From assembly GCA_038852285.1 (NCBI GenBank), contig JAWCKG010000012.1, positions 1 to 45,561 on the forward strand: DNA of 45,561 bases. The letters are read 5' to 3'. Position numbers and translations under genes: made by a program. Positions 1 through 45,561 of this stretch are shown here, piece after piece. This stretch comes from Candidatus Bathyarchaeia archaeon. Its GTDB lineage: Archaea > Thermoproteota > Bathyarchaeia > 40CM-2-53-6 > DTGE01. The notes beneath the pieces are model-generated. The model was not told where the DNA came from and searched no databases. It saw nothing but the letters and a program-made list of their open reading frames with translations. Within the stretch, counting starts at the first letter, position 1; each line of letters opens with the position of its first letter.

Positions 1-1426
1 GGGAGGGGTTCATTTTGCCTAGGAAGTAGAAGTATCCGTCGGGCATGGTTACGAGAAACCTAGGGTCGATGTCCAGTTGTCCCAGCAGTTTTCCAGCTTC
101 ATCCATGTCGAGGGGATGGATTTTCCCTATGAACTGAGTGTTAAGGTTTCGACGGATGGCGGCGTTAATGCCGATTTCGCCAGCTATCCCTTGGGATAGA
201 AGGGTGATGGAAAGGTTGTAGCTTCGACCCAGCGCGCATAGCTGGGAGATCACCTCGGTGGTTTCGGCTTCAAGGCCCCTGGGCATGAAGGGGCAATATT
301 GGGGGCCTTCATCGATGAGCAACGCGAGGTTCAACCTCTCTCGGCGCTCCATCAGCTCCTTCAAGTAGTTGGCGATGGACAGGAAGACCGAGAGCTTTTC
401 ATCTTTTCCCGAGAGGCTCACATCTAAGACTAGGATCCCTCTGTTCTTAGCGGCTTCAAGGATCTTTGACGGGGTTAACTCGCCGCGAACGTTTTTAAGG
501 GCTTTCACGTCCAGCCGTTGCATGTGTTTAAGGAACCTTCTGATCATCGATCGACCATAGCTGCTGAGCTCCCCATCCTTGGTGAGGCTGTCGGACCTGA
601 TGACCTCCAAAACCTCCCGGGTTAAATGCTCCTTTAAACCGTTCAGTGGAACGTTCCGCCACTCCCCTTCGTATATTACGGTTTCCAACGCGTCTTTGAT
701 GGGGTTCCGATACTTGTAGTCCCCAGAATAGTATCCGAAGTAGTCTAGTTTAGAGGTCAAGTAGTTGACGATGGTGTCGTCGTCCAAACCGATCTCACTG
801 AACTCCAATACATGTGGATAATATGGGGCGTAGTCGGAGCCTTTCCAGTCGAAGATTAACACGTCGTATCCCGTTTTCCTCAGCAGTGGGACTATTTGAT
901 ATCGGGCTAGGAAGCTTTTACCAGCCCCAGTGATGCCGAACACCCCGATGTGGTAGGGTATGTAGCGTTCGTTTATGGGAACTTTCCAGCTGGGGTGCTC
1001 CTTGTAATGTCCAATGGTGTAAGGGCCTTGGCCTAGGTAGCTCATGGGGTCGTCTTCTTCCTCAAACACGTAGACATCGGAGGAGGGTGCGATAACCGTC
1101 TTATTCTGCTGTAAACCCTGGGTGACATCGCCGATGATGGTTAACCCGAAGGCGTAAAACTCCTTAGCATTGGAGGGATATCGGCCGATCTTCGCGTACG
1201 CTACCCCAGGAGAGAAGGACCCTGTCTTCAAGTTCTCATTACACGCTTCACCGCCTCGGCAGACCGCGAGAACCTTGTTCCCACCCTTATTGTCGATGAG
1301 CGCCAAGTCTTCAGCCTTCACCCTTTTCTCCTCCCCTTCGCTGAGGATCACCGTCGCCGACAACTCTGTCGCCCCGCTTGCCACGATGCCGATTCTCCGC
1401 AAATCTGGAAGACCTCCTTGACTCAT
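1..1426 (-). CDS. HerA/FtsK-like P-loop ATPase (DUF87 type), 3' end cut by window edge
   Basis: This frame is open from an ATG at 1426 to the left edge, giving 475 residues without a stop. Walker A (GITGAGKS) lies at about residues 164-171 and Walker B (LLIDEG) at about 369-374. A FDWKGSDYAP segment follows the P-loop domain's second strand, as in HerA-type hexameric translocases. The N-terminal 150 residues resemble a beta-barrel-like HAS region, inferred from position only. HerA-family ATPases pump DNA or load nucleases during end resection, usually with NurA, but no NurA gene is visible here. The downstream gene is divergent, and a TATA-like stretch (plus strand AATATAAAG near 1480-1488) lies upstream. 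Family assignment is firm. True HerA versus another DUF87 ATPase is open because the C-terminus is missing. Confidence 0.85.
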   Translation of the reverse strand, partial: MSQGGLPDLRRIGIVASGATELSATVILSEGEEKRVKAEDLALIDNKGGNKVLAVCRGGEACNENLKTGSFSPGVAYAKIGRYPSNAKEFYAFGLTIIGDVTQGLQQNKTVIAPSSDVYVFEEEDDPMSYLGQGPYTIGHYKEHPSWKVPINERYIPYHIGVFGITGAGKSFLARYQIVPLLRKTGYDVLIFDWKGSDYAPYYPHVLEFSEIGLDDDTIVNYLTSKLDYFGYYSGDYKYRNPIKDALETVIYEGEWRNVPLNGLKEHLTREVLEVIRSDSLTKDGELSSYGRSMIRRFLKHMQRLDVKALKNVRGELTPSKILEAAKNRGILVLDVSLSGKDEKLSVFLSIANYLKELMERRERLNLALLIDEGPQYCPFMPRGLEAETTEVISQLCALGRSYNLSITLLSQGIAGEIGINAAIRRNLNTQFIGKIHPLDMDEAGKLLGQLDIDPRFLVTMPDGYFYFLGKMNPS

Positions 1427-1792
1427 GTTACTCAACTCAAATTTAAACAAATACCACGCCAGGCTGTTTGACGAAAAGCCAATATAAAGGAAGCAGAGTA
1501 GAGGGAAAGCCCCATCAAGAAGGGTGAAGCTTTACGCTTAAGAATAGATTTGCTAATGCAACCTGAACCCGCAGAAAGGCACTGGGCCACGGCTCCTTAG
1601 CACGAGGAGGCGGCCAATTTGGAGAGTGTACCTCAAAATTTATTAGAGGCTTAGAAAGCCCTCCAGCGGACCATGGGCGTGGGATCGCAACGATTTTAAA
1701 TACCAGTTGAATCTACAAGGTTTGATCAGTGGACTTGGTTATAGGCTGATCAATTACCGGAGTGGGGCGTGTTCATAACGGTGGCGTTCTAA
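1427..1792. other. Divergent intergenic region between HerA-like and PAC2 genes
   Basis: The 366 bases hold no credible ORF or tRNA. There is a TATA-like element for each direction: TTTTAAATA near 1694-1702 for the plus strand and TTTATATT (minus strand) near 1481-1488. A perfect 8-bp inverted repeat lies at 1722-1729 and 1746-1753. Confidence 0.5.
1722..1753. promoter_or_regulatory. 8-bp inverted repeat at the predicted transcription start of the PAC2 gene
   Basis: TTGATCAG (1722-1729) and CTGATCAA (1746-1753) are exact reverse complements separated by 16 bases. A TATA-like element at 1694-1702 predicts transcription starting near 1725. The repeat could therefore be an operator over the start site, or a hairpin at the head of a leader of about 65 nt. 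Which of these applies is inference. Confidence 0.4.
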
Positions 1793-2530
1793 ATGGAGAT
1801 CAAGTATTTGGTTAAGCCTAAAGGGTTAGTTTCGGATTTGGTGGCTGCTTGGCCGGGGATGGGTATGCTAGCGGTCATCACTGCGGAGCATTTAAGGAAG
1901 GTGTTGAACGCGGACTTAGTGGCCGAGGTTTACGCGCCCCTTAACAGTATCGCCTTTAAAGATGGCGTCCTAGGTGAATCAGCCATGGAGAGTAAGCTGT
2001 ACCTAGCCGATGGTGGGGATTGGAGGCTTCTAATCTGCATAGGGGACTCGCAGCCGTTAACCGCTCCCGAGGTTTATGACTTGGCGGAAAGCGTTGTCCA
2101 AGTGGCGAAGGAGCTGGGTGTGAAGAGGGTCATCACCGCCGCGGCTACCCTATCTCGTTTTCAAAGCGTTCCTAAAGTGTACGGCATCGTCACAAACAGA
2201 GAGCTTCTCTCCCTACTGAAGGAGTGTGGTATACCGCCGGCGTCTGGAGAGGGCAGAATCACGGGTTTAAACGGCGTCCTCCTCGACGTCGCCCAGAAAG
2301 CGGGGATGGATGGCATCTGCCTTCTAGGTCAGATCAGATACGTGGACGTTCCCCAGCCACGGTCAGCCAGCGCCGTGCTTAAAGTCCTCGCCAAACTCCT
2401 CAACCTGTCCATAGATGTATCCGATCTAGAAAAGGAGGCTGATCGATTGGACGCCTCCATCAGAGACCTAATGAAACCCAAAGTCCAGCCGGAGAAACCT
2501 ACTGGGAAAGGCTTAGACTACATAGGCTAA
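1793..2530 (+). CDS. PAC2 family protein (proteasome assembly chaperone-like)
   Basis: The 245-residue product has the PAC2-family pattern: an early AWPGMGM segment (about residues 19-25), a central ICIGDSQP strand, then a conserved GL.G.LL..A...G..G.CLLG region (about 158-183). Archaeal PAC2 homologs are soluble proteins related to proteasome-assembly chaperones, but their exact role is not established. The length is typical. The ATG at 1793 directly follows an in-frame stop (taa 1790-1792), which fixes the upstream limit. The last 40 residues are charged and probably form a helix. The leader contains an inverted repeat. The next gene follows within about 70 bases and may be co-transcribed. 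Confidence 0.8.
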   Translation: MEIKYLVKPKGLVSDLVAAWPGMGMLAVITAEHLRKVLNADLVAEVYAPLNSIAFKDGVLGESAMESKLYLADGGDWRLLICIGDSQPLTAPEVYDLAESVVQVAKELGVKRVITAAATLSRFQSVPKVYGIVTNRELLSLLKECGIPPASGEGRITGLNGVLLDVAQKAGMDGICLLGQIRYVDVPQPRSASAVLKVLAKLLNLSIDVSDLEKEADRLDASIRDLMKPKVQPEKPTGKGLDYIG

Positions 2531-2600
2531 CCAGTGGGAGGCAAGTAAACTGACCGAAGAAATAGATCATTGTTTTAAGTTTCACGTCATAAAATTAATA

Positions 2601-2900
2601 TTGGATGGCAGGGTGGAAGACGCCTTAAAAGACCTCTCAGCCCACTACAAGGTGAAGCCGCCAGCTGTGAGGGTAGGATCAGTTAAGGGCCATCGTCGAT
2701 GCCCCGCCGTATACAAGCCTAAAAAGCGTCTGATCCAGGTTTCCTATCCGGAAGCCCTGAAAAACCCTCTGATCATTCTACACGAGTTCTACCATCACCT
2801 CCGATCTTCCAGGGGGGAGCAGACCGTGGAGAAGAAGGCTGATTCCTTCGCTCAAGAATATTGGCAAGCCTACTGCAAAGATAGTGTTGAAGGCAGGTAA
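2601..2900 (+). CDS. Small protein with HExxH-like motif (possible zinc metallopeptidase-like)
   Basis: The product is at least 99 residues and carries ILHEFYHHL near the middle. This is an HExxH arrangement with a further histidine, followed about 20 residues later by a helix containing EKKADSFAQEY. That layout resembles short SprT- or IrrE-like zinc proteins. The reading frame stays open upstream to 2526. A strong Shine-Dalgarno (GGGAGG, 2535-2540) sits 9 bases before a CTG at 2550, so the real protein may begin there with about 17 extra residues. The TTG at 2601 has no ribosome site. It lies close behind the PAC2 gene and is probably in its operon. I do not recognise a named family, so peptidase activity is a guess from the motif. 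Confidence 0.65.
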   Translation: MDGRVEDALKDLSAHYKVKPPAVRVGSVKGHRRCPAVYKPKKRLIQVSYPEALKNPLIILHEFYHHLRSSRGEQTVEKKADSFAQEYWQAYCKDSVEGR

Positions 2901-3037
2901 AGGATTCGGCCATTAAACTATAGAGGAAAACCTTGAAGGAGCCGTGCTCCGCTGGAAATGTCGGGAAGGAACGTAATGCCTAAGCTGTCCGCATAATTTT
3001 CATCGAATTAAAATTCAATTTTGAGTGGGAATAAGAA

Positions 3038-3045
3038 TTTTATAT
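3038..3045 (+). promoter_or_regulatory. TATA box for the 160-residue orphan gene
   Basis: TTTATATG lies about 33 bases before the ATG at 3078. This predicts transcription starting near 3070 and a leader of about 8 nt. Confidence 0.5.
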
Positions 3046-3077
3046 GAACAATGATGTGATTTATCAGCGAGAAAACT

Positions 3078-3560
3078 ATGAAAAAGAAAATTAAAATAAG
3101 CTTAGCTATTTTCCTTATCGAAATTATGGATGTAACCAGTAGATGGGTTATCCTTAATAGCCAGTTGCGAATTCCAAAGGAGCAATTTGGAATTTATCTT
3201 TTAGACATCAATGAACTTGTCGTTTCGGACAACGATATCGTTTCATATAATAAAACTTTTCATGAAATCAAACTCAATGAAGAAGGGTTAACGAGAATGA
3301 AAACACTCAATTTATATCATGAAATTTTTGTAGTCAAGCTAGACGGTAAAGAAATTTATAGAGGAGCATTTTGGTCAGGTATTTCTTCTCAATCCTACTC
3401 AGGAATAGTAATGGTGGATGTTGTACTTATTAGGAATGGCATGACCGATAGTATAATGATAGAAAAGGGTTATCCTTCTCAAGATTATTTTGAGGGCGTA
3501 GACCCAAGAAATAGTCCTGAGATATTTGATTACTTTGAAAAAGTGGGTAAGTTAATTTAG
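3078..3560 (+). CDS. Hypothetical AT-rich orphan protein with N-terminal hydrophobic segment
   Basis: The 160-residue product begins with a lysine-rich start (MKKKIK) and a short hydrophobic run (ISLAIFLIEI). It could be a signal or anchor, although the run is short. The rest alternates short strands (for example FGIYLLDI, HEIFVVKL, GIVMVDVVLI) and looks like a beta-rich domain. I recognise no family. Codon use is distinctly richer in A/T than the neighbouring genes, as is the surrounding DNA from about 2990 to 5100. This suggests foreign origin or relaxed selection. A TATA box sits at the expected distance. Coding status is fairly likely from length and promoter; the function is unknown. Confidence 0.6.
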   Translation: MKKKIKISLAIFLIEIMDVTSRWVILNSQLRIPKEQFGIYLLDINELVVSDNDIVSYNKTFHEIKLNEEGLTRMKTLNLYHEIFVVKLDGKEIYRGAFWSGISSQSYSGIVMVDVVLIRNGMTDSIMIEKGYPSQDYFEGVDPRNSPEIFDYFEKVGKLI

Positions 3561-3929
3561 TGAGCATCGTAGGATTTCTTTATAGAATAGGAAATTGTGC
3601 ATAGGTTCTTTATTTATTTTTTGTAAAGAGAGTATAAGAGAGAGTGAAAGAGTAAACTCTTGGTTTGGGGATTAAATTTTAATCCCAGTCATGAACCCCA
3701 AACGCGTCCGCCCGCGCGCGCTTTGTCAGTCACAGACAAACACGCAGATGCGCGCAAACAAACTAAGAAAAAAGATAAAAACAAAAAACAGTTTAGAAGG
3801 AAACATGTTATGCGAAACCAAAACCCACGGGGGATAGGCTATACCACTAATTAAAAACCAAGCTGAAATAATAAATGATGAACTTATTCAAAATGATCAT
3901 GCATGCCCAAGTTTTTGGTTTTAGGAAAC
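3561..3929. other. AT-rich intergenic region with a GC-rich structured patch
   Basis: No convincing gene is present. A reading frame at 3660-3854 is lysine- and asparagine-rich, begins at a TTG without a ribosome site and has no recognisable fold. The region holds overlapping inverted repeats (see 3663-3757) and is otherwise A/T-rich. Confidence 0.4.
3663..3757. ncRNA. Candidate structured RNA or regulatory hairpins
   Basis: Three inverted repeats are visible. GTTTGGGG (3663-3670) pairs with CCCCAAAC (3696-3703). GGGATTAAA (3668-3676) pairs with TTTAATCCC (3678-3686), and shares the G run with the first stem, so the two are mutually exclusive. TTTGTC pairs with GACAAA inside a GCGCGC-bounded segment (about 3714-3757). 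A GC-rich island with nested pairing in AT-rich DNA is a common sign of a thermophile RNA gene, but I match no known RNA family and the strand is uncertain. Confidence 0.3.
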
Positions 3930-4721
3930 CTAATTCTTCTTTTGACCCAATCTTTTTGTTCCAAATACCGCTAATATGACTATGGAAACGGCTATTATTG
4001 AAATTAAGTAATATAGCGGCCCGGTTTGAGTTTCGAAGACTGGGAACACAACGTATGTTGACAGGTTCACCATCGTGTGGAATAGTAAAGTGGCAAAGAT
4101 GCTCCCGCCAGTGTTATTGTAAATCCAAGTGAACAATATCGACATGAAAGCCATGGTGAAGATTGATCCTAGAAACATTCCGATCGCGGCTTGGTATTGA
4201 GGCCCTGGAGGTTGAGCCATGAAGTTTAAAGGTGAATGCCAAAAAGCCCAAATCACTCCCAACACCACGCTGGATAGAAGAGCCGTGTGACGCATTTGAA
4301 GCCGGGGAAGCGCATACCCTCTCCAGCCGAACTCTTCCTCAATTGGTCCTCCAAGGAAGAATATGTAGACAAAATTGAAAAGAATCAGCCAAGGCTGAGA
4401 TGACGTCGCCAATTCGGGAGCTGTCCCTTCGGTATACCATGCCAAAAAGAGAGAAAAGCCAGTAATAGCAGGCATCAATAGAAAAATTGGGACATACCAT
4501 ATTCCTTCAATTCTAGGGTCAAAACCCCTTCTCAATAATTCTTTAACGCCTTCTTTTCCTTCATTTATGTAAGCGAGCAAAAACGCAGCTAAAAACGGAC
4601 CAAATGGCGCTACATAAAGCTTTAAACCCCATATTTGCAACAACCAAAAGAACCAAGACCAAGAAAAAGCGATCAGAAAAAACGACAACAAATTACTAAT
4701 TTCAGACCCGCACCGTCCCAA
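3930..4721 (-). CDS. CPBP family intramembrane metalloprotease (CAAX protease/Abi type)
   Basis: The 263-residue polytopic membrane protein has the three CPBP motifs in order: a GGPIEEEFGWRGYALP block (glutamate pair plus arginine, about residues 125-140), an FWHSPL histidine motif (about 160-165) and a C-terminal LLFHTMVNL histidine (about 213-221). These side chains bind metal or catalyse in the Rce1/CPBP family. About eight hydrophobic helices are visible. The TTG start at 4721 is supported by GGAGG about 9 bases upstream. In archaea these proteases are linked to processing of prenylated or small peptides, but the substrate here is unknown. Its neighbours are unrelated and it lies in the AT-rich stretch. 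Confidence 0.88.
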   Translation of the reverse strand: MGRCGSEISNLLSFFLIAFSWSWFFWLLQIWGLKLYVAPFGPFLAAFLLAYINEGKEGVKELLRRGFDPRIEGIWYVPIFLLMPAITGFSLFLAWYTEGTAPELATSSQPWLILFNFVYIFFLGGPIEEEFGWRGYALPRLQMRHTALLSSVVLGVIWAFWHSPLNFMAQPPGPQYQAAIGMFLGSIFTMAFMSILFTWIYNNTGGSIFATLLFHTMVNLSTYVVFPVFETQTGPLYYLISIIAVSIVILAVFGTKRLGQKKN

Positions 4722-5100
4722 ACAAATAAACCTCCACCCTTATTTTTATATTAAAATTTAATACGTGTTTTCAACCCTTTTTGTGAAGAAGAAACATTTG
4801 TTCGAAGATCAGTAGAACATAATGCCTGCTCCAAACTCCTGGGTTAATAATTTCCAAAGGCTTATTGGAAGGGGGTGTCTATTCACGGTCAGTTACCTCA
4901 TCCTCTTATGGATTAAGTTACACCTATTTTGATCCGAGTCCAAAGAGAGGGTGCATGACATATATAACGGTTGGGTTCGTGGAAGGGTTAGAAGCGTATA
5001 GAGTACGTTCGTTTGATTAAGCTAGATGGAGGTTGTCCTAAAATAAGTGATACGCTTTTGTTTAAAAGCTAATTAAGGGAAGGGTTTCAACTAGAGAAAC
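4722..5100. other. Divergent intergenic region, CPBP gene and cobO
   Basis: The 379 bases are A/T-rich with no ORF or RNA gene that I can support. They include TATA-like runs serving the minus-strand CPBP gene (about 4742-4760) and TGTTTAAAAG near 5059-5068 for the adenosyltransferase. Confidence 0.45.
5059..5068 (+). promoter_or_regulatory. TATA-like element for the corrinoid adenosyltransferase gene
   Basis: TGTTTAAAAG lies about 37 bases before the ATG at 5101, which predicts a leader of roughly 10 nt. No cobalamin riboswitch is visible. Confidence 0.4.
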
Positions 5101-5613
5101 ATGGGATTGGTGCATCTGTATACCGGTTATGGGGGTGGGAAAACAACTTCCGCTTTAGGCTTAGCTTTAAGGGCTTTAGGTCACGGACAGAAGGTAATTG
5201 TCGTCCAATTTTTGAAAGGGAGAAAAAACATCGGGGAATATAAAATCCGAGATAAGTTGGCGCCAGACTATGAGATATATCAGTTTGGTTCTCCAAGATT
5301 TGTTGATCCGAAGAATTTAAAGCCTAAAGACTACGAACTTGCTAGAAAGGGATTAGAATTCGCGAAAAGAGCTTTGAAAAGAAAGCCAAATCTTTTGATT
5401 CTGGATGAGATAAACTTAGCTGCCGCCGGCGGCTTAGTAAAAGTTGAGGAGATTCTTGACCTGTTAAAAAATGTTCCTAAAAAAACCATAGTTATACTTA
5501 CAGGAAGGTTCGCGCCCGACGAACTGATTAACAGAGCCGATATAGTGACAGCCGTTGAAGACATAAAGGGAATGAAAAAGCGATCGCCAGCGAGAAAAGG
5601 CTACGAATACTAA
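5101..5613 (+). CDS. cobO: Cob(I)yrinic acid a,c-diamide adenosyltransferase (BtuR/CobO family)
   Basis: The 170-residue product opens with a strand and a P-loop, YTGYGGGKTTSALG (about residues 7-20), the hallmark of CobA/CobO/BtuR ATP:corrinoid adenosyltransferases. QFLKG follows at about 37-41, then a Walker B-like LLILDEINLA (about 99-108). The family transfers the 5'-deoxyadenosyl group from ATP to reduced corrinoids to make coenzyme B12. The length is near the family norm, with a short C-terminal basic tail. There are no other cobamide genes in the window, so this could serve salvage or a distant pathway. The ATG at 5101 matches the promoter spacing. Confidence 0.9.
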   Translation: MGLVHLYTGYGGGKTTSALGLALRALGHGQKVIVVQFLKGRKNIGEYKIRDKLAPDYEIYQFGSPRFVDPKNLKPKDYELARKGLEFAKRALKRKPNLLILDEINLAAAGGLVKVEEILDLLKNVPKKTIVILTGRFAPDELINRADIVTAVEDIKGMKKRSPARKGYEY

Positions 5614-6157
5614 GTTTCCTTCCAACACGCCCACGCTTCGCCTACTTATAAACTAACCTGGAGATATCGCTTTTCTCGCCGTCTACACGAGGTCTTCACT
5701 TTAGCTTTCGGTTTAAAGCATTAAATTTTAATAGCCCGCAAACCTCTTCCAGTCTTGATGCGAAATCCATTAAATAGTTTACGAAAAAGCTTGAAAGACA
5801 ACCTCCTGCTAGTTGAAGAATATTGGCCCGAATTTTGAAAATCACCTTCTACTTCGCATTTCTTAACATTAATAACTCGAAATGTTAAACATTTTCAACA
5901 AACGCCAAAGTTAAAAGTAAAGAGTTATTAAAAACATTTCCCATAAATTTTGACCTACAAAATTCCCTCAGTCGTTTTAATTTCCCCAAGCCTAGGTTGA
6001 CTCGGATGAAGTTATACCAGTCTTGTAAGGGCTTAGGAATGCCTGAACTGATCGTGGCTTTTGGAATCAGTGGAGGTACATGTCGTCATCGAGCCGTGAG
6101 GGCTCTGCCGCGCAGATCAGTCCACATCATCCAACATTGAAACTTTAGTTTTACGAT
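5614..6157. other. Convergent intergenic region, 544 bases
   Basis: The region lies between the 3' ends of cobO and the phosphoribosyltransferase gene, so no promoter is required. Most of it is A/T-rich without an ORF. Its right third (6041-6126) is G/C-richer and foldable, and is listed separately. Confidence 0.45.
6041..6126. ncRNA. Candidate structured RNA
   Basis: ACTGATC (6047-6053) and GATCAGT (6115-6121) are exact complements that close a fold. Inside, GTGGC (6054-6058) can pair with GCCGC (6107-6111) with one G-U pair. GAGCC/GGCTC (6091-6095, 6101-6105) forms a hairpin with a GTGAG loop. An ACA trinucleotide follows the outer stem at 6124-6126. The segment is G/C-richer than its surroundings. 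Pocket geometry does not match a standard H/ACA guide, and I recognise no family. Strand and existence are unproven. Confidence 0.3.
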
Positions 6158-6751
6158 TTAAACTTTTATAGTTTTCCAAGCTTCCTCTATCAGCTGTTCC
6201 GTGTATGGAGCTTTAAAGCCAATTTTCTTAAACCATTCTTTCACTTCTGTTAAGTTTAGGTTTCTCATCTTTCTAATCGTCGACTTGATGAATTCATATC
6301 TTTCATGGGGGTAAACAATCCACGCTGACGTTTCGTCAACATAGTATTCAGGCTTTAGGACGCTGTGAGGCTTGTAATGTAAGGTGGCTATCTTGATTTC
6401 CCCCGCTCCCTCTTGAACTAAGCTTTTTCTAACTTCGGATAGGCTTAAACCCGTATCCGAAACATCGTCCACGACGAGAACCTTTAACCCTCTTACATCT
6501 GTTGAAACAGGTTGGGTTATCCTCGGCTTTTTCCCGGTTTTTGCAACGTCTTCATAGAACTCAGCTTTGATGTTAGCGAGGTTTGTGTTTTCCAGCAAGT
6601 CCGACAGTATTCTAGCCGGTATCCACCCTCCTCTAGCAACCCCAACGATCACATCGGGTTTAAAATCGTCCTCTTTAATCCTCTTAGATAGCTCAATGCA
6701 CATTCTGTATATGTCTTCCCACTCTAGGATCAAGTATTCCTGCTCAGCCAT
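6158..6751 (-). CDS. Phosphoribosyltransferase (type I PRTase fold)
   Basis: The 197-residue product carries the PRPP-binding signature VLVVDDVSDTGLSL (about residues 90-103) with the paired acidic residues. An upstream VGVARGGWIPARIL loop (about 37-50) binds pyrophosphate. Archaeal members of this group are annotated as xanthine/guanine or hypoxanthine phosphoribosyltransferases and salvage purine bases with PRPP. The C-terminal region (VDETSAWIVYPHE) resembles that group's base-binding tail, but base specificity cannot be read from the sequence. The gene is divergent from Cgi121 and a TATA element between them can serve both directions. The length is about 20-40 residues longer than the minimal bacterial enzymes because of a C-terminal helical extension. 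Confidence 0.88.
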   Translation of the reverse strand: MAEQEYLILEWEDIYRMCIELSKRIKEDDFKPDVIVGVARGGWIPARILSDLLENTNLANIKAEFYEDVAKTGKKPRITQPVSTDVRGLKVLVVDDVSDTGLSLSEVRKSLVQEGAGEIKIATLHYKPHSVLKPEYYVDETSAWIVYPHERYEFIKSTIRKMRNLNLTEVKEWFKKIGFKAPYTEQLIEEAWKTIKV

Positions 6752-6793
6752 CCTCGATGCCTCGCCTTAATTGGTAGAAAGGTGTGATTACCA

Positions 6794-6801
6794 CTTATAT
6801 T
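6794..6801. promoter_or_regulatory. Shared TATA element between phosphoribosyltransferase and Cgi121 genes
   Basis: CTTATATT lies 26 bases (centre) before the Cgi121 ATG at 6824, predicting a leaderless transcript. On the minus strand the same A/T core (CTAAATATA) lies 45 bases before the phosphoribosyltransferase ATG at 6751. Confidence 0.5.
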
Positions 6802-6823
6802 TAGGTTTGCGATTCAATTCCTC

Positions 6824-7396
6824 ATGTGGGTTCGAGGCATTGTTGAGTTCGGTAAAGTGGTCGCGGCGCTCGGCCTCGTGGAGGTGAAGCCATTCAACAT
6901 CGACGACGTTTTGGCGAAGGTTAAAAGTCTTTGCAGGGATGTTGATGTTCAGCTTCTCTCCCCCCGATGTTTAGCGGGATTCGACCACATCTACTTCGCA
7001 TCGTTAAACGCGCTGAAAGCCTTCAAACAGGGTCGAAACATCTCCAGGAGTCCAGCGATGGAGGTGGTCGTATATGCTTCGGCTCAGAGGCAGATAGAAA
7101 AGGCCATTCGCTATCTGGGTGTTAAAAACAGCGAGGGAAGTGTTGTGATCGTAGCCCTGGGACCTGACAAAGAGCGGGTTACAAGCTGCGTTGAGGCGGT
7201 TGCCGCGATGATGGGTGGGCGGGTTCAGGACTCGGTCATTGACATCACGGGGAATGAGAAGCTGGAATACGTTAAACGTTTTTTCGGGATTACGGACGCT
7301 GAGGTGGAGGCGGTTCGGAGGCATGGGGAAGAGGAGGTTAAGGTGGTTGAAAGGCTTGTGGTGGAACGTATGGCCGTTTTATCAGCCACAGTTTAA
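6824..7396 (+). CDS. cgi121: KEOPS complex subunit Cgi121
   Basis: The 190-residue product has the Cgi121 core. A central VVYASAQRQIEKAI helix (about residues 86-99) is the family signature, preceded by FDHIYFASLNALKAF and followed by VVIVALG. KEOPS (Kae1, Bud32, Cgi121, Pcc1) makes threonylcarbamoyl-adenosine at position 37 of ANN-decoding tRNAs, and Cgi121 binds the tRNA acceptor end. The protein is somewhat longer than the usual 150-160 residues because of a C-terminal helix. The ATG fits a leaderless promoter. It converges with the THUMP gene, overlapping by 4 bases. No other KEOPS gene lies in the window. Confidence 0.88.
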   Translation: MWVRGIVEFGKVVAALGLVEVKPFNIDDVLAKVKSLCRDVDVQLLSPRCLAGFDHIYFASLNALKAFKQGRNISRSPAMEVVVYASAQRQIEKAIRYLGVKNSEGSVVIVALGPDKERVTSCVEAVAAMMGGRVQDSVIDITGNEKLEYVKRFFGITDAEVEAVRRHGEEEVKVVERLVVERMAVLSATV

Positions 7397-7920
7397 AGCG
7401 TCCTCTTCTCCCTTTCAATCGACAATATGGCGTCGGGTTTAATGACCGAAACCCCAGCTATTTTCCCAATCACCTCAACCAGCAAGATTTTATCCGGCTG
7501 CTCAAGGCTTACTTTTCTATCGACCTTAGGGGCTATGGCTTGAATAATTTCAGCTGACTTGAGGTTTGTCCTTCTTTTCTCAACGGTTATACGGTAGGAT
7601 TCCTCCTCTTCTATGAGGTTGGAAAGCTCCAACGCTTTTGACTCTATGCTGCTAAGGGTTGAATCGGTAACCGCTTGAATGGGCACAATCCTCAAGACGT
7701 ACCTAAACTCCCAAGGCCTCTCTCGGAGAACATCCCTCAGAGCGTTAACAGCCTTAACCGGGTCTAAAGTCGTTTTGGAAACCAGCAACCCAACCAACCC
7801 TGTAGGCTCAACCTTGACATCGGGGTCTCCAACCTCCCTTAGGAGATACCAGGCCTCGCTGCAAGCGTTCCTCTCGTTACCCCTTGAAGTAGAGATCATG
7901 AGGTTAAAGTCTCTCATCAA
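7393..7920 (-). CDS. THUMP domain protein (TAN1-like tRNA modification factor)
   Basis: The 175-residue product consists of an N-terminal ferredoxin-like half followed by a THUMP domain (about residues 65-165). The typical ending is present: LKSAEIIQAIA, then a strand LLVEVIGKIAGVSVI. Proteins of this size with only this domain resemble yeast Tan1, the tRNA-binding partner needed for N4-acetylcytidine formation in tRNA. No catalytic domain is present, so it should act as an RNA-binding adaptor. It ends in the last 4 bases of the convergent Cgi121 gene; both genes concern tRNA modification. Alternative: another stand-alone THUMP adaptor. Confidence in THUMP is high, moderate in TAN1 function. 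Confidence 0.82.
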   Translation of the reverse strand: MMRDFNLMISTSRGNERNACSEAWYLLREVGDPDVKVEPTGLVGLLVSKTTLDPVKAVNALRDVLRERPWEFRYVLRIVPIQAVTDSTLSSIESKALELSNLIEEEESYRITVEKRRTNLKSAEIIQAIAPKVDRKVSLEQPDKILLVEVIGKIAGVSVIKPDAILSIEREKRTL

Positions 7921-8091
7921 ACCATAAATCCTCCATTTAAAAATCTAGATGCCTTCCAAAATAAAGCGTTCGCCCGTCCCCTTAAAGACATCGTTATAGG
8001 CTTCAGCCTGAGGGGTTTAAAAGAGCCGGAAGATTTAGGTGACACCAGCGCTAGCTTTACCTCTTTCATCGATATAGGAACGTCGAAATTG

Positions 8092-8856
8092 TTACTCTAC
8101 GATCTTCCCAAGACATGCTGACGCCGAGGAGAACATTACAGCGTCGAAAATGGTTATCGCTACTACGTCGATTGGAAGATTAGAGATGTTGCCTGTAATT
8201 AAGAGGCTTCTAACAGCATCCACCGTATAGCTCAAAGGGTTGAACGCGGCGGAGCGCTGTAAAATGGGAGGCATCATGTTGACAGGGTACAGGGCGTTGC
8301 TGACGAAGAAGAGTGGGAACGTGAGAGCCGCGCCGATCCCCATGAACCTTTCCCGCGTTTTAACGAAAGAGGCTATGAGGATGGAAAGGGATGCGAAGCC
8401 TCCTGACGCGAAGAAGATGATCAGAAAGGCGGTGATCAAATATAGCGCGTTCGAAGCGAATTTAACTCCGATCAGGAGAGCGACGGGGAGGATGATGAGG
8501 GCTTGGAAGATCGCCCTCACCCCTGCGGATAGTGATCTGCCGATAACCGTTGCGTACCTTGATGCAGGCGTGACGTAGAGTCTCTTTAGGATGCCGGACT
8601 CCCGCTCCCAGACCATGATTAGGCCGAAAAAGATCGAAGTAAAAGTAGTGGACTGGATAAGCACCCCAGGTGTAATGTAATCGGTGTACGGTATCCCCCC
8701 TGTAGGTATTCCGCGGACGCCGCTCATGACGGGTCCGAAAACGGCGATCCATAGGATTGGTTGAACGGCTCGGGAGTAAAGCTCCATCCTATCATGTTTA
8801 ACGCGTCTCAACTCAAGCTCAAGCATCACGAAAATATGCCTTAATGATTCAAGCAA
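8092..8856 (-). CDS. ABC-2 type transporter permease
   Basis: The 254-residue protein has about six hydrophobic helices. It shows the ABC-2 layout: a cytoplasmic amphipathic start (RHIFVMLELELRRVKHDR), a first helix ending near PVMSGVRG, and a YTDYITPGVL loop typical of drug or lipid exporters. The FNPLSYTVDAVR motif near the C-terminus is a family signature. It follows the ATPase gene by 7 bases on the same strand, so the two form one exporter of unknown substrate. The N-terminal end is short, as is normal for archaeal DrrB-like permeases. Confidence 0.88.
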   Translation of the reverse strand: MLESLRHIFVMLELELRRVKHDRMELYSRAVQPILWIAVFGPVMSGVRGIPTGGIPYTDYITPGVLIQSTTFTSIFFGLIMVWERESGILKRLYVTPASRYATVIGRSLSAGVRAIFQALIILPVALLIGVKFASNALYLITAFLIIFFASGGFASLSILIASFVKTRERFMGIGAALTFPLFFVSNALYPVNMMPPILQRSAAFNPLSYTVDAVRSLLITGNISNLPIDVVAITIFDAVMFSSASACLGKIVE

Positions 8857-8863
8857 GTTTCCT

Positions 8864-9859
8864 CTACCCTCTTTTAATGGCTCCTCTTACCCGTTTTACT
8901 TCAGTCACTTCTCCACCAGACTCAAGCCTAGTTCCAGCGTATTTCAGGAAGACATCGTCGAGAGATGGTTTGGTTATCGAAACCCTCTTGACGGTGACCT
9001 TCTCTCGTCTGGCCGCTTCCATTATGCTTGGTAAAGCTGTCTCCGCGTCGTTGACGATGACTGTCAGTTCAGAATCGTTAAAGATGACTTTTCTTACACT
9101 GTTTGTCTCTTTTATCCTTTTCAACAAGCCCTCAACCTCATGTGTATTTAAAGCGATTCGGACCACCTCCCCTCCCACAGATTGCTCCAGCTCTTTAACC
9201 GACCCCCTCTTCACGATGGCGCCTCGGTTGATGATGGCAACCTCGTCTGAATAGTGTTCCGCCTCATCCATGTAATGGGTGTTAAAGAAAACCGTGACAC
9301 CATACTCCTTTTTGAAGGATGTGAGCTTTTCCCAGATAACCTTCCTCGCGGAGGGGTCGAGGCCGATAGTAGGTTCATCCAAGAACAGGATCTTCGGCTT
9401 CATCATAAGAGCGGATGCGATTTCAAGCCTCCTAATCATGCCGCCGGAATATGTGTTCACAAGTTTGTTCCTTAATTCAGTTAAGCCCATATTCTCAAGG
9501 GCCTCCTCAACGGCTCTTCTTCTCTCATTTGAGGGGAGTCTGTAAATCTTCGCGTAGATGAGCAGGTTCTCGTAGCCACTAACATCCGTCCAAACACTTA
9601 TTTCTTGGGGTACGTAGCTCACGAGCTTCCTCACACGGTCGCCGTGCTTGAGTACGTTTAACCCAAAGACGTAGGCTTCACCGAAGGTAGGTTTAAGCTG
9701 TGTTGTCAATATCCTCATCAGCGTCGTTTTACCGGCACCATTGGGACCGATTAATGAAAAAATGGAGCCTTGATCAACATCCAAGTCGACTCCGTTAAGG
9801 GCCCTAACCCCGCCTTCGTAGACTTTTACAAGGTTTCTGACAGTGACAGCTGAACCCAA
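8864..9859 (-). CDS. ABC transporter ATP-binding protein (DrrA-like)
   Basis: The 331-residue product has Walker A GPNGAGKTTLM (about residues 38-48), Q-loop YVPQEISVW, signature YSGGMIRRLE, Walker B ILFLDEPTIGLD and the H-loop FNTHYMDEAEHYSD. The order and the approximately 100-residue C-terminal extension (GGEVVRIALNTHEVE onward) match DrrA-type exporters. It energises the adjacent ABC-2 permease. The last 20 residues are basic. A TATA-like CTTTTTAACG (minus strand, about 9893-9905) lies upstream of the ATG. The substrate cannot be inferred. Confidence 0.92.
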   Translation of the reverse strand: MGSAVTVRNLVKVYEGGVRALNGVDLDVDQGSIFSLIGPNGAGKTTLMRILTTQLKPTFGEAYVFGLNVLKHGDRVRKLVSYVPQEISVWTDVSGYENLLIYAKIYRLPSNERRRAVEEALENMGLTELRNKLVNTYSGGMIRRLEIASALMMKPKILFLDEPTIGLDPSARKVIWEKLTSFKKEYGVTVFFNTHYMDEAEHYSDEVAIINRGAIVKRGSVKELEQSVGGEVVRIALNTHEVEGLLKRIKETNSVRKVIFNDSELTVIVNDAETALPSIMEAARREKVTVKRVSITKPSLDDVFLKYAGTRLESGGEVTEVKRVRGAIKRG

Positions 9860-10153
9860 CTATCCTACCCGCCTCCGTAACCGAGAAAAGGTACGTTAAA
9901 AAGTTTTCCAAACTGGAAGATTGCTCGACAAAGTTTAGGCGCAACCCTCAAATACATATCGAGCTTCCGAACTAGAATTTTTATCCAGCTGGCTTATGGC
10001 TTACTGGAGAGCGTTATGGGGTGTAAGGGTGACAAAGAAGTCGTGGGGTTTTGAGCTCATAGGCTTAAAACTCTTACTTTCATGACCATATCAGAGCCTA
10101 TGCACCTTTCAGCCGCGCTGGAGCGAGTTAGAGTTTAATGGTGGGTGGCTTCG

Positions 10154-10172
10154 ATCCGCCCTAGTGGCGGAT
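10154..10172. repeat. Perfect 7-bp inverted repeat upstream of the ABCE1 locus promoter
   Basis: ATCCGCC (10154-10160) and GGCGGAT (10166-10172) are separated by CTAGT, 18 bases before the TATA box. It could be an operator, or a transcript end from an upstream unannotated RNA. No protein partner is suggested by the sequence. Confidence 0.4.
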
Positions 10173-10189
10173 AAAAATGTGAGCTTAAG

Positions 10190-10197
10190 TTTATATA
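10190..10197 (+). promoter_or_regulatory. TATA box of the microORF/ABCE1 locus
   Basis: TTTATATA is the best promoter match in this intergenic region. Archaeal spacing puts transcription near 10219-10220, inside the beginning of the microORF frame. This favours the internal TTG at 10240 as its start, or a longer transcript from an A/T patch at 10171-10178. Confidence 0.5.
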
Positions 10198-10209
10198 CGC
10201 GTTTTCGAC

Positions 10210-10317
10210 GTGAAAATTAAAGCTGGGAAGTGTCAGATCTTGCTTGAGGAAGAGGATTGGGAGGAAGACTGGGAAGAAGAAGAGTGGGAGGAAGAGGTTG
10301 AGGAAGAAGAGTGGTAG
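10210..10317 (+). CDS. Candidate acidic, tryptophan-rich microprotein upstream of ABCE1
   Basis: A 35-codon frame runs from GTG 10210 to TAG 10315-10317; from the internal TTG at 10240 it is 25 codons. After a short start (MKIKAGKCQILL) the product is almost only glutamate, aspartate and regularly spaced tryptophan: EEEDWEEDWEEEE, then WEEEVEEEEW. The tryptophans recur every 4-9 residues. The coding strand is nearly pure purine. It lies 56 bases before the ABCE1 ATG on the same strand and behind a good TATA box. I recognise no family. It could be a real acidic peptide, for example one mimicking nucleic acid or a ribosomal acidic tail, or simply a purine tract. No strong ribosome site is present. 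Confidence 0.4.
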   Translation: MKIKAGKCQILLEEEDWEEDWEEEEWEEEVEEEEW

Positions 10318-10373
10318 TTGTCCACTCTCCTGCTGAATCATCCAGCCCTATTTTATTTTCTTTGGTGTAGCTG

Positions 10374-12161
10374 ATGGGTAGGTTAGCGGTTCTAGATAGG
10401 GAGCGTTGTAAACCTAAAGACTGTGGTCTACCATGCGTGAAGTACTGTCCTGAGGTGAGGAACAGGGTTGAGGCGATTAAGCTTGACGAGTCGGGTAAGT
10501 TTGTTGTGGTTTCGGAAAACCTGTGCAGTGGATGCGGCATATGCGTGAAGAAGTGTCCATTTAAAGCGTTGTCGGTGGTAAACCTTCCTCAGGAGCTTGA
10601 CGTGGAGTGTAGCCATCGATATGGGTTGAACGCGTTCAAGTTGTTCAGGCTTCCAACGCCTAGGGATGGAACCGTTACCGGGCTGATCGGGCGAAACGGT
10701 ATAGGGAAGTCGACGGCCCTTAAGATCCTGTCTGGTGAAATTAAACCCAACCTAGGTCGATTTACAGACCCTCCAGAATGGGAGGAGGTTATAAGGGCCT
10801 ACAGGGGTTCCACGTTGCAGAACTATTTCACAGCGTTGAGCGAGCAAAGGCTAAAGGTGGTTTCTAAGCCTCAGCATGTTGACCTCATACCGAGGTACGT
10901 GAACGAGGAGGTCTCCGAACTCCTAAGCAGAATCGACGAGCGTGGAGCCTTAAACTGGATGAAGGAGCTCTTAAGCCTAGAGGAGGTTTGGGAGAGGACT
11001 ACCAGCGTGTTAAGCGGCGGCGAGCTGCAGAGGGTGGCCGTGGCCGCGGCTTTATGCCGAAACGCTGATGTATATATTTTCGACGAGCCCTCAAGCCACT
11101 TGGACGTTCACCAACGTCTAATGGTGGCTCGAGCCATCAGAACCTTGATCAGAGAGGATAAGACGGTTCTGTTGGCGGAGCATGATTTGGCTCTGCTGGA
11201 CTACTTGTCAGATCACATATGCGTGTTCTACGGTAAGCCCGGCGTTTACGGGGTTGTGTCTAGACCTCACGGGGTTAGGGTTGGAGTTAACATTTATCTG
11301 GACGGATTTCTCCCCGACGAGAATATGAGGTTTAGGGCTGAGCCCATACGGTTTCATGTAAAGCCGCCAAGGGATGAGAGTAAGGTGGGGAGGATCCTTG
11401 AATGGGACGCGATGAGAAAATCCTACGACGAGTTTACCTTGAAGGTTGGGCCGGGTAGGGTTCAAGGCGGCGAGGTTGTAGGGATGCTCGGGCCAAATGG
11501 GATAGGTAAGACCACGTTAGTCAAGATGCTGGCTGGGTTTGAGGAGCCTGACGAGGGATACGTGCCCACAGAGGGTTTGAAAATAAGCTACAAGCCTCAG
11601 TACATTTCTGGGGAGTATCGGGGGACGGTTGAATCGATTCTTAAGGAGGCTGCTGGACCACGGTATATGGAGGAAGGGTTTAGGGGTAAAGTTCTAAGCT
11701 CCCTCAACCTCATTGACTTCTTGGATAGGGATGTGGAAGGTCTCAGCGGCGGCGAGCTGCAGAGGGTGGCGATAGCGGCCTGCTTGTTCAGAGACGCCGA
11801 CGTATATTTTCTAGACGAGCCCAGCGCGTATCTGGACGTGGAGGAGAGGCTGGGGATGACTAGGCTTGTTCGAGACGTTGCGGAGGAAAGGGAAGCGTTC
11901 GCCTTCGTAGTGGAGCATGATTTAATTGCTCAAGACTTCGTAGCCGACAAGCTGATGGTGTTCACTGGTAGGCCTGGGGTTGAGGGGTACGCCAACCCTC
12001 CCACCGACCTGAGAAGCGGCATGAACGTCTTTCTAGCGGAAATGGACGTTACTTTTAGAAGGGACCCGTCTTCGGGGAGGCCGAGAGTGAATAAGCCGGA
12101 TAGTAGGGTGGATAGGTCGCAGAAGGAGGTCGGCGAATACTACTACGTTCCACCGGGTTAG
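10374..12161 (+). CDS. abcE1: ABCE1/Rli1 ribosome-recycling ATPase
   Basis: The 595-residue product starts with the two Fe-S cluster cysteine sets (CKPKDCGLPCVKYCP and CSGCGICVKKCP). Two nucleotide-binding domains follow: Walker A GRNGIGKST and GPNGIGKTT, signature LSGGELQRV twice, Walker B DVYIFDEPSSHLD and DVYFLDEPSAYLD, and H-loops AEHD and VEHD. ABCE1 splits archaeal and eukaryotic ribosomes after termination and contributes to initiation. The length fits the family (about 590-600). The two LSGGELQRV blocks are also nearly identical in DNA (GGCGGCGAGCTGCAGAGGGT). The ATG at 10374 is the first codon after a T-rich TATA-like stretch. It may be co-transcribed with the microORF. Confidence 0.97.
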   Translation: MGRLAVLDRERCKPKDCGLPCVKYCPEVRNRVEAIKLDESGKFVVVSENLCSGCGICVKKCPFKALSVVNLPQELDVECSHRYGLNAFKLFRLPTPRDGTVTGLIGRNGIGKSTALKILSGEIKPNLGRFTDPPEWEEVIRAYRGSTLQNYFTALSEQRLKVVSKPQHVDLIPRYVNEEVSELLSRIDERGALNWMKELLSLEEVWERTTSVLSGGELQRVAVAAALCRNADVYIFDEPSSHLDVHQRLMVARAIRTLIREDKTVLLAEHDLALLDYLSDHICVFYGKPGVYGVVSRPHGVRVGVNIYLDGFLPDENMRFRAEPIRFHVKPPRDESKVGRILEWDAMRKSYDEFTLKVGPGRVQGGEVVGMLGPNGIGKTTLVKMLAGFEEPDEGYVPTEGLKISYKPQYISGEYRGTVESILKEAAGPRYMEEGFRGKVLSSLNLIDFLDRDVEGLSGGELQRVAIAACLFRDADVYFLDEPSAYLDVEERLGMTRLVRDVAEEREAFAFVVEHDLIAQDFVADKLMVFTGRPGVEGYANPPTDLRSGMNVFLAEMDVTFRRDPSSGRPRVNKPDSRVDRSQKEVGEYYYVPPG

Positions 12162-12164
12162 CCG

Positions 12165-13304
12165 CTACATTTCTTCTACTTCTTCAAGCTTTCTTGGAAG
12201 ATATTGGTCTACGATGAAGGTTAAACCATACCTGCTGAAGGCTTCCTGCTCAGCCTTCTTCCTTATCTTTAAGAAGGTTTCGATCTCCCTCCTCCAAAGC
12301 TTGGATCCGTATCGAGGATCCTTCTTCAACTCGTATAGCCTTTTAACGTCTAAGTCGTTAAGGGGATCTGAAGGCAACTTGTAATCCACGATGTCAGTCG
12401 CCCAAACTCCAGCCCACTTGGCGTCAGGTGTGTTCAACTCTCGAAGGTGGGCGGCGTTGGCTGAGCCGCTCACTATGACCATGGCTATGTGCATTCCCCA
12501 CGGGTCTCCGTCGGTTAAGATGATCACAGGTAGCTTCAGCTCCTTGTTCAGCCTTCTTATCAAGGCCCTGGTGGCGCGTGGTGCCTGTCCAGCCGTCTGC
12601 ACCAGTATGGCTTTAAACCTCTCATGAACCCTTTCCTCAACGAACCTTGTGAAGAGCGCGCCTTTCTCGATGGCTATGACCTTGTCTGCCTTACACTCTT
12701 TGAACTCCGCGCTGGTTAAGGCTGGGCCGATCATCACTCCATCCGGGTGGCTGGTTAGGTTAAGGGTTTTACCCTCATACCCGGGCACTGTGTACTCTAT
12801 GGTGAGGTCGCCGAATATGGCGCTTCTCTCTTCAGGGAATACGTGGAACTCCTCTCTAGCCCTACCCACGACCGTTTCGAGGTCTGTGAGTATGCTGTCG
12901 CTTTCAGGTTGGTCGATGAAGTTCACGTCGAAGGCCTGCGCGGAGTAGAATACATCCCTTAACGTGCTGGTTCGGTTTTGCTGGGTTAGCTCCTTGACGA
13001 AGTAAGCCGCCCAGATCAGCTGGGTGAATGGTCTGATGTGACGAATGTTCCTCGCGCTTCTCCTAACGTTTTTCCCACCTAAAATGTACTGCCTCAGCTT
13101 GTCGTCATAGCGTATGTTTGAGATCGAGCGGCTTGGCATCTCTATCCAAGGAAACTCTCCTTCGCTTAACTGATGGTATACGGTTTCCCCCAGCCTCGTA
13201 AGGTCTTTTAACACCTGTATTCTTCTGTCTTTCACGGTTCCCGCTTCTCCACCGGCTCCGGGGCCTCCGTTCCCACCTTTTCCCCTCTTACCAGCTTTAC
13301 TCAT
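12165..13304 (-). CDS. top6A: DNA topoisomerase VI subunit A
   Basis: The 379-residue product has the Spo11/Top6A architecture. A winged-helix 5Y-CAP domain carries TLRDVFYSAQ, with the catalytic tyrosine at about residue 120. A TOPRIM domain follows, with IEKGALFTRF (metal-binding glutamate) and ILTDGDPWGMHI (DxD pair). Topo VI cuts both strands and passes another duplex, using ATP through subunit B. The first 25 residues are glycine-rich and probably disordered. It overlaps the end of top6B by 8 bases, so the two are translationally coupled, and stops just past the convergent ABCE1 stop. Confidence 0.96.
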   Translation of the reverse strand: MSKAGKRGKGGNGGPGAGGEAGTVKDRRIQVLKDLTRLGETVYHQLSEGEFPWIEMPSRSISNIRYDDKLRQYILGGKNVRRSARNIRHIRPFTQLIWAAYFVKELTQQNRTSTLRDVFYSAQAFDVNFIDQPESDSILTDLETVVGRAREEFHVFPEERSAIFGDLTIEYTVPGYEGKTLNLTSHPDGVMIGPALTSAEFKECKADKVIAIEKGALFTRFVEERVHERFKAILVQTAGQAPRATRALIRRLNKELKLPVIILTDGDPWGMHIAMVIVSGSANAAHLRELNTPDAKWAGVWATDIVDYKLPSDPLNDLDVKRLYELKKDPRYGSKLWRREIETFLKIRKKAEQEAFSRYGLTFIVDQYLPRKLEEVEEM

Positions 13305-14808
13305 ATTTTCCCACCTTGGACAGCAACGCCTCTATTTCAGGCTCCCTCTGCTTATCCGCGAGCTTCGTGGAGAAGGTGGCTATTTTCGGCAGGAACTTTA
13401 GAAACACGTCTAACCGTTTTTTCTGTCTCTCTAGGGATTGTTTTCTAGTAAGGTAGGCGGAGAGTCCTCTAGCCACCTCTCTGAGGGCGTTGATGATTTC
13501 TCTTTCGACTTCAGGTCGATCGGCTATAAACTCCTTTCCCACCGTTTTGTACGGCACTTTCGTGCTGCAGATGTGGATGAAAACGGCTATGGGGCCGTCC
13601 GTTGGAATCTTATACCTTCGCCAGTCAATGAGGTTGTTCACAACCTTCCATGAAACATCGCTCGCCTCGTCGAACAATAGTGGTATCTTATTGGCGTAAC
13701 GGTAGAGTTGTATTCTATTTAGCTTGGGAATTTCTCCGCCGTAGGCGATCCCGGCTTCGACGATGAAGGGGAATCCAGAGTAGGCTGAGGGCTGTCTTTG
13801 AGTGACAGCCACGAACTCAGGGTTGAGCTCCTTTCTGATGCCGGTTTCCAGCAGTTTGACGCCGATGGGGGACAGGCAGCTGGGGTCGGGTGGCAGGAAT
13901 CCCTCGTAGTTTTTCATGGCGTTGGCTAGGACTACGATTTCCCCAGGGTTCAGCTTTTTAGGATCCTTTCTAAAGTCGATCTCAGCGTACTCCAGAAACT
14001 TCTTGGCGGTTGTTTCCCCTACCCTTTGGAAGTGTTTTTTCATGAATTCCTTCATGTTCCTTGTCTCCGTCGCCGCTATCATTCTCTTCAAGGTTTCCGC
14101 GTCGACTCCGTGGGGATGTGGCTTAGTGGTTTTGGGTGGGGGTGGCATGTTCTCCGTTGCTCTGAGGAATCGGTAAAGTCTACCCCTCGGGTCGATGAAC
14201 GTGATGTCAGCGTAGGGGGCTACGATGGCCGTTTGTTTCAGGTAATCCAGTATCTTAGGCATGGCCCTTAAGTAATCGGCTTCGGTTTGGAATTGAATGA
14301 TGGTTCCACGCCATTTCCTCGTTTTCAGCTCCCTTTTGCTTAAGATGATTGGCTTATTGCTCTGTATATCTATCATTAACTGGAATTCACAGGCCCCGGA
14401 TTTCCCTGTGCTGGATACAACCAGGGTTCCCGTGTGGGTGGTTATCTGGCCGTAAAGCAGCGCCATTTTTCCACCTAAACCGAAAGTCCCCCTTGTCTGC
14501 CTCAGGTGGTATTTGGATCCGTAGAGGATTTGGGCGAAGGCTGATGGGATATGCTCAGCCGGTATTCCTAGACCGTTGTCCTCCACTCTAACCTCGTAGA
14601 CGCTGGTGGACTTGGACGTTTCCTTCACCTCGGAGACTCTGATGTACAGGTTCGGTGGGATGCGTTGCATTTCACACGCGTCTAGGCTGTTTTCCACAAG
14701 CTCCCTCACAGTTGTGTACATGGCCCTAGCGGGGTTGGTGAACCCGGCTATGTCCCGGTTTCGGTAAAAGAAGTCGGCTGGGCTGATTTCTTGGAATACT
14801 TCAGTCAT
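13297..14808 (-). CDS. top6B: DNA topoisomerase VI subunit B
   Basis: The 503-residue product is a GHKL ATPase. The N-box ELVENSLDACE lies at about residues 36-46, EDNGLGIP follows, and the ATP lid is RGTFGLGGKMALLYG. An H2TH-like middle domain precedes the transducer, where STKVPYKTVGKE supplies the family lysine contacting ATP. It dimerises on ATP binding to drive strand passage by subunit A. The length is slightly below the usual 520-530. It is separated from the PNO1 gene by 3 bases, so the topoisomerase belongs to the large minus-strand informational operon. Confidence 0.96.
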   Translation of the reverse strand: MTEVFQEISPADFFYRNRDIAGFTNPARAMYTTVRELVENSLDACEMQRIPPNLYIRVSEVKETSKSTSVYEVRVEDNGLGIPAEHIPSAFAQILYGSKYHLRQTRGTFGLGGKMALLYGQITTHTGTLVVSSTGKSGACEFQLMIDIQSNKPIILSKRELKTRKWRGTIIQFQTEADYLRAMPKILDYLKQTAIVAPYADITFIDPRGRLYRFLRATENMPPPPKTTKPHPHGVDAETLKRMIAATETRNMKEFMKKHFQRVGETTAKKFLEYAEIDFRKDPKKLNPGEIVVLANAMKNYEGFLPPDPSCLSPIGVKLLETGIRKELNPEFVAVTQRQPSAYSGFPFIVEAGIAYGGEIPKLNRIQLYRYANKIPLLFDEASDVSWKVVNNLIDWRRYKIPTDGPIAVFIHICSTKVPYKTVGKEFIADRPEVEREIINALREVARGLSAYLTRKQSLERQKKRLDVFLKFLPKIATFSTKLADKQREPEIEALLSKVGKYE

Positions 14809-14811
14809 GGC

Positions 14812-15378
14812 CTAAGCCTCCGGTCTACTGTTTTCCCAGAGCTTCACCTTCATCTTCTTTTTTAACTCTCCTCTTTTAATTCTCAAGTATTTATATACGG
14901 TGTTGTGCTGTCTTCCGTCTATAAGCATCGTCACAGCCTCCCTGGCGATGGAAACGTTTTCGTAGCCTCCGATGATGGCGACCGTGTGGCCGTACACGGA
15001 CAAGCTCACCCCAGCCATCTCTTCTATCAATCTTCGCGCCTTACCTCTTTTCCCGATGATTCTTCCCTTAATCCTCTGTATTTGAGGCTCATTTTTCCCG
15101 AAGATGTCCCTTAGATCGATGATGTCGATCATATGCTCTTCGTCGAGGAGGTGGAAGGCCCTTTCAGGGGAGAAGCCCCTAGCCACGGCTTCCACGATGT
15201 CCCTGGCCTTCAACGCGTTAACGACTTCACCTTCATTTTCCACCTTCACCTCGCCAGTCCGACTGTCCACCGTGAGCTTTACGTTCAAAGATTCCTCTAT
15301 CCTCTTTTTCACAGCTCCACCGTGGCCTATGAGGACGCCGATCCTGCCCTTAGGAATCGTTAAGCTCAAGGTGGCCAT
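14812..15378 (-). CDS. KH-domain ribosome-assembly protein PNO1/Dim2 homolog
   Basis: The 188-residue product holds two KH domains. The first starts at TLTIPKGRIGVLIGHGGAVKK with a GHGG loop. The second has RIIGKRGKARRLIEEMAGV with a GKRG loop (about residues 106-124). In eukaryotes PNO1/Dim2 binds the 3' end of small-subunit rRNA and works with the RIO kinases and Nob1; archaeal homologs are thought to act likewise. Placement directly after RIO1 (overlapping it by 13 bases) and near aIF1A supports a small-subunit role. The basic C-terminus (KRGELKKKMKVKLW) suits RNA binding. Confidence 0.92.
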   Translation of the reverse strand: MATLSLTIPKGRIGVLIGHGGAVKKRIEESLNVKLTVDSRTGEVKVENEGEVVNALKARDIVEAVARGFSPERAFHLLDEEHMIDIIDLRDIFGKNEPQIQRIKGRIIGKRGKARRLIEEMAGVSLSVYGHTVAIIGGYENVSIAREAVTMLIDGRQHNTVYKYLRIKRGELKKKMKVKLWENSRPEA

Positions 15379-16154
15379 ACCTTTAATTCCTCCAGTATTC
15401 TTTGGACGGGCTTGACATCGACGCCCAGTTTAATGAAGTATTTGTTTATGTTCTCCAAGTCCCTTGTCAGGTACATTGTGGATGAGGGGTGCTCCCTATG
15501 CAGGGCTTGGGATAAATCTATGAGGAAAGGTTTTCCCCGCTGCATCATGATGTTGTATTCGCTGAGGTCGGCGTGGACGAGCTCCGCTGAAACGTAAAGC
15601 TTCTTGACTTGGTTGAGGATCTCCCTGTACAGCCTCGTGGGAGCCTTTACTTCCACTTCCCTTAAGAGGGGGGCTGGTGAACCGTCGACGCCGATAAACT
15701 CCATGATGAGCACGTTTTTCTCGACTAAAATGGGCTTTGGAACGAAAACCCCTGCGCTGTAAGCCGCCTGCAGGTTTTTAAACTCCTTCTGGGCCCATAA
15801 GTAGATGAGGGACCTAGTATCCCTCTTCACCCTCCGGAACCTTGGGTCGCCTTCAATATAGTTTATCATTCCTCGCCTAAACTCTGAGGATGAAGTAAGA
15901 TAGATTTTAACAGCCACCTTTAACCCGTTTTTCAAGACTCCCCAATAGACCTTGGATTCCTTACCGGCTTTCACAACCCCATGGATGGTGGTTAAAAAAT
16001 TTAGGTTGAGAAGCCTGTACAGCGTCATGAGGGTTGACTTGTCGAAAACCTCCTCCAGCGCCTCCAGCTCCTCGCTCCTCTTCACCTTTATAAGCTGCTC
16101 TCTGATGTACCGTTTCTCCCTGAGGGCCACCTTCCTCTCTGCGCGGAGGCTCAC
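15366..16154 (-). CDS. rio1: RIO1 family protein kinase/ATPase
   Basis: The 262-residue product has the RIO fold. The nucleotide loop is VVKAGKESKVYWG, the strand-3 lysine is in VAVKIYL, the catalytic loop is LVHADLSEYNIMM (D and N), and the metal-binding aspartate is in FLIDLSQAL. STLMTLYRLLNL in the N-terminal region is typical of RIO1 rather than RIO2, which would carry a winged helix. RIO1 uses ATP hydrolysis to release factors from pre-small subunits. It overlaps the aIF1A stop by 4 bases and PNO1's start by 13, placing ribosome-maturation and initiation factors in one operon. Confidence 0.94.
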   Translation of the reverse strand: MSLRAERKVALREKRYIREQLIKVKRSEELEALEEVFDKSTLMTLYRLLNLNFLTTIHGVVKAGKESKVYWGVLKNGLKVAVKIYLTSSSEFRRGMINYIEGDPRFRRVKRDTRSLIYLWAQKEFKNLQAAYSAGVFVPKPILVEKNVLIMEFIGVDGSPAPLLREVEVKAPTRLYREILNQVKKLYVSAELVHADLSEYNIMMQRGKPFLIDLSQALHREHPSSTMYLTRDLENINKYFIKLGVDVKPVQRILEELKVWPP

Positions 16155-16462
16155 ATCTCACTCCCCGTGAGGCGTTTCTCCTTCAACATTTTAGCTTGAC
16201 TGTCCGTATACCTCCACAAAATGTCTCCTCTGGATTCAGGTTGGAAGTCCCATGGGGCCACGAGCACCGTGTCCCCGACCTTAATCCAAACTCGTCTCTT
16301 CATCTTCCCCCTGATCCTGCACACCCTTGTATGCCCATCATCGCATTTGACGAGCAGCCTATCGTAGCCCAGCATCTGAAGTACGGTGCCCAGGACCTGT
16401 CCCTCCGCTGGCAACACCATTTCCCTTAAGACTTCTTCGCTTAACACCTTCTTCTTACCCAT
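16151..16462 (-). CDS. eif1A: Translation initiation factor aIF1A
   Basis: The 103-residue product is an OB-fold protein with the conserved [29 protein letters not shown] region written here as segments: [17 protein letters not shown] and VLVAPWDF. This is the eIF1A/IF1 pattern with the archaeal tail ([13 protein letters not shown]). The factor binds the A site of the small subunit during start selection. The N-terminus is short, as in archaea. It is the leading gene of the 16.4-12.2 kb block, with a gap of about 80 bases to DUF424. Confidence 0.95.
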   Translation of the reverse strand: [103 protein letters not shown]

Positions 16463-16544
16463 CTACGCCTCACGGATCCATGTGAAGAAAGGGGATCCTT
16501 GATAATAAATTTAAGGGATCCCACGGTTCACGCGGTAACGTCCC

Positions 16545-16850
16545 TTAGATCTTCATGAACTGAAGATGGGGCGTGCCGGAGACTTTAATCACAGCCCTCG
16601 GGTCGGCGAGGCCTTTTTTCAACGCGGCGTGGACGATGTTTTCCCCGCTGAGGTTGGCTACATCCGCTTCGTCCAATATTTTAACAGCGTCCTCGACCCT
16701 CATCAAGCTTCCTTTATAGAAGGATGCGCTCACCTCCAGCCTCAGCTTGCCTTCTCTGAAAGTTTTCCCCAAGATCTCTTGGTCGCAGGCCGCGACCAAG
16801 GTTTGGCATCCCCTGTTAAACACGTTCACGTACACGTAGGCTTCACGCAT
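16545..16850 (-). CDS. DUF424 family protein
   Basis: The 101-residue product matches the small archaeal DUF424 family: an opening strand AYVYVNVFNRGCQTLVAACD, then GKTFREGKLRLEVS, a central DEADVANLSGENIV and an ending PHLQFMKI. The family is conserved in archaea next to translation factors, and its biochemical role is not known. Here it sits between aIF2-beta and aIF1A, the usual setting, which suggests a role in translation or RNA metabolism. Confidence 0.85.
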   Translation of the reverse strand: MREAYVYVNVFNRGCQTLVAACDQEILGKTFREGKLRLEVSASFYKGSLMRVEDAVKILDEADVANLSGENIVHAALKKGLADPRAVIKVSGTPHLQFMKI

Positions 16851-16922
16851 GGCCGCTCTCCAACGGACTCTTCCACGTATTGAATATTCGGCGTGAACCC
16901 TTATATCGGTTTTGGCGGCGCT

Positions 16923-17342
16923 TCAGGATTCGAGGATGGAGGATTTGGCTCCGCAGGCCTCGCATACTAGGAAGTGGAATGGGCCTTCCTTCACTATCGT
17001 GGTGTCTGGGGTTTTACAGATAGGGCATATCACGTATTTTCCGACGTAGATATTGATGAGGCGGTGTATCGTGTTCTTTGGAAACCTTCCCTGGAAAATC
17101 GCTCTCCCACTCACCTGGGCTCCGCTTGTCGCTAACTCCTTGGAGAGAAACTTCAAGAGGTGTTTAGGATCCCTGTTCAGCCTCTCAGCGACCTCATTAA
17201 GGTTCATGAGCATGGTCTTATTGCCGGCGGCCTCTACCTCAGGGGCTGGTATTTCAAACCTTCCCGAGGTGGCGGGTTTCCTCGGGACCTTCTCCAGGGC
17301 TTTGCTCAGCAGCCTAAGGTATTCTTCGCTCATCGAACGCAC
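16923..17342 (-). CDS. eif2B-like (aIF2beta): Translation initiation factor aIF2 subunit beta
   Basis: The 139-residue product has the aIF2-beta order: a short N-terminal helix, the MLMNLNEVAERLNRDP helical region, the central alpha/beta domain, and a C-terminal zinc ribbon with CPIC (about residues 116-119) and CEAC (134-137). It forms the heterotrimer aIF2 with alpha and gamma to deliver initiator tRNA. The name should be read as subunit beta of eIF2, not the eIF2B exchange factor. The length is typical. It lies between the small membrane protein and DUF424. Confidence 0.95.
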   Translation of the reverse strand: MRSMSEEYLRLLSKALEKVPRKPATSGRFEIPAPEVEAAGNKTMLMNLNEVAERLNRDPKHLLKFLSKELATSGAQVSGRAIFQGRFPKNTIHRLINIYVGKYVICPICKTPDTTIVKEGPFHFLVCEACGAKSSILES

Positions 17343-17383
17343 CTCGCGGGCTTCGGGTGGAAGCTAAACAAGTCTCTAGTAAA

Positions 17384-17680
17384 CTATTTTTCACCGGGGT
17401 TTTTCGCTTCTTTCTCGGATTCAGGTTCCGATTCAGCCTTAAGCTCCGACTCTATCGGCATCGGGGGAGGCGTGGTGAGCATCGTCCACCCGATCCACAT
17501 GCATATCGCCAGCGCGGCGATGACGAGGAGAAACATGGGTACGGCTACAGCCCACCAGCTCCATGAAGCTGGGAACCCAAGATATGGCGCGAAGAACACG
17601 ATCACGTAGATTACGGCTACCGCTAACGCGGCTGCGAATATGAGCCCTCCATAGGTTTGATCTCTACTCACTTCTCCCAC
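17384..17680 (-). CDS. Small two-helix membrane protein, function unknown
   Basis: The 98-residue product has two hydrophobic helices (about residues 10-32 and 43-67) and a C-terminal tail of alternating proline, serine, glutamate and lysine (ESEPESEKEAKNPGEK). The pattern resembles the small cytochrome-oxidase-like or uncharacterised membrane proteins frequent in TACK archaea. I cannot assign a family. It lies between ThrRS and aIF2-beta on the same strand with gaps of about 40-70 bases. Confidence 0.7.
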   Translation of the reverse strand: MGEVSRDQTYGGLIFAAALAVAVIYVIVFFAPYLGFPASWSWWAVAVPMFLLVIAALAICMWIGWTMLTTPPPMPIESELKAESEPESEKEAKNPGEK

Positions 17681-17752
17681 CCTTACGGTTAATGGGTTAA
17701 ATAGTAGTTTACGGAGTAAATATAAGGTCTTCTATCCCTTCCTCTTCCAAGC

Positions 17753-19588
17753 CTAAATGTAGGATGGGCGTAAACTTACCCTGAAGGGCAGTGGGAGGGG
17801 CCTGTAAGGGTACCCTTTAATTTTTTCCTTGATTTCGCTGGTTAACTCCTTTACTGTGAGGTTCCTGATGGTTTTCCCCTCCACTCTTATCCTCACGGGG
17901 AGGGAGTTTCCCCGCAACTCCCGCTTGCCGACGACGATGATGTACGGTATCCAAGCGGTTTCAGCTTCTCTCACCCTTTTAGATAGGGTTTCCTCCCTGT
18001 CGTCTATGTCGGCTCTGACTCCGTTCTCGTTGAACTCACGGCAGATCTCCAAGCAACGGTCCACTAGCTCCGGTGAGATTGGGATCAACCTGACCTGTAT
18101 GGGTGTGAGCCACAACGGTAGGGAAGGCTTCTCACCCTTGGACTCCGCCGCCGCAGCGCAGTCGAGGAGTGTGAACAGGTATCTTTCCACGGTGCCTATG
18201 ATGGCGGTGTGGATGATGGGTGGATATTTCTTCTCCCCGTTTTTATCGTGGTAGGATATGCCGAACCTCTCCGCGTTTCCAACATCGATCTGGAATGTAG
18301 CGATTTCTCTAGGCCTGTTAAGCTGGTCGATGATGGTGTATTCTACGTTGATAACCCAGTAATACACGTCTTCCGGTACGAAGTTTAACAGAGCGGGCTT
18401 CTTCTCAACCTTCAGCAACTGCTCGAAGAATTTTCGGTTTTCTTCAAAGAATCGTCGAGTGGTGTTGTAAATTGACACGTATTCTCGGTTGAGCTTTCTC
18501 ACCTCTTGGTAGATTTTCTCATGAAGCCTCAACGAGACATCCATCGCGTTTTCCAGGTTGAGGCAGTATATGTGGAGGTCGGGCATGTGTAGTTTTCTGA
18601 CTCGAAAGCATAGCAGGAGCTCGCCGCTTTGCTCCAGCCTGTAGCTGTCCGCCACCTCGAAGGTGCCGAAGGGCAGCTGTCTATAGCTGATGCGCCAATC
18701 CTTTACTGAGGCGAATTGCTGGTGACACGCCGCGTACCTCAAAACCAGCCTCCTCCTCTCCACCTCCATTTCGTAGAGTTTCTCGCCGAAAAGCTTGGCA
18801 TGCTCCCTCACGGGTTTCTCGGATAGGTTGAACATGTTAGTGCCCTTTAACTGGAATATCGGGATGCTCAGGGAGTTGGCTACAGTCCAAGCGTAGTCCT
18901 CGATTAACTGAAACATCAAGGTGGCCTCAGGGCTGTATCTCATGTGTCCGAGGTCTGAGTACGGCTCCCATTCGACCCCGAATTTCCGGCAATAATCAAG
19001 GAACCTGGGTTTGCCCCCTGGAAGCTCTATTTTTAAAGCCTCCTTTTCAACTAGGGCCTTGAAATCCTCTTGGCCAGCCTTGAACTGGTATTTTTCAGGT
19101 TCGTATAACTGTCCGTCTAAATCCAATATCCAATAGGCTGTTTCAACGGTTCTGGCTGGGATGCGTGGGGGGGTGATGGTCCTTGAAAGCTCTGAGAGAG
19201 GGTGTCCTAGGCATTGGAGCGTGAAGGATTTATACCATCCGAAGGGGGTTCTAACCACCCTGTACCCAGCGGCCTTCAACAAGTCTTCCACCATTTTCAG
19301 CACGGTGATGGCTGTTTCACCGTCGGCGAGGTCGCTGGAGAGGTGGGCGTAAGGGTAAAGGATGATGTCTTCGACCCCTAATTTTCGAGCGGCTTCGGAC
19401 AAATCCCTGCTGGCCTCCGAGGCTACTCCCCTCGGGTTCTCTCCATCAGGGGCCTCAACGGACATAAACGCCACTAAAACGTTTTCCGCAACGCCTCTAC
19501 CCGACCCGTCCAGCTCCTCAGGGTTTGGAACAGCCTTCTCCCGCACTTGGTATTCAAACCTTCCAGCGTGTATTAGAAGGGTTCGCAT
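17753..19588 (-). CDS. thrS: Threonyl-tRNA synthetase, archaeal type
   Basis: The 611-residue product starts with the archaeal D-aminoacyl-tRNA-deacylase-like editing domain (about residues 1-140, ending GWYKSFTLQCLGHPL), which removes mischarged serine. The class II catalytic core follows: motif 2 RISYRQLPFGTFEVADSYRLEQ, zinc ligands in LRYAACHQQF and on later histidines, and motif 3 near GTVERYLFTLLD. The C-terminal anticodon-binding domain begins at PIQVRLIPISPE. The overall length matches archaeal ThrRS (about 610-625). The start ATG at 19588 follows the zinc-finger gene by 21 bases. Confidence 0.95.
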   Translation of the reverse strand: MRTLLIHAGRFEYQVREKAVPNPEELDGSGRGVAENVLVAFMSVEAPDGENPRGVASEASRDLSEAARKLGVEDIILYPYAHLSSDLADGETAITVLKMVEDLLKAAGYRVVRTPFGWYKSFTLQCLGHPLSELSRTITPPRIPARTVETAYWILDLDGQLYEPEKYQFKAGQEDFKALVEKEALKIELPGGKPRFLDYCRKFGVEWEPYSDLGHMRYSPEATLMFQLIEDYAWTVANSLSIPIFQLKGTNMFNLSEKPVREHAKLFGEKLYEMEVERRRLVLRYAACHQQFASVKDWRISYRQLPFGTFEVADSYRLEQSGELLLCFRVRKLHMPDLHIYCLNLENAMDVSLRLHEKIYQEVRKLNREYVSIYNTTRRFFEENRKFFEQLLKVEKKPALLNFVPEDVYYWVINVEYTIIDQLNRPREIATFQIDVGNAERFGISYHDKNGEKKYPPIIHTAIIGTVERYLFTLLDCAAAAESKGEKPSLPLWLTPIQVRLIPISPELVDRCLEICREFNENGVRADIDDREETLSKRVREAETAWIPYIIVVGKRELRGNSLPVRIRVEGKTIRNLTVKELTSEIKEKIKGYPYRPLPLPFRVSLRPSYI

Positions 19589-19609
19589 CCCCGCATTCTC
19601 CCTCCGGCC

Positions 19610-19816
19610 CTAGGCCATGAACCTCAACTTTTCCATTCTTCGATCCCTTCTCGTTTTCCTCTTAAACTCTTTATAGTGCCTCTCGCAGAGGTATGCTCTC
19701 CTACCTTTTTCAAGCGGCAACCCGCTGCTGGCAGCCTTTTCCACCGATATGGATCTGACAGCGGGTTTTCCACACCCCTTCACCGTGCACGTAACCCCTT
19801 TACCCACCTTGCCCAT
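19610..19816 (-). CDS. Small zinc-finger protein
   Basis: The 68-residue basic protein carries two metal-binding pairs: C-x4-C (CTVKGC, about residues 10-15) and C-x2-H (LCERHYKEFKRK, about 43-54). It therefore probably binds one zinc ion. The C-terminal tail is rich in arginine and lysine (RKTRRDRRMEKLR) and may bind nucleic acid. Family not recognised. It is co-directional with ThrRS (21 bases downstream) and the CDP-alcohol transferase (18 bases upstream), so it belongs to this operon. Confidence 0.72.
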   Translation of the reverse strand: MGKVGKGVTCTVKGCGKPAVRSISVEKAASSGLPLEKGRRAYLCERHYKEFKRKTRRDRRMEKLRFMA

Positions 19817-19834
19817 GAATTCCCCCCTTCAGGG

Positions 19835-20416
19835 CTAAACGGCGCCTACGCTCCTTAAACCGTGTAGATGGTATATTCTTTGGAACATGGTTATTAGGCT
19901 TAGGATCGCTATAGCCGCGACTCCGATGTTGAGTTTATCGGCCGCGGTGGCGGCTAGAAGGATGATCAGCCTCTCCGGCCTTTCCGCGAATCCCTTCCCC
20001 TTCAGGGAAAAGCCTTCGCCCTCAGCCCTAGCCCTCACATAGCTGACCATGAAGGAGAAGATCAAAGCCAACAGCCCCCATAAGACGTCTACGACACCGC
20101 TTAAAATCAACCCCAGGAACAGCATGGATTCCCCTAGCCTGTCGACGGTTGAGTCTAGGATTCCTCCTACCTTCGATTTCATGGACAGCTCCCTGGCCAT
20201 GAGGCCGTCTAAGGCGTCGAGGAATCCCGCTAACGCTAGGAATATTAGGGGAAACCATCGATCCTGTGGAGTGTACTTGTAATATCCGTAGGCGGCGACG
20301 GCGGAGGATGCTAGCCCCATCAATGTGACATGGTTTGGCCGTAACCCTGCGCCGCCAAGGCTTCTGGCGAGTCTGAGCAGGGGCTTAGTGAGCCGTTCGC
20401 CTAACCCGCTTAACAC
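19835..20416 (-). CDS. CDP-alcohol phosphatidyltransferase (archaetidylinositol phosphate synthase-like)
   Basis: The membrane enzyme carries the full CDP-alcohol transferase signature D-x2-D-G-x2-A-R-x8-G-x3-D-x3-D, beginning at DALDGLMAREL and ending DSTVDRLGE. About six helices are visible. In archaea such enzymes attach a polar head group such as inositol phosphate to CDP-archaeol. A longer frame reaches 20503 but overlaps the S26e gene by 70 bases. I prefer the GTG at 20416 (or the TTG at 20419), about 17 bases after the S26e stop and behind GGAG, giving 193 residues. Head-group specificity is inferred from the family only. Confidence 0.85.
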   Translation of the reverse strand: MLSGLGERLTKPLLRLARSLGGAGLRPNHVTLMGLASSAVAAYGYYKYTPQDRWFPLIFLALAGFLDALDGLMARELSMKSKVGGILDSTVDRLGESMLFLGLILSGVVDVLWGLLALIFSFMVSYVRARAEGEGFSLKGKGFAERPERLIILLAATAADKLNIGVAAIAILSLITMFQRIYHLHGLRSVGAV

Positions 20417-20433
20417 CAACGTGCTCCACTGGG

Positions 20434-20718
20434 TTAAAAGGGTCTGTAGCCTTTCCTTTCCTCTTTCGCCCTTACCTTGACGACCCCGAAGTGTACGGCG
20501 CATGAAACACAGTAGTATTTTACCACCTTTTGCTTGGCGATCTGTGCCCCCCTGGATCTTAACTCCCTCGCCAAGGCGGGGTCAACTAGGGAAACATAAG
20601 TGGCTCTTCGTTTGGCTTTATCCCTTGGAACCAGCATGCCGCAGTTGCTGCATTGAATGAGCTCTGAACGTCCCTTCCTACCCTTGCTTCTACCACCCGA
20701 CCTTCTCTTCTTTGGCAT
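20434..20718 (-). CDS. rps26e: Ribosomal protein S26e
   Basis: The 94-residue basic protein has a zinc site made of CSNCG (about residues 23-27) and CVSC (75-78), plus YVSLVDPALARELRSRGAQ, a pattern typical of S26e. It binds the 3' end of small-subunit rRNA near the mRNA exit. S26e is restricted to a subset of archaea, mostly TACK and relatives, so it is informative about lineage. The start ATG follows a stretch free of genes; ProRS lies downstream on the same strand beyond 140 bases. Confidence 0.95.
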   Translation of the reverse strand: MPKKRRSGGRSKGRKGRSELIQCSNCGMLVPRDKAKRRATYVSLVDPALARELRSRGAQIAKQKVVKYYCVSCAVHFGVVKVRAKEERKGYRPF

Positions 20719-20859
20719 TTTATTTTACTTCCAATGTTCGAGTACATCAATTTAGGATGCGCGCTTGTTTAAAACTTTATTGTCTTCAAATGTTCCCTGA
20801 CCGCTTTTTTCCAAAGTGTACGTTTAGCTTTAAGCGGTCTTTCCTTTAACTTCGGCGGG

Positions 20860-22302
20860 TTAATACGCCTTGGCGAAGTAGGCTACTTTTACGGCTTCAC
20901 GTTCACAGTAGATGCAGTGAGAGAATGGTTTTTCGTCGAAGGAGATGAGCCTGATGGTGGCTCCTGTTTCCTCCTTAACCTTTTCTTCACACGCTGGGTC
21001 GCCGCACCAGCAGGCCCTTAAAAACCCCCCTTTACCCTCCAGTATGGATTTAAACTCGTCGTATTCTTTAACGGTGATCGTTTTCTCCTTTAGTATGGTT
21101 GAAGCCTTCTGAAATAGGTTGTTTTGAATATCGTCAAGCGTTTTTTTCACGTAGCTTGGGATTTCCTCGTCGCTCACGGTTTTCTTGCCTTTAAGGTCTC
21201 TCCTCGCCACTGTGACGACGCCTCCTTCCACGTCTCTTGGGCCGACCTCAACCCTGAGGGGCACGCCCTTCAACTCCCAGTCGTTGAACTTCCATCCTGG
21301 CGTGTACTGGAACCGGTCGTCGACCATGCATCTTACGCCTCCTTTCTCCAGGGCTTCCTTCACCCTCTTCGCCTTGGCCAGGACTCTGTCCTTGTCTCTC
21401 TCCGAGTAAAAGATGGGGATGATGACGGCTTGGAGCGGGGCGATTTTAGGGGGGAGGACCAGCCCCTTGTCGTCGCCGTGCACCATGACCACCGCCCCTA
21501 TCAGCCTCCATGAAACACCCCATGAAGTTGTCCAAGCGTAGTGCTCTTTCTCATCCCTGCCTAGGAACTTGATTTCGAACGGTTTAGAGAAGTTTTGGCC
21601 CAGGTTATGGGAGGTGCCCATCTGCAAGGCCTTGCCGTCGGGCATCATGGCCTCCAATGTCGTCGTGTAGAGGGCCCCTACAAACTTCTCAGCGTCCGAT
21701 TTATAGCCGGCCAACACGGGTATGGCTAGATACTGTTCGATGAGCCTTCTGTAAACATTCAGAATCTCCATAACCTCCTTGTCAGCTTCCTCCCTGGTTT
21801 CATGGGCTGTGTGGCCTTCCTGCCAGAGGAATTCGCTGGACCTGATGAAAGGTTTGGTGGACTTGATCTCAGCCCTCAGCACAGAGTTCCATACGTTTAT
21901 CAACAAGGGGAGGTCTCTCCAGCTTTGAATCCACTTGGCATATGAGTCGTAGATGATGGTTTCAGAGGTAGGCCTCACAGCTAGACGCTCCGATAACTCG
22001 TCTTCACCTGTTTTCGTCACCCAGAACACCTCGGGCGTAAATCCCTTAAAGTGCTCAGCCTCCCTTTTCAGGAAGCTTTCAGGTATGAGGGTGGGGAAAT
22101 AGGCGTTCCTGTGACCCAAGGCCTTGAACTCCTCGTCGAGAACCTGCCTAACCCTCTCCCATATCTCGTATCCGTAAGGCTTCAGGACCATGAAGCCCTT
22201 GATCGAGGCGTAGTCCGCCAGCCCGGATTTTAACACCACTTGGGTATACCACTCCGAGAAGTCCTCAGACCTCTTTACAGTTACTCCGATTTCCTTGGCC
22301 AT
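20860..22302 (-). CDS. proS: Prolyl-tRNA synthetase, archaeal/eukaryotic type
   Basis: The 480-residue class II synthetase has motif 1 near PYGYEIWERV, motif 2 AEIKSTKPFIRSSEFLWQEGHTAH written here as RSSEFLWQEGHTAH, and motif 3 GTSWG-like TTSWGVSWRLIG. An anticodon-binding domain follows (AVIIPIFYSE). The C-terminal zinc domain holds CWCGDPACEE and CIYCERE. The chain ends in tyrosine (AKAY), as in archaeal-type ProRS. No bacterial-type editing insertion is present. It charges tRNA-Pro and is the first gene of the 22.3-20.4 kb minus-strand segment. Confidence 0.95.
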   Translation of the reverse strand: MAKEIGVTVKRSEDFSEWYTQVVLKSGLADYASIKGFMVLKPYGYEIWERVRQVLDEEFKALGHRNAYFPTLIPESFLKREAEHFKGFTPEVFWVTKTGEDELSERLAVRPTSETIIYDSYAKWIQSWRDLPLLINVWNSVLRAEIKSTKPFIRSSEFLWQEGHTAHETREEADKEVMEILNVYRRLIEQYLAIPVLAGYKSDAEKFVGALYTTTLEAMMPDGKALQMGTSHNLGQNFSKPFEIKFLGRDEKEHYAWTTSWGVSWRLIGAVVMVHGDDKGLVLPPKIAPLQAVIIPIFYSERDKDRVLAKAKRVKEALEKGGVRCMVDDRFQYTPGWKFNDWELKGVPLRVEVGPRDVEGGVVTVARRDLKGKKTVSDEEIPSYVKKTLDDIQNNLFQKASTILKEKTITVKEYDEFKSILEGKGGFLRACWCGDPACEEKVKEETGATIRLISFDEKPFSHCIYCEREAVKVAYFAKAY

Positions 22303-22413
22303 GGCTCACATCTCCATCATGAAGCATTGTAATGTTACATGTTAACACGTAGAGTTCACGGAGTTGTTTTAAACTTAACGCTGCATCGGTTAGGATGCGT
22401 CGCCGCGGCTTAA

Positions 22414-22420
22414 CTTTTTA
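22414..22420 (+). promoter_or_regulatory. TATA-like element for the tandem-GAF gene
   Basis: CTTTTTA lies about 40 bases before the TTG at 22456, predicting a leader of about 12 nt. Confidence 0.4.
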
Positions 22421-22455
22421 TTCCGCCGAGACGTATGATCTAGTATTCTATAGGC

Positions 22456-23550
22456 TTGGTGTGGGAATTGGTTGAACATGTCCTGAAGACTGAGGATTAC
22501 TGTTGGATGCTCCACGAGATAGCTAAGGCCTTGGGCACTGCTAAGAACCTTCCAGCCGTTTTGAACCTGATAGTGAAAAGCGCGGTTGACGCCTTAAACG
22601 TGAAGGCGTGCTCGCTGAGGCTGCTTGACCGGAGAGCTGAGAAGCTTGAGCTAGCCGCCGCCTACGGTCTCAGCGACGAATACCTGGGGAAGGGTCCTGT
22701 GGAGGTGGGTAAAAGCCCTGTGGACCAGGAGGCTATGAAGGGAGAGCCTGTGCTCGTTGAGGACGTTGAGTCCGATGGCCGGTTACAGTATCCGGATGAG
22801 GCTAAGAAGGAGGGGATTAAATCCATGGTCTGTGTGCCGTTGAAGGTCAGGGATCAGGTTATCGGCTCCTTAAGGGCCTATTCTTCGGTTCGGAGGGGAT
22901 TCTCAGGGTCCGAGCTCACATTCCTAACGGCCCTCGCGAACCTAGGCGCGATCGCCATCGACAACGCTCGGCTGATGGGTAAGTGGCGTGGAAGGGTGGA
23001 GAAAATGTCCCGTCTGCTGGATGTGTCTAAGAAGATCACCTCCACCTTGAAAAGCGAGGAGGTTTTCCAAGCCATTGTTCAATCAGCGGTTGAAGGATTG
23101 GGGGCTAAGGGTGGAACCTTAAGGCTGCTGGACGAGAAGAAGAGAAACTTGGATTTAGTGGCCTCTGTGGGGTTGAGTGAAAAATACTTGGCTAAGGGCT
23201 CGGTGAGGGTTCAGGATGAAATAGAAGAGGTGATGTCGGGTAAGGTGGTTGGCGTGTTAAACGCGGAATCCGACCCGAGGATAAAGGGGAAAAACTCAGT
23301 GAAGCAGGAGGGGATTAAATCCATTCTAGCCGCTCCCATCGCTGTTAAGGGCCGACTCATAGGCGTGTTGAAGGTTTACACCTTGGAGGAGAGGGAGTTC
23401 GACGAGGAGGAAGTTGAATATTTGGCTTTCCTAGCCAGCTTAGGAGGCGTAGCCATCGAGAACGCTAGGCTATACCGGCTCGCTCTCACCAACTGGGAAA
23501 CCCTGGTGAAAAACGTTTGGGGTAGCCTTGACGTTTGGAGGGGGCCTTAA
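22456..23550 (+). CDS. Tandem GAF-domain sensor protein without output domain
   Basis: The 364-residue product is two GAF domains in a row (about residues 18-172 and 190-345). The two halves align with one another: CSLRLLDRR/GTLRLLDEK, SMVCVPLKVRDQVIGSLR/SILAAPIAVKGRLIGVLK and AIAIDNARL/GVAIENARL. GAF domains bind small ligands or cofactors and dimerise. No kinase, HTH, cyclase or phosphatase follows, so signalling must pass to another protein. A TTG at 22456 or GTG at 22459 could start it. The last 20 residues are unrelated and rich in tryptophan. The ligand is unknown. Confidence 0.88.
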   Translation: MVWELVEHVLKTEDYCWMLHEIAKALGTAKNLPAVLNLIVKSAVDALNVKACSLRLLDRRAEKLELAAAYGLSDEYLGKGPVEVGKSPVDQEAMKGEPVLVEDVESDGRLQYPDEAKKEGIKSMVCVPLKVRDQVIGSLRAYSSVRRGFSGSELTFLTALANLGAIAIDNARLMGKWRGRVEKMSRLLDVSKKITSTLKSEEVFQAIVQSAVEGLGAKGGTLRLLDEKKRNLDLVASVGLSEKYLAKGSVRVQDEIEEVMSGKVVGVLNAESDPRIKGKNSVKQEGIKSILAAPIAVKGRLIGVLKVYTLEEREFDEEEVEYLAFLASLGGVAIENARLYRLALTNWETLVKNVWGSLDVWRGP

Positions 23551-23825
23551 CAGCGTTTTTCTCCAGCCTTTTTATGCGTGTAGAGGACGAATGATGAAAC
23601 GGAGTTGACGACTCCGTCGATTTGAAGGATCTTGTCCTTCACAATGACCCTGAAATCAGATATGTCCTTAGCCTTCACCACAGCGATCAAGTCGTATTCA
23701 CCAGTCACCTCGTAAACGTCTTGGGTTTCAGGCATCTCGACGAGCTGTTCGATGACCTTTTCAAGCTTCTTCGAGTCGGCTGATAAGCTGATCACAGCCG
23801 TGATCTCCCCGTTCACTTCAACCAC
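23547..23825 (-). CDS. Lrp/AsnC ligand-binding (RAM) domain protein without HTH
   Basis: The 92-residue product is a stand-alone RAM domain: ITAVISLSADSKKLEKVIEQL, then VYEVTGEYDLIAVVKAKD (the family's central strand pair) and IDGVVNSVSSFVLYT. Full Lrp proteins add an N-terminal HTH, which is absent. Such stand-alone domains bind amino acids and may modulate full-length Lrp partners, of which one lies in the Cdv operon 2.2 kb away; a link is inference. It converges with the GAF gene, overlapping its stop by 4 bases. Confidence 0.85.
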   Translation of the reverse strand: MVEVNGEITAVISLSADSKKLEKVIEQLVEMPETQDVYEVTGEYDLIAVVKAKDISDFRVIVKDKILQIDGVVNSVSSFVLYTHKKAGEKRC

Positions 23826-24013
23826 TTCCCAGCCCTAGTTTTAATTCACTTCTAACCAGTAGGTAAAGGTACGCGCTGGGTTAAAAGGGTTTATTCAACC
23901 GGTCGCTGGTGAAGCGAGTGTTGGAGCGGAGGGTTTAACGTTGAAGGTGAGCCTTTCCTAGGAGCCAACGCTTTTAAGTCGAGTAGAGTAAATGTTAAAG
24001 GTAAATTGATGTT

Positions 24014-25351
24014 TTGGCCTTGATGGCGGTTTCGCCGGATGAATGTGGTTTGAGGGTGATCGCCGACTTACATATACATTCTAGGTATAGTCGAGCGACG
24101 AGTTTGAACATGAACCTGGAGGAGATTAGCCACTTCGGCGCGATTAAGGGGTTGAACCTTATCGGGTTAGGGGACTTCACCCATCCTCGATGGTTGGGGG
24201 AGCTGCGGGATGGGTTGGAGGAGGTTGATGAAACCGGCGTTTACCGGTTGAAGGATGGGCGGGGTAAGGTATTCTTCATCGTGACCACGGAGGTTTCAAC
24301 GGTGTTCGAGTATGAGGGCTCTGTGAGGAAGGTGCATCATGTGATTTTCGCTCCGAGCCTAGATGCCGCGGAGCAGGTTAACGATGGTTTAAGGCGTTTT
24401 GGGGACTTACAGGTTGACGGCAGGCCTACGTTAAACATGACCGCGGCGGAGTTGGTGGAGGTTTTGAAAGGGATCTGCGTGGAAGCCTTCATTTTCCCCG
24501 CGCACGCGTGGACGCCTTGGTTCAGCTTGTTCGGCTCGAACAACGGGTTTAACTCCGTAGCCGAGTGTTATCAGGACAAGGCGGATGAAATATTCGCGTT
24601 GGAAACCGGCTTGTCTTCGGATCCTCCGATGAACTGGCGGGTCAGCGCGTTGGAGAAATACACGTTGATCTCGAACTCGGACTCGCATTCAGCGTGGCCT
24701 TGGAGGCTTGGCCGTGAGGCCAACGTGTTGGACATGCCCGAGTTAAATTACCGTTCTCTGATCCAAGCATTTGAGAAGAAGGATGTAAGTGTATTCAAGT
24801 TTACGGTTGAAACCCCCCCTCAATACGGCAAATATCACTGGACAGGGCATAGGTTGTGCGGCGTTTCCATGCCGCCGAGCGAAGCGGTGAAGCTGGGGAA
24901 TAAATGTCCGAGATGTGGACGTCGAATGGTGAAGGGTGTTGAGCAGAGGGTTGAGGAGCTCGCGGACAGACCTGTCGGCTTTCAGCCTGAAGGCGCCGTG
25001 GGATATGTAACCGTTATCCCGTTGTCTGAAATATTGACGAATGTTTTAAACCTAGGTTCACCTTCATCTAGAAGGGTTTGGACCATGTACAACGCCCTGG
25101 TTTCTCGGTTCGGCTCAGAGTTTAACGTCCTCCTCGAAGCGGACCTCAGCGCTGTGGCCGAGGTCACAGGCCCCCAGGTGGCGAAGGCCATCGAAGACAT
25201 GAGGACGGGGAGGTTGAGGATCGCGCCGGGTTATGATGGCGTCTACGGTAGACTGCTTTTCAGCGAGGGGGCTGAGGATTCCAGCTCCATTTCCCCTGGG
25301 TTAGGGTCTGGGAAAACAGGGTTAAGGGAGGGGTTGTGGCGTTACATGTAG
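24014..25351 (+). CDS. endoQ: Endonuclease Q (PHP-domain DNA-repair nuclease)
   Basis: The 445-residue product begins with a PHP domain: ADLHIHSRYSRA (about residues 18-29), LGDFTHPRW, FPAHAWTPW and SNSDSHSAWPWRLG, which together provide the histidine/aspartate metal ligands. An inserted zinc site follows (CGVSMPP and CPRCGRRM, about 280-305). The C-terminus contains a helix-hairpin-like region (VLLEADLSAVAEVTGPQVA). EndoQ cuts 5' to deaminated bases and abasic sites. It is known in some Thermococcales and methanogens, and its presence in a TACK-like genome fits broader distribution. The start is TTG at 24014 or the ATG three codons later. Confidence 0.9.
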   Translation: MALMAVSPDECGLRVIADLHIHSRYSRATSLNMNLEEISHFGAIKGLNLIGLGDFTHPRWLGELRDGLEEVDETGVYRLKDGRGKVFFIVTTEVSTVFEYEGSVRKVHHVIFAPSLDAAEQVNDGLRRFGDLQVDGRPTLNMTAAELVEVLKGICVEAFIFPAHAWTPWFSLFGSNNGFNSVAECYQDKADEIFALETGLSSDPPMNWRVSALEKYTLISNSDSHSAWPWRLGREANVLDMPELNYRSLIQAFEKKDVSVFKFTVETPPQYGKYHWTGHRLCGVSMPPSEAVKLGNKCPRCGRRMVKGVEQRVEELADRPVGFQPEGAVGYVTVIPLSEILTNVLNLGSPSSRRVWTMYNALVSRFGSEFNVLLEADLSAVAEVTGPQVAKAIEDMRTGRLRIAPGYDGVYGRLLFSEGAEDSSSISPGLGSGKTGLREGLWRYM

Positions 25352-25370
25352 CCTGAGGCCGGGACCGGCT

Positions 25371-25994
25371 TCAAGTGGCTTTGGCCCCAGGCTCTTCGGC
25401 TGAAATCGCGGGAAGCTCCGGGAATTCATCTTTCAACTTTTGCTCCGCCAGAGTGTTGGCTTCAGCGAGGATTTTCTCCGCTTCCTCACTGGACGCCTCC
25501 ATGCTCAAAGTGCTCTCTGTGGCCTCTCCAACTTCGAGGATCATGGATTGGAGGCTGTCATTCACTTCCTCCAGCTTCATGGAAACTTCAGGTATGATGT
25601 TCTGAAGGTTGTCCTTGATCATGTTAACCACCTTGGCTGCGGCGTTCATTCCATACGCGATGTCTCCGAACTCCCTGATTGTTTCCAGCCTTAAAGCAAC
25701 CCTTTCCAGGGCCAGTTGGCTGGCCAAGGTCATCTTGGCGATTTTCCTGATCTCAGCGCACTCATTTGCGTACATCGCCGCCATTGCCTGGTTTTTCTCG
25801 TGGAACGCTTTGACGCATCGGTCGTAAAGCCTTTTATCCCGTTGCTCCAGTTGCCTTAGGGTGTTGTCCAGCCGTTTAAGCTGGATCTTCATCGTCGACA
25901 GCGACAGCGTGATTCTCTTCCTCAACGGCGTTGGTTTTAAAGCTTCCCTCAGCTTTTTCCCAATGGACACTTTTTCCTCAAACATTTTTATCAC
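25371..25994 (-). CDS. cdvB2: ESCRT-III-like protein, CdvB paralog (operon gene 6)
   Basis: The 207-residue product has the ESCRT-III core: a basic helix 1 (LKPTPLRKRITLSLSTMKIQ) and a long helical hairpin with LEQRDKRLYDRCVKAF and YANECAEIRKIAKMTLASQLALERV. The YANECAEIRKIAK segment is shared with the two other paralogs. The acidic C-terminal tail ends with ELPAISAEEPGAK and has no winged helix. In Sulfolobus, short CdvB paralogs shape division constriction and vesicle release. It starts within the last bases of the Lrp gene (4-base overlap), so it belongs to the same operon. Which paralog number it deserves is uncertain. Confidence 0.92.
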   Translation of the reverse strand: MIKMFEEKVSIGKKLREALKPTPLRKRITLSLSTMKIQLKRLDNTLRQLEQRDKRLYDRCVKAFHEKNQAMAAMYANECAEIRKIAKMTLASQLALERVALRLETIREFGDIAYGMNAAAKVVNMIKDNLQNIIPEVSMKLEEVNDSLQSMILEVGEATESTLSMEASSEEAEKILAEANTLAEQKLKDEFPELPAISAEEPGAKAT

Positions 25995-26518
25995 CTTCCA
26001 TTCATTTCAATTAAAGCGGTCACACCTTCAATCTTTTCTCCAGGAACCTCACCCTCCGACTCTAACGTTTTCAGGAGGGTGTTTAGGTCCCTGTTTCTCT
26101 GAGCCTTCACGATCGGGCTGGAGTATTTCACATCTAGGTTTAGGCCTTTCAACTTGGACAAGGTCTCCTCTATGTCGCATTTGTTTCTTCCCAGGAGGAA
26201 TATGAGCAGCTCAGGGTTTCCAAGGGTGCTGAGAACCGTTAACGCTTGGGGCATGGACACGACTTGTTTAATGATCTCGTCTCTTGACCCGTCCCTGGGG
26301 AAATTGGCGCCCACGAACAGTTGCTCGTTAAAACCTATTTTCTCCAAGTCCAAGTCGAGTAGGTAGCCCTTGATGACGCCGGCCTTCTCCATTCTGCTCA
26401 CCCTGTAACCGACAACGTTCGGGTGGACCTTCAACTCCCGCCCTATGTCGGTGTAGGGTTTCTTGGCGTCGCGGGACATGACCGTTAAAATCTTAACGTC
26501 CAAAGAGTCGATGATCAT
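25991..26518 (-). CDS. Lrp/AsnC family transcriptional regulator embedded in the Cdv operon
   Basis: The 175-residue product has an N-terminal winged HTH: LDVKILTVMSRDAKKPYTDIG, the recognition region VHPNVVGYRVSRMEKAGVI (about residues 31-49), then a RAM-like ligand domain. The length is slightly above the usual 150-160. The HTH contains the classical VxxRVxRMEKxGVI pattern. It lies 12 bases after CdvC and overlaps CdvB2 by 4 bases, so it must be co-expressed with the division proteins. Autoregulation of the operon is inferred, not shown. Confidence 0.9.
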   Translation of the reverse strand: MIIDSLDVKILTVMSRDAKKPYTDIGRELKVHPNVVGYRVSRMEKAGVIKGYLLDLDLEKIGFNEQLFVGANFPRDGSRDEIIKQVVSMPQALTVLSTLGNPELLIFLLGRNKCDIEETLSKLKGLNLDVKYSSPIVKAQRNRDLNTLLKTLESEGEVPGEKIEGVTALIEMNGR

Positions 26519-26530
26519 GCTAAGCCCCCC

Positions 26531-27670
26531 TCATATGGCGCTGAACTCCTTAGACCAGTACTCGAAGTTTCTTAGCATGGCTTTATGGACGCTGGGTTTT
26601 CGTTTCTCGATGATGTCCATGAAGTCGTTTCTATATATTTCTCTCGGCCCTGCTCGCCGGTCCTCGGGGTCGCAGTTTTCGAAGAATTCTCGGACAACCT
26701 TGATGTGGGCGGCTTGGATGATGTCCCTGACATCGCTTCCCGAGTATCCCTCCGTCTTTTCAGCGAGCTCTTCCAGGCTTACGTCTCTGCTCAGCTTTAG
26801 GCTTTTCGTGTATATTTTGAAGATTTCCAGACGGGCGTCGTAGGATGGAAGCGGGACGTATATGCGTTTCTGGAACCTTCGGATGAACGCGTCATCCATC
26901 TCCCACGGCTTGTTCGTGGCCCCGATCACGTACACGTGGAGTTGCCTCCTCTTGTCTAGGACCCCGTCCATCTCCTTTAAGAACTGGTTTCTGGTTCTAA
27001 CCTCCCCTCCAACCTCGCTGGCCCTCTTTCCTATGAGGGAGTCTATTTCATCTAGGAATATGACGGCAGGCTGCCCCTTGATCGCCCTATCCCTAGCCTC
27101 TTGGAAAAGCCTCGCAACGTTTTTCTCCGACTCTCCTAACCACTTGGACATCAAGGAGGCTGAGTCCACGCAGTAGAATACTGCGTCTATCTCCGTGGCC
27201 ACGGCTGAGGCTAGCAGCGTTTTCCCACATCCCGGGGGCCCGTAGAAGAGGATGCCCCTAGGCCATCCAAGGGGGAATAGGTCAGGCCTCTTAACAGGGT
27301 AAATCAAAGTTTCCTCCAGGGCTTTCTTCGCCTCGCTGAGGTCGGCTATGTCATCCCAATGCACGTTGGGTTTTTCGGCGATGACGAGCTCGTTGAAGCT
27401 TATGCTCAGCGTCCTCTCATTCGTTCCATGATAATCGAGGTGTTGAGCTCCGTTCCTGAGCTCTTCAATCCTTTTCCGGTATGATTTAACCCTTGACATG
27501 TATATTTTCTTCTGCGGCGAAGTAGGGTACAGTGTGCTGAGCTTTAACAGGATTTCCACAGCCCTCTGATACCGGGTGATGGCCATTTCAGCGGATCCTT
27601 GCCTATCCAGGTTTACAGCTTCCTCCGCGTATTTGGCGGCCAACTTCTCCAGCTCCATTGAGGCGGACAA
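26531..27670 (-). CDS. cdvC: CdvC/Vps4-type AAA ATPase
   Basis: The 379-residue protein starts with an MIT domain (about residues 1-80, ending YRKRIEELRN). A single AAA module follows: Walker A FYGPPGCGKTLLAS, Walker B VIFLDEIDSL, sensor GATNKPWEMDDAF with IRRFQKRIYVPLP for the arginine finger region. The MIT domain would recruit it to CdvB tails to pull ESCRT-III filaments apart. The length fits Sulfolobus Vps4 (about 370). It is separated from CdvB by 4 bases, the conserved cdvA-cdvB-cdvC order. Confidence 0.96.
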   Translation of the reverse strand: MSASMELEKLAAKYAEEAVNLDRQGSAEMAITRYQRAVEILLKLSTLYPTSPQKKIYMSRVKSYRKRIEELRNGAQHLDYHGTNERTLSISFNELVIAEKPNVHWDDIADLSEAKKALEETLIYPVKRPDLFPLGWPRGILFYGPPGCGKTLLASAVATEIDAVFYCVDSASLMSKWLGESEKNVARLFQEARDRAIKGQPAVIFLDEIDSLIGKRASEVGGEVRTRNQFLKEMDGVLDKRRQLHVYVIGATNKPWEMDDAFIRRFQKRIYVPLPSYDARLEIFKIYTKSLKLSRDVSLEELAEKTEGYSGSDVRDIIQAAHIKVVREFFENCDPEDRRAGPREIYRNDFMDIIEKRKPSVHKAMLRNFEYWSKEFSAI

Positions 27671-27674
27671 CCCA

Positions 27675-28472
27675 TCACACCTCTTCCTTACGGTTCAGCT
27701 CGATCTTGCCTTCCTGGGCGAGCCTGTTCACCGCCTTCCTCACCATGTATGGGGTTGTTCCCAGCTCCCTGGCGCATTTTGAGAGGCTGATCTTCCCTTC
27801 ATGGTCCTTGATGTAAGCGTAGACGAGGTCTTCTAACGCGTTCCCCCCTCCTCCTTCAGGCACAACGATGAACCCCTTAACTTTACCCTTCACAGTCTCA
27901 GCCTTAGGCTCAGGGAACTTTTCCTTCATCATCTCCTCGGCTACTATGCTGGATTCCTTCAAGACTTGGCTGGCCTCCTCGCTGATGGAGGCTTCTAAGG
28001 ATGGGTGGTCCTCAACCTCGCCCGCTTCGAGGCTCATGTCTTGGAGCATGGTGTTGATTTGGTCAAGCTCGACGGCAACCTCGGGGACGATGCCGGCGAT
28101 CTTATCCTTTGTTTCCCTTACGACGTCTATGACTGGGGATACGTGGACTAGGACTTCTCCGAAGCTTTCTATGGTTTGAAGCCTAAGGATTACCCTCTCC
28201 AGGGCCAGTTGACTGGTTAAAACGATCTTGGCGATTTTCCTAATTTCAGCGCACTCGTTGGCGTAGACCTTGGCGTGGCTTTCATCCTTGGCCAGCTGGG
28301 CGCTGATGCATCGGTGGAACATCTCTCTGTCCCTTTGCTGGAGCTTGGAGGCCATGTGGTCGAGTGTTTCCCGCTGCTCCTCTAATCGGAAAATGGCTTG
28401 GGCGATCTTCTCCCTAAGGGGAGTGGGCTTAATCTTTTCTCCTAGTTTTCTTAGGAATGAGATGACCGCCAC
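27675..28472 (-). CDS. cdvB: CdvB (ESCRT-III with C-terminal winged helix)
   Basis: The 265-residue product has the ESCRT-III core (PTPLREKIAQAIFRLEEQRET to about residue 180, including YANECAEIRKIAKIVLTSQ). A proline/glycine-rich linker follows (FIVVPEGGGG), which may hold the MIT-interacting motif. The C-terminal winged helix (LEDLVYAYIKDH, KCARELGTTPYMVRKAVNRLAQEGKI) is the part that binds CdvA in Sulfolobus. It is the only one of the three paralogs here with this domain, so it is the orthologous CdvB. It lies 5 bases after CdvA. Confidence 0.95.
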   Translation of the reverse strand: MAVISFLRKLGEKIKPTPLREKIAQAIFRLEEQRETLDHMASKLQQRDREMFHRCISAQLAKDESHAKVYANECAEIRKIAKIVLTSQLALERVILRLQTIESFGEVLVHVSPVIDVVRETKDKIAGIVPEVAVELDQINTMLQDMSLEAGEVEDHPSLEASISEEASQVLKESSIVAEEMMKEKFPEPKAETVKGKVKGFIVVPEGGGGNALEDLVYAYIKDHEGKISLSKCARELGTTPYMVRKAVNRLAQEGKIELNRKEEV

Positions 28473-28477
28473 CCAGC

Positions 28478-29173
28478 CTAAGCGTTTTCTTTTGTTTTCA
28501 CGTAAACCATGTCGGGGATCTTGTCTTCCATCAAATGTTTAGGGTCTTCCCAGTTTGGCTCTTCGGAGAGGTCGGCGGAGGATAAGAAGTTGAGTACTTC
28601 TGTGAGAAACTTTTTTTCAGAGAGAATTCTTTTAAACCCGTTGTTCACGGCGTCGTAGATGACTTGGTAATGTTTATCGTTGATTTCCCCTGACATGTGC
28701 TGCATCTTGCTGTTGGCGAGGAATATCTCCAGCTCTTTTATCTGCCCCTCTAGGGTTTTATTCCTCTCGTTGAGGCTTTCCACTAAGACGTTTTTCTGCT
28801 CCTGAAGCTCCTCGATGGCTGAGGTATGCTGGGTTTTAAGCTCCTCGTAGAGCTCCTTTTCGATGTCTCCGTTTCGAAACAGCTCGTCTAGGGCTTTTAT
28901 CCTCCGGGATACGAGGTCGAACTGCTGCTTTAACCCATTGGCCTCGAACTCCCATGGGTGGATGTAGTTGACGTGGTCTTCGTCCAGGGAGATTTGGGAA
29001 ATCGGGCAGTTGAAGAAGTCTCCGTTGCTTAACTCCACCTCCACGGAGGTGGCGATGTTCTTAGTGTTGGCGTAGTAGCCTACGATTCTGCCTATGGGTC
29101 TTTCATGCATGTCGTAGATTTGTTTTCCAATCAGCTCCCTGACTTTTTCAGCTTTCAATTCACCTCTCCTCAA
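28478..29173 (-). CDS. cdvA: CdvA (PRC-barrel/coiled-coil division protein)
   Basis: The 231-residue product has an N-terminal PRC-barrel-like domain (ELIGKQIYDMHERPIGRIVGYY to about residue 70), a long central coiled coil (about 80-190, with QFDLVSRRIKALDELFRNGD and heptad glutamates and leucines), and a C-terminal tail ending KIPDMVYVKTKENA. That tail is the likely CdvB winged-helix partner (the Sulfolobus E3B peptide analogue). CdvA binds membrane and DNA and recruits CdvB. It sits 4 bases after the first CdvB paralog. Confidence 0.93.
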   Translation of the reverse strand: MRRGELKAEKVRELIGKQIYDMHERPIGRIVGYYANTKNIATSVEVELSNGDFFNCPISQISLDEDHVNYIHPWEFEANGLKQQFDLVSRRIKALDELFRNGDIEKELYEELKTQHTSAIEELQEQKNVLVESLNERNKTLEGQIKELEIFLANSKMQHMSGEINDKHYQVIYDAVNNGFKRILSEKKFLTEVLNFLSSADLSEEPNWEDPKHLMEDKIPDMVYVKTKENA

Positions 29174-29177
29174 GGCG

Positions 29178-29819
29178 TTACTGTGATTCCTCCATTAACC
29201 GGGCTGGTTGAGGCAGCTCAGGGAACCTTTCCTTCAAGGTCTGCTCAGCCACCGCGGCGGCTTCCCTGATGATTTTCTCAGCCTCCTCGCCTTCAGCCAC
29301 CGTTGGCTCCTCAACGCCTACGGCTTCACCGAACTCCACGGCGATTTCGTCTAGGCTTCGGCATATGTCGTTAAGCTCGAAGGAAACCTCAGGCATCAAA
29401 CCGGATATCTGGTCTTTAATGGAGCGGATCACTGAGGCCACTGGCGTCATCATGGCGGCGATGTCCCCGAACTGTTTAACGGTTTCAAGCCTCAGGATGA
29501 CCTTGTCGAGGGCGAGTTGACAGCTTAACGCGGTTCTCACCATTTTTCTAAGCTCAGCGCACTCGTTCGCGTACATCACCGCCCTAGCCCTATCCCTGGA
29601 AAGCTGTGAATCGACGCATTTTTTGAATAGCCTTTGATCTTGGCTCTGTATTCTTGCTGTTAAGGTTTCCAGTTTGTTTTTCTGTATCTTAAGCCTGTAA
29701 AGCGCCGTTGAGATCCTCTCCTTCAACGGTGCGCCTTGCGCTTTCAGCTTCTCCCCGAACCGGGCGAGAACCGGCATCCTCGCCTCATCGTTCCAGCCCT
29801 TGATGATTTTCGATGACAA
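29178..29819 (-). CDS. cdvB1: ESCRT-III-like protein, CdvB paralog (operon gene 1)
   Basis: The 213-residue product has the ESCRT-III core: LKERISTALYRLKIQKNKLET, LQSQDQRLF-like IQSQDQRLFKKC and YANECAELRKMVRTALSCQLALDK. An acidic tail ends in LPQPARLMEESQ. No winged helix. The TTG at 29819 gives an unusual extra N-terminus (SSKIIKGWNDEAR); an ATG at 29777 (MPVLARFGEKLK) gives the more usual paralog start. Being first in the operon, ahead of CdvA, is not the common Sulfolobus arrangement. A TATA-like CTTTATGT (minus strand, 29929-29936) lies upstream. Confidence 0.92.
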   Translation of the reverse strand: MSSKIIKGWNDEARMPVLARFGEKLKAQGAPLKERISTALYRLKIQKNKLETLTARIQSQDQRLFKKCVDSQLSRDRARAVMYANECAELRKMVRTALSCQLALDKVILRLETVKQFGDIAAMMTPVASVIRSIKDQISGLMPEVSFELNDICRSLDEIAVEFGEAVGVEEPTVAEGEEAEKIIREAAAVAEQTLKERFPELPQPARLMEESQ

Positions 29820-30185
29820 TCACCCATCACTCCATCCTGTTTCCCTTTTTGGAGTCCACAAATCAGCTTGTTTGGAATGGGATTGAGCGGCGAATTTCAT
29901 TAAACTTAGTATAACAAAGTTGTCAAAAACATAAAGCCCCCAAAACAGGTTTTCTCACGATCAGCGTTAACCGTTAAGGCCGAGTTTACGCTTGGCCGGT
30001 ATACTCAAGGCTTAGAAGATTCGCCGCTCCCCGCTCTCCCCTCTTATGGCGTGCTGACCTTTTCACGGATCCGTCACCCGTTGGTTTAATCGCCTTCTTT
30101 ACACGAGGAATGGAAAGATTTAAGAAGGGTTCTGTCCTCATAGTTCGATCGTCGTAAACAAGGTTTACGGGGAGGTGAACGTCGC
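29820..30185. other. Divergent control region, Cdv operon and Alba
   Basis: The 366 bases have no ORF or tRNA. They hold the Cdv operon promoter candidates (CTTTATGT on the minus strand, and a weaker GTTTAATG nearer the gene) and the Alba promoter. A hairpin at 29978-29997 (GGCCGAG, loop TTTACG, CTTGGCC with one G-U pair) lies between. The embedded Lrp protein could bind here, but no clear palindrome for it stands out. Confidence 0.45.
30170..30177 (+). promoter_or_regulatory. Strong Shine-Dalgarno of the Alba gene
   Basis: GGAGGTGA lies 8 bases before the ATG at 30186 and is the best ribosome site in the window. It fixes that start. Confidence 0.7.
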
Positions 30186-30527
30186 ATGTCTGAGGAAACC
30201 GCTGAAAGTGGGAAACCAGTTGAAAGGGTCTCCGCGAGGCCGAGGTCTCCGATACCGCCCGACACGATCCTGATCGGGAAGAAGCCTGTGATGAGCTACG
30301 CCACCGCCGTGATGATGCATTTCACCGGTGGGGCGAAGGAGCTTACAGTGAAGGCCAGGGGTCGGGCGATCAGCAGGGCCGTCGACGTGATCGAGGTCGT
30401 GAGACGTAGATTCTTCGGCGGCAAGCTGTCCGTCAGAGACGTCTCCATCGGAACCGAAACCGTTGGAGAGGGCGGAGACGCTAGAAACGTTTCAACGATA
30501 GAGATTAAAGTCGAGAAAGTCGATTAA
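30186..30527 (+). CDS. albA: Alba chromatin/RNA-binding protein
   Basis: The 113-residue product has the Alba core starting at DTILIGKKPVMSYATAVMMHF (lysine pair in the DNA-contacting position, about residues 36-38). ARGRAISRAVDVIEVVRRRF and a C-terminal STIEIKVEKVD strand follow. The 30-residue N-terminal extension (SEETAESGKPVERVSARPRSP) is rich in acidic and proline residues and longer than in Sulfolobus Alba. It coats DNA and binds RNA. It is divergent from the Cdv operon. Confidence 0.95.
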   Translation: MSEETAESGKPVERVSARPRSPIPPDTILIGKKPVMSYATAVMMHFTGGAKELTVKARGRAISRAVDVIEVVRRRFFGGKLSVRDVSIGTETVGEGGDARNVSTIEIKVEKVD

Positions 30528-30642
30528 ACGCCCTTCCAAAAACGAGGCGTTAAGAAGCCCCTTTCTTTTCTTTTCCATTCTTTAACCAACACACATCTTT
30601 CTCCACTAAAGTCTTCATCCCAACAAAAGCGTAAATCGCCAT

Positions 30643-30650
30643 CTTTTTAT
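30643..30650 (+). promoter_or_regulatory. TATA-like element for ahcY
   Basis: CTTTTTAT is about 48 bases before the GTG at 30695. It predicts a leader of about 20 nt that includes GGGAAGG as a possible ribosome site. Confidence 0.4.
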
Positions 30651-30694
30651 CCAGAGAACCAGTAATCTTAGGCGATTTACCCGGGAAGGTTGAA

Positions 30695-31954
30695 GTGTTG
30701 GGCTTCAAGGTGAGGGACCTCGCTTTAAGTGAGGAGGGCTTGAAGGCGATTCAGTGGGCTGAGTCTAGGATGCCAGTTTTAGCGGAGGTTAAACGGGAGT
30801 TTACGCGTGAAAGGCCCCTGAGAGGCTTGAGGGTTGGGGCATGTCTGCACGTCACGAAGGAAACCGGAGCCTTGATGAGGGCTCTGAAGGCGGGGGGCGC
30901 AGAGGTGGCGTTATGTGGTTCGAATCCCCTTTCAACGCAGGATCCGGTCGCGGCGGCGCTGGCTGGGGAGGGTGTGAATGTGTACGCGTGGAGGGGTCAA
31001 ACCGCCGAGGAATACTATGAGTGTATTAGGCTTACGCTTGAGCATGGTCCTGAGGTTACGTTGGACGACGGGGCCGACTTGGTGACCACGCTGCACAGGG
31101 AGGGCGATAGCCGGTTGAACGCCGTTTACGGGGGGACTGAGGAAACCACTACAGGGGTGATTAGGTTGAGGGCCCTCTCGGCTCAGGGGGCGTTAAAGTA
31201 TCCAATCATCGCTGTGAACGACGCTCAGAGTAAAAGCCTATTCGACAACCCCCTGGGCACGGGGCAGTCCGCTTTGGACGGCGTAATCAGGGCGACGAAC
31301 ATCCTCATCGCCGGCAAGGAGGTTGTGGTGGCCGGGTATGGGAGGGTTGGCTCAGGCATAGCGGAGAGGGCTAAGGGCCTGGGAGCCAAGGTCACCGTCG
31401 TGGAATGTGACCCCATCAAGGCCTTGAAGGCCGCGATGTCAGGTTACCAGGTGACATGCATGGATGAAGCCGCCTCCTACGGGGACCTGTTCATAACAGC
31501 CACGGGGGACGTGAACGTCATTAGAGGGAGGCATTTCCAGGCGATGAAGGACGGCGCCATCCTGGCGAACGCCGGGCACTTCGACGTGGAGATCAGTAAA
31601 CCAGAGTTGAAGTCGTCCTCCGTGAAGGTTGAGAGGATTTCGCCATGCGTGGAAGCCTACACTATGAAGGATGGGAGGAGGCTTTACCTGCTGGCTGAGG
31701 GTAGGCTTGTCAACCTGGCTTGTGGGGAAGGCCACCCCAGCGACGTCATGGACCTCTCCTTCGCGTTGCAAGCGTTGAGCGTAAGGTACATTGTCGAGAA
31801 CAGGGGTCGTCTGCCAATCGATGTTCTAGAAGTTCCGGCGGAGATTGATCAAAGGGTGGCGCGTTTGAAGCTTTCCACGATGGGTGTGAAGCTGGAAACC
31901 CTGACGGAGGAGCAGAGGAGATACCTGTCCAGCTGGGAGCTGGGAACCATCTAA
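30695..31954 (+). CDS. ahcY: S-adenosylhomocysteine hydrolase
   Basis: The 419-residue product has the SAHH signatures: GSNPLSTQDPVAAAL, DDGADLVTTLH with the catalytic aspartate, VNDAQSKSLFDN with the lysine/asparagine loop, and the NAD-binding VVVAGYGRVGSGIAERAKGLG. ILANAGHFDVEI follows. It reversibly splits S-adenosylhomocysteine to adenosine and homocysteine. The length fits archaeal enzymes (about 415-425). It converges on methionine synthase 32 bases away, which methylates its product. The start is GTG at 30695 with a possible alternative at 30710. Confidence 0.96.
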   Translation: MLGFKVRDLALSEEGLKAIQWAESRMPVLAEVKREFTRERPLRGLRVGACLHVTKETGALMRALKAGGAEVALCGSNPLSTQDPVAAALAGEGVNVYAWRGQTAEEYYECIRLTLEHGPEVTLDDGADLVTTLHREGDSRLNAVYGGTEETTTGVIRLRALSAQGALKYPIIAVNDAQSKSLFDNPLGTGQSALDGVIRATNILIAGKEVVVAGYGRVGSGIAERAKGLGAKVTVVECDPIKALKAAMSGYQVTCMDEAASYGDLFITATGDVNVIRGRHFQAMKDGAILANAGHFDVEISKPELKSSSVKVERISPCVEAYTMKDGRRLYLLAEGRLVNLACGEGHPSDVMDLSFALQALSVRYIVENRGRLPIDVLEVPAEIDQRVARLKLSTMGVKLETLTEEQRRYLSSWELGTI

Positions 31955-31986
31955 CCCAACCGTCCAATAAGGGGTTTCGAAGCGGG

Positions 31987-32931
31987 TTATTCTTTAATGA
32001 ATGGTCTGGTAGCTTTCTCCATCCTGGAGAGGATTTCCTCCGCCACCTGAAGGGGGGTGTTTCTCATGCCGCAGTCAGGGTGTAGGAAGACGATTTTCCC
32101 ACCGCCTACTTTGCTTGTCAAGGCTTCAACCCTGCTTTTAACGGCGTCTACGCTGTCTACCTCCTCGATGGATGTAGGGGTCACCGAAACGCATCCAACT
32201 CCCAGCCTCTTATCATACGGCTCCAAGACGCGTTTTAAGGGTAGGCTGAGGTTCCTCTTCTCCACGGGGCCGCTGAACGCCAAGCTGAGGTTTTTAACCT
32301 CAAGCTTCGCCAGTTCAACCTTCAACCCAGGCATCTTGGTTAGGTCGCCGCAGATGTGGACGGTAAGCCTTCCCTTGTCGGAGTCGGAGACCTCCAGTCT
32401 CCGAGCTAACTCGTTTAAATATTGAACGCTTTTAACAGGGTTTTGAAAGCCCGCTGAGACCCCAGGCTCATCCACTTGGAGCCACGCGCCCTCAGCGAGG
32501 GGGATGGAGGCCAAGGGGGCTAAGGCGTCGATTAAATCCTCGTATAGGTCTTCATCCAATGGGCCTCGATATCCGGAGACCCCAGCGGCGGCGCAGCTCA
32601 CCCCTAGGGTGACGGGGCCGGTTACAGCCACCTTCACCTCCGCGTCCGCCGCCCCTAGCTTCCTCATCAACTCTCTGGCCTTCAGGAAATCCCTGATCTT
32701 ATAGGATTCGTAGGGGTTTTTCATGGGCTTTATTCTACCCGTAACCCTGAGCCCTCTAGGAGTTGAGCCTAGGCCTGGAATCTGGTTGAAGTATTGTATC
32801 ATGTTGAAGCGTTGCTCGCCGTCGGATAGGATGTGGATTCCATGTTTAAGCTGCAGTTTCAAGGCGGCTTCGATGGCTTGATCTAGGTCTCCGCCCAGCC
32901 TGGGGAGGCTTCCGATGATGGTTCTCTTCAA
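31987..32931 (-). CDS. metE: Core-type methionine synthase (MetE C-terminal domain family)
   Basis: The 314-residue product is only the catalytic C-terminal barrel of MetE. The zinc ligands lie in VHICGD (His and Cys) and HPDCGMRNTP (Cys), and the substrate-binding ILSDGEQRF segment appears at the start (about residues 35-43). The N-terminal folate half found in bacterial MetE is missing. Archaeal core enzymes of this type use a corrinoid protein or methylcobalamin as methyl donor; which applies here is unknown. The TTG start has AGGAGG 7 bases upstream, an unusually good site. It converges with ahcY, closing the homocysteine step of the methyl cycle. Confidence 0.9.
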   Translation of the reverse strand: MKRTIIGSLPRLGGDLDQAIEAALKLQLKHGIHILSDGEQRFNMIQYFNQIPGLGSTPRGLRVTGRIKPMKNPYESYKIRDFLKARELMRKLGAADAEVKVAVTGPVTLGVSCAAAGVSGYRGPLDEDLYEDLIDALAPLASIPLAEGAWLQVDEPGVSAGFQNPVKSVQYLNELARRLEVSDSDKGRLTVHICGDLTKMPGLKVELAKLEVKNLSLAFSGPVEKRNLSLPLKRVLEPYDKRLGVGCVSVTPTSIEEVDSVDAVKSRVEALTSKVGGGKIVFLHPDCGMRNTPLQVAEEILSRMEKATRPFIKE

Positions 32932-32946
32932 GGCGTCGCCTCCTTT

Positions 32947-34206
32947 CTAGGGGGTTGTTCTGAACGGGAACATGTAGGCGAAGCCCACTAAGACGGCGAC
33001 GCAGTAGGCGATGAGGATGATTCGATGGGGTTTCTGGTCTAGGAACAGGTAGGCTGTGGCGAGGCATACGCTGGGAACCGTGTTTAGGAAGTAGAAGATG
33101 TACATGATTCTATGCCCTATGAGGGACATGGGGTAGAAGGGAAGGTAGGTGAAGATGAACCAGGCGAGGGAGAAGAGGGCGACTTGGCTTCTAGACTCAT
33201 ACCAAGCGTACGCGGCGTAGATTATGGAGGGTATGGTCAGGTAGAGGATGAGGGGGTTTATAGCGCCTTTGAACAGGATGGAGGGGTATGTTCTGGTCAG
33301 CTCATGGTCCGCGTACACGTTCACATCCACCCTGAGGTATGGGATTTCAACCTTGTTGATCAGCCATTCCCATGGATAGCTCCAGATCTCCCCGGGCTGT
33401 CGGGGCGATGTGACCTTCAAAGCTCCAGTGTACTGGTAGATGAAGGCCATGTGTTCGAAGGGGCTTTGATATCCGACCCAAAGTCGATCCACGACGGTGA
33501 GTATGATCAACCCCGCGGCGATGTAGGTTAACGCGTATTTTTCCAGCCATGAGAGGACGGCTTTCCAATCGGTTTCCCTCCGCTGGGTGATGGCTTTAGC
33601 CAGGTGGAACGCGACGATCGCGGCGAACCCGTATAGGCCTCCAAGCTTGCACAGCGTGCTGAGGGCCATGGAGAAGGCGCTGAGGTAGTGGTTGTCTGTG
33701 AAGTAGAGGTAGAAGCCCAGCAGCATGAAGGTTAACATGAATATGTCCAGGGTGGCGATGCGGCTGTGCACATAGACCAGGTTGTCGAACGCGAACAGAT
33801 AGGTGGTGAACAACGCCAAGCCGCTTCGACCAGACATCTTCTTCACCAGCAGGTAGAGGATGAGGATGGAGGCGACTCCGAACACGACGCTGGGTACCCT
33901 CCACCCATAGGCGTTGTCCCCGAACGCCGCCATGGACAACGCGATCAAACCCTTACCGATGAACGGGTGCTCATGGTTTGGGTCCAAGCCTAGGGGGGCG
34001 TTCTCGTAGACGTCTGGGTCGTGGGGGAGCCTCAAAATGATCCGGGCCACGTTCACATAGTATTTCTCGTCGAAGATGAGGGAGCCCAGCGGTCTATCCA
34101 GCCATAGAACCCTCAACGCCGCCGAGGCTAACAGCAGGTATAGAAAAGCCCTGTCATACAGGTTCTGGGATGGGTCTAAGCCCATCCTCCGCAAAAAGCT
34201 GTTCAA
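32947..34206 (-). CDS. GT39-like membrane mannosyltransferase (PMT family)
   Basis: The protein has about eleven hydrophobic helices. Its first loop contains LIFDEKYYVNVARIIL, the acidic pair typical of dolichyl-phosphate-mannose protein mannosyltransferases and related GT-C enzymes, and HEHPFIGKGLIALSM follows. It should move a sugar from a polyprenyl-phosphate to proteins or lipids on the outer face of the membrane. A longer frame to 34290 overlaps the previous gene by 88 bases. I use the TTG at 34206, which overlaps that gene's TGA as TTGA and has GGAGG before it, giving 419 residues. Sugar and acceptor are unknown. Confidence 0.85.
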   Translation of the reverse strand: MNSFLRRMGLDPSQNLYDRAFLYLLLASAALRVLWLDRPLGSLIFDEKYYVNVARIILRLPHDPDVYENAPLGLDPNHEHPFIGKGLIALSMAAFGDNAYGWRVPSVVFGVASILILYLLVKKMSGRSGLALFTTYLFAFDNLVYVHSRIATLDIFMLTFMLLGFYLYFTDNHYLSAFSMALSTLCKLGGLYGFAAIVAFHLAKAITQRRETDWKAVLSWLEKYALTYIAAGLIILTVVDRLWVGYQSPFEHMAFIYQYTGALKVTSPRQPGEIWSYPWEWLINKVEIPYLRVDVNVYADHELTRTYPSILFKGAINPLILYLTIPSIIYAAYAWYESRSQVALFSLAWFIFTYLPFYPMSLIGHRIMYIFYFLNTVPSVCLATAYLFLDQKPHRIILIAYCVAVLVGFAYMFPFRTTP

Positions 34207-34811
34207 CCCCTTAACCTCCTCACCCTCCACCTCCAAACGGCGAAGAGAGCCAACGCCAACCCGGCTAGGACCGCTGAGACCGCGCGCCAATCACCAGCCC
34301 GGTTGAGGTTTGAAGCTTCCCCCATCACGGTCACGACCTCCGTTACCGTTAAGGTCACCGCCGCTACCACGTTTAAGCCGGGCCTCACCTCAACGACTTG
34401 ATGATACTCCACCAACGCTCCTTCCTCGCTTACCATGTAGACGACTAGAACGAAGGCGGGGTGAAATCCTGGGGTGGCGTTGTCGGGCACTTTGAAATGT
34501 ATGCTGTAGGAAACGGAGTATCCGGGGTTCATTAACCGCTCTAATTCGCTTCCACCGCCATACAGGTATGTGTCTTCGCCCATCCAGTCGAGTCGAACTC
34601 CTACAAACTTCAGCGTTAACGGTTGGTTCCACAGGCTCCTAACGTTGACGACGATGTTGGCTTCGCCTCCCTGGACGGGGTTGTCCACTCCCCAAGCGAC
34701 CTCAACGCTTACATGGCTTGCCCCATGTGTGGGAGGCGGCTTGGCGGAGGTGAGGACCGCTGAGAAGAGGAGGGTTAACGTTACCGCCGACATTGTTAAG
34801 GTTTTCCGCAT
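34203..34811 (-). CDS. Secreted, C-terminally anchored beta-sandwich-like protein
   Basis: The 202-residue product has a signal peptide (MRKTLTMSAVTLTLLFSAVLTSA), a beta-rich extracellular domain of about 130 residues (VNVRSLWNQPLTLKFVGVRL, YSIHFKVPDNATPGFHPA) resembling Ig- or CARDB-like folds, and a C-terminal helix (LAGLALALFAVWRW) ending in positively charged RVRRLRG. Function unknown. Its position between two glycosyltransferase-like genes, coupled by TTGA overlap to one of them, suggests it takes part in or is a substrate of the same surface glycosylation. Confidence 0.75.
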   Translation of the reverse strand: MRKTLTMSAVTLTLLFSAVLTSAKPPPTHGASHVSVEVAWGVDNPVQGGEANIVVNVRSLWNQPLTLKFVGVRLDWMGEDTYLYGGGSELERLMNPGYSVSYSIHFKVPDNATPGFHPAFVLVVYMVSEEGALVEYHQVVEVRPGLNVVAAVTLTVTEVVTVMGEASNLNRAGDWRAVSAVLAGLALALFAVWRWRVRRLRG

Positions 34812-34823
34812 CGAATGGGCCTC

Positions 34824-36011
34824 CTAGGTTTCCACCCGCTCCAGTAGCTTTTGAGCCCAACGCTTCACCTTATCGGGGTAGAGCATATAAATGAATAGCC
34901 CCAGCCAGATGACCTGCCTGGCCGCGGAGAACCATTGAACCGGGCTTGAGGCGATGAGCGGGTTTCCGAGGTTTAGCTCCGGTGTAAACCAGAGGACGAT
35001 GATCAAGGCGTTGAACACCTCGGCGGCGTACATGGCCGCTAATGGAATGCTGGGAAGCAGCACGAACAGGGGGAGGAGGATTAAGGCCATTTGAGGCGTG
35101 ACGACGTAGTTGCCGAAAAGCCAGGCTACGTTCATGAGGAAAACCCTGGTGATCACCCTCTCCTCATTCGACCCGTAGGTTCTTTTACCTGAATCCGCTA
35201 GGCCCTTGTAGACAAGGTAGAGGAGGACGGCTAACGCCGCGTAGTGGGCGTTTGGGTCCATTTGGTTGAAGAAGAAGATAAGCCATGAGTCCTCTATGCC
35301 CCATTGCGCGTGATACCTCCAGGTGTCGAACCAACGGTTGAAGTTGGCGAGGATGAAGGGCATGTTCAACGCGAAGAAGACTGCGAGGGGTGTGGCGAGG
35401 CGCTTCAACCGTTGAGGCCAAGTCTTCTCCTCAACCATGAACACTGGGACGAGCATGGCTGGGAAGAGTTTAGCGGCCATTCCGAAGCCGACGCTGACAT
35501 CGGCCTTCCCCTTCTCACCTTTGAGAAAGTAGTGTAGGGCGAGGGTTGAGAAGAAGACGGCGATGATGTCCCAGTTGTAGGTGACGAACATCAGGTAGGA
35601 TGGCATGACTAGGAAGCATTTCCACATCCTTGAGACTTGGCCTTTCACCCTCTCCACGATCCGGTAGAGGGTGATGATGGTCCCCATCGTGAACGCGTAG
35701 AGTATGAGGTTCATTAACAGCGTGTAGTATGCCATGGCTTGGGAGAAGTTGGTGACCCAGGCTCGAACTGAGGAGCAGAGATAGACGAACACGCCCACCA
35801 ATACGGGGTATTCGAACGTGAAATCGTAGTAGGGGATGAGGTGGGGGCCTTGTCCAACGCCCTCTCGGTAGAATACGCTGGCTATGTCCGTGTAGTGGCT
35901 GGGCATCAAGCCGGGCAGATGCTCCCAGACGCTGAACACGTATATGAGCGTCGCGGCCAAGAGTATGTCCCTAAGTTGACGTGGAATGTTTGGCAGGCTC
36001 AACATTTTCAA
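34824..36011 (-). CDS. GT87-like polyprenyl-phosphate-sugar transferase (GT-C membrane protein)
   Basis: The 395-residue polytopic protein has YTDIASVFYREG and DFTFEYPVLVGVFVYL in its first periplasm-like loop, the aspartate/tyrosine pattern of GT87/DUF2029 mannosyltransferases. About ten helices are visible, including VMPSYLMFVTYNWDIIAVFF and the later FAANMPF-like FALNMPFILANFNRWF. These enzymes use polyprenyl-linked sugars for lipid or surface-polymer glycosylation. It lies 12 bases ahead of the anchored protein gene. Assignment within GT-C is less certain than that it is a membrane transferase. Confidence 0.75.
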   Translation of the reverse strand: MKMLSLPNIPRQLRDILLAATLIYVFSVWEHLPGLMPSHYTDIASVFYREGVGQGPHLIPYYDFTFEYPVLVGVFVYLCSSVRAWVTNFSQAMAYYTLLMNLILYAFTMGTIITLYRIVERVKGQVSRMWKCFLVMPSYLMFVTYNWDIIAVFFSTLALHYFLKGEKGKADVSVGFGMAAKLFPAMLVPVFMVEEKTWPQRLKRLATPLAVFFALNMPFILANFNRWFDTWRYHAQWGIEDSWLIFFFNQMDPNAHYAALAVLLYLVYKGLADSGKRTYGSNEERVITRVFLMNVAWLFGNYVVTPQMALILLPLFVLLPSIPLAAMYAAEVFNALIIVLWFTPELNLGNPLIASSPVQWFSAARQVIWLGLFIYMLYPDKVKRWAQKLLERVET

Positions 36012-36160
36012 CCTGAACCATAAACACTACGTTAACACATATATTGCTTTCAGGTTTTAAGCTTCGATTCTAAAAGCGTTCATCATCCTCGTCTTTTTAA
36101 CGCCTTAAACGATGCATTAACGCTGAAATGTTTTATAATGCGACTTCACGGATGTGTTGC

Positions 36161-37141
36161 CTAAGTCTTCAGCCGAGCAACGGCGAATAGCATGCTCCTT
36201 TTTTTCACGGCGGGATTTCTGGAGGATATGTGGACGACTCCTTTGAAGGGAGATTTCACAACATCGAGTAAGTTTCCTTCCAGATCTCTTACCTCTCCAA
36301 GCGTTACGCCTTTATCCACAGTTGTTCCCGGATCTTTGAAACGTGTGAACCATCCATGCCATTTCGACTGGATAACCGTGAGATCGCGGAGCTCTAATGG
36401 CTTTGAAGAGTATACTTTTCCTTTTATCATCCCAATCTGTTTCATCACGTTGACTACTCCGTCCGTCAACGCCTTGACGCAAGTTTCATGTATTTCTCCT
36501 TCCCCGCCGGCTTCGGCGATGATCGTGGCTACGCCTTTTTTAGAAGCTTCGTATAGCATTGTGCCAACTGGGCCTTTCCAAACTTTCCGTTCTACGTATA
36601 TGGTTGATGCGTCTAATATGTACTTCATTCTAAAAGCCTGAGCCATGTTTTTGGAGATATTGTCCGTATCCCTGTTTCCAACCCTCGTGAACCAGCAGAC
36701 CGTGTTTGATACGGTTTCGTTGACTTCTCCGCTGTGGAGGTCGATCGCGTAATCTCCTTCTAAAACCATGTCCATCACCGTTCGCGCTATATTGTAGCTG
36801 ATCGATTCGCCCGTATGGCCTGGAAACGCTGTGAAGATTTCCAATTGGTCTATCGGGCATACTGTTTCAGCTCTTTCATAGAACCCTGAGAAATTGACGA
36901 CTGGTATGATCCTTAGGATGCCTGATATTTTCGATGGGGAAATTCGCATGAGCCGTCGAGCTGCTTCGATGCAATCATACTCATCGGCGTGAACTCCCGC
37001 GGTGACCGTGAGGGTCGGCCCCTTTTTTAACCCTTTTATGGTCGCGTAGGGTATTGTCGTCTTTTTCCCCGTTCTCGGTTGCTCAACGCGTATCTCTCTG
37101 AGCAATCTACGTCTCCTGAGTTTACCTGGAGTTGTCTTCAA
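36161..37141 (-). CDS. Zinc deacylase of the succinylglutamate desuccinylase/aspartoacylase family
   Basis: The 326-residue product has the zinc site of this M14-related family: GVHADEYDCIE gives histidine 51 and glutamate 54, and DYAIDLHSGE gives the second histidine. The catalytic glutamate is likely in IIAEAGGEGEIHE. Family members remove acyl groups from N-acyl amino acids, or cut other amides. A C-terminal beta domain follows (GWFTRFKDPGTTVDKGVTLG). It is divergent from an APC-type permease, suggesting uptake and hydrolysis of an amide or amino-acid derivative. The substrate is unknown. Confidence 0.85.
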   Translation of the reverse strand: MKTTPGKLRRRRLLREIRVEQPRTGKKTTIPYATIKGLKKGPTLTVTAGVHADEYDCIEAARRLMRISPSKISGILRIIPVVNFSGFYERAETVCPIDQLEIFTAFPGHTGESISYNIARTVMDMVLEGDYAIDLHSGEVNETVSNTVCWFTRVGNRDTDNISKNMAQAFRMKYILDASTIYVERKVWKGPVGTMLYEASKKGVATIIAEAGGEGEIHETCVKALTDGVVNVMKQIGMIKGKVYSSKPLELRDLTVIQSKWHGWFTRFKDPGTTVDKGVTLGEVRDLEGNLLDVVKSPFKGVVHISSRNPAVKKRSMLFAVARLKT

Positions 37142-37224
37142 ATCTTCATCCTCATATGAAAGGTTTTTTCGAGGCCTCTTTTGTTTCGGTTCCTTATCGA
37201 TCCTCCTAACATACGTAGGGAAGT

Positions 37225-37234
37225 TTTATATATA
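37225..37234. promoter_or_regulatory. TATA box of the permease gene, possibly shared
   Basis: TTTATATATA predicts plus-strand transcription near 37255, which places the GTG at 37237 upstream of the transcript and supports ATG 37276 as the true start. The palindromic core could also serve the divergent deacylase gene. Confidence 0.6.
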
Positions 37235-37275
37235 ATGTGCAGTGTAACCTAGTCGTTCGGAGAAAACGACTGGAT

Positions 37276-38907
37276 ATGACTGAAGAAATCGTCTTTGTGA
37301 GAAGAGCTACTGGTCTGGTTCGTCAAATCGGTGTTCTCTCGGTGATGAGCATCTGTTTCGTGTTCACTTTTCTAGGCGCTCACATTACCCCCTTCTACGC
37401 GATCCTTGAGTATCCTGGATCTAACGTGCCTCTGACATACGTGTTGGCTCCGATCATGATGATGTGGAGTATGTTCAGCGCCATGTTTCTGGTCGGCGCC
37501 ATGCCGAGAACCAGCAACGACTACGTAGCGGTGTCGAGGACCCTTCATCCCATACTCGCGTACATGGGGAGCATTGGAATGTTCCTCGCGATTGTCCCAT
37601 GGGTCGCTGGAGCAACGATGTTCGGCCTCCTATTACTTGGAAACGGTTTCTCAACGATAGGGCAGGCGGTCGGCAACGCAGGTTGGATTGACATCGGCAC
37701 CCTTCTCGTAGCCAATCAACCAGCGATATTCGCGTTGATCTTAATCGCGATAGTCATCTACTTCATCATAAGCGTTCTCGGCCTCAACGTAACGACCAAG
37801 GTAATTAACGCCGTATTCATATTCTACATAATCGGTATGGCGTTAGGCTTGATAGTTTTCGCGTGGTACGCCGCTCAAGGCCCAGCCGCAGTCGCGGCCT
37901 CCTACGACGCGTCGTTTGGGACAGGGGCTTGGAAAGAGGTTGAGCGGGTCGCCATGGCCAATGGTTGGAGCGACATGGTGAAGGAGGCTACTGGGGACTC
38001 GTCGATCTGGGGGTGGCCGGGTCCATGGCTTTGGGGCGCTACTGGGCTTGCCTTGATTCCCGCCGCCTTCGCCGTATGGGGATATGAGATTGCTAACGTG
38101 GCTGGTGGTGAGATTAAGGAGCCGTTGAAAAGCTATCCGATAGGCGCTGGCTTAGCGTTTCTCGTCATGAGCATCTTCATGATCGCGTACAACGCGTTGG
38201 TGTTCTGGGGCTATGGGTCCTTCATCTCCCAGTTCTCGTACGTGATGATAAATGGGTTCTCGGATCAGCTGACGATGTCGCCTGTGGTTCAGCCCTCACT
38301 GAGCTTTTTCGCCGTCGCGCCTTTCGCGAAGAGCTCGCCGATCCTCGCCTTCATCGTGATGCTTTCAATTTCAGCGGCTTGGCTGGCTGTTCCCATAATC
38401 TATCTCCTGATCTTGTCCAGGATGATGCTTGCTTGGTCCTTTGACAGGTTTGGGCCAGGCTTCTTCGCTTCTGTGAATGATCGGTTCCATACTCCTCACT
38501 GGTCCCTTCTCATCGTTTCGATTATCGGGGCGCTTTACGCCTACGCGTTCGTATACGCGCCGTACATTACCCTGCTGAACTCTCTGCCAGGCGCGTTGAT
38601 CCGATACCTTCTGCTCTCCATGGCTTGTATGATACTGCCTTTCGCTAGGCCTGAGATCTTTGAGCGTGGATTTACGTGGAAGGTGGGGAAGGTTCCACTG
38701 GCGACGATAGTTGGCGCCATATCTACGGTTATGTTGACGTTTCTCATCGTCGTTAACTTTACGTTGCTCGCGAATGACTGGCCGTCGATCTTCTATCAAG
38801 TTGGATGGATCTCCTTCGCCGCTTTGGTCTTCATCGCGTACTGGGCTTATAATAAGTCGAAGGGAATTGACGTCGCGGCGATTTGGAAAGAGATTCCTCC
38901 CGCTTAA
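37276..38907 (+). CDS. APC family amino acid/polyamine permease
   Basis: The protein has about twelve to fourteen helices. It opens with VRRATGLVRQIGVLSVMSICF, a variation on the TM1 pattern of APC transporters. A second typical piece is AAFAVWGYEIANVAGGEIKEP, equivalent to the family's TM6 FxGFE/GGEIKNP region. It should import an amino acid or related amine using an ion gradient. The frame starts at 37237 but the TATA position favours ATG 37276, giving 543 residues. It is divergent from the zinc deacylase gene, which suggests a shared substrate. Confidence 0.88.
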   Translation: MTEEIVFVRRATGLVRQIGVLSVMSICFVFTFLGAHITPFYAILEYPGSNVPLTYVLAPIMMMWSMFSAMFLVGAMPRTSNDYVAVSRTLHPILAYMGSIGMFLAIVPWVAGATMFGLLLLGNGFSTIGQAVGNAGWIDIGTLLVANQPAIFALILIAIVIYFIISVLGLNVTTKVINAVFIFYIIGMALGLIVFAWYAAQGPAAVAASYDASFGTGAWKEVERVAMANGWSDMVKEATGDSSIWGWPGPWLWGATGLALIPAAFAVWGYEIANVAGGEIKEPLKSYPIGAGLAFLVMSIFMIAYNALVFWGYGSFISQFSYVMINGFSDQLTMSPVVQPSLSFFAVAPFAKSSPILAFIVMLSISAAWLAVPIIYLLILSRMMLAWSFDRFGPGFFASVNDRFHTPHWSLLIVSIIGALYAYAFVYAPYITLLNSLPGALIRYLLLSMACMILPFARPEIFERGFTWKVGKVPLATIVGAISTVMLTFLIVVNFTLLANDWPSIFYQVGWISFAALVFIAYWAYNKSKGIDVAAIWKEIPPA

Positions 38908-38934
38908 AATTCCCTTTTCTCCATTTTTTATTCG

Positions 38935-39891
38935 TTAACCTGAAACCGCCCACCAATTCTTTATTCTAGACTCGTCAAGCTCAAGCATCATCCCTTTCAA
39001 TATCCCTTCACCGTACTCTGAGCCTGGGTTAAGGATGAGGGTTTTCCCGATTTGTTGAGATCCGGCTGATTCATGTATGTGGCCGTGCAATCCGAGAAGT
39101 GGCTGTTTTTCCTCGATGAAGCGTAGGATCGATTTGCTTCCAACGCTGACCATTTCAGGGCTTCCGAGTTTGAACACTGGCCGTAGGTTTTTATCCAGCT
39201 TCGGCGCTTGGTCTAGTTTCGTCGCGTATGGTGGGCAGTGGAAGTTGCATATTACCTTGTTCCATTCGACTTTAACGAGCTTGGCGGTGTCCTTCAGTTT
39301 TTCCATGAGCGTTTCTTCGGAGCATTCCCTCGGTGAGTTCCACGGTGTGGGATTAGTGTAGTCGAGGCTGATCATCTCGTAGTCGAAGCATAGGTTAACG
39401 GCTTTTCCCAGTGGGTAGATGACTCTTCTATTATTTTTGATCGGCTCGTCGATTTCGAAGAAGTCGTCGTTGCCCGGCATCACTACCACTTTGACGTTTC
39501 GAGGAACCTTTTCTTCGACGAGGGTAAGCCATCGTTTAATGTTTTCTACGACGATTTGTTTGAAGACATCGTCGACCTTGTCTTGGCTCTTCTTCATTTC
39601 TTCAACTTCCTTCCTGGTGCATACATAAGGGTAGGATCCGCCGAGGAGAAGCTTCTCCTTAATCGTTTCAAGCTCTTTCTCGTTGTTCGCCTTGAATTCT
39701 TGGCCAAACGCCTTAGTGACGTATGATCCGTTATTTTTAATGATCGGGATAACCGTCTTTCCCGTCAGGTCTCCGGCCATTATGATGATGTCCGCCTGGT
39801 AGAATGTGGGGACTGAAAGCCATTTTCTCCAGACGCTCTCACTTCCATGCACGTCTGCGGCGAAGAATATTCTAACAGGCTTGCTTGTCAT
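38935..39891 (-). CDS. Metallophosphoesterase (calcineurin-like)
   Basis: The 318-residue product has all five family motifs: FFAADVHGS (D-x-H), IMAGDLTG (GD), VMPGNDD (GN[HD]), VICNFHCPP and GLHGHIHES (GHxH). Two metal ions would be bound. The length is above the minimal family because of an insertion around residues 70-120 (VTKAFGQEFKANNEKELE onward). Substrate unknown: cyclic or linear phosphodiesters, protein or small-molecule phosphate. It precedes a nucleotidyltransferase-like gene by 33 bases. A fragment of a paralogous gene lies near 43733 (see findings). Confidence 0.9.
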   Translation of the reverse strand: MTSKPVRIFFAADVHGSESVWRKWLSVPTFYQADIIIMAGDLTGKTVIPIIKNNGSYVTKAFGQEFKANNEKELETIKEKLLLGGSYPYVCTRKEVEEMKKSQDKVDDVFKQIVVENIKRWLTLVEEKVPRNVKVVVMPGNDDFFEIDEPIKNNRRVIYPLGKAVNLCFDYEMISLDYTNPTPWNSPRECSEETLMEKLKDTAKLVKVEWNKVICNFHCPPYATKLDQAPKLDKNLRPVFKLGSPEMVSVGSKSILRFIEEKQPLLGLHGHIHESAGSQQIGKTLILNPGSEYGEGILKGMMLELDESRIKNWWAVSG

Positions 39892-39924
39892 GGCTCTTCA
39901 TCTTCAGGCTTTAGCTTAATGAGT

Positions 39925-40689
39925 TTAAACATGTTCTTTCTCATAGACTTCTTCCACTTCCTTATACCATTTCTGTTTCGGCCCGATTTTCGCCCTTATT
40001 TTCCACTTCACCGTCTTCGGCTCACTTTCAATGGTCGTTAATAATCTGTCGATCTTCTGCCTTACGTCTTCGACGTCGCTGGTTTTAAGCGCGGGATATT
40101 TTTCGGCGAGGTCGCGGATTTTCTTGAGGTTGGTTGTCACTGTGTAGTAGAAGCCCCAGTCTTCAGCTAGGAGCTTCGAAATGTAGCGGGCGTTGACTCC
40201 CTTATCGTCGTCGGTGATTTCATGCTCCCGGATTAATATGAGGCAATCTTTAACGTCCTTTTCGTTGATTCGAACGATCTGCGTTTTCTCTAAGAGGAGC
40301 TCTGCGAGGGGGATTGTAGGAGAGTCCACGTTTAATCTATCTGTGAATTCTATGGTGTGGCACATGTCGAGTTTGTCGAAGAAGATGTCTACGTGCAGGC
40401 CTTGGGGGTTGTATAGAATGTAGCGTTGGGAGATGGTCATGATGTACTGGGAGCTTCTATCCATCGCGTATCCTAGGTCTTTCAAAACGTTGAAGACGGC
40501 GTTCTTCTGTTTTTTCAAGGCCATGAAGTCGAGGTCCGTGAGCTCTCGTTTAAGCGATTTAAATAGGCTTGAATATTTGGGCGAGTGGATCGCCACAGCA
40601 ACGGCTCCCATAACCCTAAGCGTGACGCCTCTTTTCTCCGCCTCCGCGACTATACGTTTAGCTTCTTCGAGAAAATTCATGGACACCAA
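39925..40689 (-). CDS. Nucleotidyltransferase-like protein
   Basis: The 254-residue product shows features of the nucleotidyltransferase fold: an N-terminal GVTLRVMGAVAVAIHS helix-strand, RELTDLDFMALKKQ with the aspartate pair, and LHVDIFFDKL as a later acidic strand. Such domains occur in AbiEii-like and DUF4269-like proteins. The C-terminal half is helical and lysine-rich. It lies 33 bases upstream of (and is transcribed before) the metallophosphoesterase. I have not recognised the exact family; toxin, tRNA-modifying and aminoglycoside-type roles are all possible. Confidence 0.6.
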   Translation of the reverse strand: MVSMNFLEEAKRIVAEAEKRGVTLRVMGAVAVAIHSPKYSSLFKSLKRELTDLDFMALKKQKNAVFNVLKDLGYAMDRSSQYIMTISQRYILYNPQGLHVDIFFDKLDMCHTIEFTDRLNVDSPTIPLAELLLEKTQIVRINEKDVKDCLILIREHEITDDDKGVNARYISKLLAEDWGFYYTVTTNLKKIRDLAEKYPALKTSDVEDVRQKIDRLLTTIESEPKTVKWKIRAKIGPKQKWYKEVEEVYEKEHV

Positions 40690-41169
40690 CTTCTCACTTT
40701 ACAGTTAAAGACATCGGTCTTACATTTTAAGTTATGGTTCGCTTTGAGGCTTAATCTGGTAAAATTACCAAATAAGTGGTTAGGGCCTTTCAGGTCCTCA
40801 TTACTCCACTTTTAAACATGTATTACTTTTTCAGTTTCCAACTTTGCCTCTAAAAGCTTTTTAAGAATGGATCACCGTCTAAAGCGTCCGCCATTCTCAT
40901 CCTTTAACCTTCATCCTGCATTTTCCCCCAGCTACGTGGAGGCAGGAGGTGTTTGAGAGTCACCAGCCGAGGTGATTTGAAACGGCTTGAGTAGTTAAGG
41001 TGTTAATTCTCTTACAGCGTTCAGTTCATCTGTTAACCAACGGGTCTTCAAGGCGTAACGTCAAATGGCGCTTGAGTTTAACATCGTCGTTTTAACGCGT
41101 TCCAGAAGCGAAGGAGGGATGTGGGTGCGTTTTAACTTTTGCTTGTTTGAAAAATTGAGGAGGAAAACT
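40690..41169. other. Intergenic region, 480 bases
   Basis: The region contains A/T-rich stretches upstream of the nucleotidyltransferase gene, including probable promoter sequence on the minus strand near 40720-40740. I see no ORF, RNA gene or repeat in the remainder. Confidence 0.4.
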
Positions 41170-42063
41170 TTAAACTTTCGTGTAGAGTTCTATGCCGTGT
41201 TTTAGGCATGCATCTCGCGCCTTGTCTTCAGCGTATGGGGTGACGATCATCAGCCTTTCAGGCTTTTTCCCAGTTATCCTCTCGTAGGCTTCTGCTTTCC
41301 TTTTAAACGTGGTGACGTCTGAGGGCTTCAAATGCGATGAGACCTCTATCAGAATGGTTTTCTCATCGTGAACAGCCACGTCGATTTCAACGATGCTAGG
41401 ATACCCGTAAACTGATCCCGCATCGTCGTAACCGCTCCAACGCTCAATCTCAACGTTGAACTCTTTTTCCAAAACTCCCTTCAAACCTTCTCTGAACGCT
41501 TCTTCGGTTAACAGGCCCCACCTTGCACCTAAAGCGGAAACATGTCTCTCCAAAAGCCTAAATCCTTCCATCATGTCCCTCCTGAGCTGATTTGTTTCTT
41601 CTCTGAGCTTCGCGATTTCCTCGTCATGTCTCTGAAAGCCTTTTATCATGTCCTCCCTAAGCTTGTTTGTTTCTTCTCTGAGCTTTGCGATTTCTTCGTC
41701 ATGTCTCCGGAAGCCTTCCATCATATCTTTTCTGAGCTGGTTCATGTCTTCTCTGAGCTTTGCGATTTCTTCGTCATGTCTCCGGAAGCCTTCCATCATA
41801 TCCTCTCTAAGCAGGTTTGTTTCTTTTCTGAGCTGGTTCATGTCCTCTCTGAGTTTGACGAGTTCTTCGCTGTGTTTGTCCAGCCTTTTGAGAATTTCCT
41901 CTAACCCGAGTAGGCCCGCGACCGCGTATCTGAACTCTATATCCTCTTTTAAGAGGCTTAGAAACTCCTGCTTTTGCTTAGCGCTCATCCCTAAAGGCTC
42001 CCTGCTCAAAAAGTAAGGTGAGGCTTCGGTATAAACCTGTTCCCGCCGCTTATGGTATGTCAA
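41170..42063 (-). CDS. Coiled-coil protein with C-terminal nuclease-like domain (DUF3782-type)
   Basis: The 297-residue product has an N-terminal segment of about 60 residues, then a coiled coil built of 25-residue repeats (DMMEGFRRHDEEIAKLRE and variants), then a C-terminal domain of about 110 residues. That domain contains SIVEIDVAVHD, TILIEVSSHLKP and RLMIVTPYAEDKA. An acidic strand followed by an E-x-S/K strand matches PD-(D/E)XK-like nuclease or archaeal DUF3782 proteins. The repeats in the DNA are tandem and nearly identical. Function unknown; similar proteins are common in thermophilic archaea, often in several copies. Confidence 0.75.
   Translation of the reverse strand: MTYHKRREQVYTEASPYFLSREPLGMSAKQKQEFLSLLKEDIEFRYAVAGLLGLEEILKRLDKHSEELVKLREDMNQLRKETNLLREDMMEGFRRHDEEIAKLREDMNQLRKDMMEGFRRHDEEIAKLREETNKLREDMIKGFQRHDEEIAKLREETNQLRRDMMEGFRLLERHVSALGARWGLLTEEAFREGLKGVLEKEFNVEIERWSGYDDAGSVYGYPSIVEIDVAVHDEKTILIEVSSHLKPSDVTTFKRKAEAYERITGKKPERLMIVTPYAEDKARDACLKHGIELYTKV
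41600..41824. repeat. 75-bp tandem repeats inside the coiled-coil gene
   Basis: Three consecutive units begin at 41600, 41675 and 41750 with TCTCTGAGCTT (plus strand). Units two and three are almost identical over their first 50 bases. Further, weaker units follow toward 41890. Each encodes a 25-residue coiled-coil segment, so repeat number changes keep the frame. Confidence 0.8.
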
Positions 42064-42212
42064 CTTACCGTTTTGATGTGCTTCTTACTATATGGTGATC
42101 GCAACCATGTGTGTGTTTTAATGTGTTTTAAGTTCCGCTTTAACTTCTCTCTTTAGGAGGCGTTAGTTTTGTATCGCTGTCGGGGAGTGGTTGGGCTCTT
42201 CCCGTTTTCTTT

Positions 42213-42617
42213 TTACGGTTGTTCATATCTCTTTACTTTTACTCCTTCTTTCACCGCGATTTCGGCTTGCCTTCTATCTGAGGTGATGAGTTCGGTTTTG
42301 AGGCGTTTCGCTAGTTCGATGTATATGGCGTCGTGTATGGTTGTTTCGTGTTTTGTGGCTGTTTTGAAGGCTTCTGGGATTAGGTCGTTTTGGCTGTGGG
42401 TTTTCACGATGTCTGATTTCGCGAGGTCTTGGGGGATTTCCTCGGCGTCTTGGATTCTGATCTCTCCTTTCCGCGCTTTCTTCAGTAGGGCGTTTCCAAC
42501 CTCCTTCGTGGATAGCTCTAGGCTCACGACTTCGTTGAGGATTTCTTACTCTACTTGGCTCCAGCCTTCCTCCCTTGAGAAGAATTTTATGAGGGCTGAG
42601 GAGTCAATGGTCTTCAC
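42213..42617 (-). pseudogene. VapC-type PIN-domain toxin gene broken by an in-frame stop
   Basis: From a GTG at 42617 the frame reads VKTIDSSALIKFFSREEGW, then hits TAA at 42546-42548, then continues for about 110 codons in the same frame. The acidic residues of a PIN nuclease are all present: ID near the start, E in STKEVGNAL, D in TIHDAIYIE and D in LITSDRR. So the original gene encoded a normal VapC ribonuclease of about 134 residues. The 104-codon distal part could be translated by re-initiation but would lack the first catalytic aspartate. The adjacent antitoxin is also degraded. Confidence 0.8.
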
Positions 42618-42825
42618 GGTCCCCCTCACGCTTCGAGCTGAGAACCCCGCCTCGCTAGGCGTTACTTTAGAGAGCGTCTCCCTTCCATTTCTCAACCTTT
42701 TTCGACTCTTGTCTTCCAAGCCAGCTCTTCCAGCTGTTTTCTAAGATCTTCAGGTATGTTTACGCCCGCTTTTTCAAGCTCTTGTTTTAATTCCTTCTAA
42801 CTCGTACGCTGATAACTGTAGACAT
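42618..42825 (-). pseudogene. Antitoxin remnant upstream of the broken VapC gene
   Basis: From an ATG at 42825 the frame reads MSTVISVRVRRN and stops at 42787-42789. One frame over it continues KELKQELEKAGVNIPEDLRK to a stop at 42692-42694. Another frame continues LSKVTPSEAGFSARSVRG up to the toxin start. Joined, these give a typical archaeal VapB antitoxin, so at least two frameshifts have occurred, and the original stop before the toxin has been lost. Confidence 0.7.
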
Positions 42826-42952
42826 ATTTGTTTACATGGTGACCTGTAGGTTAACCCTAGGTCCTGGGGTTGTTGAATGAAGCTTCGAGTCGGGGCAGAT
42901 GCGTGAAACAACGCGTCAGACCTTATTTTAGCGGTTTGGAAGCCTGCAGGCC

Positions 42953-43375
42953 TCATTGTTGGTCGCGTTGAACCCCGACGATTTTGAACTCCTTTAACTT
43001 TAAGAAGTCTTCATCGAATGTGGCTATGTTTGGAATTCTGTTCGCCTTACAGACGGATATGGTCGTGAAGTCGGTGAAACTGAACATAGGCTTAACCTGC
43101 TCTTTAAAGAGCTTCCATGACGCGTTGAAGAGCTGTTCATCCACCCTAAAGAGGAGGCATGCACGCGAAAGCTTCTCTCCCAGATCCGCCACCAGCCTTG
43201 GGCTTTTAGTCTTAACTAACATAACGGTTACGGCTTCATCGAATATGTAGTCCGTTATAGCGGGTGTTCCATACTCCCCCTTGTCCACGTCCTCTACGAT
43301 CTTAAGAGCCTTAACGTGGTTTTGGTCGGCTTCGTTGGAATAGGCGATGATTAGGCTGGAGTCTAAAAGGATCAA
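42953..43375 (-). CDS. vapC: VapC-type PIN-domain toxin (RNase)
   Basis: The 140-residue product has the four acidic positions of a PIN nuclease: D in LLDSSLIIAY (about residue 5), E in IFDEAVTVML, D in FSFTDFTTI and D in IATFDEDFLKLK. VapC toxins cut structured RNA such as initiator tRNA and are neutralised by a linked antitoxin. The ATG overlaps the antitoxin stop by 4 bases, so the pair is translationally coupled. No damage is visible. Confidence 0.9.
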   Translation of the reverse strand: MILLDSSLIIAYSNEADQNHVKALKIVEDVDKGEYGTPAITDYIFDEAVTVMLVKTKSPRLVADLGEKLSRACLLFRVDEQLFNASWKLFKEQVKPMFSFTDFTTISVCKANRIPNIATFDEDFLKLKEFKIVGVQRDQQ

Positions 43376-43608
43376 AGCGCCTTCCCGTATAGGATGGCGT
43401 CGACTTCGACGCTGGTCTTTTCTGAGCCTTCACCCCAGTTGAACGGCTTTATCTCCGAAAGCCTTCCCGTTGGCCTCATCGAGCTCTGTTTAACCCAGGC
43501 CTCCATCGCCTGAGTTAACGCTTCGCCCAGCTTCAAACCCTTCTCCACAGCCTTCGCCTTAAACCTTCGAAAGATATCTTCGTCCAGATTTCTAACAGTG
43601 ACGTTCAA
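43372..43608 (-). CDS. vapB: Ribbon-helix-helix antitoxin (VapB/FitA type)
   Basis: The product is 78 residues. It starts with LNVTVRNLDEDIFRRFKAKA (strand plus helix of a ribbon-helix-helix fold) and continues KGLKLGEALTQAMEAWVKQ, then a tail rich in acidic residues that would wrap the toxin. A longer frame reaches 43701, but the TATA element at 43641-43649 lies inside that extension and predicts a start near 43620; I therefore use TTG at 43608. Antitoxin and toxin overlap by 4 bases. Confidence 0.82.
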   Translation of the reverse strand: MNVTVRNLDEDIFRRFKAKAVEKGLKLGEALTQAMEAWVKQSSMRPTGRLSEIKPFNWGEGSEKTSVEVDAILYGKAL

Positions 43609-43618
43609 ACAAAGCACC

Positions 43619-43656
43619 AATGTTAAACATGTTAGACAAATATTTAAAGTTAACAT
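43619..43656. promoter_or_regulatory. Promoter and candidate operator of the vapBC pair
   Basis: The minus-strand TATA element is CTTTAAATA (43641-43649). Around it lie ATGTTA at 43619 and 43629 and the inverse TAACAT at 43651, with a palindrome AACATGTT at 43626-43633. Repeats of this kind next to an antitoxin promoter are typical autoregulatory sites. Binding by the antitoxin is inference. Confidence 0.5.
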
Positions 43657-43732
43657 ACTGGCAACTGAAAAGTTTTCCAATCGCTTCAACCCAACTACCA
43701 TTTGAAAGGCAGTGAGTATGGGCCGCGTTTAA

Positions 43733-43780
43733 TATCGTCTATGACGATGTGTTTGAAGACTTCGTCAACATTGATTTTTG
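43733..43780 (-). pseudogene. Fragment of a second metallophosphoesterase gene
   Basis: On the minus strand this stretch reads VDEVFKHIVIDDIKRG, against VDDVFKQIVVENIKRW in the intact gene at about 39540-39590. At the DNA level about 48 bases align with roughly 80% identity. Flanking sequence does not continue the match clearly, so this is a short remnant of a paralog or of a partial duplication. Confidence 0.55.
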
Positions 43781-43905
43781 AACAAAATTCTAAAAAGAGA
43801 GGCAGGACGAGAGGCTTCATTCATAAGAAACGGCATTCATCGTAAGAGAGCTTAAAAGGGATGCTCATGGATTTGAGAACTAAGAGAATAGGTTTTCAAT
43901 AATTC

Positions 43906-44118
43906 ATGTTCAATAAGTTAAGGACTCGCGACAGGAGTATTGCAAAGGCGGCTGAAGACGACACAGTCTTTTTTCCTATAGGGGCAGCGTTATGCTCCAT
44001 TAAAACAAATGATGCAAGCAAGAGGCTTTAGATTCTGGATGATGGATGCCTGAAAGGAGCGCTTTACGAAGATGGGTGCTCGGAAAACCTAGAGTTTTCA
44101 CTCCGGGGCGAACGGTAA
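43906..44118 (+). pseudogene. Possible interrupted ORF, unknown product
   Basis: From ATG 43906 the frame reads 41 codons (MFNKLRTRDRSIAKAAEDDT onward) to TAG at 44029-44031, then 28 more codons in frame to TAA at 44116-44118. I recognise no family. It could be a relic or chance. It has no ribosome site. Confidence 0.2.
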
Positions 44119-44134
44119 TGGATTTTTAGTAATA

Positions 44135-44142
44135 CTTATATG
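44135..44142 (+). promoter_or_regulatory. TATA box of the right-hand vapBC pair
   Basis: CTTATATG predicts transcription starting near 44165, which makes ATG 44177 the right antitoxin start rather than the TTG at 44153. Confidence 0.55.
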
Positions 44143-44176
44143 TTGTTTCTAATTGTATTTTATTTGGGTATTACCT

Positions 44177-44416
44177 ATGGGTAGGCTTGTAACAGTATCC
44201 GCGAAGGTCGAGAAGGAGCTTAAAAAGAAGGCCCAGGAGCTAGGGTTAAACGTCAGCGCCGTGGTGAGGAGAAGCCTCAAGGAGGAGGTTGAGAGGATCG
44301 AGCTTCGCAACATCCTCGAATCCCTTAAAAGGGAGGTTGAAGCGTCCCCGAGGCTTCCAGACGGCAGCATCGTGAGGATCATCCGAGACATGAGGAGGGG
44401 AATAAGCTCCCCTTGA
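44177..44416 (+). CDS. vapB: VapB-type antitoxin
   Basis: The 79-residue product reads MGRLVTVSAKVEKELKKKAQ and continues with ELGLNVSAVVRRSLKEEVERI, the strand-helix-helix pattern of VapB antitoxins with an AbrB/RHH-like DNA-binding part. A helical acidic tail follows, ending IIRDMRRGISSP, which would bind the toxin. The ATG at 44177 is chosen over the TTG at 44153 because of the TATA spacing. Its TGA overlaps the toxin's TTG (TTGA), so translation is coupled. Confidence 0.85.
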   Translation: MGRLVTVSAKVEKELKKKAQELGLNVSAVVRRSLKEEVERIELRNILESLKREVEASPRLPDGSIVRIIRDMRRGISSP

Positions 44417-44838
44417 CCCTTACGTTTTCAGACGCTGTTTTAGACGCTTCGCTGCTCGTTCAAGCCGTTATCAGGGAAAAGCACACTGACGCCGCGCTAA
44501 GACTTTTAGAAACCCTTGGAAAAATATACGCTCCTCCCCTGATATTCTACGAGGTGGGCAATACACTCGTGTCGTTGGCGCGTAGGAAACTCATTTCAAA
44601 AGAAGACGCGTTGAGGAAACTCAGCTTCACCCGGCGCATACCTACACTCACCGTAAAGGAAACCCCCTTAGAAAAAGCCTTAGAAATGGCTGTTGAACTC
44701 AACCTCACATTATATGACGCTTCTTACTTGGCTTTAGCCGCTGAAACCGAAGCACCGCTCATCACGGCTGATGACGAACTATACGAGAAAGGGGTGAAAA
44801 CTATGAACGTAATCCACGTATCCGAGATGAGGCTGTGA
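44413..44838 (+). CDS. vapC: VapC-type PIN-domain toxin (RNase)
   Basis: The 141-residue product has the PIN acidic residues: D in AVLDASLLVQ, E in IFYEVGNTLV, D in TLYDASYLAL and D in LITADDELYE. It is an intact toxin-like endoribonuclease. The TTG start overlaps the antitoxin stop. The downstream region contains decayed relatives of the same family. Confidence 0.9.
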   Translation: MTLTFSDAVLDASLLVQAVIREKHTDAALRLLETLGKIYAPPLIFYEVGNTLVSLARRKLISKEDALRKLSFTRRIPTLTVKETPLEKALEMAVELNLTLYDASYLALAAETEAPLITADDELYEKGVKTMNVIHVSEMRL

Positions 44839-44893
44839 AAAACCAAGTTGAGAACGAAGAATGCAATTTTAAGCTAATTACGAACATTGTTAA

Positions 44894-45210
44894 TTAGAGG
44901 AAGCCTACGTTAGACGCGGTTTGGCTGACCTTCCATGGAAAAAGCTCGGCTACCCAGATCCTGAAGAGGTTGAGGAGGAAAGCCTGCGTGAGCAGGAAAG
45001 GCTTGAAAATTCTGGTCGACACCGGCTTCCTTCTCCCGACGCTTGGGTTCGCGACGAGGAAAGAAATCGTTAACGCCGTATCCAATTTTCCGCCGTGAAA
45101 TCCACTACTTGGATCATTAGATTTTAGAGACCTCAAGGAGCGTGTTAAAAAAGATTGAGCTCAGCGACCTAAATGTGGTAGTCGAAGGGGTCAAGGCTGT
45201 GGATGGGTAA
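44894..45210 (+). pseudogene. Relic of an antitoxin tail and a PIN toxin
   Basis: The first part (44894-45010) reads RRGLADLPWKKLGYPDPEEV, the tail of a common archaeal antitoxin. A toxin frame starts at TTG 45003 with MKILVDTGFLLPTLGFATRK and stops at TGA 45096-45098. A shifted frame continues REIHYLDH, a stop, then ILETSRSVLKK, which also resembles a PIN helix. The antitoxin start and the toxin's catalytic C-terminal part are missing or scrambled. Confidence 0.6.
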
Positions 45211-45249
45211 AGACGCCTACTTAAGGTAGCGTAGACCTCGCCGCCCCTG

Positions 45250-45547
45250 TTTAAATCGTTTACGAGATCTGTAACTTCATATGGAGGAACGAGTAGCTAA
45301 CAGGAGAGGACTGCGTGGACACTGTCGCTTCGCTTATAAAGCTGGGCATACCGCTGCTCACTTCGAGTGTGGAAAGGGTTAGCCGCGCCATGGAGATCGC
45401 TGGGCGCAGGGGATAGCCTTCTACGACACCTCCTATTTGCAGGCGGCTGGGGAGTTGAAAACGCCGCTTCTCACAGCGGATGAGCGTCAGATCTTGTCGG
45501 CGGAAGGCGTCGCCGAGGCGATTCGTCTTCGGGAATTTAAAATTTGA
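45250..45547 (+). pseudogene. Relic of a PIN toxin C-terminal half
   Basis: One frame reads DTVASLIKLGIPLLTSSVER to a TAG at 45414-45416. The other picks up at once with GIAFYDTSYLQAAGELKTPL and LLTADERQILSAEGVAEA to TGA 45545-45547. Joined by a one-base shift near 45410 these give the C-terminal two thirds of a PIN nuclease, with D in FYDTSYL and D in LLTADE. The region before 45306 contains weaker pieces (LRDL, LHMEERVAN) of the N-terminal part. Confidence 0.65.
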
Positions 45548-45561
45548 GCTAGCTGCTGTTC

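Follow-up and report, generated by a model that had tools for sequence, protein, structure and literature searches.

Few proteins are as conserved in archaea and eukaryotes as ABCE1. The eIF3j/Hcr1 N-terminus is acidic and contains Trp, the small acidic protein DSS1/Sem1 harbours spaced Trp or Phe residues and has several basic partners, and the C-terminal tails of bacterial SSB and of T7 gp2.5 are acidic, with a terminal aromatic residue and a carboxylate that is read. eIF3j/Hcr1 assists ABCE1 in recycling (PMC7196836). The C-terminal tail of the archaeal ribosomal stalk protein aP1 (SEEEALAGLSALFG type) binds EF1A, EF2, IF5B and ABCE1, with its Phe residue in a hydrophobic pocket (PMC6791870). 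In yeast, Lto1 recruits the CIA complex for Rli1/ABCE1 through its C-terminal Trp (PMC4523923), and binding of the TCR tripeptide is dominated by the terminal aromatic side chain and carboxylate, Trp being the best residue (PMC13082141).

Here we describe free-standing microproteins of Thermoproteota that form a conserved family, to which an ORF at positions 10240-10317 of the analysed DNA belongs. We regard it as a new family that would work in the manner of known acidic-aromatic ligands without belonging to any of these. It has apparently not been described so far: we found no published description among open-licence papers, no NCBIfam match for six representatives and, for the same six, a single Pfam match at E 5.8, under the curated cut-off; a PDB sequence search with two representatives returned nothing, low-complexity queries of this kind scoring poorly.

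The microprotein resembles DSS1/Sem1 in its small size, acidity and spaced aromatic residues, but it probably lacks the C-terminal helix of the latter, is nearly pure Glu/Trp and gave no match in that PDB search. It also shares an acidic character and a terminal aromatic residue with the SSB and gp2.5 tails, although these belong to DNA-binding proteins and the microprotein is a free peptide. eIF3j/Hcr1 is a larger, folded eukaryotic protein, and no homology to it was detected. The likeness to the aP1 tail lies in a short, flexible, acidic chain with a near-terminal aromatic residue, which in aP1 docks in pockets of ABCE1, EF1A, EF2 and IF5B. In contrast, aP1 is part of the ribosome, where aP0 anchors it, and its GLS-LF type tail ends in a short amphipathic helix, whereas the microprotein is free, has many Trp residues, ends on Trp and is devoid of such a helix; at 20-51 residues from the predicted start, it has neither a dimerisation/anchoring N-terminal domain nor a GLS-LF type motif (tails as described in PMC6791870). 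With the TCR tripeptide and yeast Lto1, which acts on ABCE1/Rli1, it shares an acidic residue followed by a C-terminal Trp carboxylate. However, the third-last residue is acidic in nearly all listed ORFs rather than Leu, Ile or Met (Leu1 also deviates at this position, with Gln; PMC13082141), the deca-GX3 motif of Lto1/Yae1 is missing, Gly representing 1.8% of the acidic segments, and no match to the Cia2 family (PF01883) was found in several carriers (G036, G020, G012, G101 and G214 among them).

An acidic microORF upstream of ABCE1

The window, i.e. the whole stretch of DNA analysed, comprises 45,561 nucleotides of a Candidatus Bathyarchaeia archaeon genome (contig JAWCKG010000012.1). The features around the microORF are the following.

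10190-10197, plus strand: TATA-like box TTTATATA, identified by motif count, at a position that fits an archaeal promoter
10210-10317, plus strand: open frame of the first-pass annotation, re-read here, with a GTG start, 35 codons and a stop
10226-10232, plus strand: weak Shine-Dalgarno-like motif GGAAGTG, with one mismatch to GGAGGTG
10240-10317, plus strand: likely coding sequence by comparison with the nearest relative, with a TTG start, MLEEEDWEEDWEEEEWEEEVEEEEW, 25 residues, and a TAG stop
10350-10363, plus strand: T-rich tract in the gap that separates the microORF from ABCE1, of putative function
10374-12161, plus strand: ABCE1 (Rli1), 595 residues, an ATPase of ribosome recycling that carries two Fe-S clusters

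The first-pass annotation had described an acidic frame with spaced Trp residues at 10210-10317, preceded by a TATA box and located 56 bases before ABCE1 on the same strand, with a composition deemed improbable for a random frame. All of this was confirmed. The frame translates as VKIKAGKCQILLEEEDWEEDWEEEEWEEEVEEEEW followed by a stop codon, and the 23 residues from position 13 to its end comprise 18 Glu/Asp, 4 Trp and 1 Val, with Trp spacings of 4, 5 and 9 residues and a C-terminal EEW; the tract is almost pure purine, GAA, GAG and TGG being purine-rich codons. A gap of 56 nt separates its stop from the ATG of ABCE1 at 10374. On a simple Glu/Asp/Trp scale, the acidic segment EEEDWEEDWEEEEWEEEVEEEEW scores 26.1, as opposed to 7.1 for the runner-up segment of the window, a maximum of 8.5 over 40 dinucleotide-shuffled copies of the whole window and of 11.7 over 2000 shuffles of the local tract. 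These scores, together with the pN/pS ratio of 38 relatives given below, rule out a chance frame.

Scans of the window led us to reject a tRNA or tmRNA reading and yielded no Rfam family, and a search for sigma-70 promoters and intrinsic terminators, whose models are unsuited to archaea, found nothing. An AlphaFold model of the frame from the single sequence consists of one helix with a pTM of 0.28, which says little.

The best relatives of the window's ABCE1 are from Candidatus Bathyarchaeota, at up to 64% identity. The PDB chain 5yv5_A is listed as ABCE1, with the title 'ATPase RIL'; we take this entry to be the ABCE1-aP1 crystal structure. We read the ABCE1 tails of 80 loci and saw no Glu/Trp tail fused onto the protein, three of them being unreadable to the end (L020 is masked, L076 and L083 are cut or out of frame). 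Convergent with ABCE1, two minus-strand genes at 12165-14808 were assigned by eye to topoisomerase VI subunits A and B.

The box TTTATATA occurs three times in the window for 0.68 expected. Given the usual archaeal spacing, transcription from the copy at 10190-10197 is expected to begin near 10219, downstream of GTG 10210, and therefore this codon is probably not the true start. We found no exact Shine-Dalgarno match of at least 4 nt before TTG 10240 by SD scoring; this codon sits 7 nt 3' of GGAAGTG. In the nearest relative (L009, genome G001), the corresponding TTG is preceded by GGAGG, and thus by homology the window protein probably starts at TTG 10240 and is 25 residues long. In this relative, the corresponding interval holds TATTTATTTATATA, and a TATA-like element lies between its microORF and ABCE1. 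The T-rich tract of the window might possibly be a terminator or a promoter element.

A conserved and probably translated family

We fetched 80 ABCE1 loci and scanned their 5' flanks with a composition score. ORFs of the same type and on the same strand, e.g. MIFEEEDEWEEGEDEEWEEEEW, were found 5' of ABCE1 in most Bathyarchaeia loci and in many Thermoprotei and Methanomethylicota loci. A codon-aware comparison of 38 ORFs of the Bathyarchaeia set, chosen by composition alone, gave a pN/pS of 0.198 with a pS of 0.655. GAA and GAG interchange freely across these ORFs while the residues stay, and synonymous sites are nearly saturated. A pN/pS value of 0.036 was set aside as circular, its ORFs having been selected through an amino-acid pattern. 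Among 129 predicted starts, which are mostly ATG, 37 have exact matches of at least 7 nt to GGAGGTGAT, versus approximately 0.7 in shuffles.

Conservation of the Trp spacing and of the reading frame in relatives had been proposed as a check, and a purine tract kept without its frame as grounds for rejecting a peptide. Both spacing and frame are conserved upstream of ABCE1, and a broken form was found in one lineage only (f9; L191 and L244), where the microORF is shortened and genome G155 has TGA in place of a TGG that would extend the frame. This looks like gene decay in a single lineage. That frame, Trp spacing and terminal Trp are kept despite near-saturated synonymous sites strongly supports a translated peptide, and the spread of relatives across the whole archaeal phylum identifies a real protein family rather than a chance frame. 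We consider the existence of the gene to be almost certain.

The 132 distinct ORFs of the family are composed of 70% Glu, 16% Trp and 6% Asp, together 92%. At their C-termini, 128 have Glu-Trp, 1 has Glu-Phe and 3 have Glu, although many were recovered by a pattern requiring a terminal Trp; in those found via ABCE1 and not via that pattern, a terminal Trp is present in 39 of 42, compared with 12% Trp elsewhere. Trp separations are mainly 4-7 residues: a distance of 5 was observed 111 times for 37 expected, and distances of 2 or 3 only 20 times for ~101 expected. As the sequences are related within clades, neither these counts nor those of terminal Trp residues are independent. The spacing is unlike the 3-4 of an amphipathic helix, which suggests that the Trp residues may be arranged as beads on an acidic string. 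Unlinked copies in f6 and its relatives (L114-L119, L155, L179 and L186) have a basic N-terminus of the MSKRKTPPK type before the Glu/Trp run, i.e. a positive head on an acidic string, and lie near a glycosylase-like gene.

Distribution and genetic environment

An xEEEW-stop pattern was found in 118 of 300 Thermoproteota genomes, and its reversed form in only 16 of these. The corresponding numbers were 7 and 3 among 79 genomes around an Asgard centre, and 3 and 6 among 120 genomes around an Archaeoglobus centre (Halobacteriota). When read individually, the Asgard-group matches contained a single true member, L232, and the Halobacteriota matches none. A second pattern matched 124 of 300 genomes and, in one further family, f28, 24 of 31; carriers include genomes that we would assign to Sulfolobaceae. 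In f15 genomes, neither pattern detected a microprotein, save for one out-of-frame match in G264. The second match in the window's own genome (G000:C19, L239) proved not to be a microprotein, and no family-like ORF was present at the matches of G065, G287, G198, G053 (second site), G161:C11, G167:C52, G177, G255 and G093. Some genomes have several copies, two to four in G027 and G002. The extra copies of G027 (L138 and L159), which has four pattern matches, are longer and lie ~1.2 kb from proteins that by eye resemble TnpB of transposons, and they may therefore travel with mobile elements. ABCE1 is nearly universal in archaea, but many groups have no microprotein, and ABCE1 must thus function without it in these. 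Gene finders and family libraries overlook such low-complexity, strongly conserved archaeal microproteins.

The gene is located on the same strand within ~1.5 kb 5' of ABCE1 in 24 family labels (f1, f2, f3, f4, f5, f7, f8, f11, f14, f16, f18, f20, f24, f26, f28, f33, f35, f40, f41, f42, f43, f50, f53 and f54), at distances of 42 to 1400 nt; over 1 kb and intervening genes separate some copies from ABCE1. The microprotein gene flanks the ABCE1 cluster in divergent orientation in part of f14, part of f26 and one f31 genome, and is not near ABCE1 in nine labels (f6, f19, f22, f32, f34, f37, f46, f51 and f52), where its neighbours vary and include speD, PhoU-like, RadA and EF2 genes. We tabulated linkage for 79 of the 124 second-pattern genomes, leaving out chance matches that were out of frame, matches unlisted for the second pattern and some genomes without a listed ABCE1 position. 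Forty-five were on the same strand within 1.5 kb, 2 on the same strand further away, 6 on the opposite strand and 16 on another contig (two of which, G065 and G287, are among the false matches mentioned above), and for the last 10 no ABCE1 position was entered. The microprotein gene is thus independent of ABCE1, yet adjoins it more often than any other gene seen.

Possible functions

We tentatively favour a free acidic-aromatic microprotein that would act on ABCE1, a proposal that still falls short of an even chance. The peptide would remain unfolded and serve as a multivalent ligand of ABCE1, whether the latter is by itself or sits on the 30S subunit. Its acidic runs would occupy a basic surface, rRNA-binding or hinge, and its Trp side chains would enter hydrophobic pockets, foremost that of the C-terminal Trp, whose carboxylate is free, in a docking that might resemble that of the acidic, Phe-bearing aP1 tail on aABCE1. 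The outcome would be a tuning of ABCE1 loading or release during recycling. Probably made from its own promoter beside ABCE1, the microprotein could be co-expressed with it without translational coupling. Coding conservation, Shine-Dalgarno sites, phylum-wide spread, the terminal Trp, linkage to ABCE1 and the aP1 precedent argue for this proposal; the nine unlinked labels, the many groups without microprotein and the missing amphipathic helix of aP1 argue against it. The basic partner put forward by the first-pass annotation for such a peptide is in any event plausible.

In a broader form, to which we would give not quite an even chance, annotation would have missed a phylum-wide recycling cofactor, a Glu/Trp microprotein of 20-50 residues that may bind ABCE1 via its spaced Trp residues and C-terminal Trp carboxylate and control how firmly ABCE1 holds the small subunit, or how it is loaded with Fe-S clusters, as a minimal archaeal counterpart of the action of eIF3j or Lto1 on Rli1. 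Kept beside ABCE1 over most of Thermoproteota, the gene offers a testable ABCE1 partner in culturable hosts.

Nearly as likely as an ABCE1 ligand, if somewhat doubtful in itself, is a general nucleic-acid mimic or chaperone of the DSS1/Sem1 or SSB-tail kind, whose acidic-aromatic chain would lie in the basic grooves of another protein, candidates being RNA polymerase or a Zn-ribbon factor, a ribosomal protein or an OB-fold protein. Adjacency to ABCE1 would then reflect inherited gene order and co-expression. The varied surroundings of the unlinked copies in nine labels and the multiple copies of G027 and G002 fit such a role, and in the linked cluster the direct neighbours are often CGI-121 and Zn-ribbon RPB9-like genes rather than ABCE1 (L232, L141 and L142). 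However, ABCE1 is the sole neighbour that recurs over 24 labels and in both orientations, and PDB sequences gave no match to DSS1 or any other protein, such sequences being hard to score.

An improbable alternative is that of an Fe-S adaptor, in which the terminal acidic-Trp-carboxylate would bring the Fe-S delivery machinery to ABCE1 in the manner of yeast Lto1 and the TCR tripeptide. It draws on the recruitment of CIA by the Lto1 C-terminal Trp (PMC4523923), on the dominance of the terminal aromatic residue and carboxylate in TCR binding (PMC13082141), on the two clusters of ABCE1 and on an aconitase gene seen by eye near three Thermoproteaceae-like loci. Nevertheless, the eukaryotic reader is Cia1-Cia2, and PF01883 was not found in G036, G012, G101, G214, G020, G081, G131, G149, G167, G191 and G197. 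The genomes without a match are MAGs of 95-98% completeness; the window's own genome has one match. Conversely, f15 genomes, without the microprotein, mostly have three PF01883 copies. Fe-S targeting is weakened by this lack of Cia2-family matches in many carriers and by the abundance of the family in non-carriers, to which are added a Glu at the third-last position, which is aliphatic in the TCR motif, and the missing deca-GX3 motif.

The first-pass annotation had also suggested a leader peptide regulating ABCE1, in which translation of the Glu/Trp codons or destabilisation of the ribosome by the acidic chain would sense recycling or Trp supply. Acidic nascent chains destabilise ribosomes in bacteria and yeast, and the same-strand distances are short in many lineages (56 nt here). 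Nonetheless, divergent (f14, f26 and f31), distant and unlinked (nine labels) copies exist, which excludes this as a general role; moreover, the microORFs have their own Shine-Dalgarno sites, the nearest relative has a TATA-like element between its microORF and ABCE1, and the terminal Trp, needless for a leader, is kept. We thus regard a leader peptide as very unlikely. Lastly, a conserved RNA element whose purine-rich codons, in an almost pure purine tract, would give a frame as a by-product is refuted by codon-level conservation, with a phylum-wide frame, GAA/GAG swaps, a pN/pS of 0.20, Shine-Dalgarno motifs before the start and no Rfam match in the window.

Other genes at the microprotein loci

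The fullest cluster, in L232, comprises genes for a phosphoribosyltransferase, CGI-121, the microprotein, an RPB9-like Zn-ribbon protein and ABCE1. An RPB9-type Zn-ribbon protein of ~94-108 residues with an acidic tail is coded between the microprotein and ABCE1 in L232 (1618-1902), L141 (4494-4784), L142 (5249-5575) and L206. In the L232 protein, Pfam detects the N-terminal Zn ribbon alone and no TFIIS C-terminal domain, which may point to a TFS paralogue that lacks the cleavage domain. In the three Thermoproteaceae-like loci with the gene for aconitase, an Fe-S enzyme (L136, L137 and L158), the microprotein gene is unlinked to ABCE1, and speD was identified nearby by Pfam. The microprotein gene of L146 (f31) diverges from a set of genes read by eye as those of aIF1A, the Rio1 kinase, a KH-domain protein and ABCE1, each of which has a link to the small ribosomal subunit.
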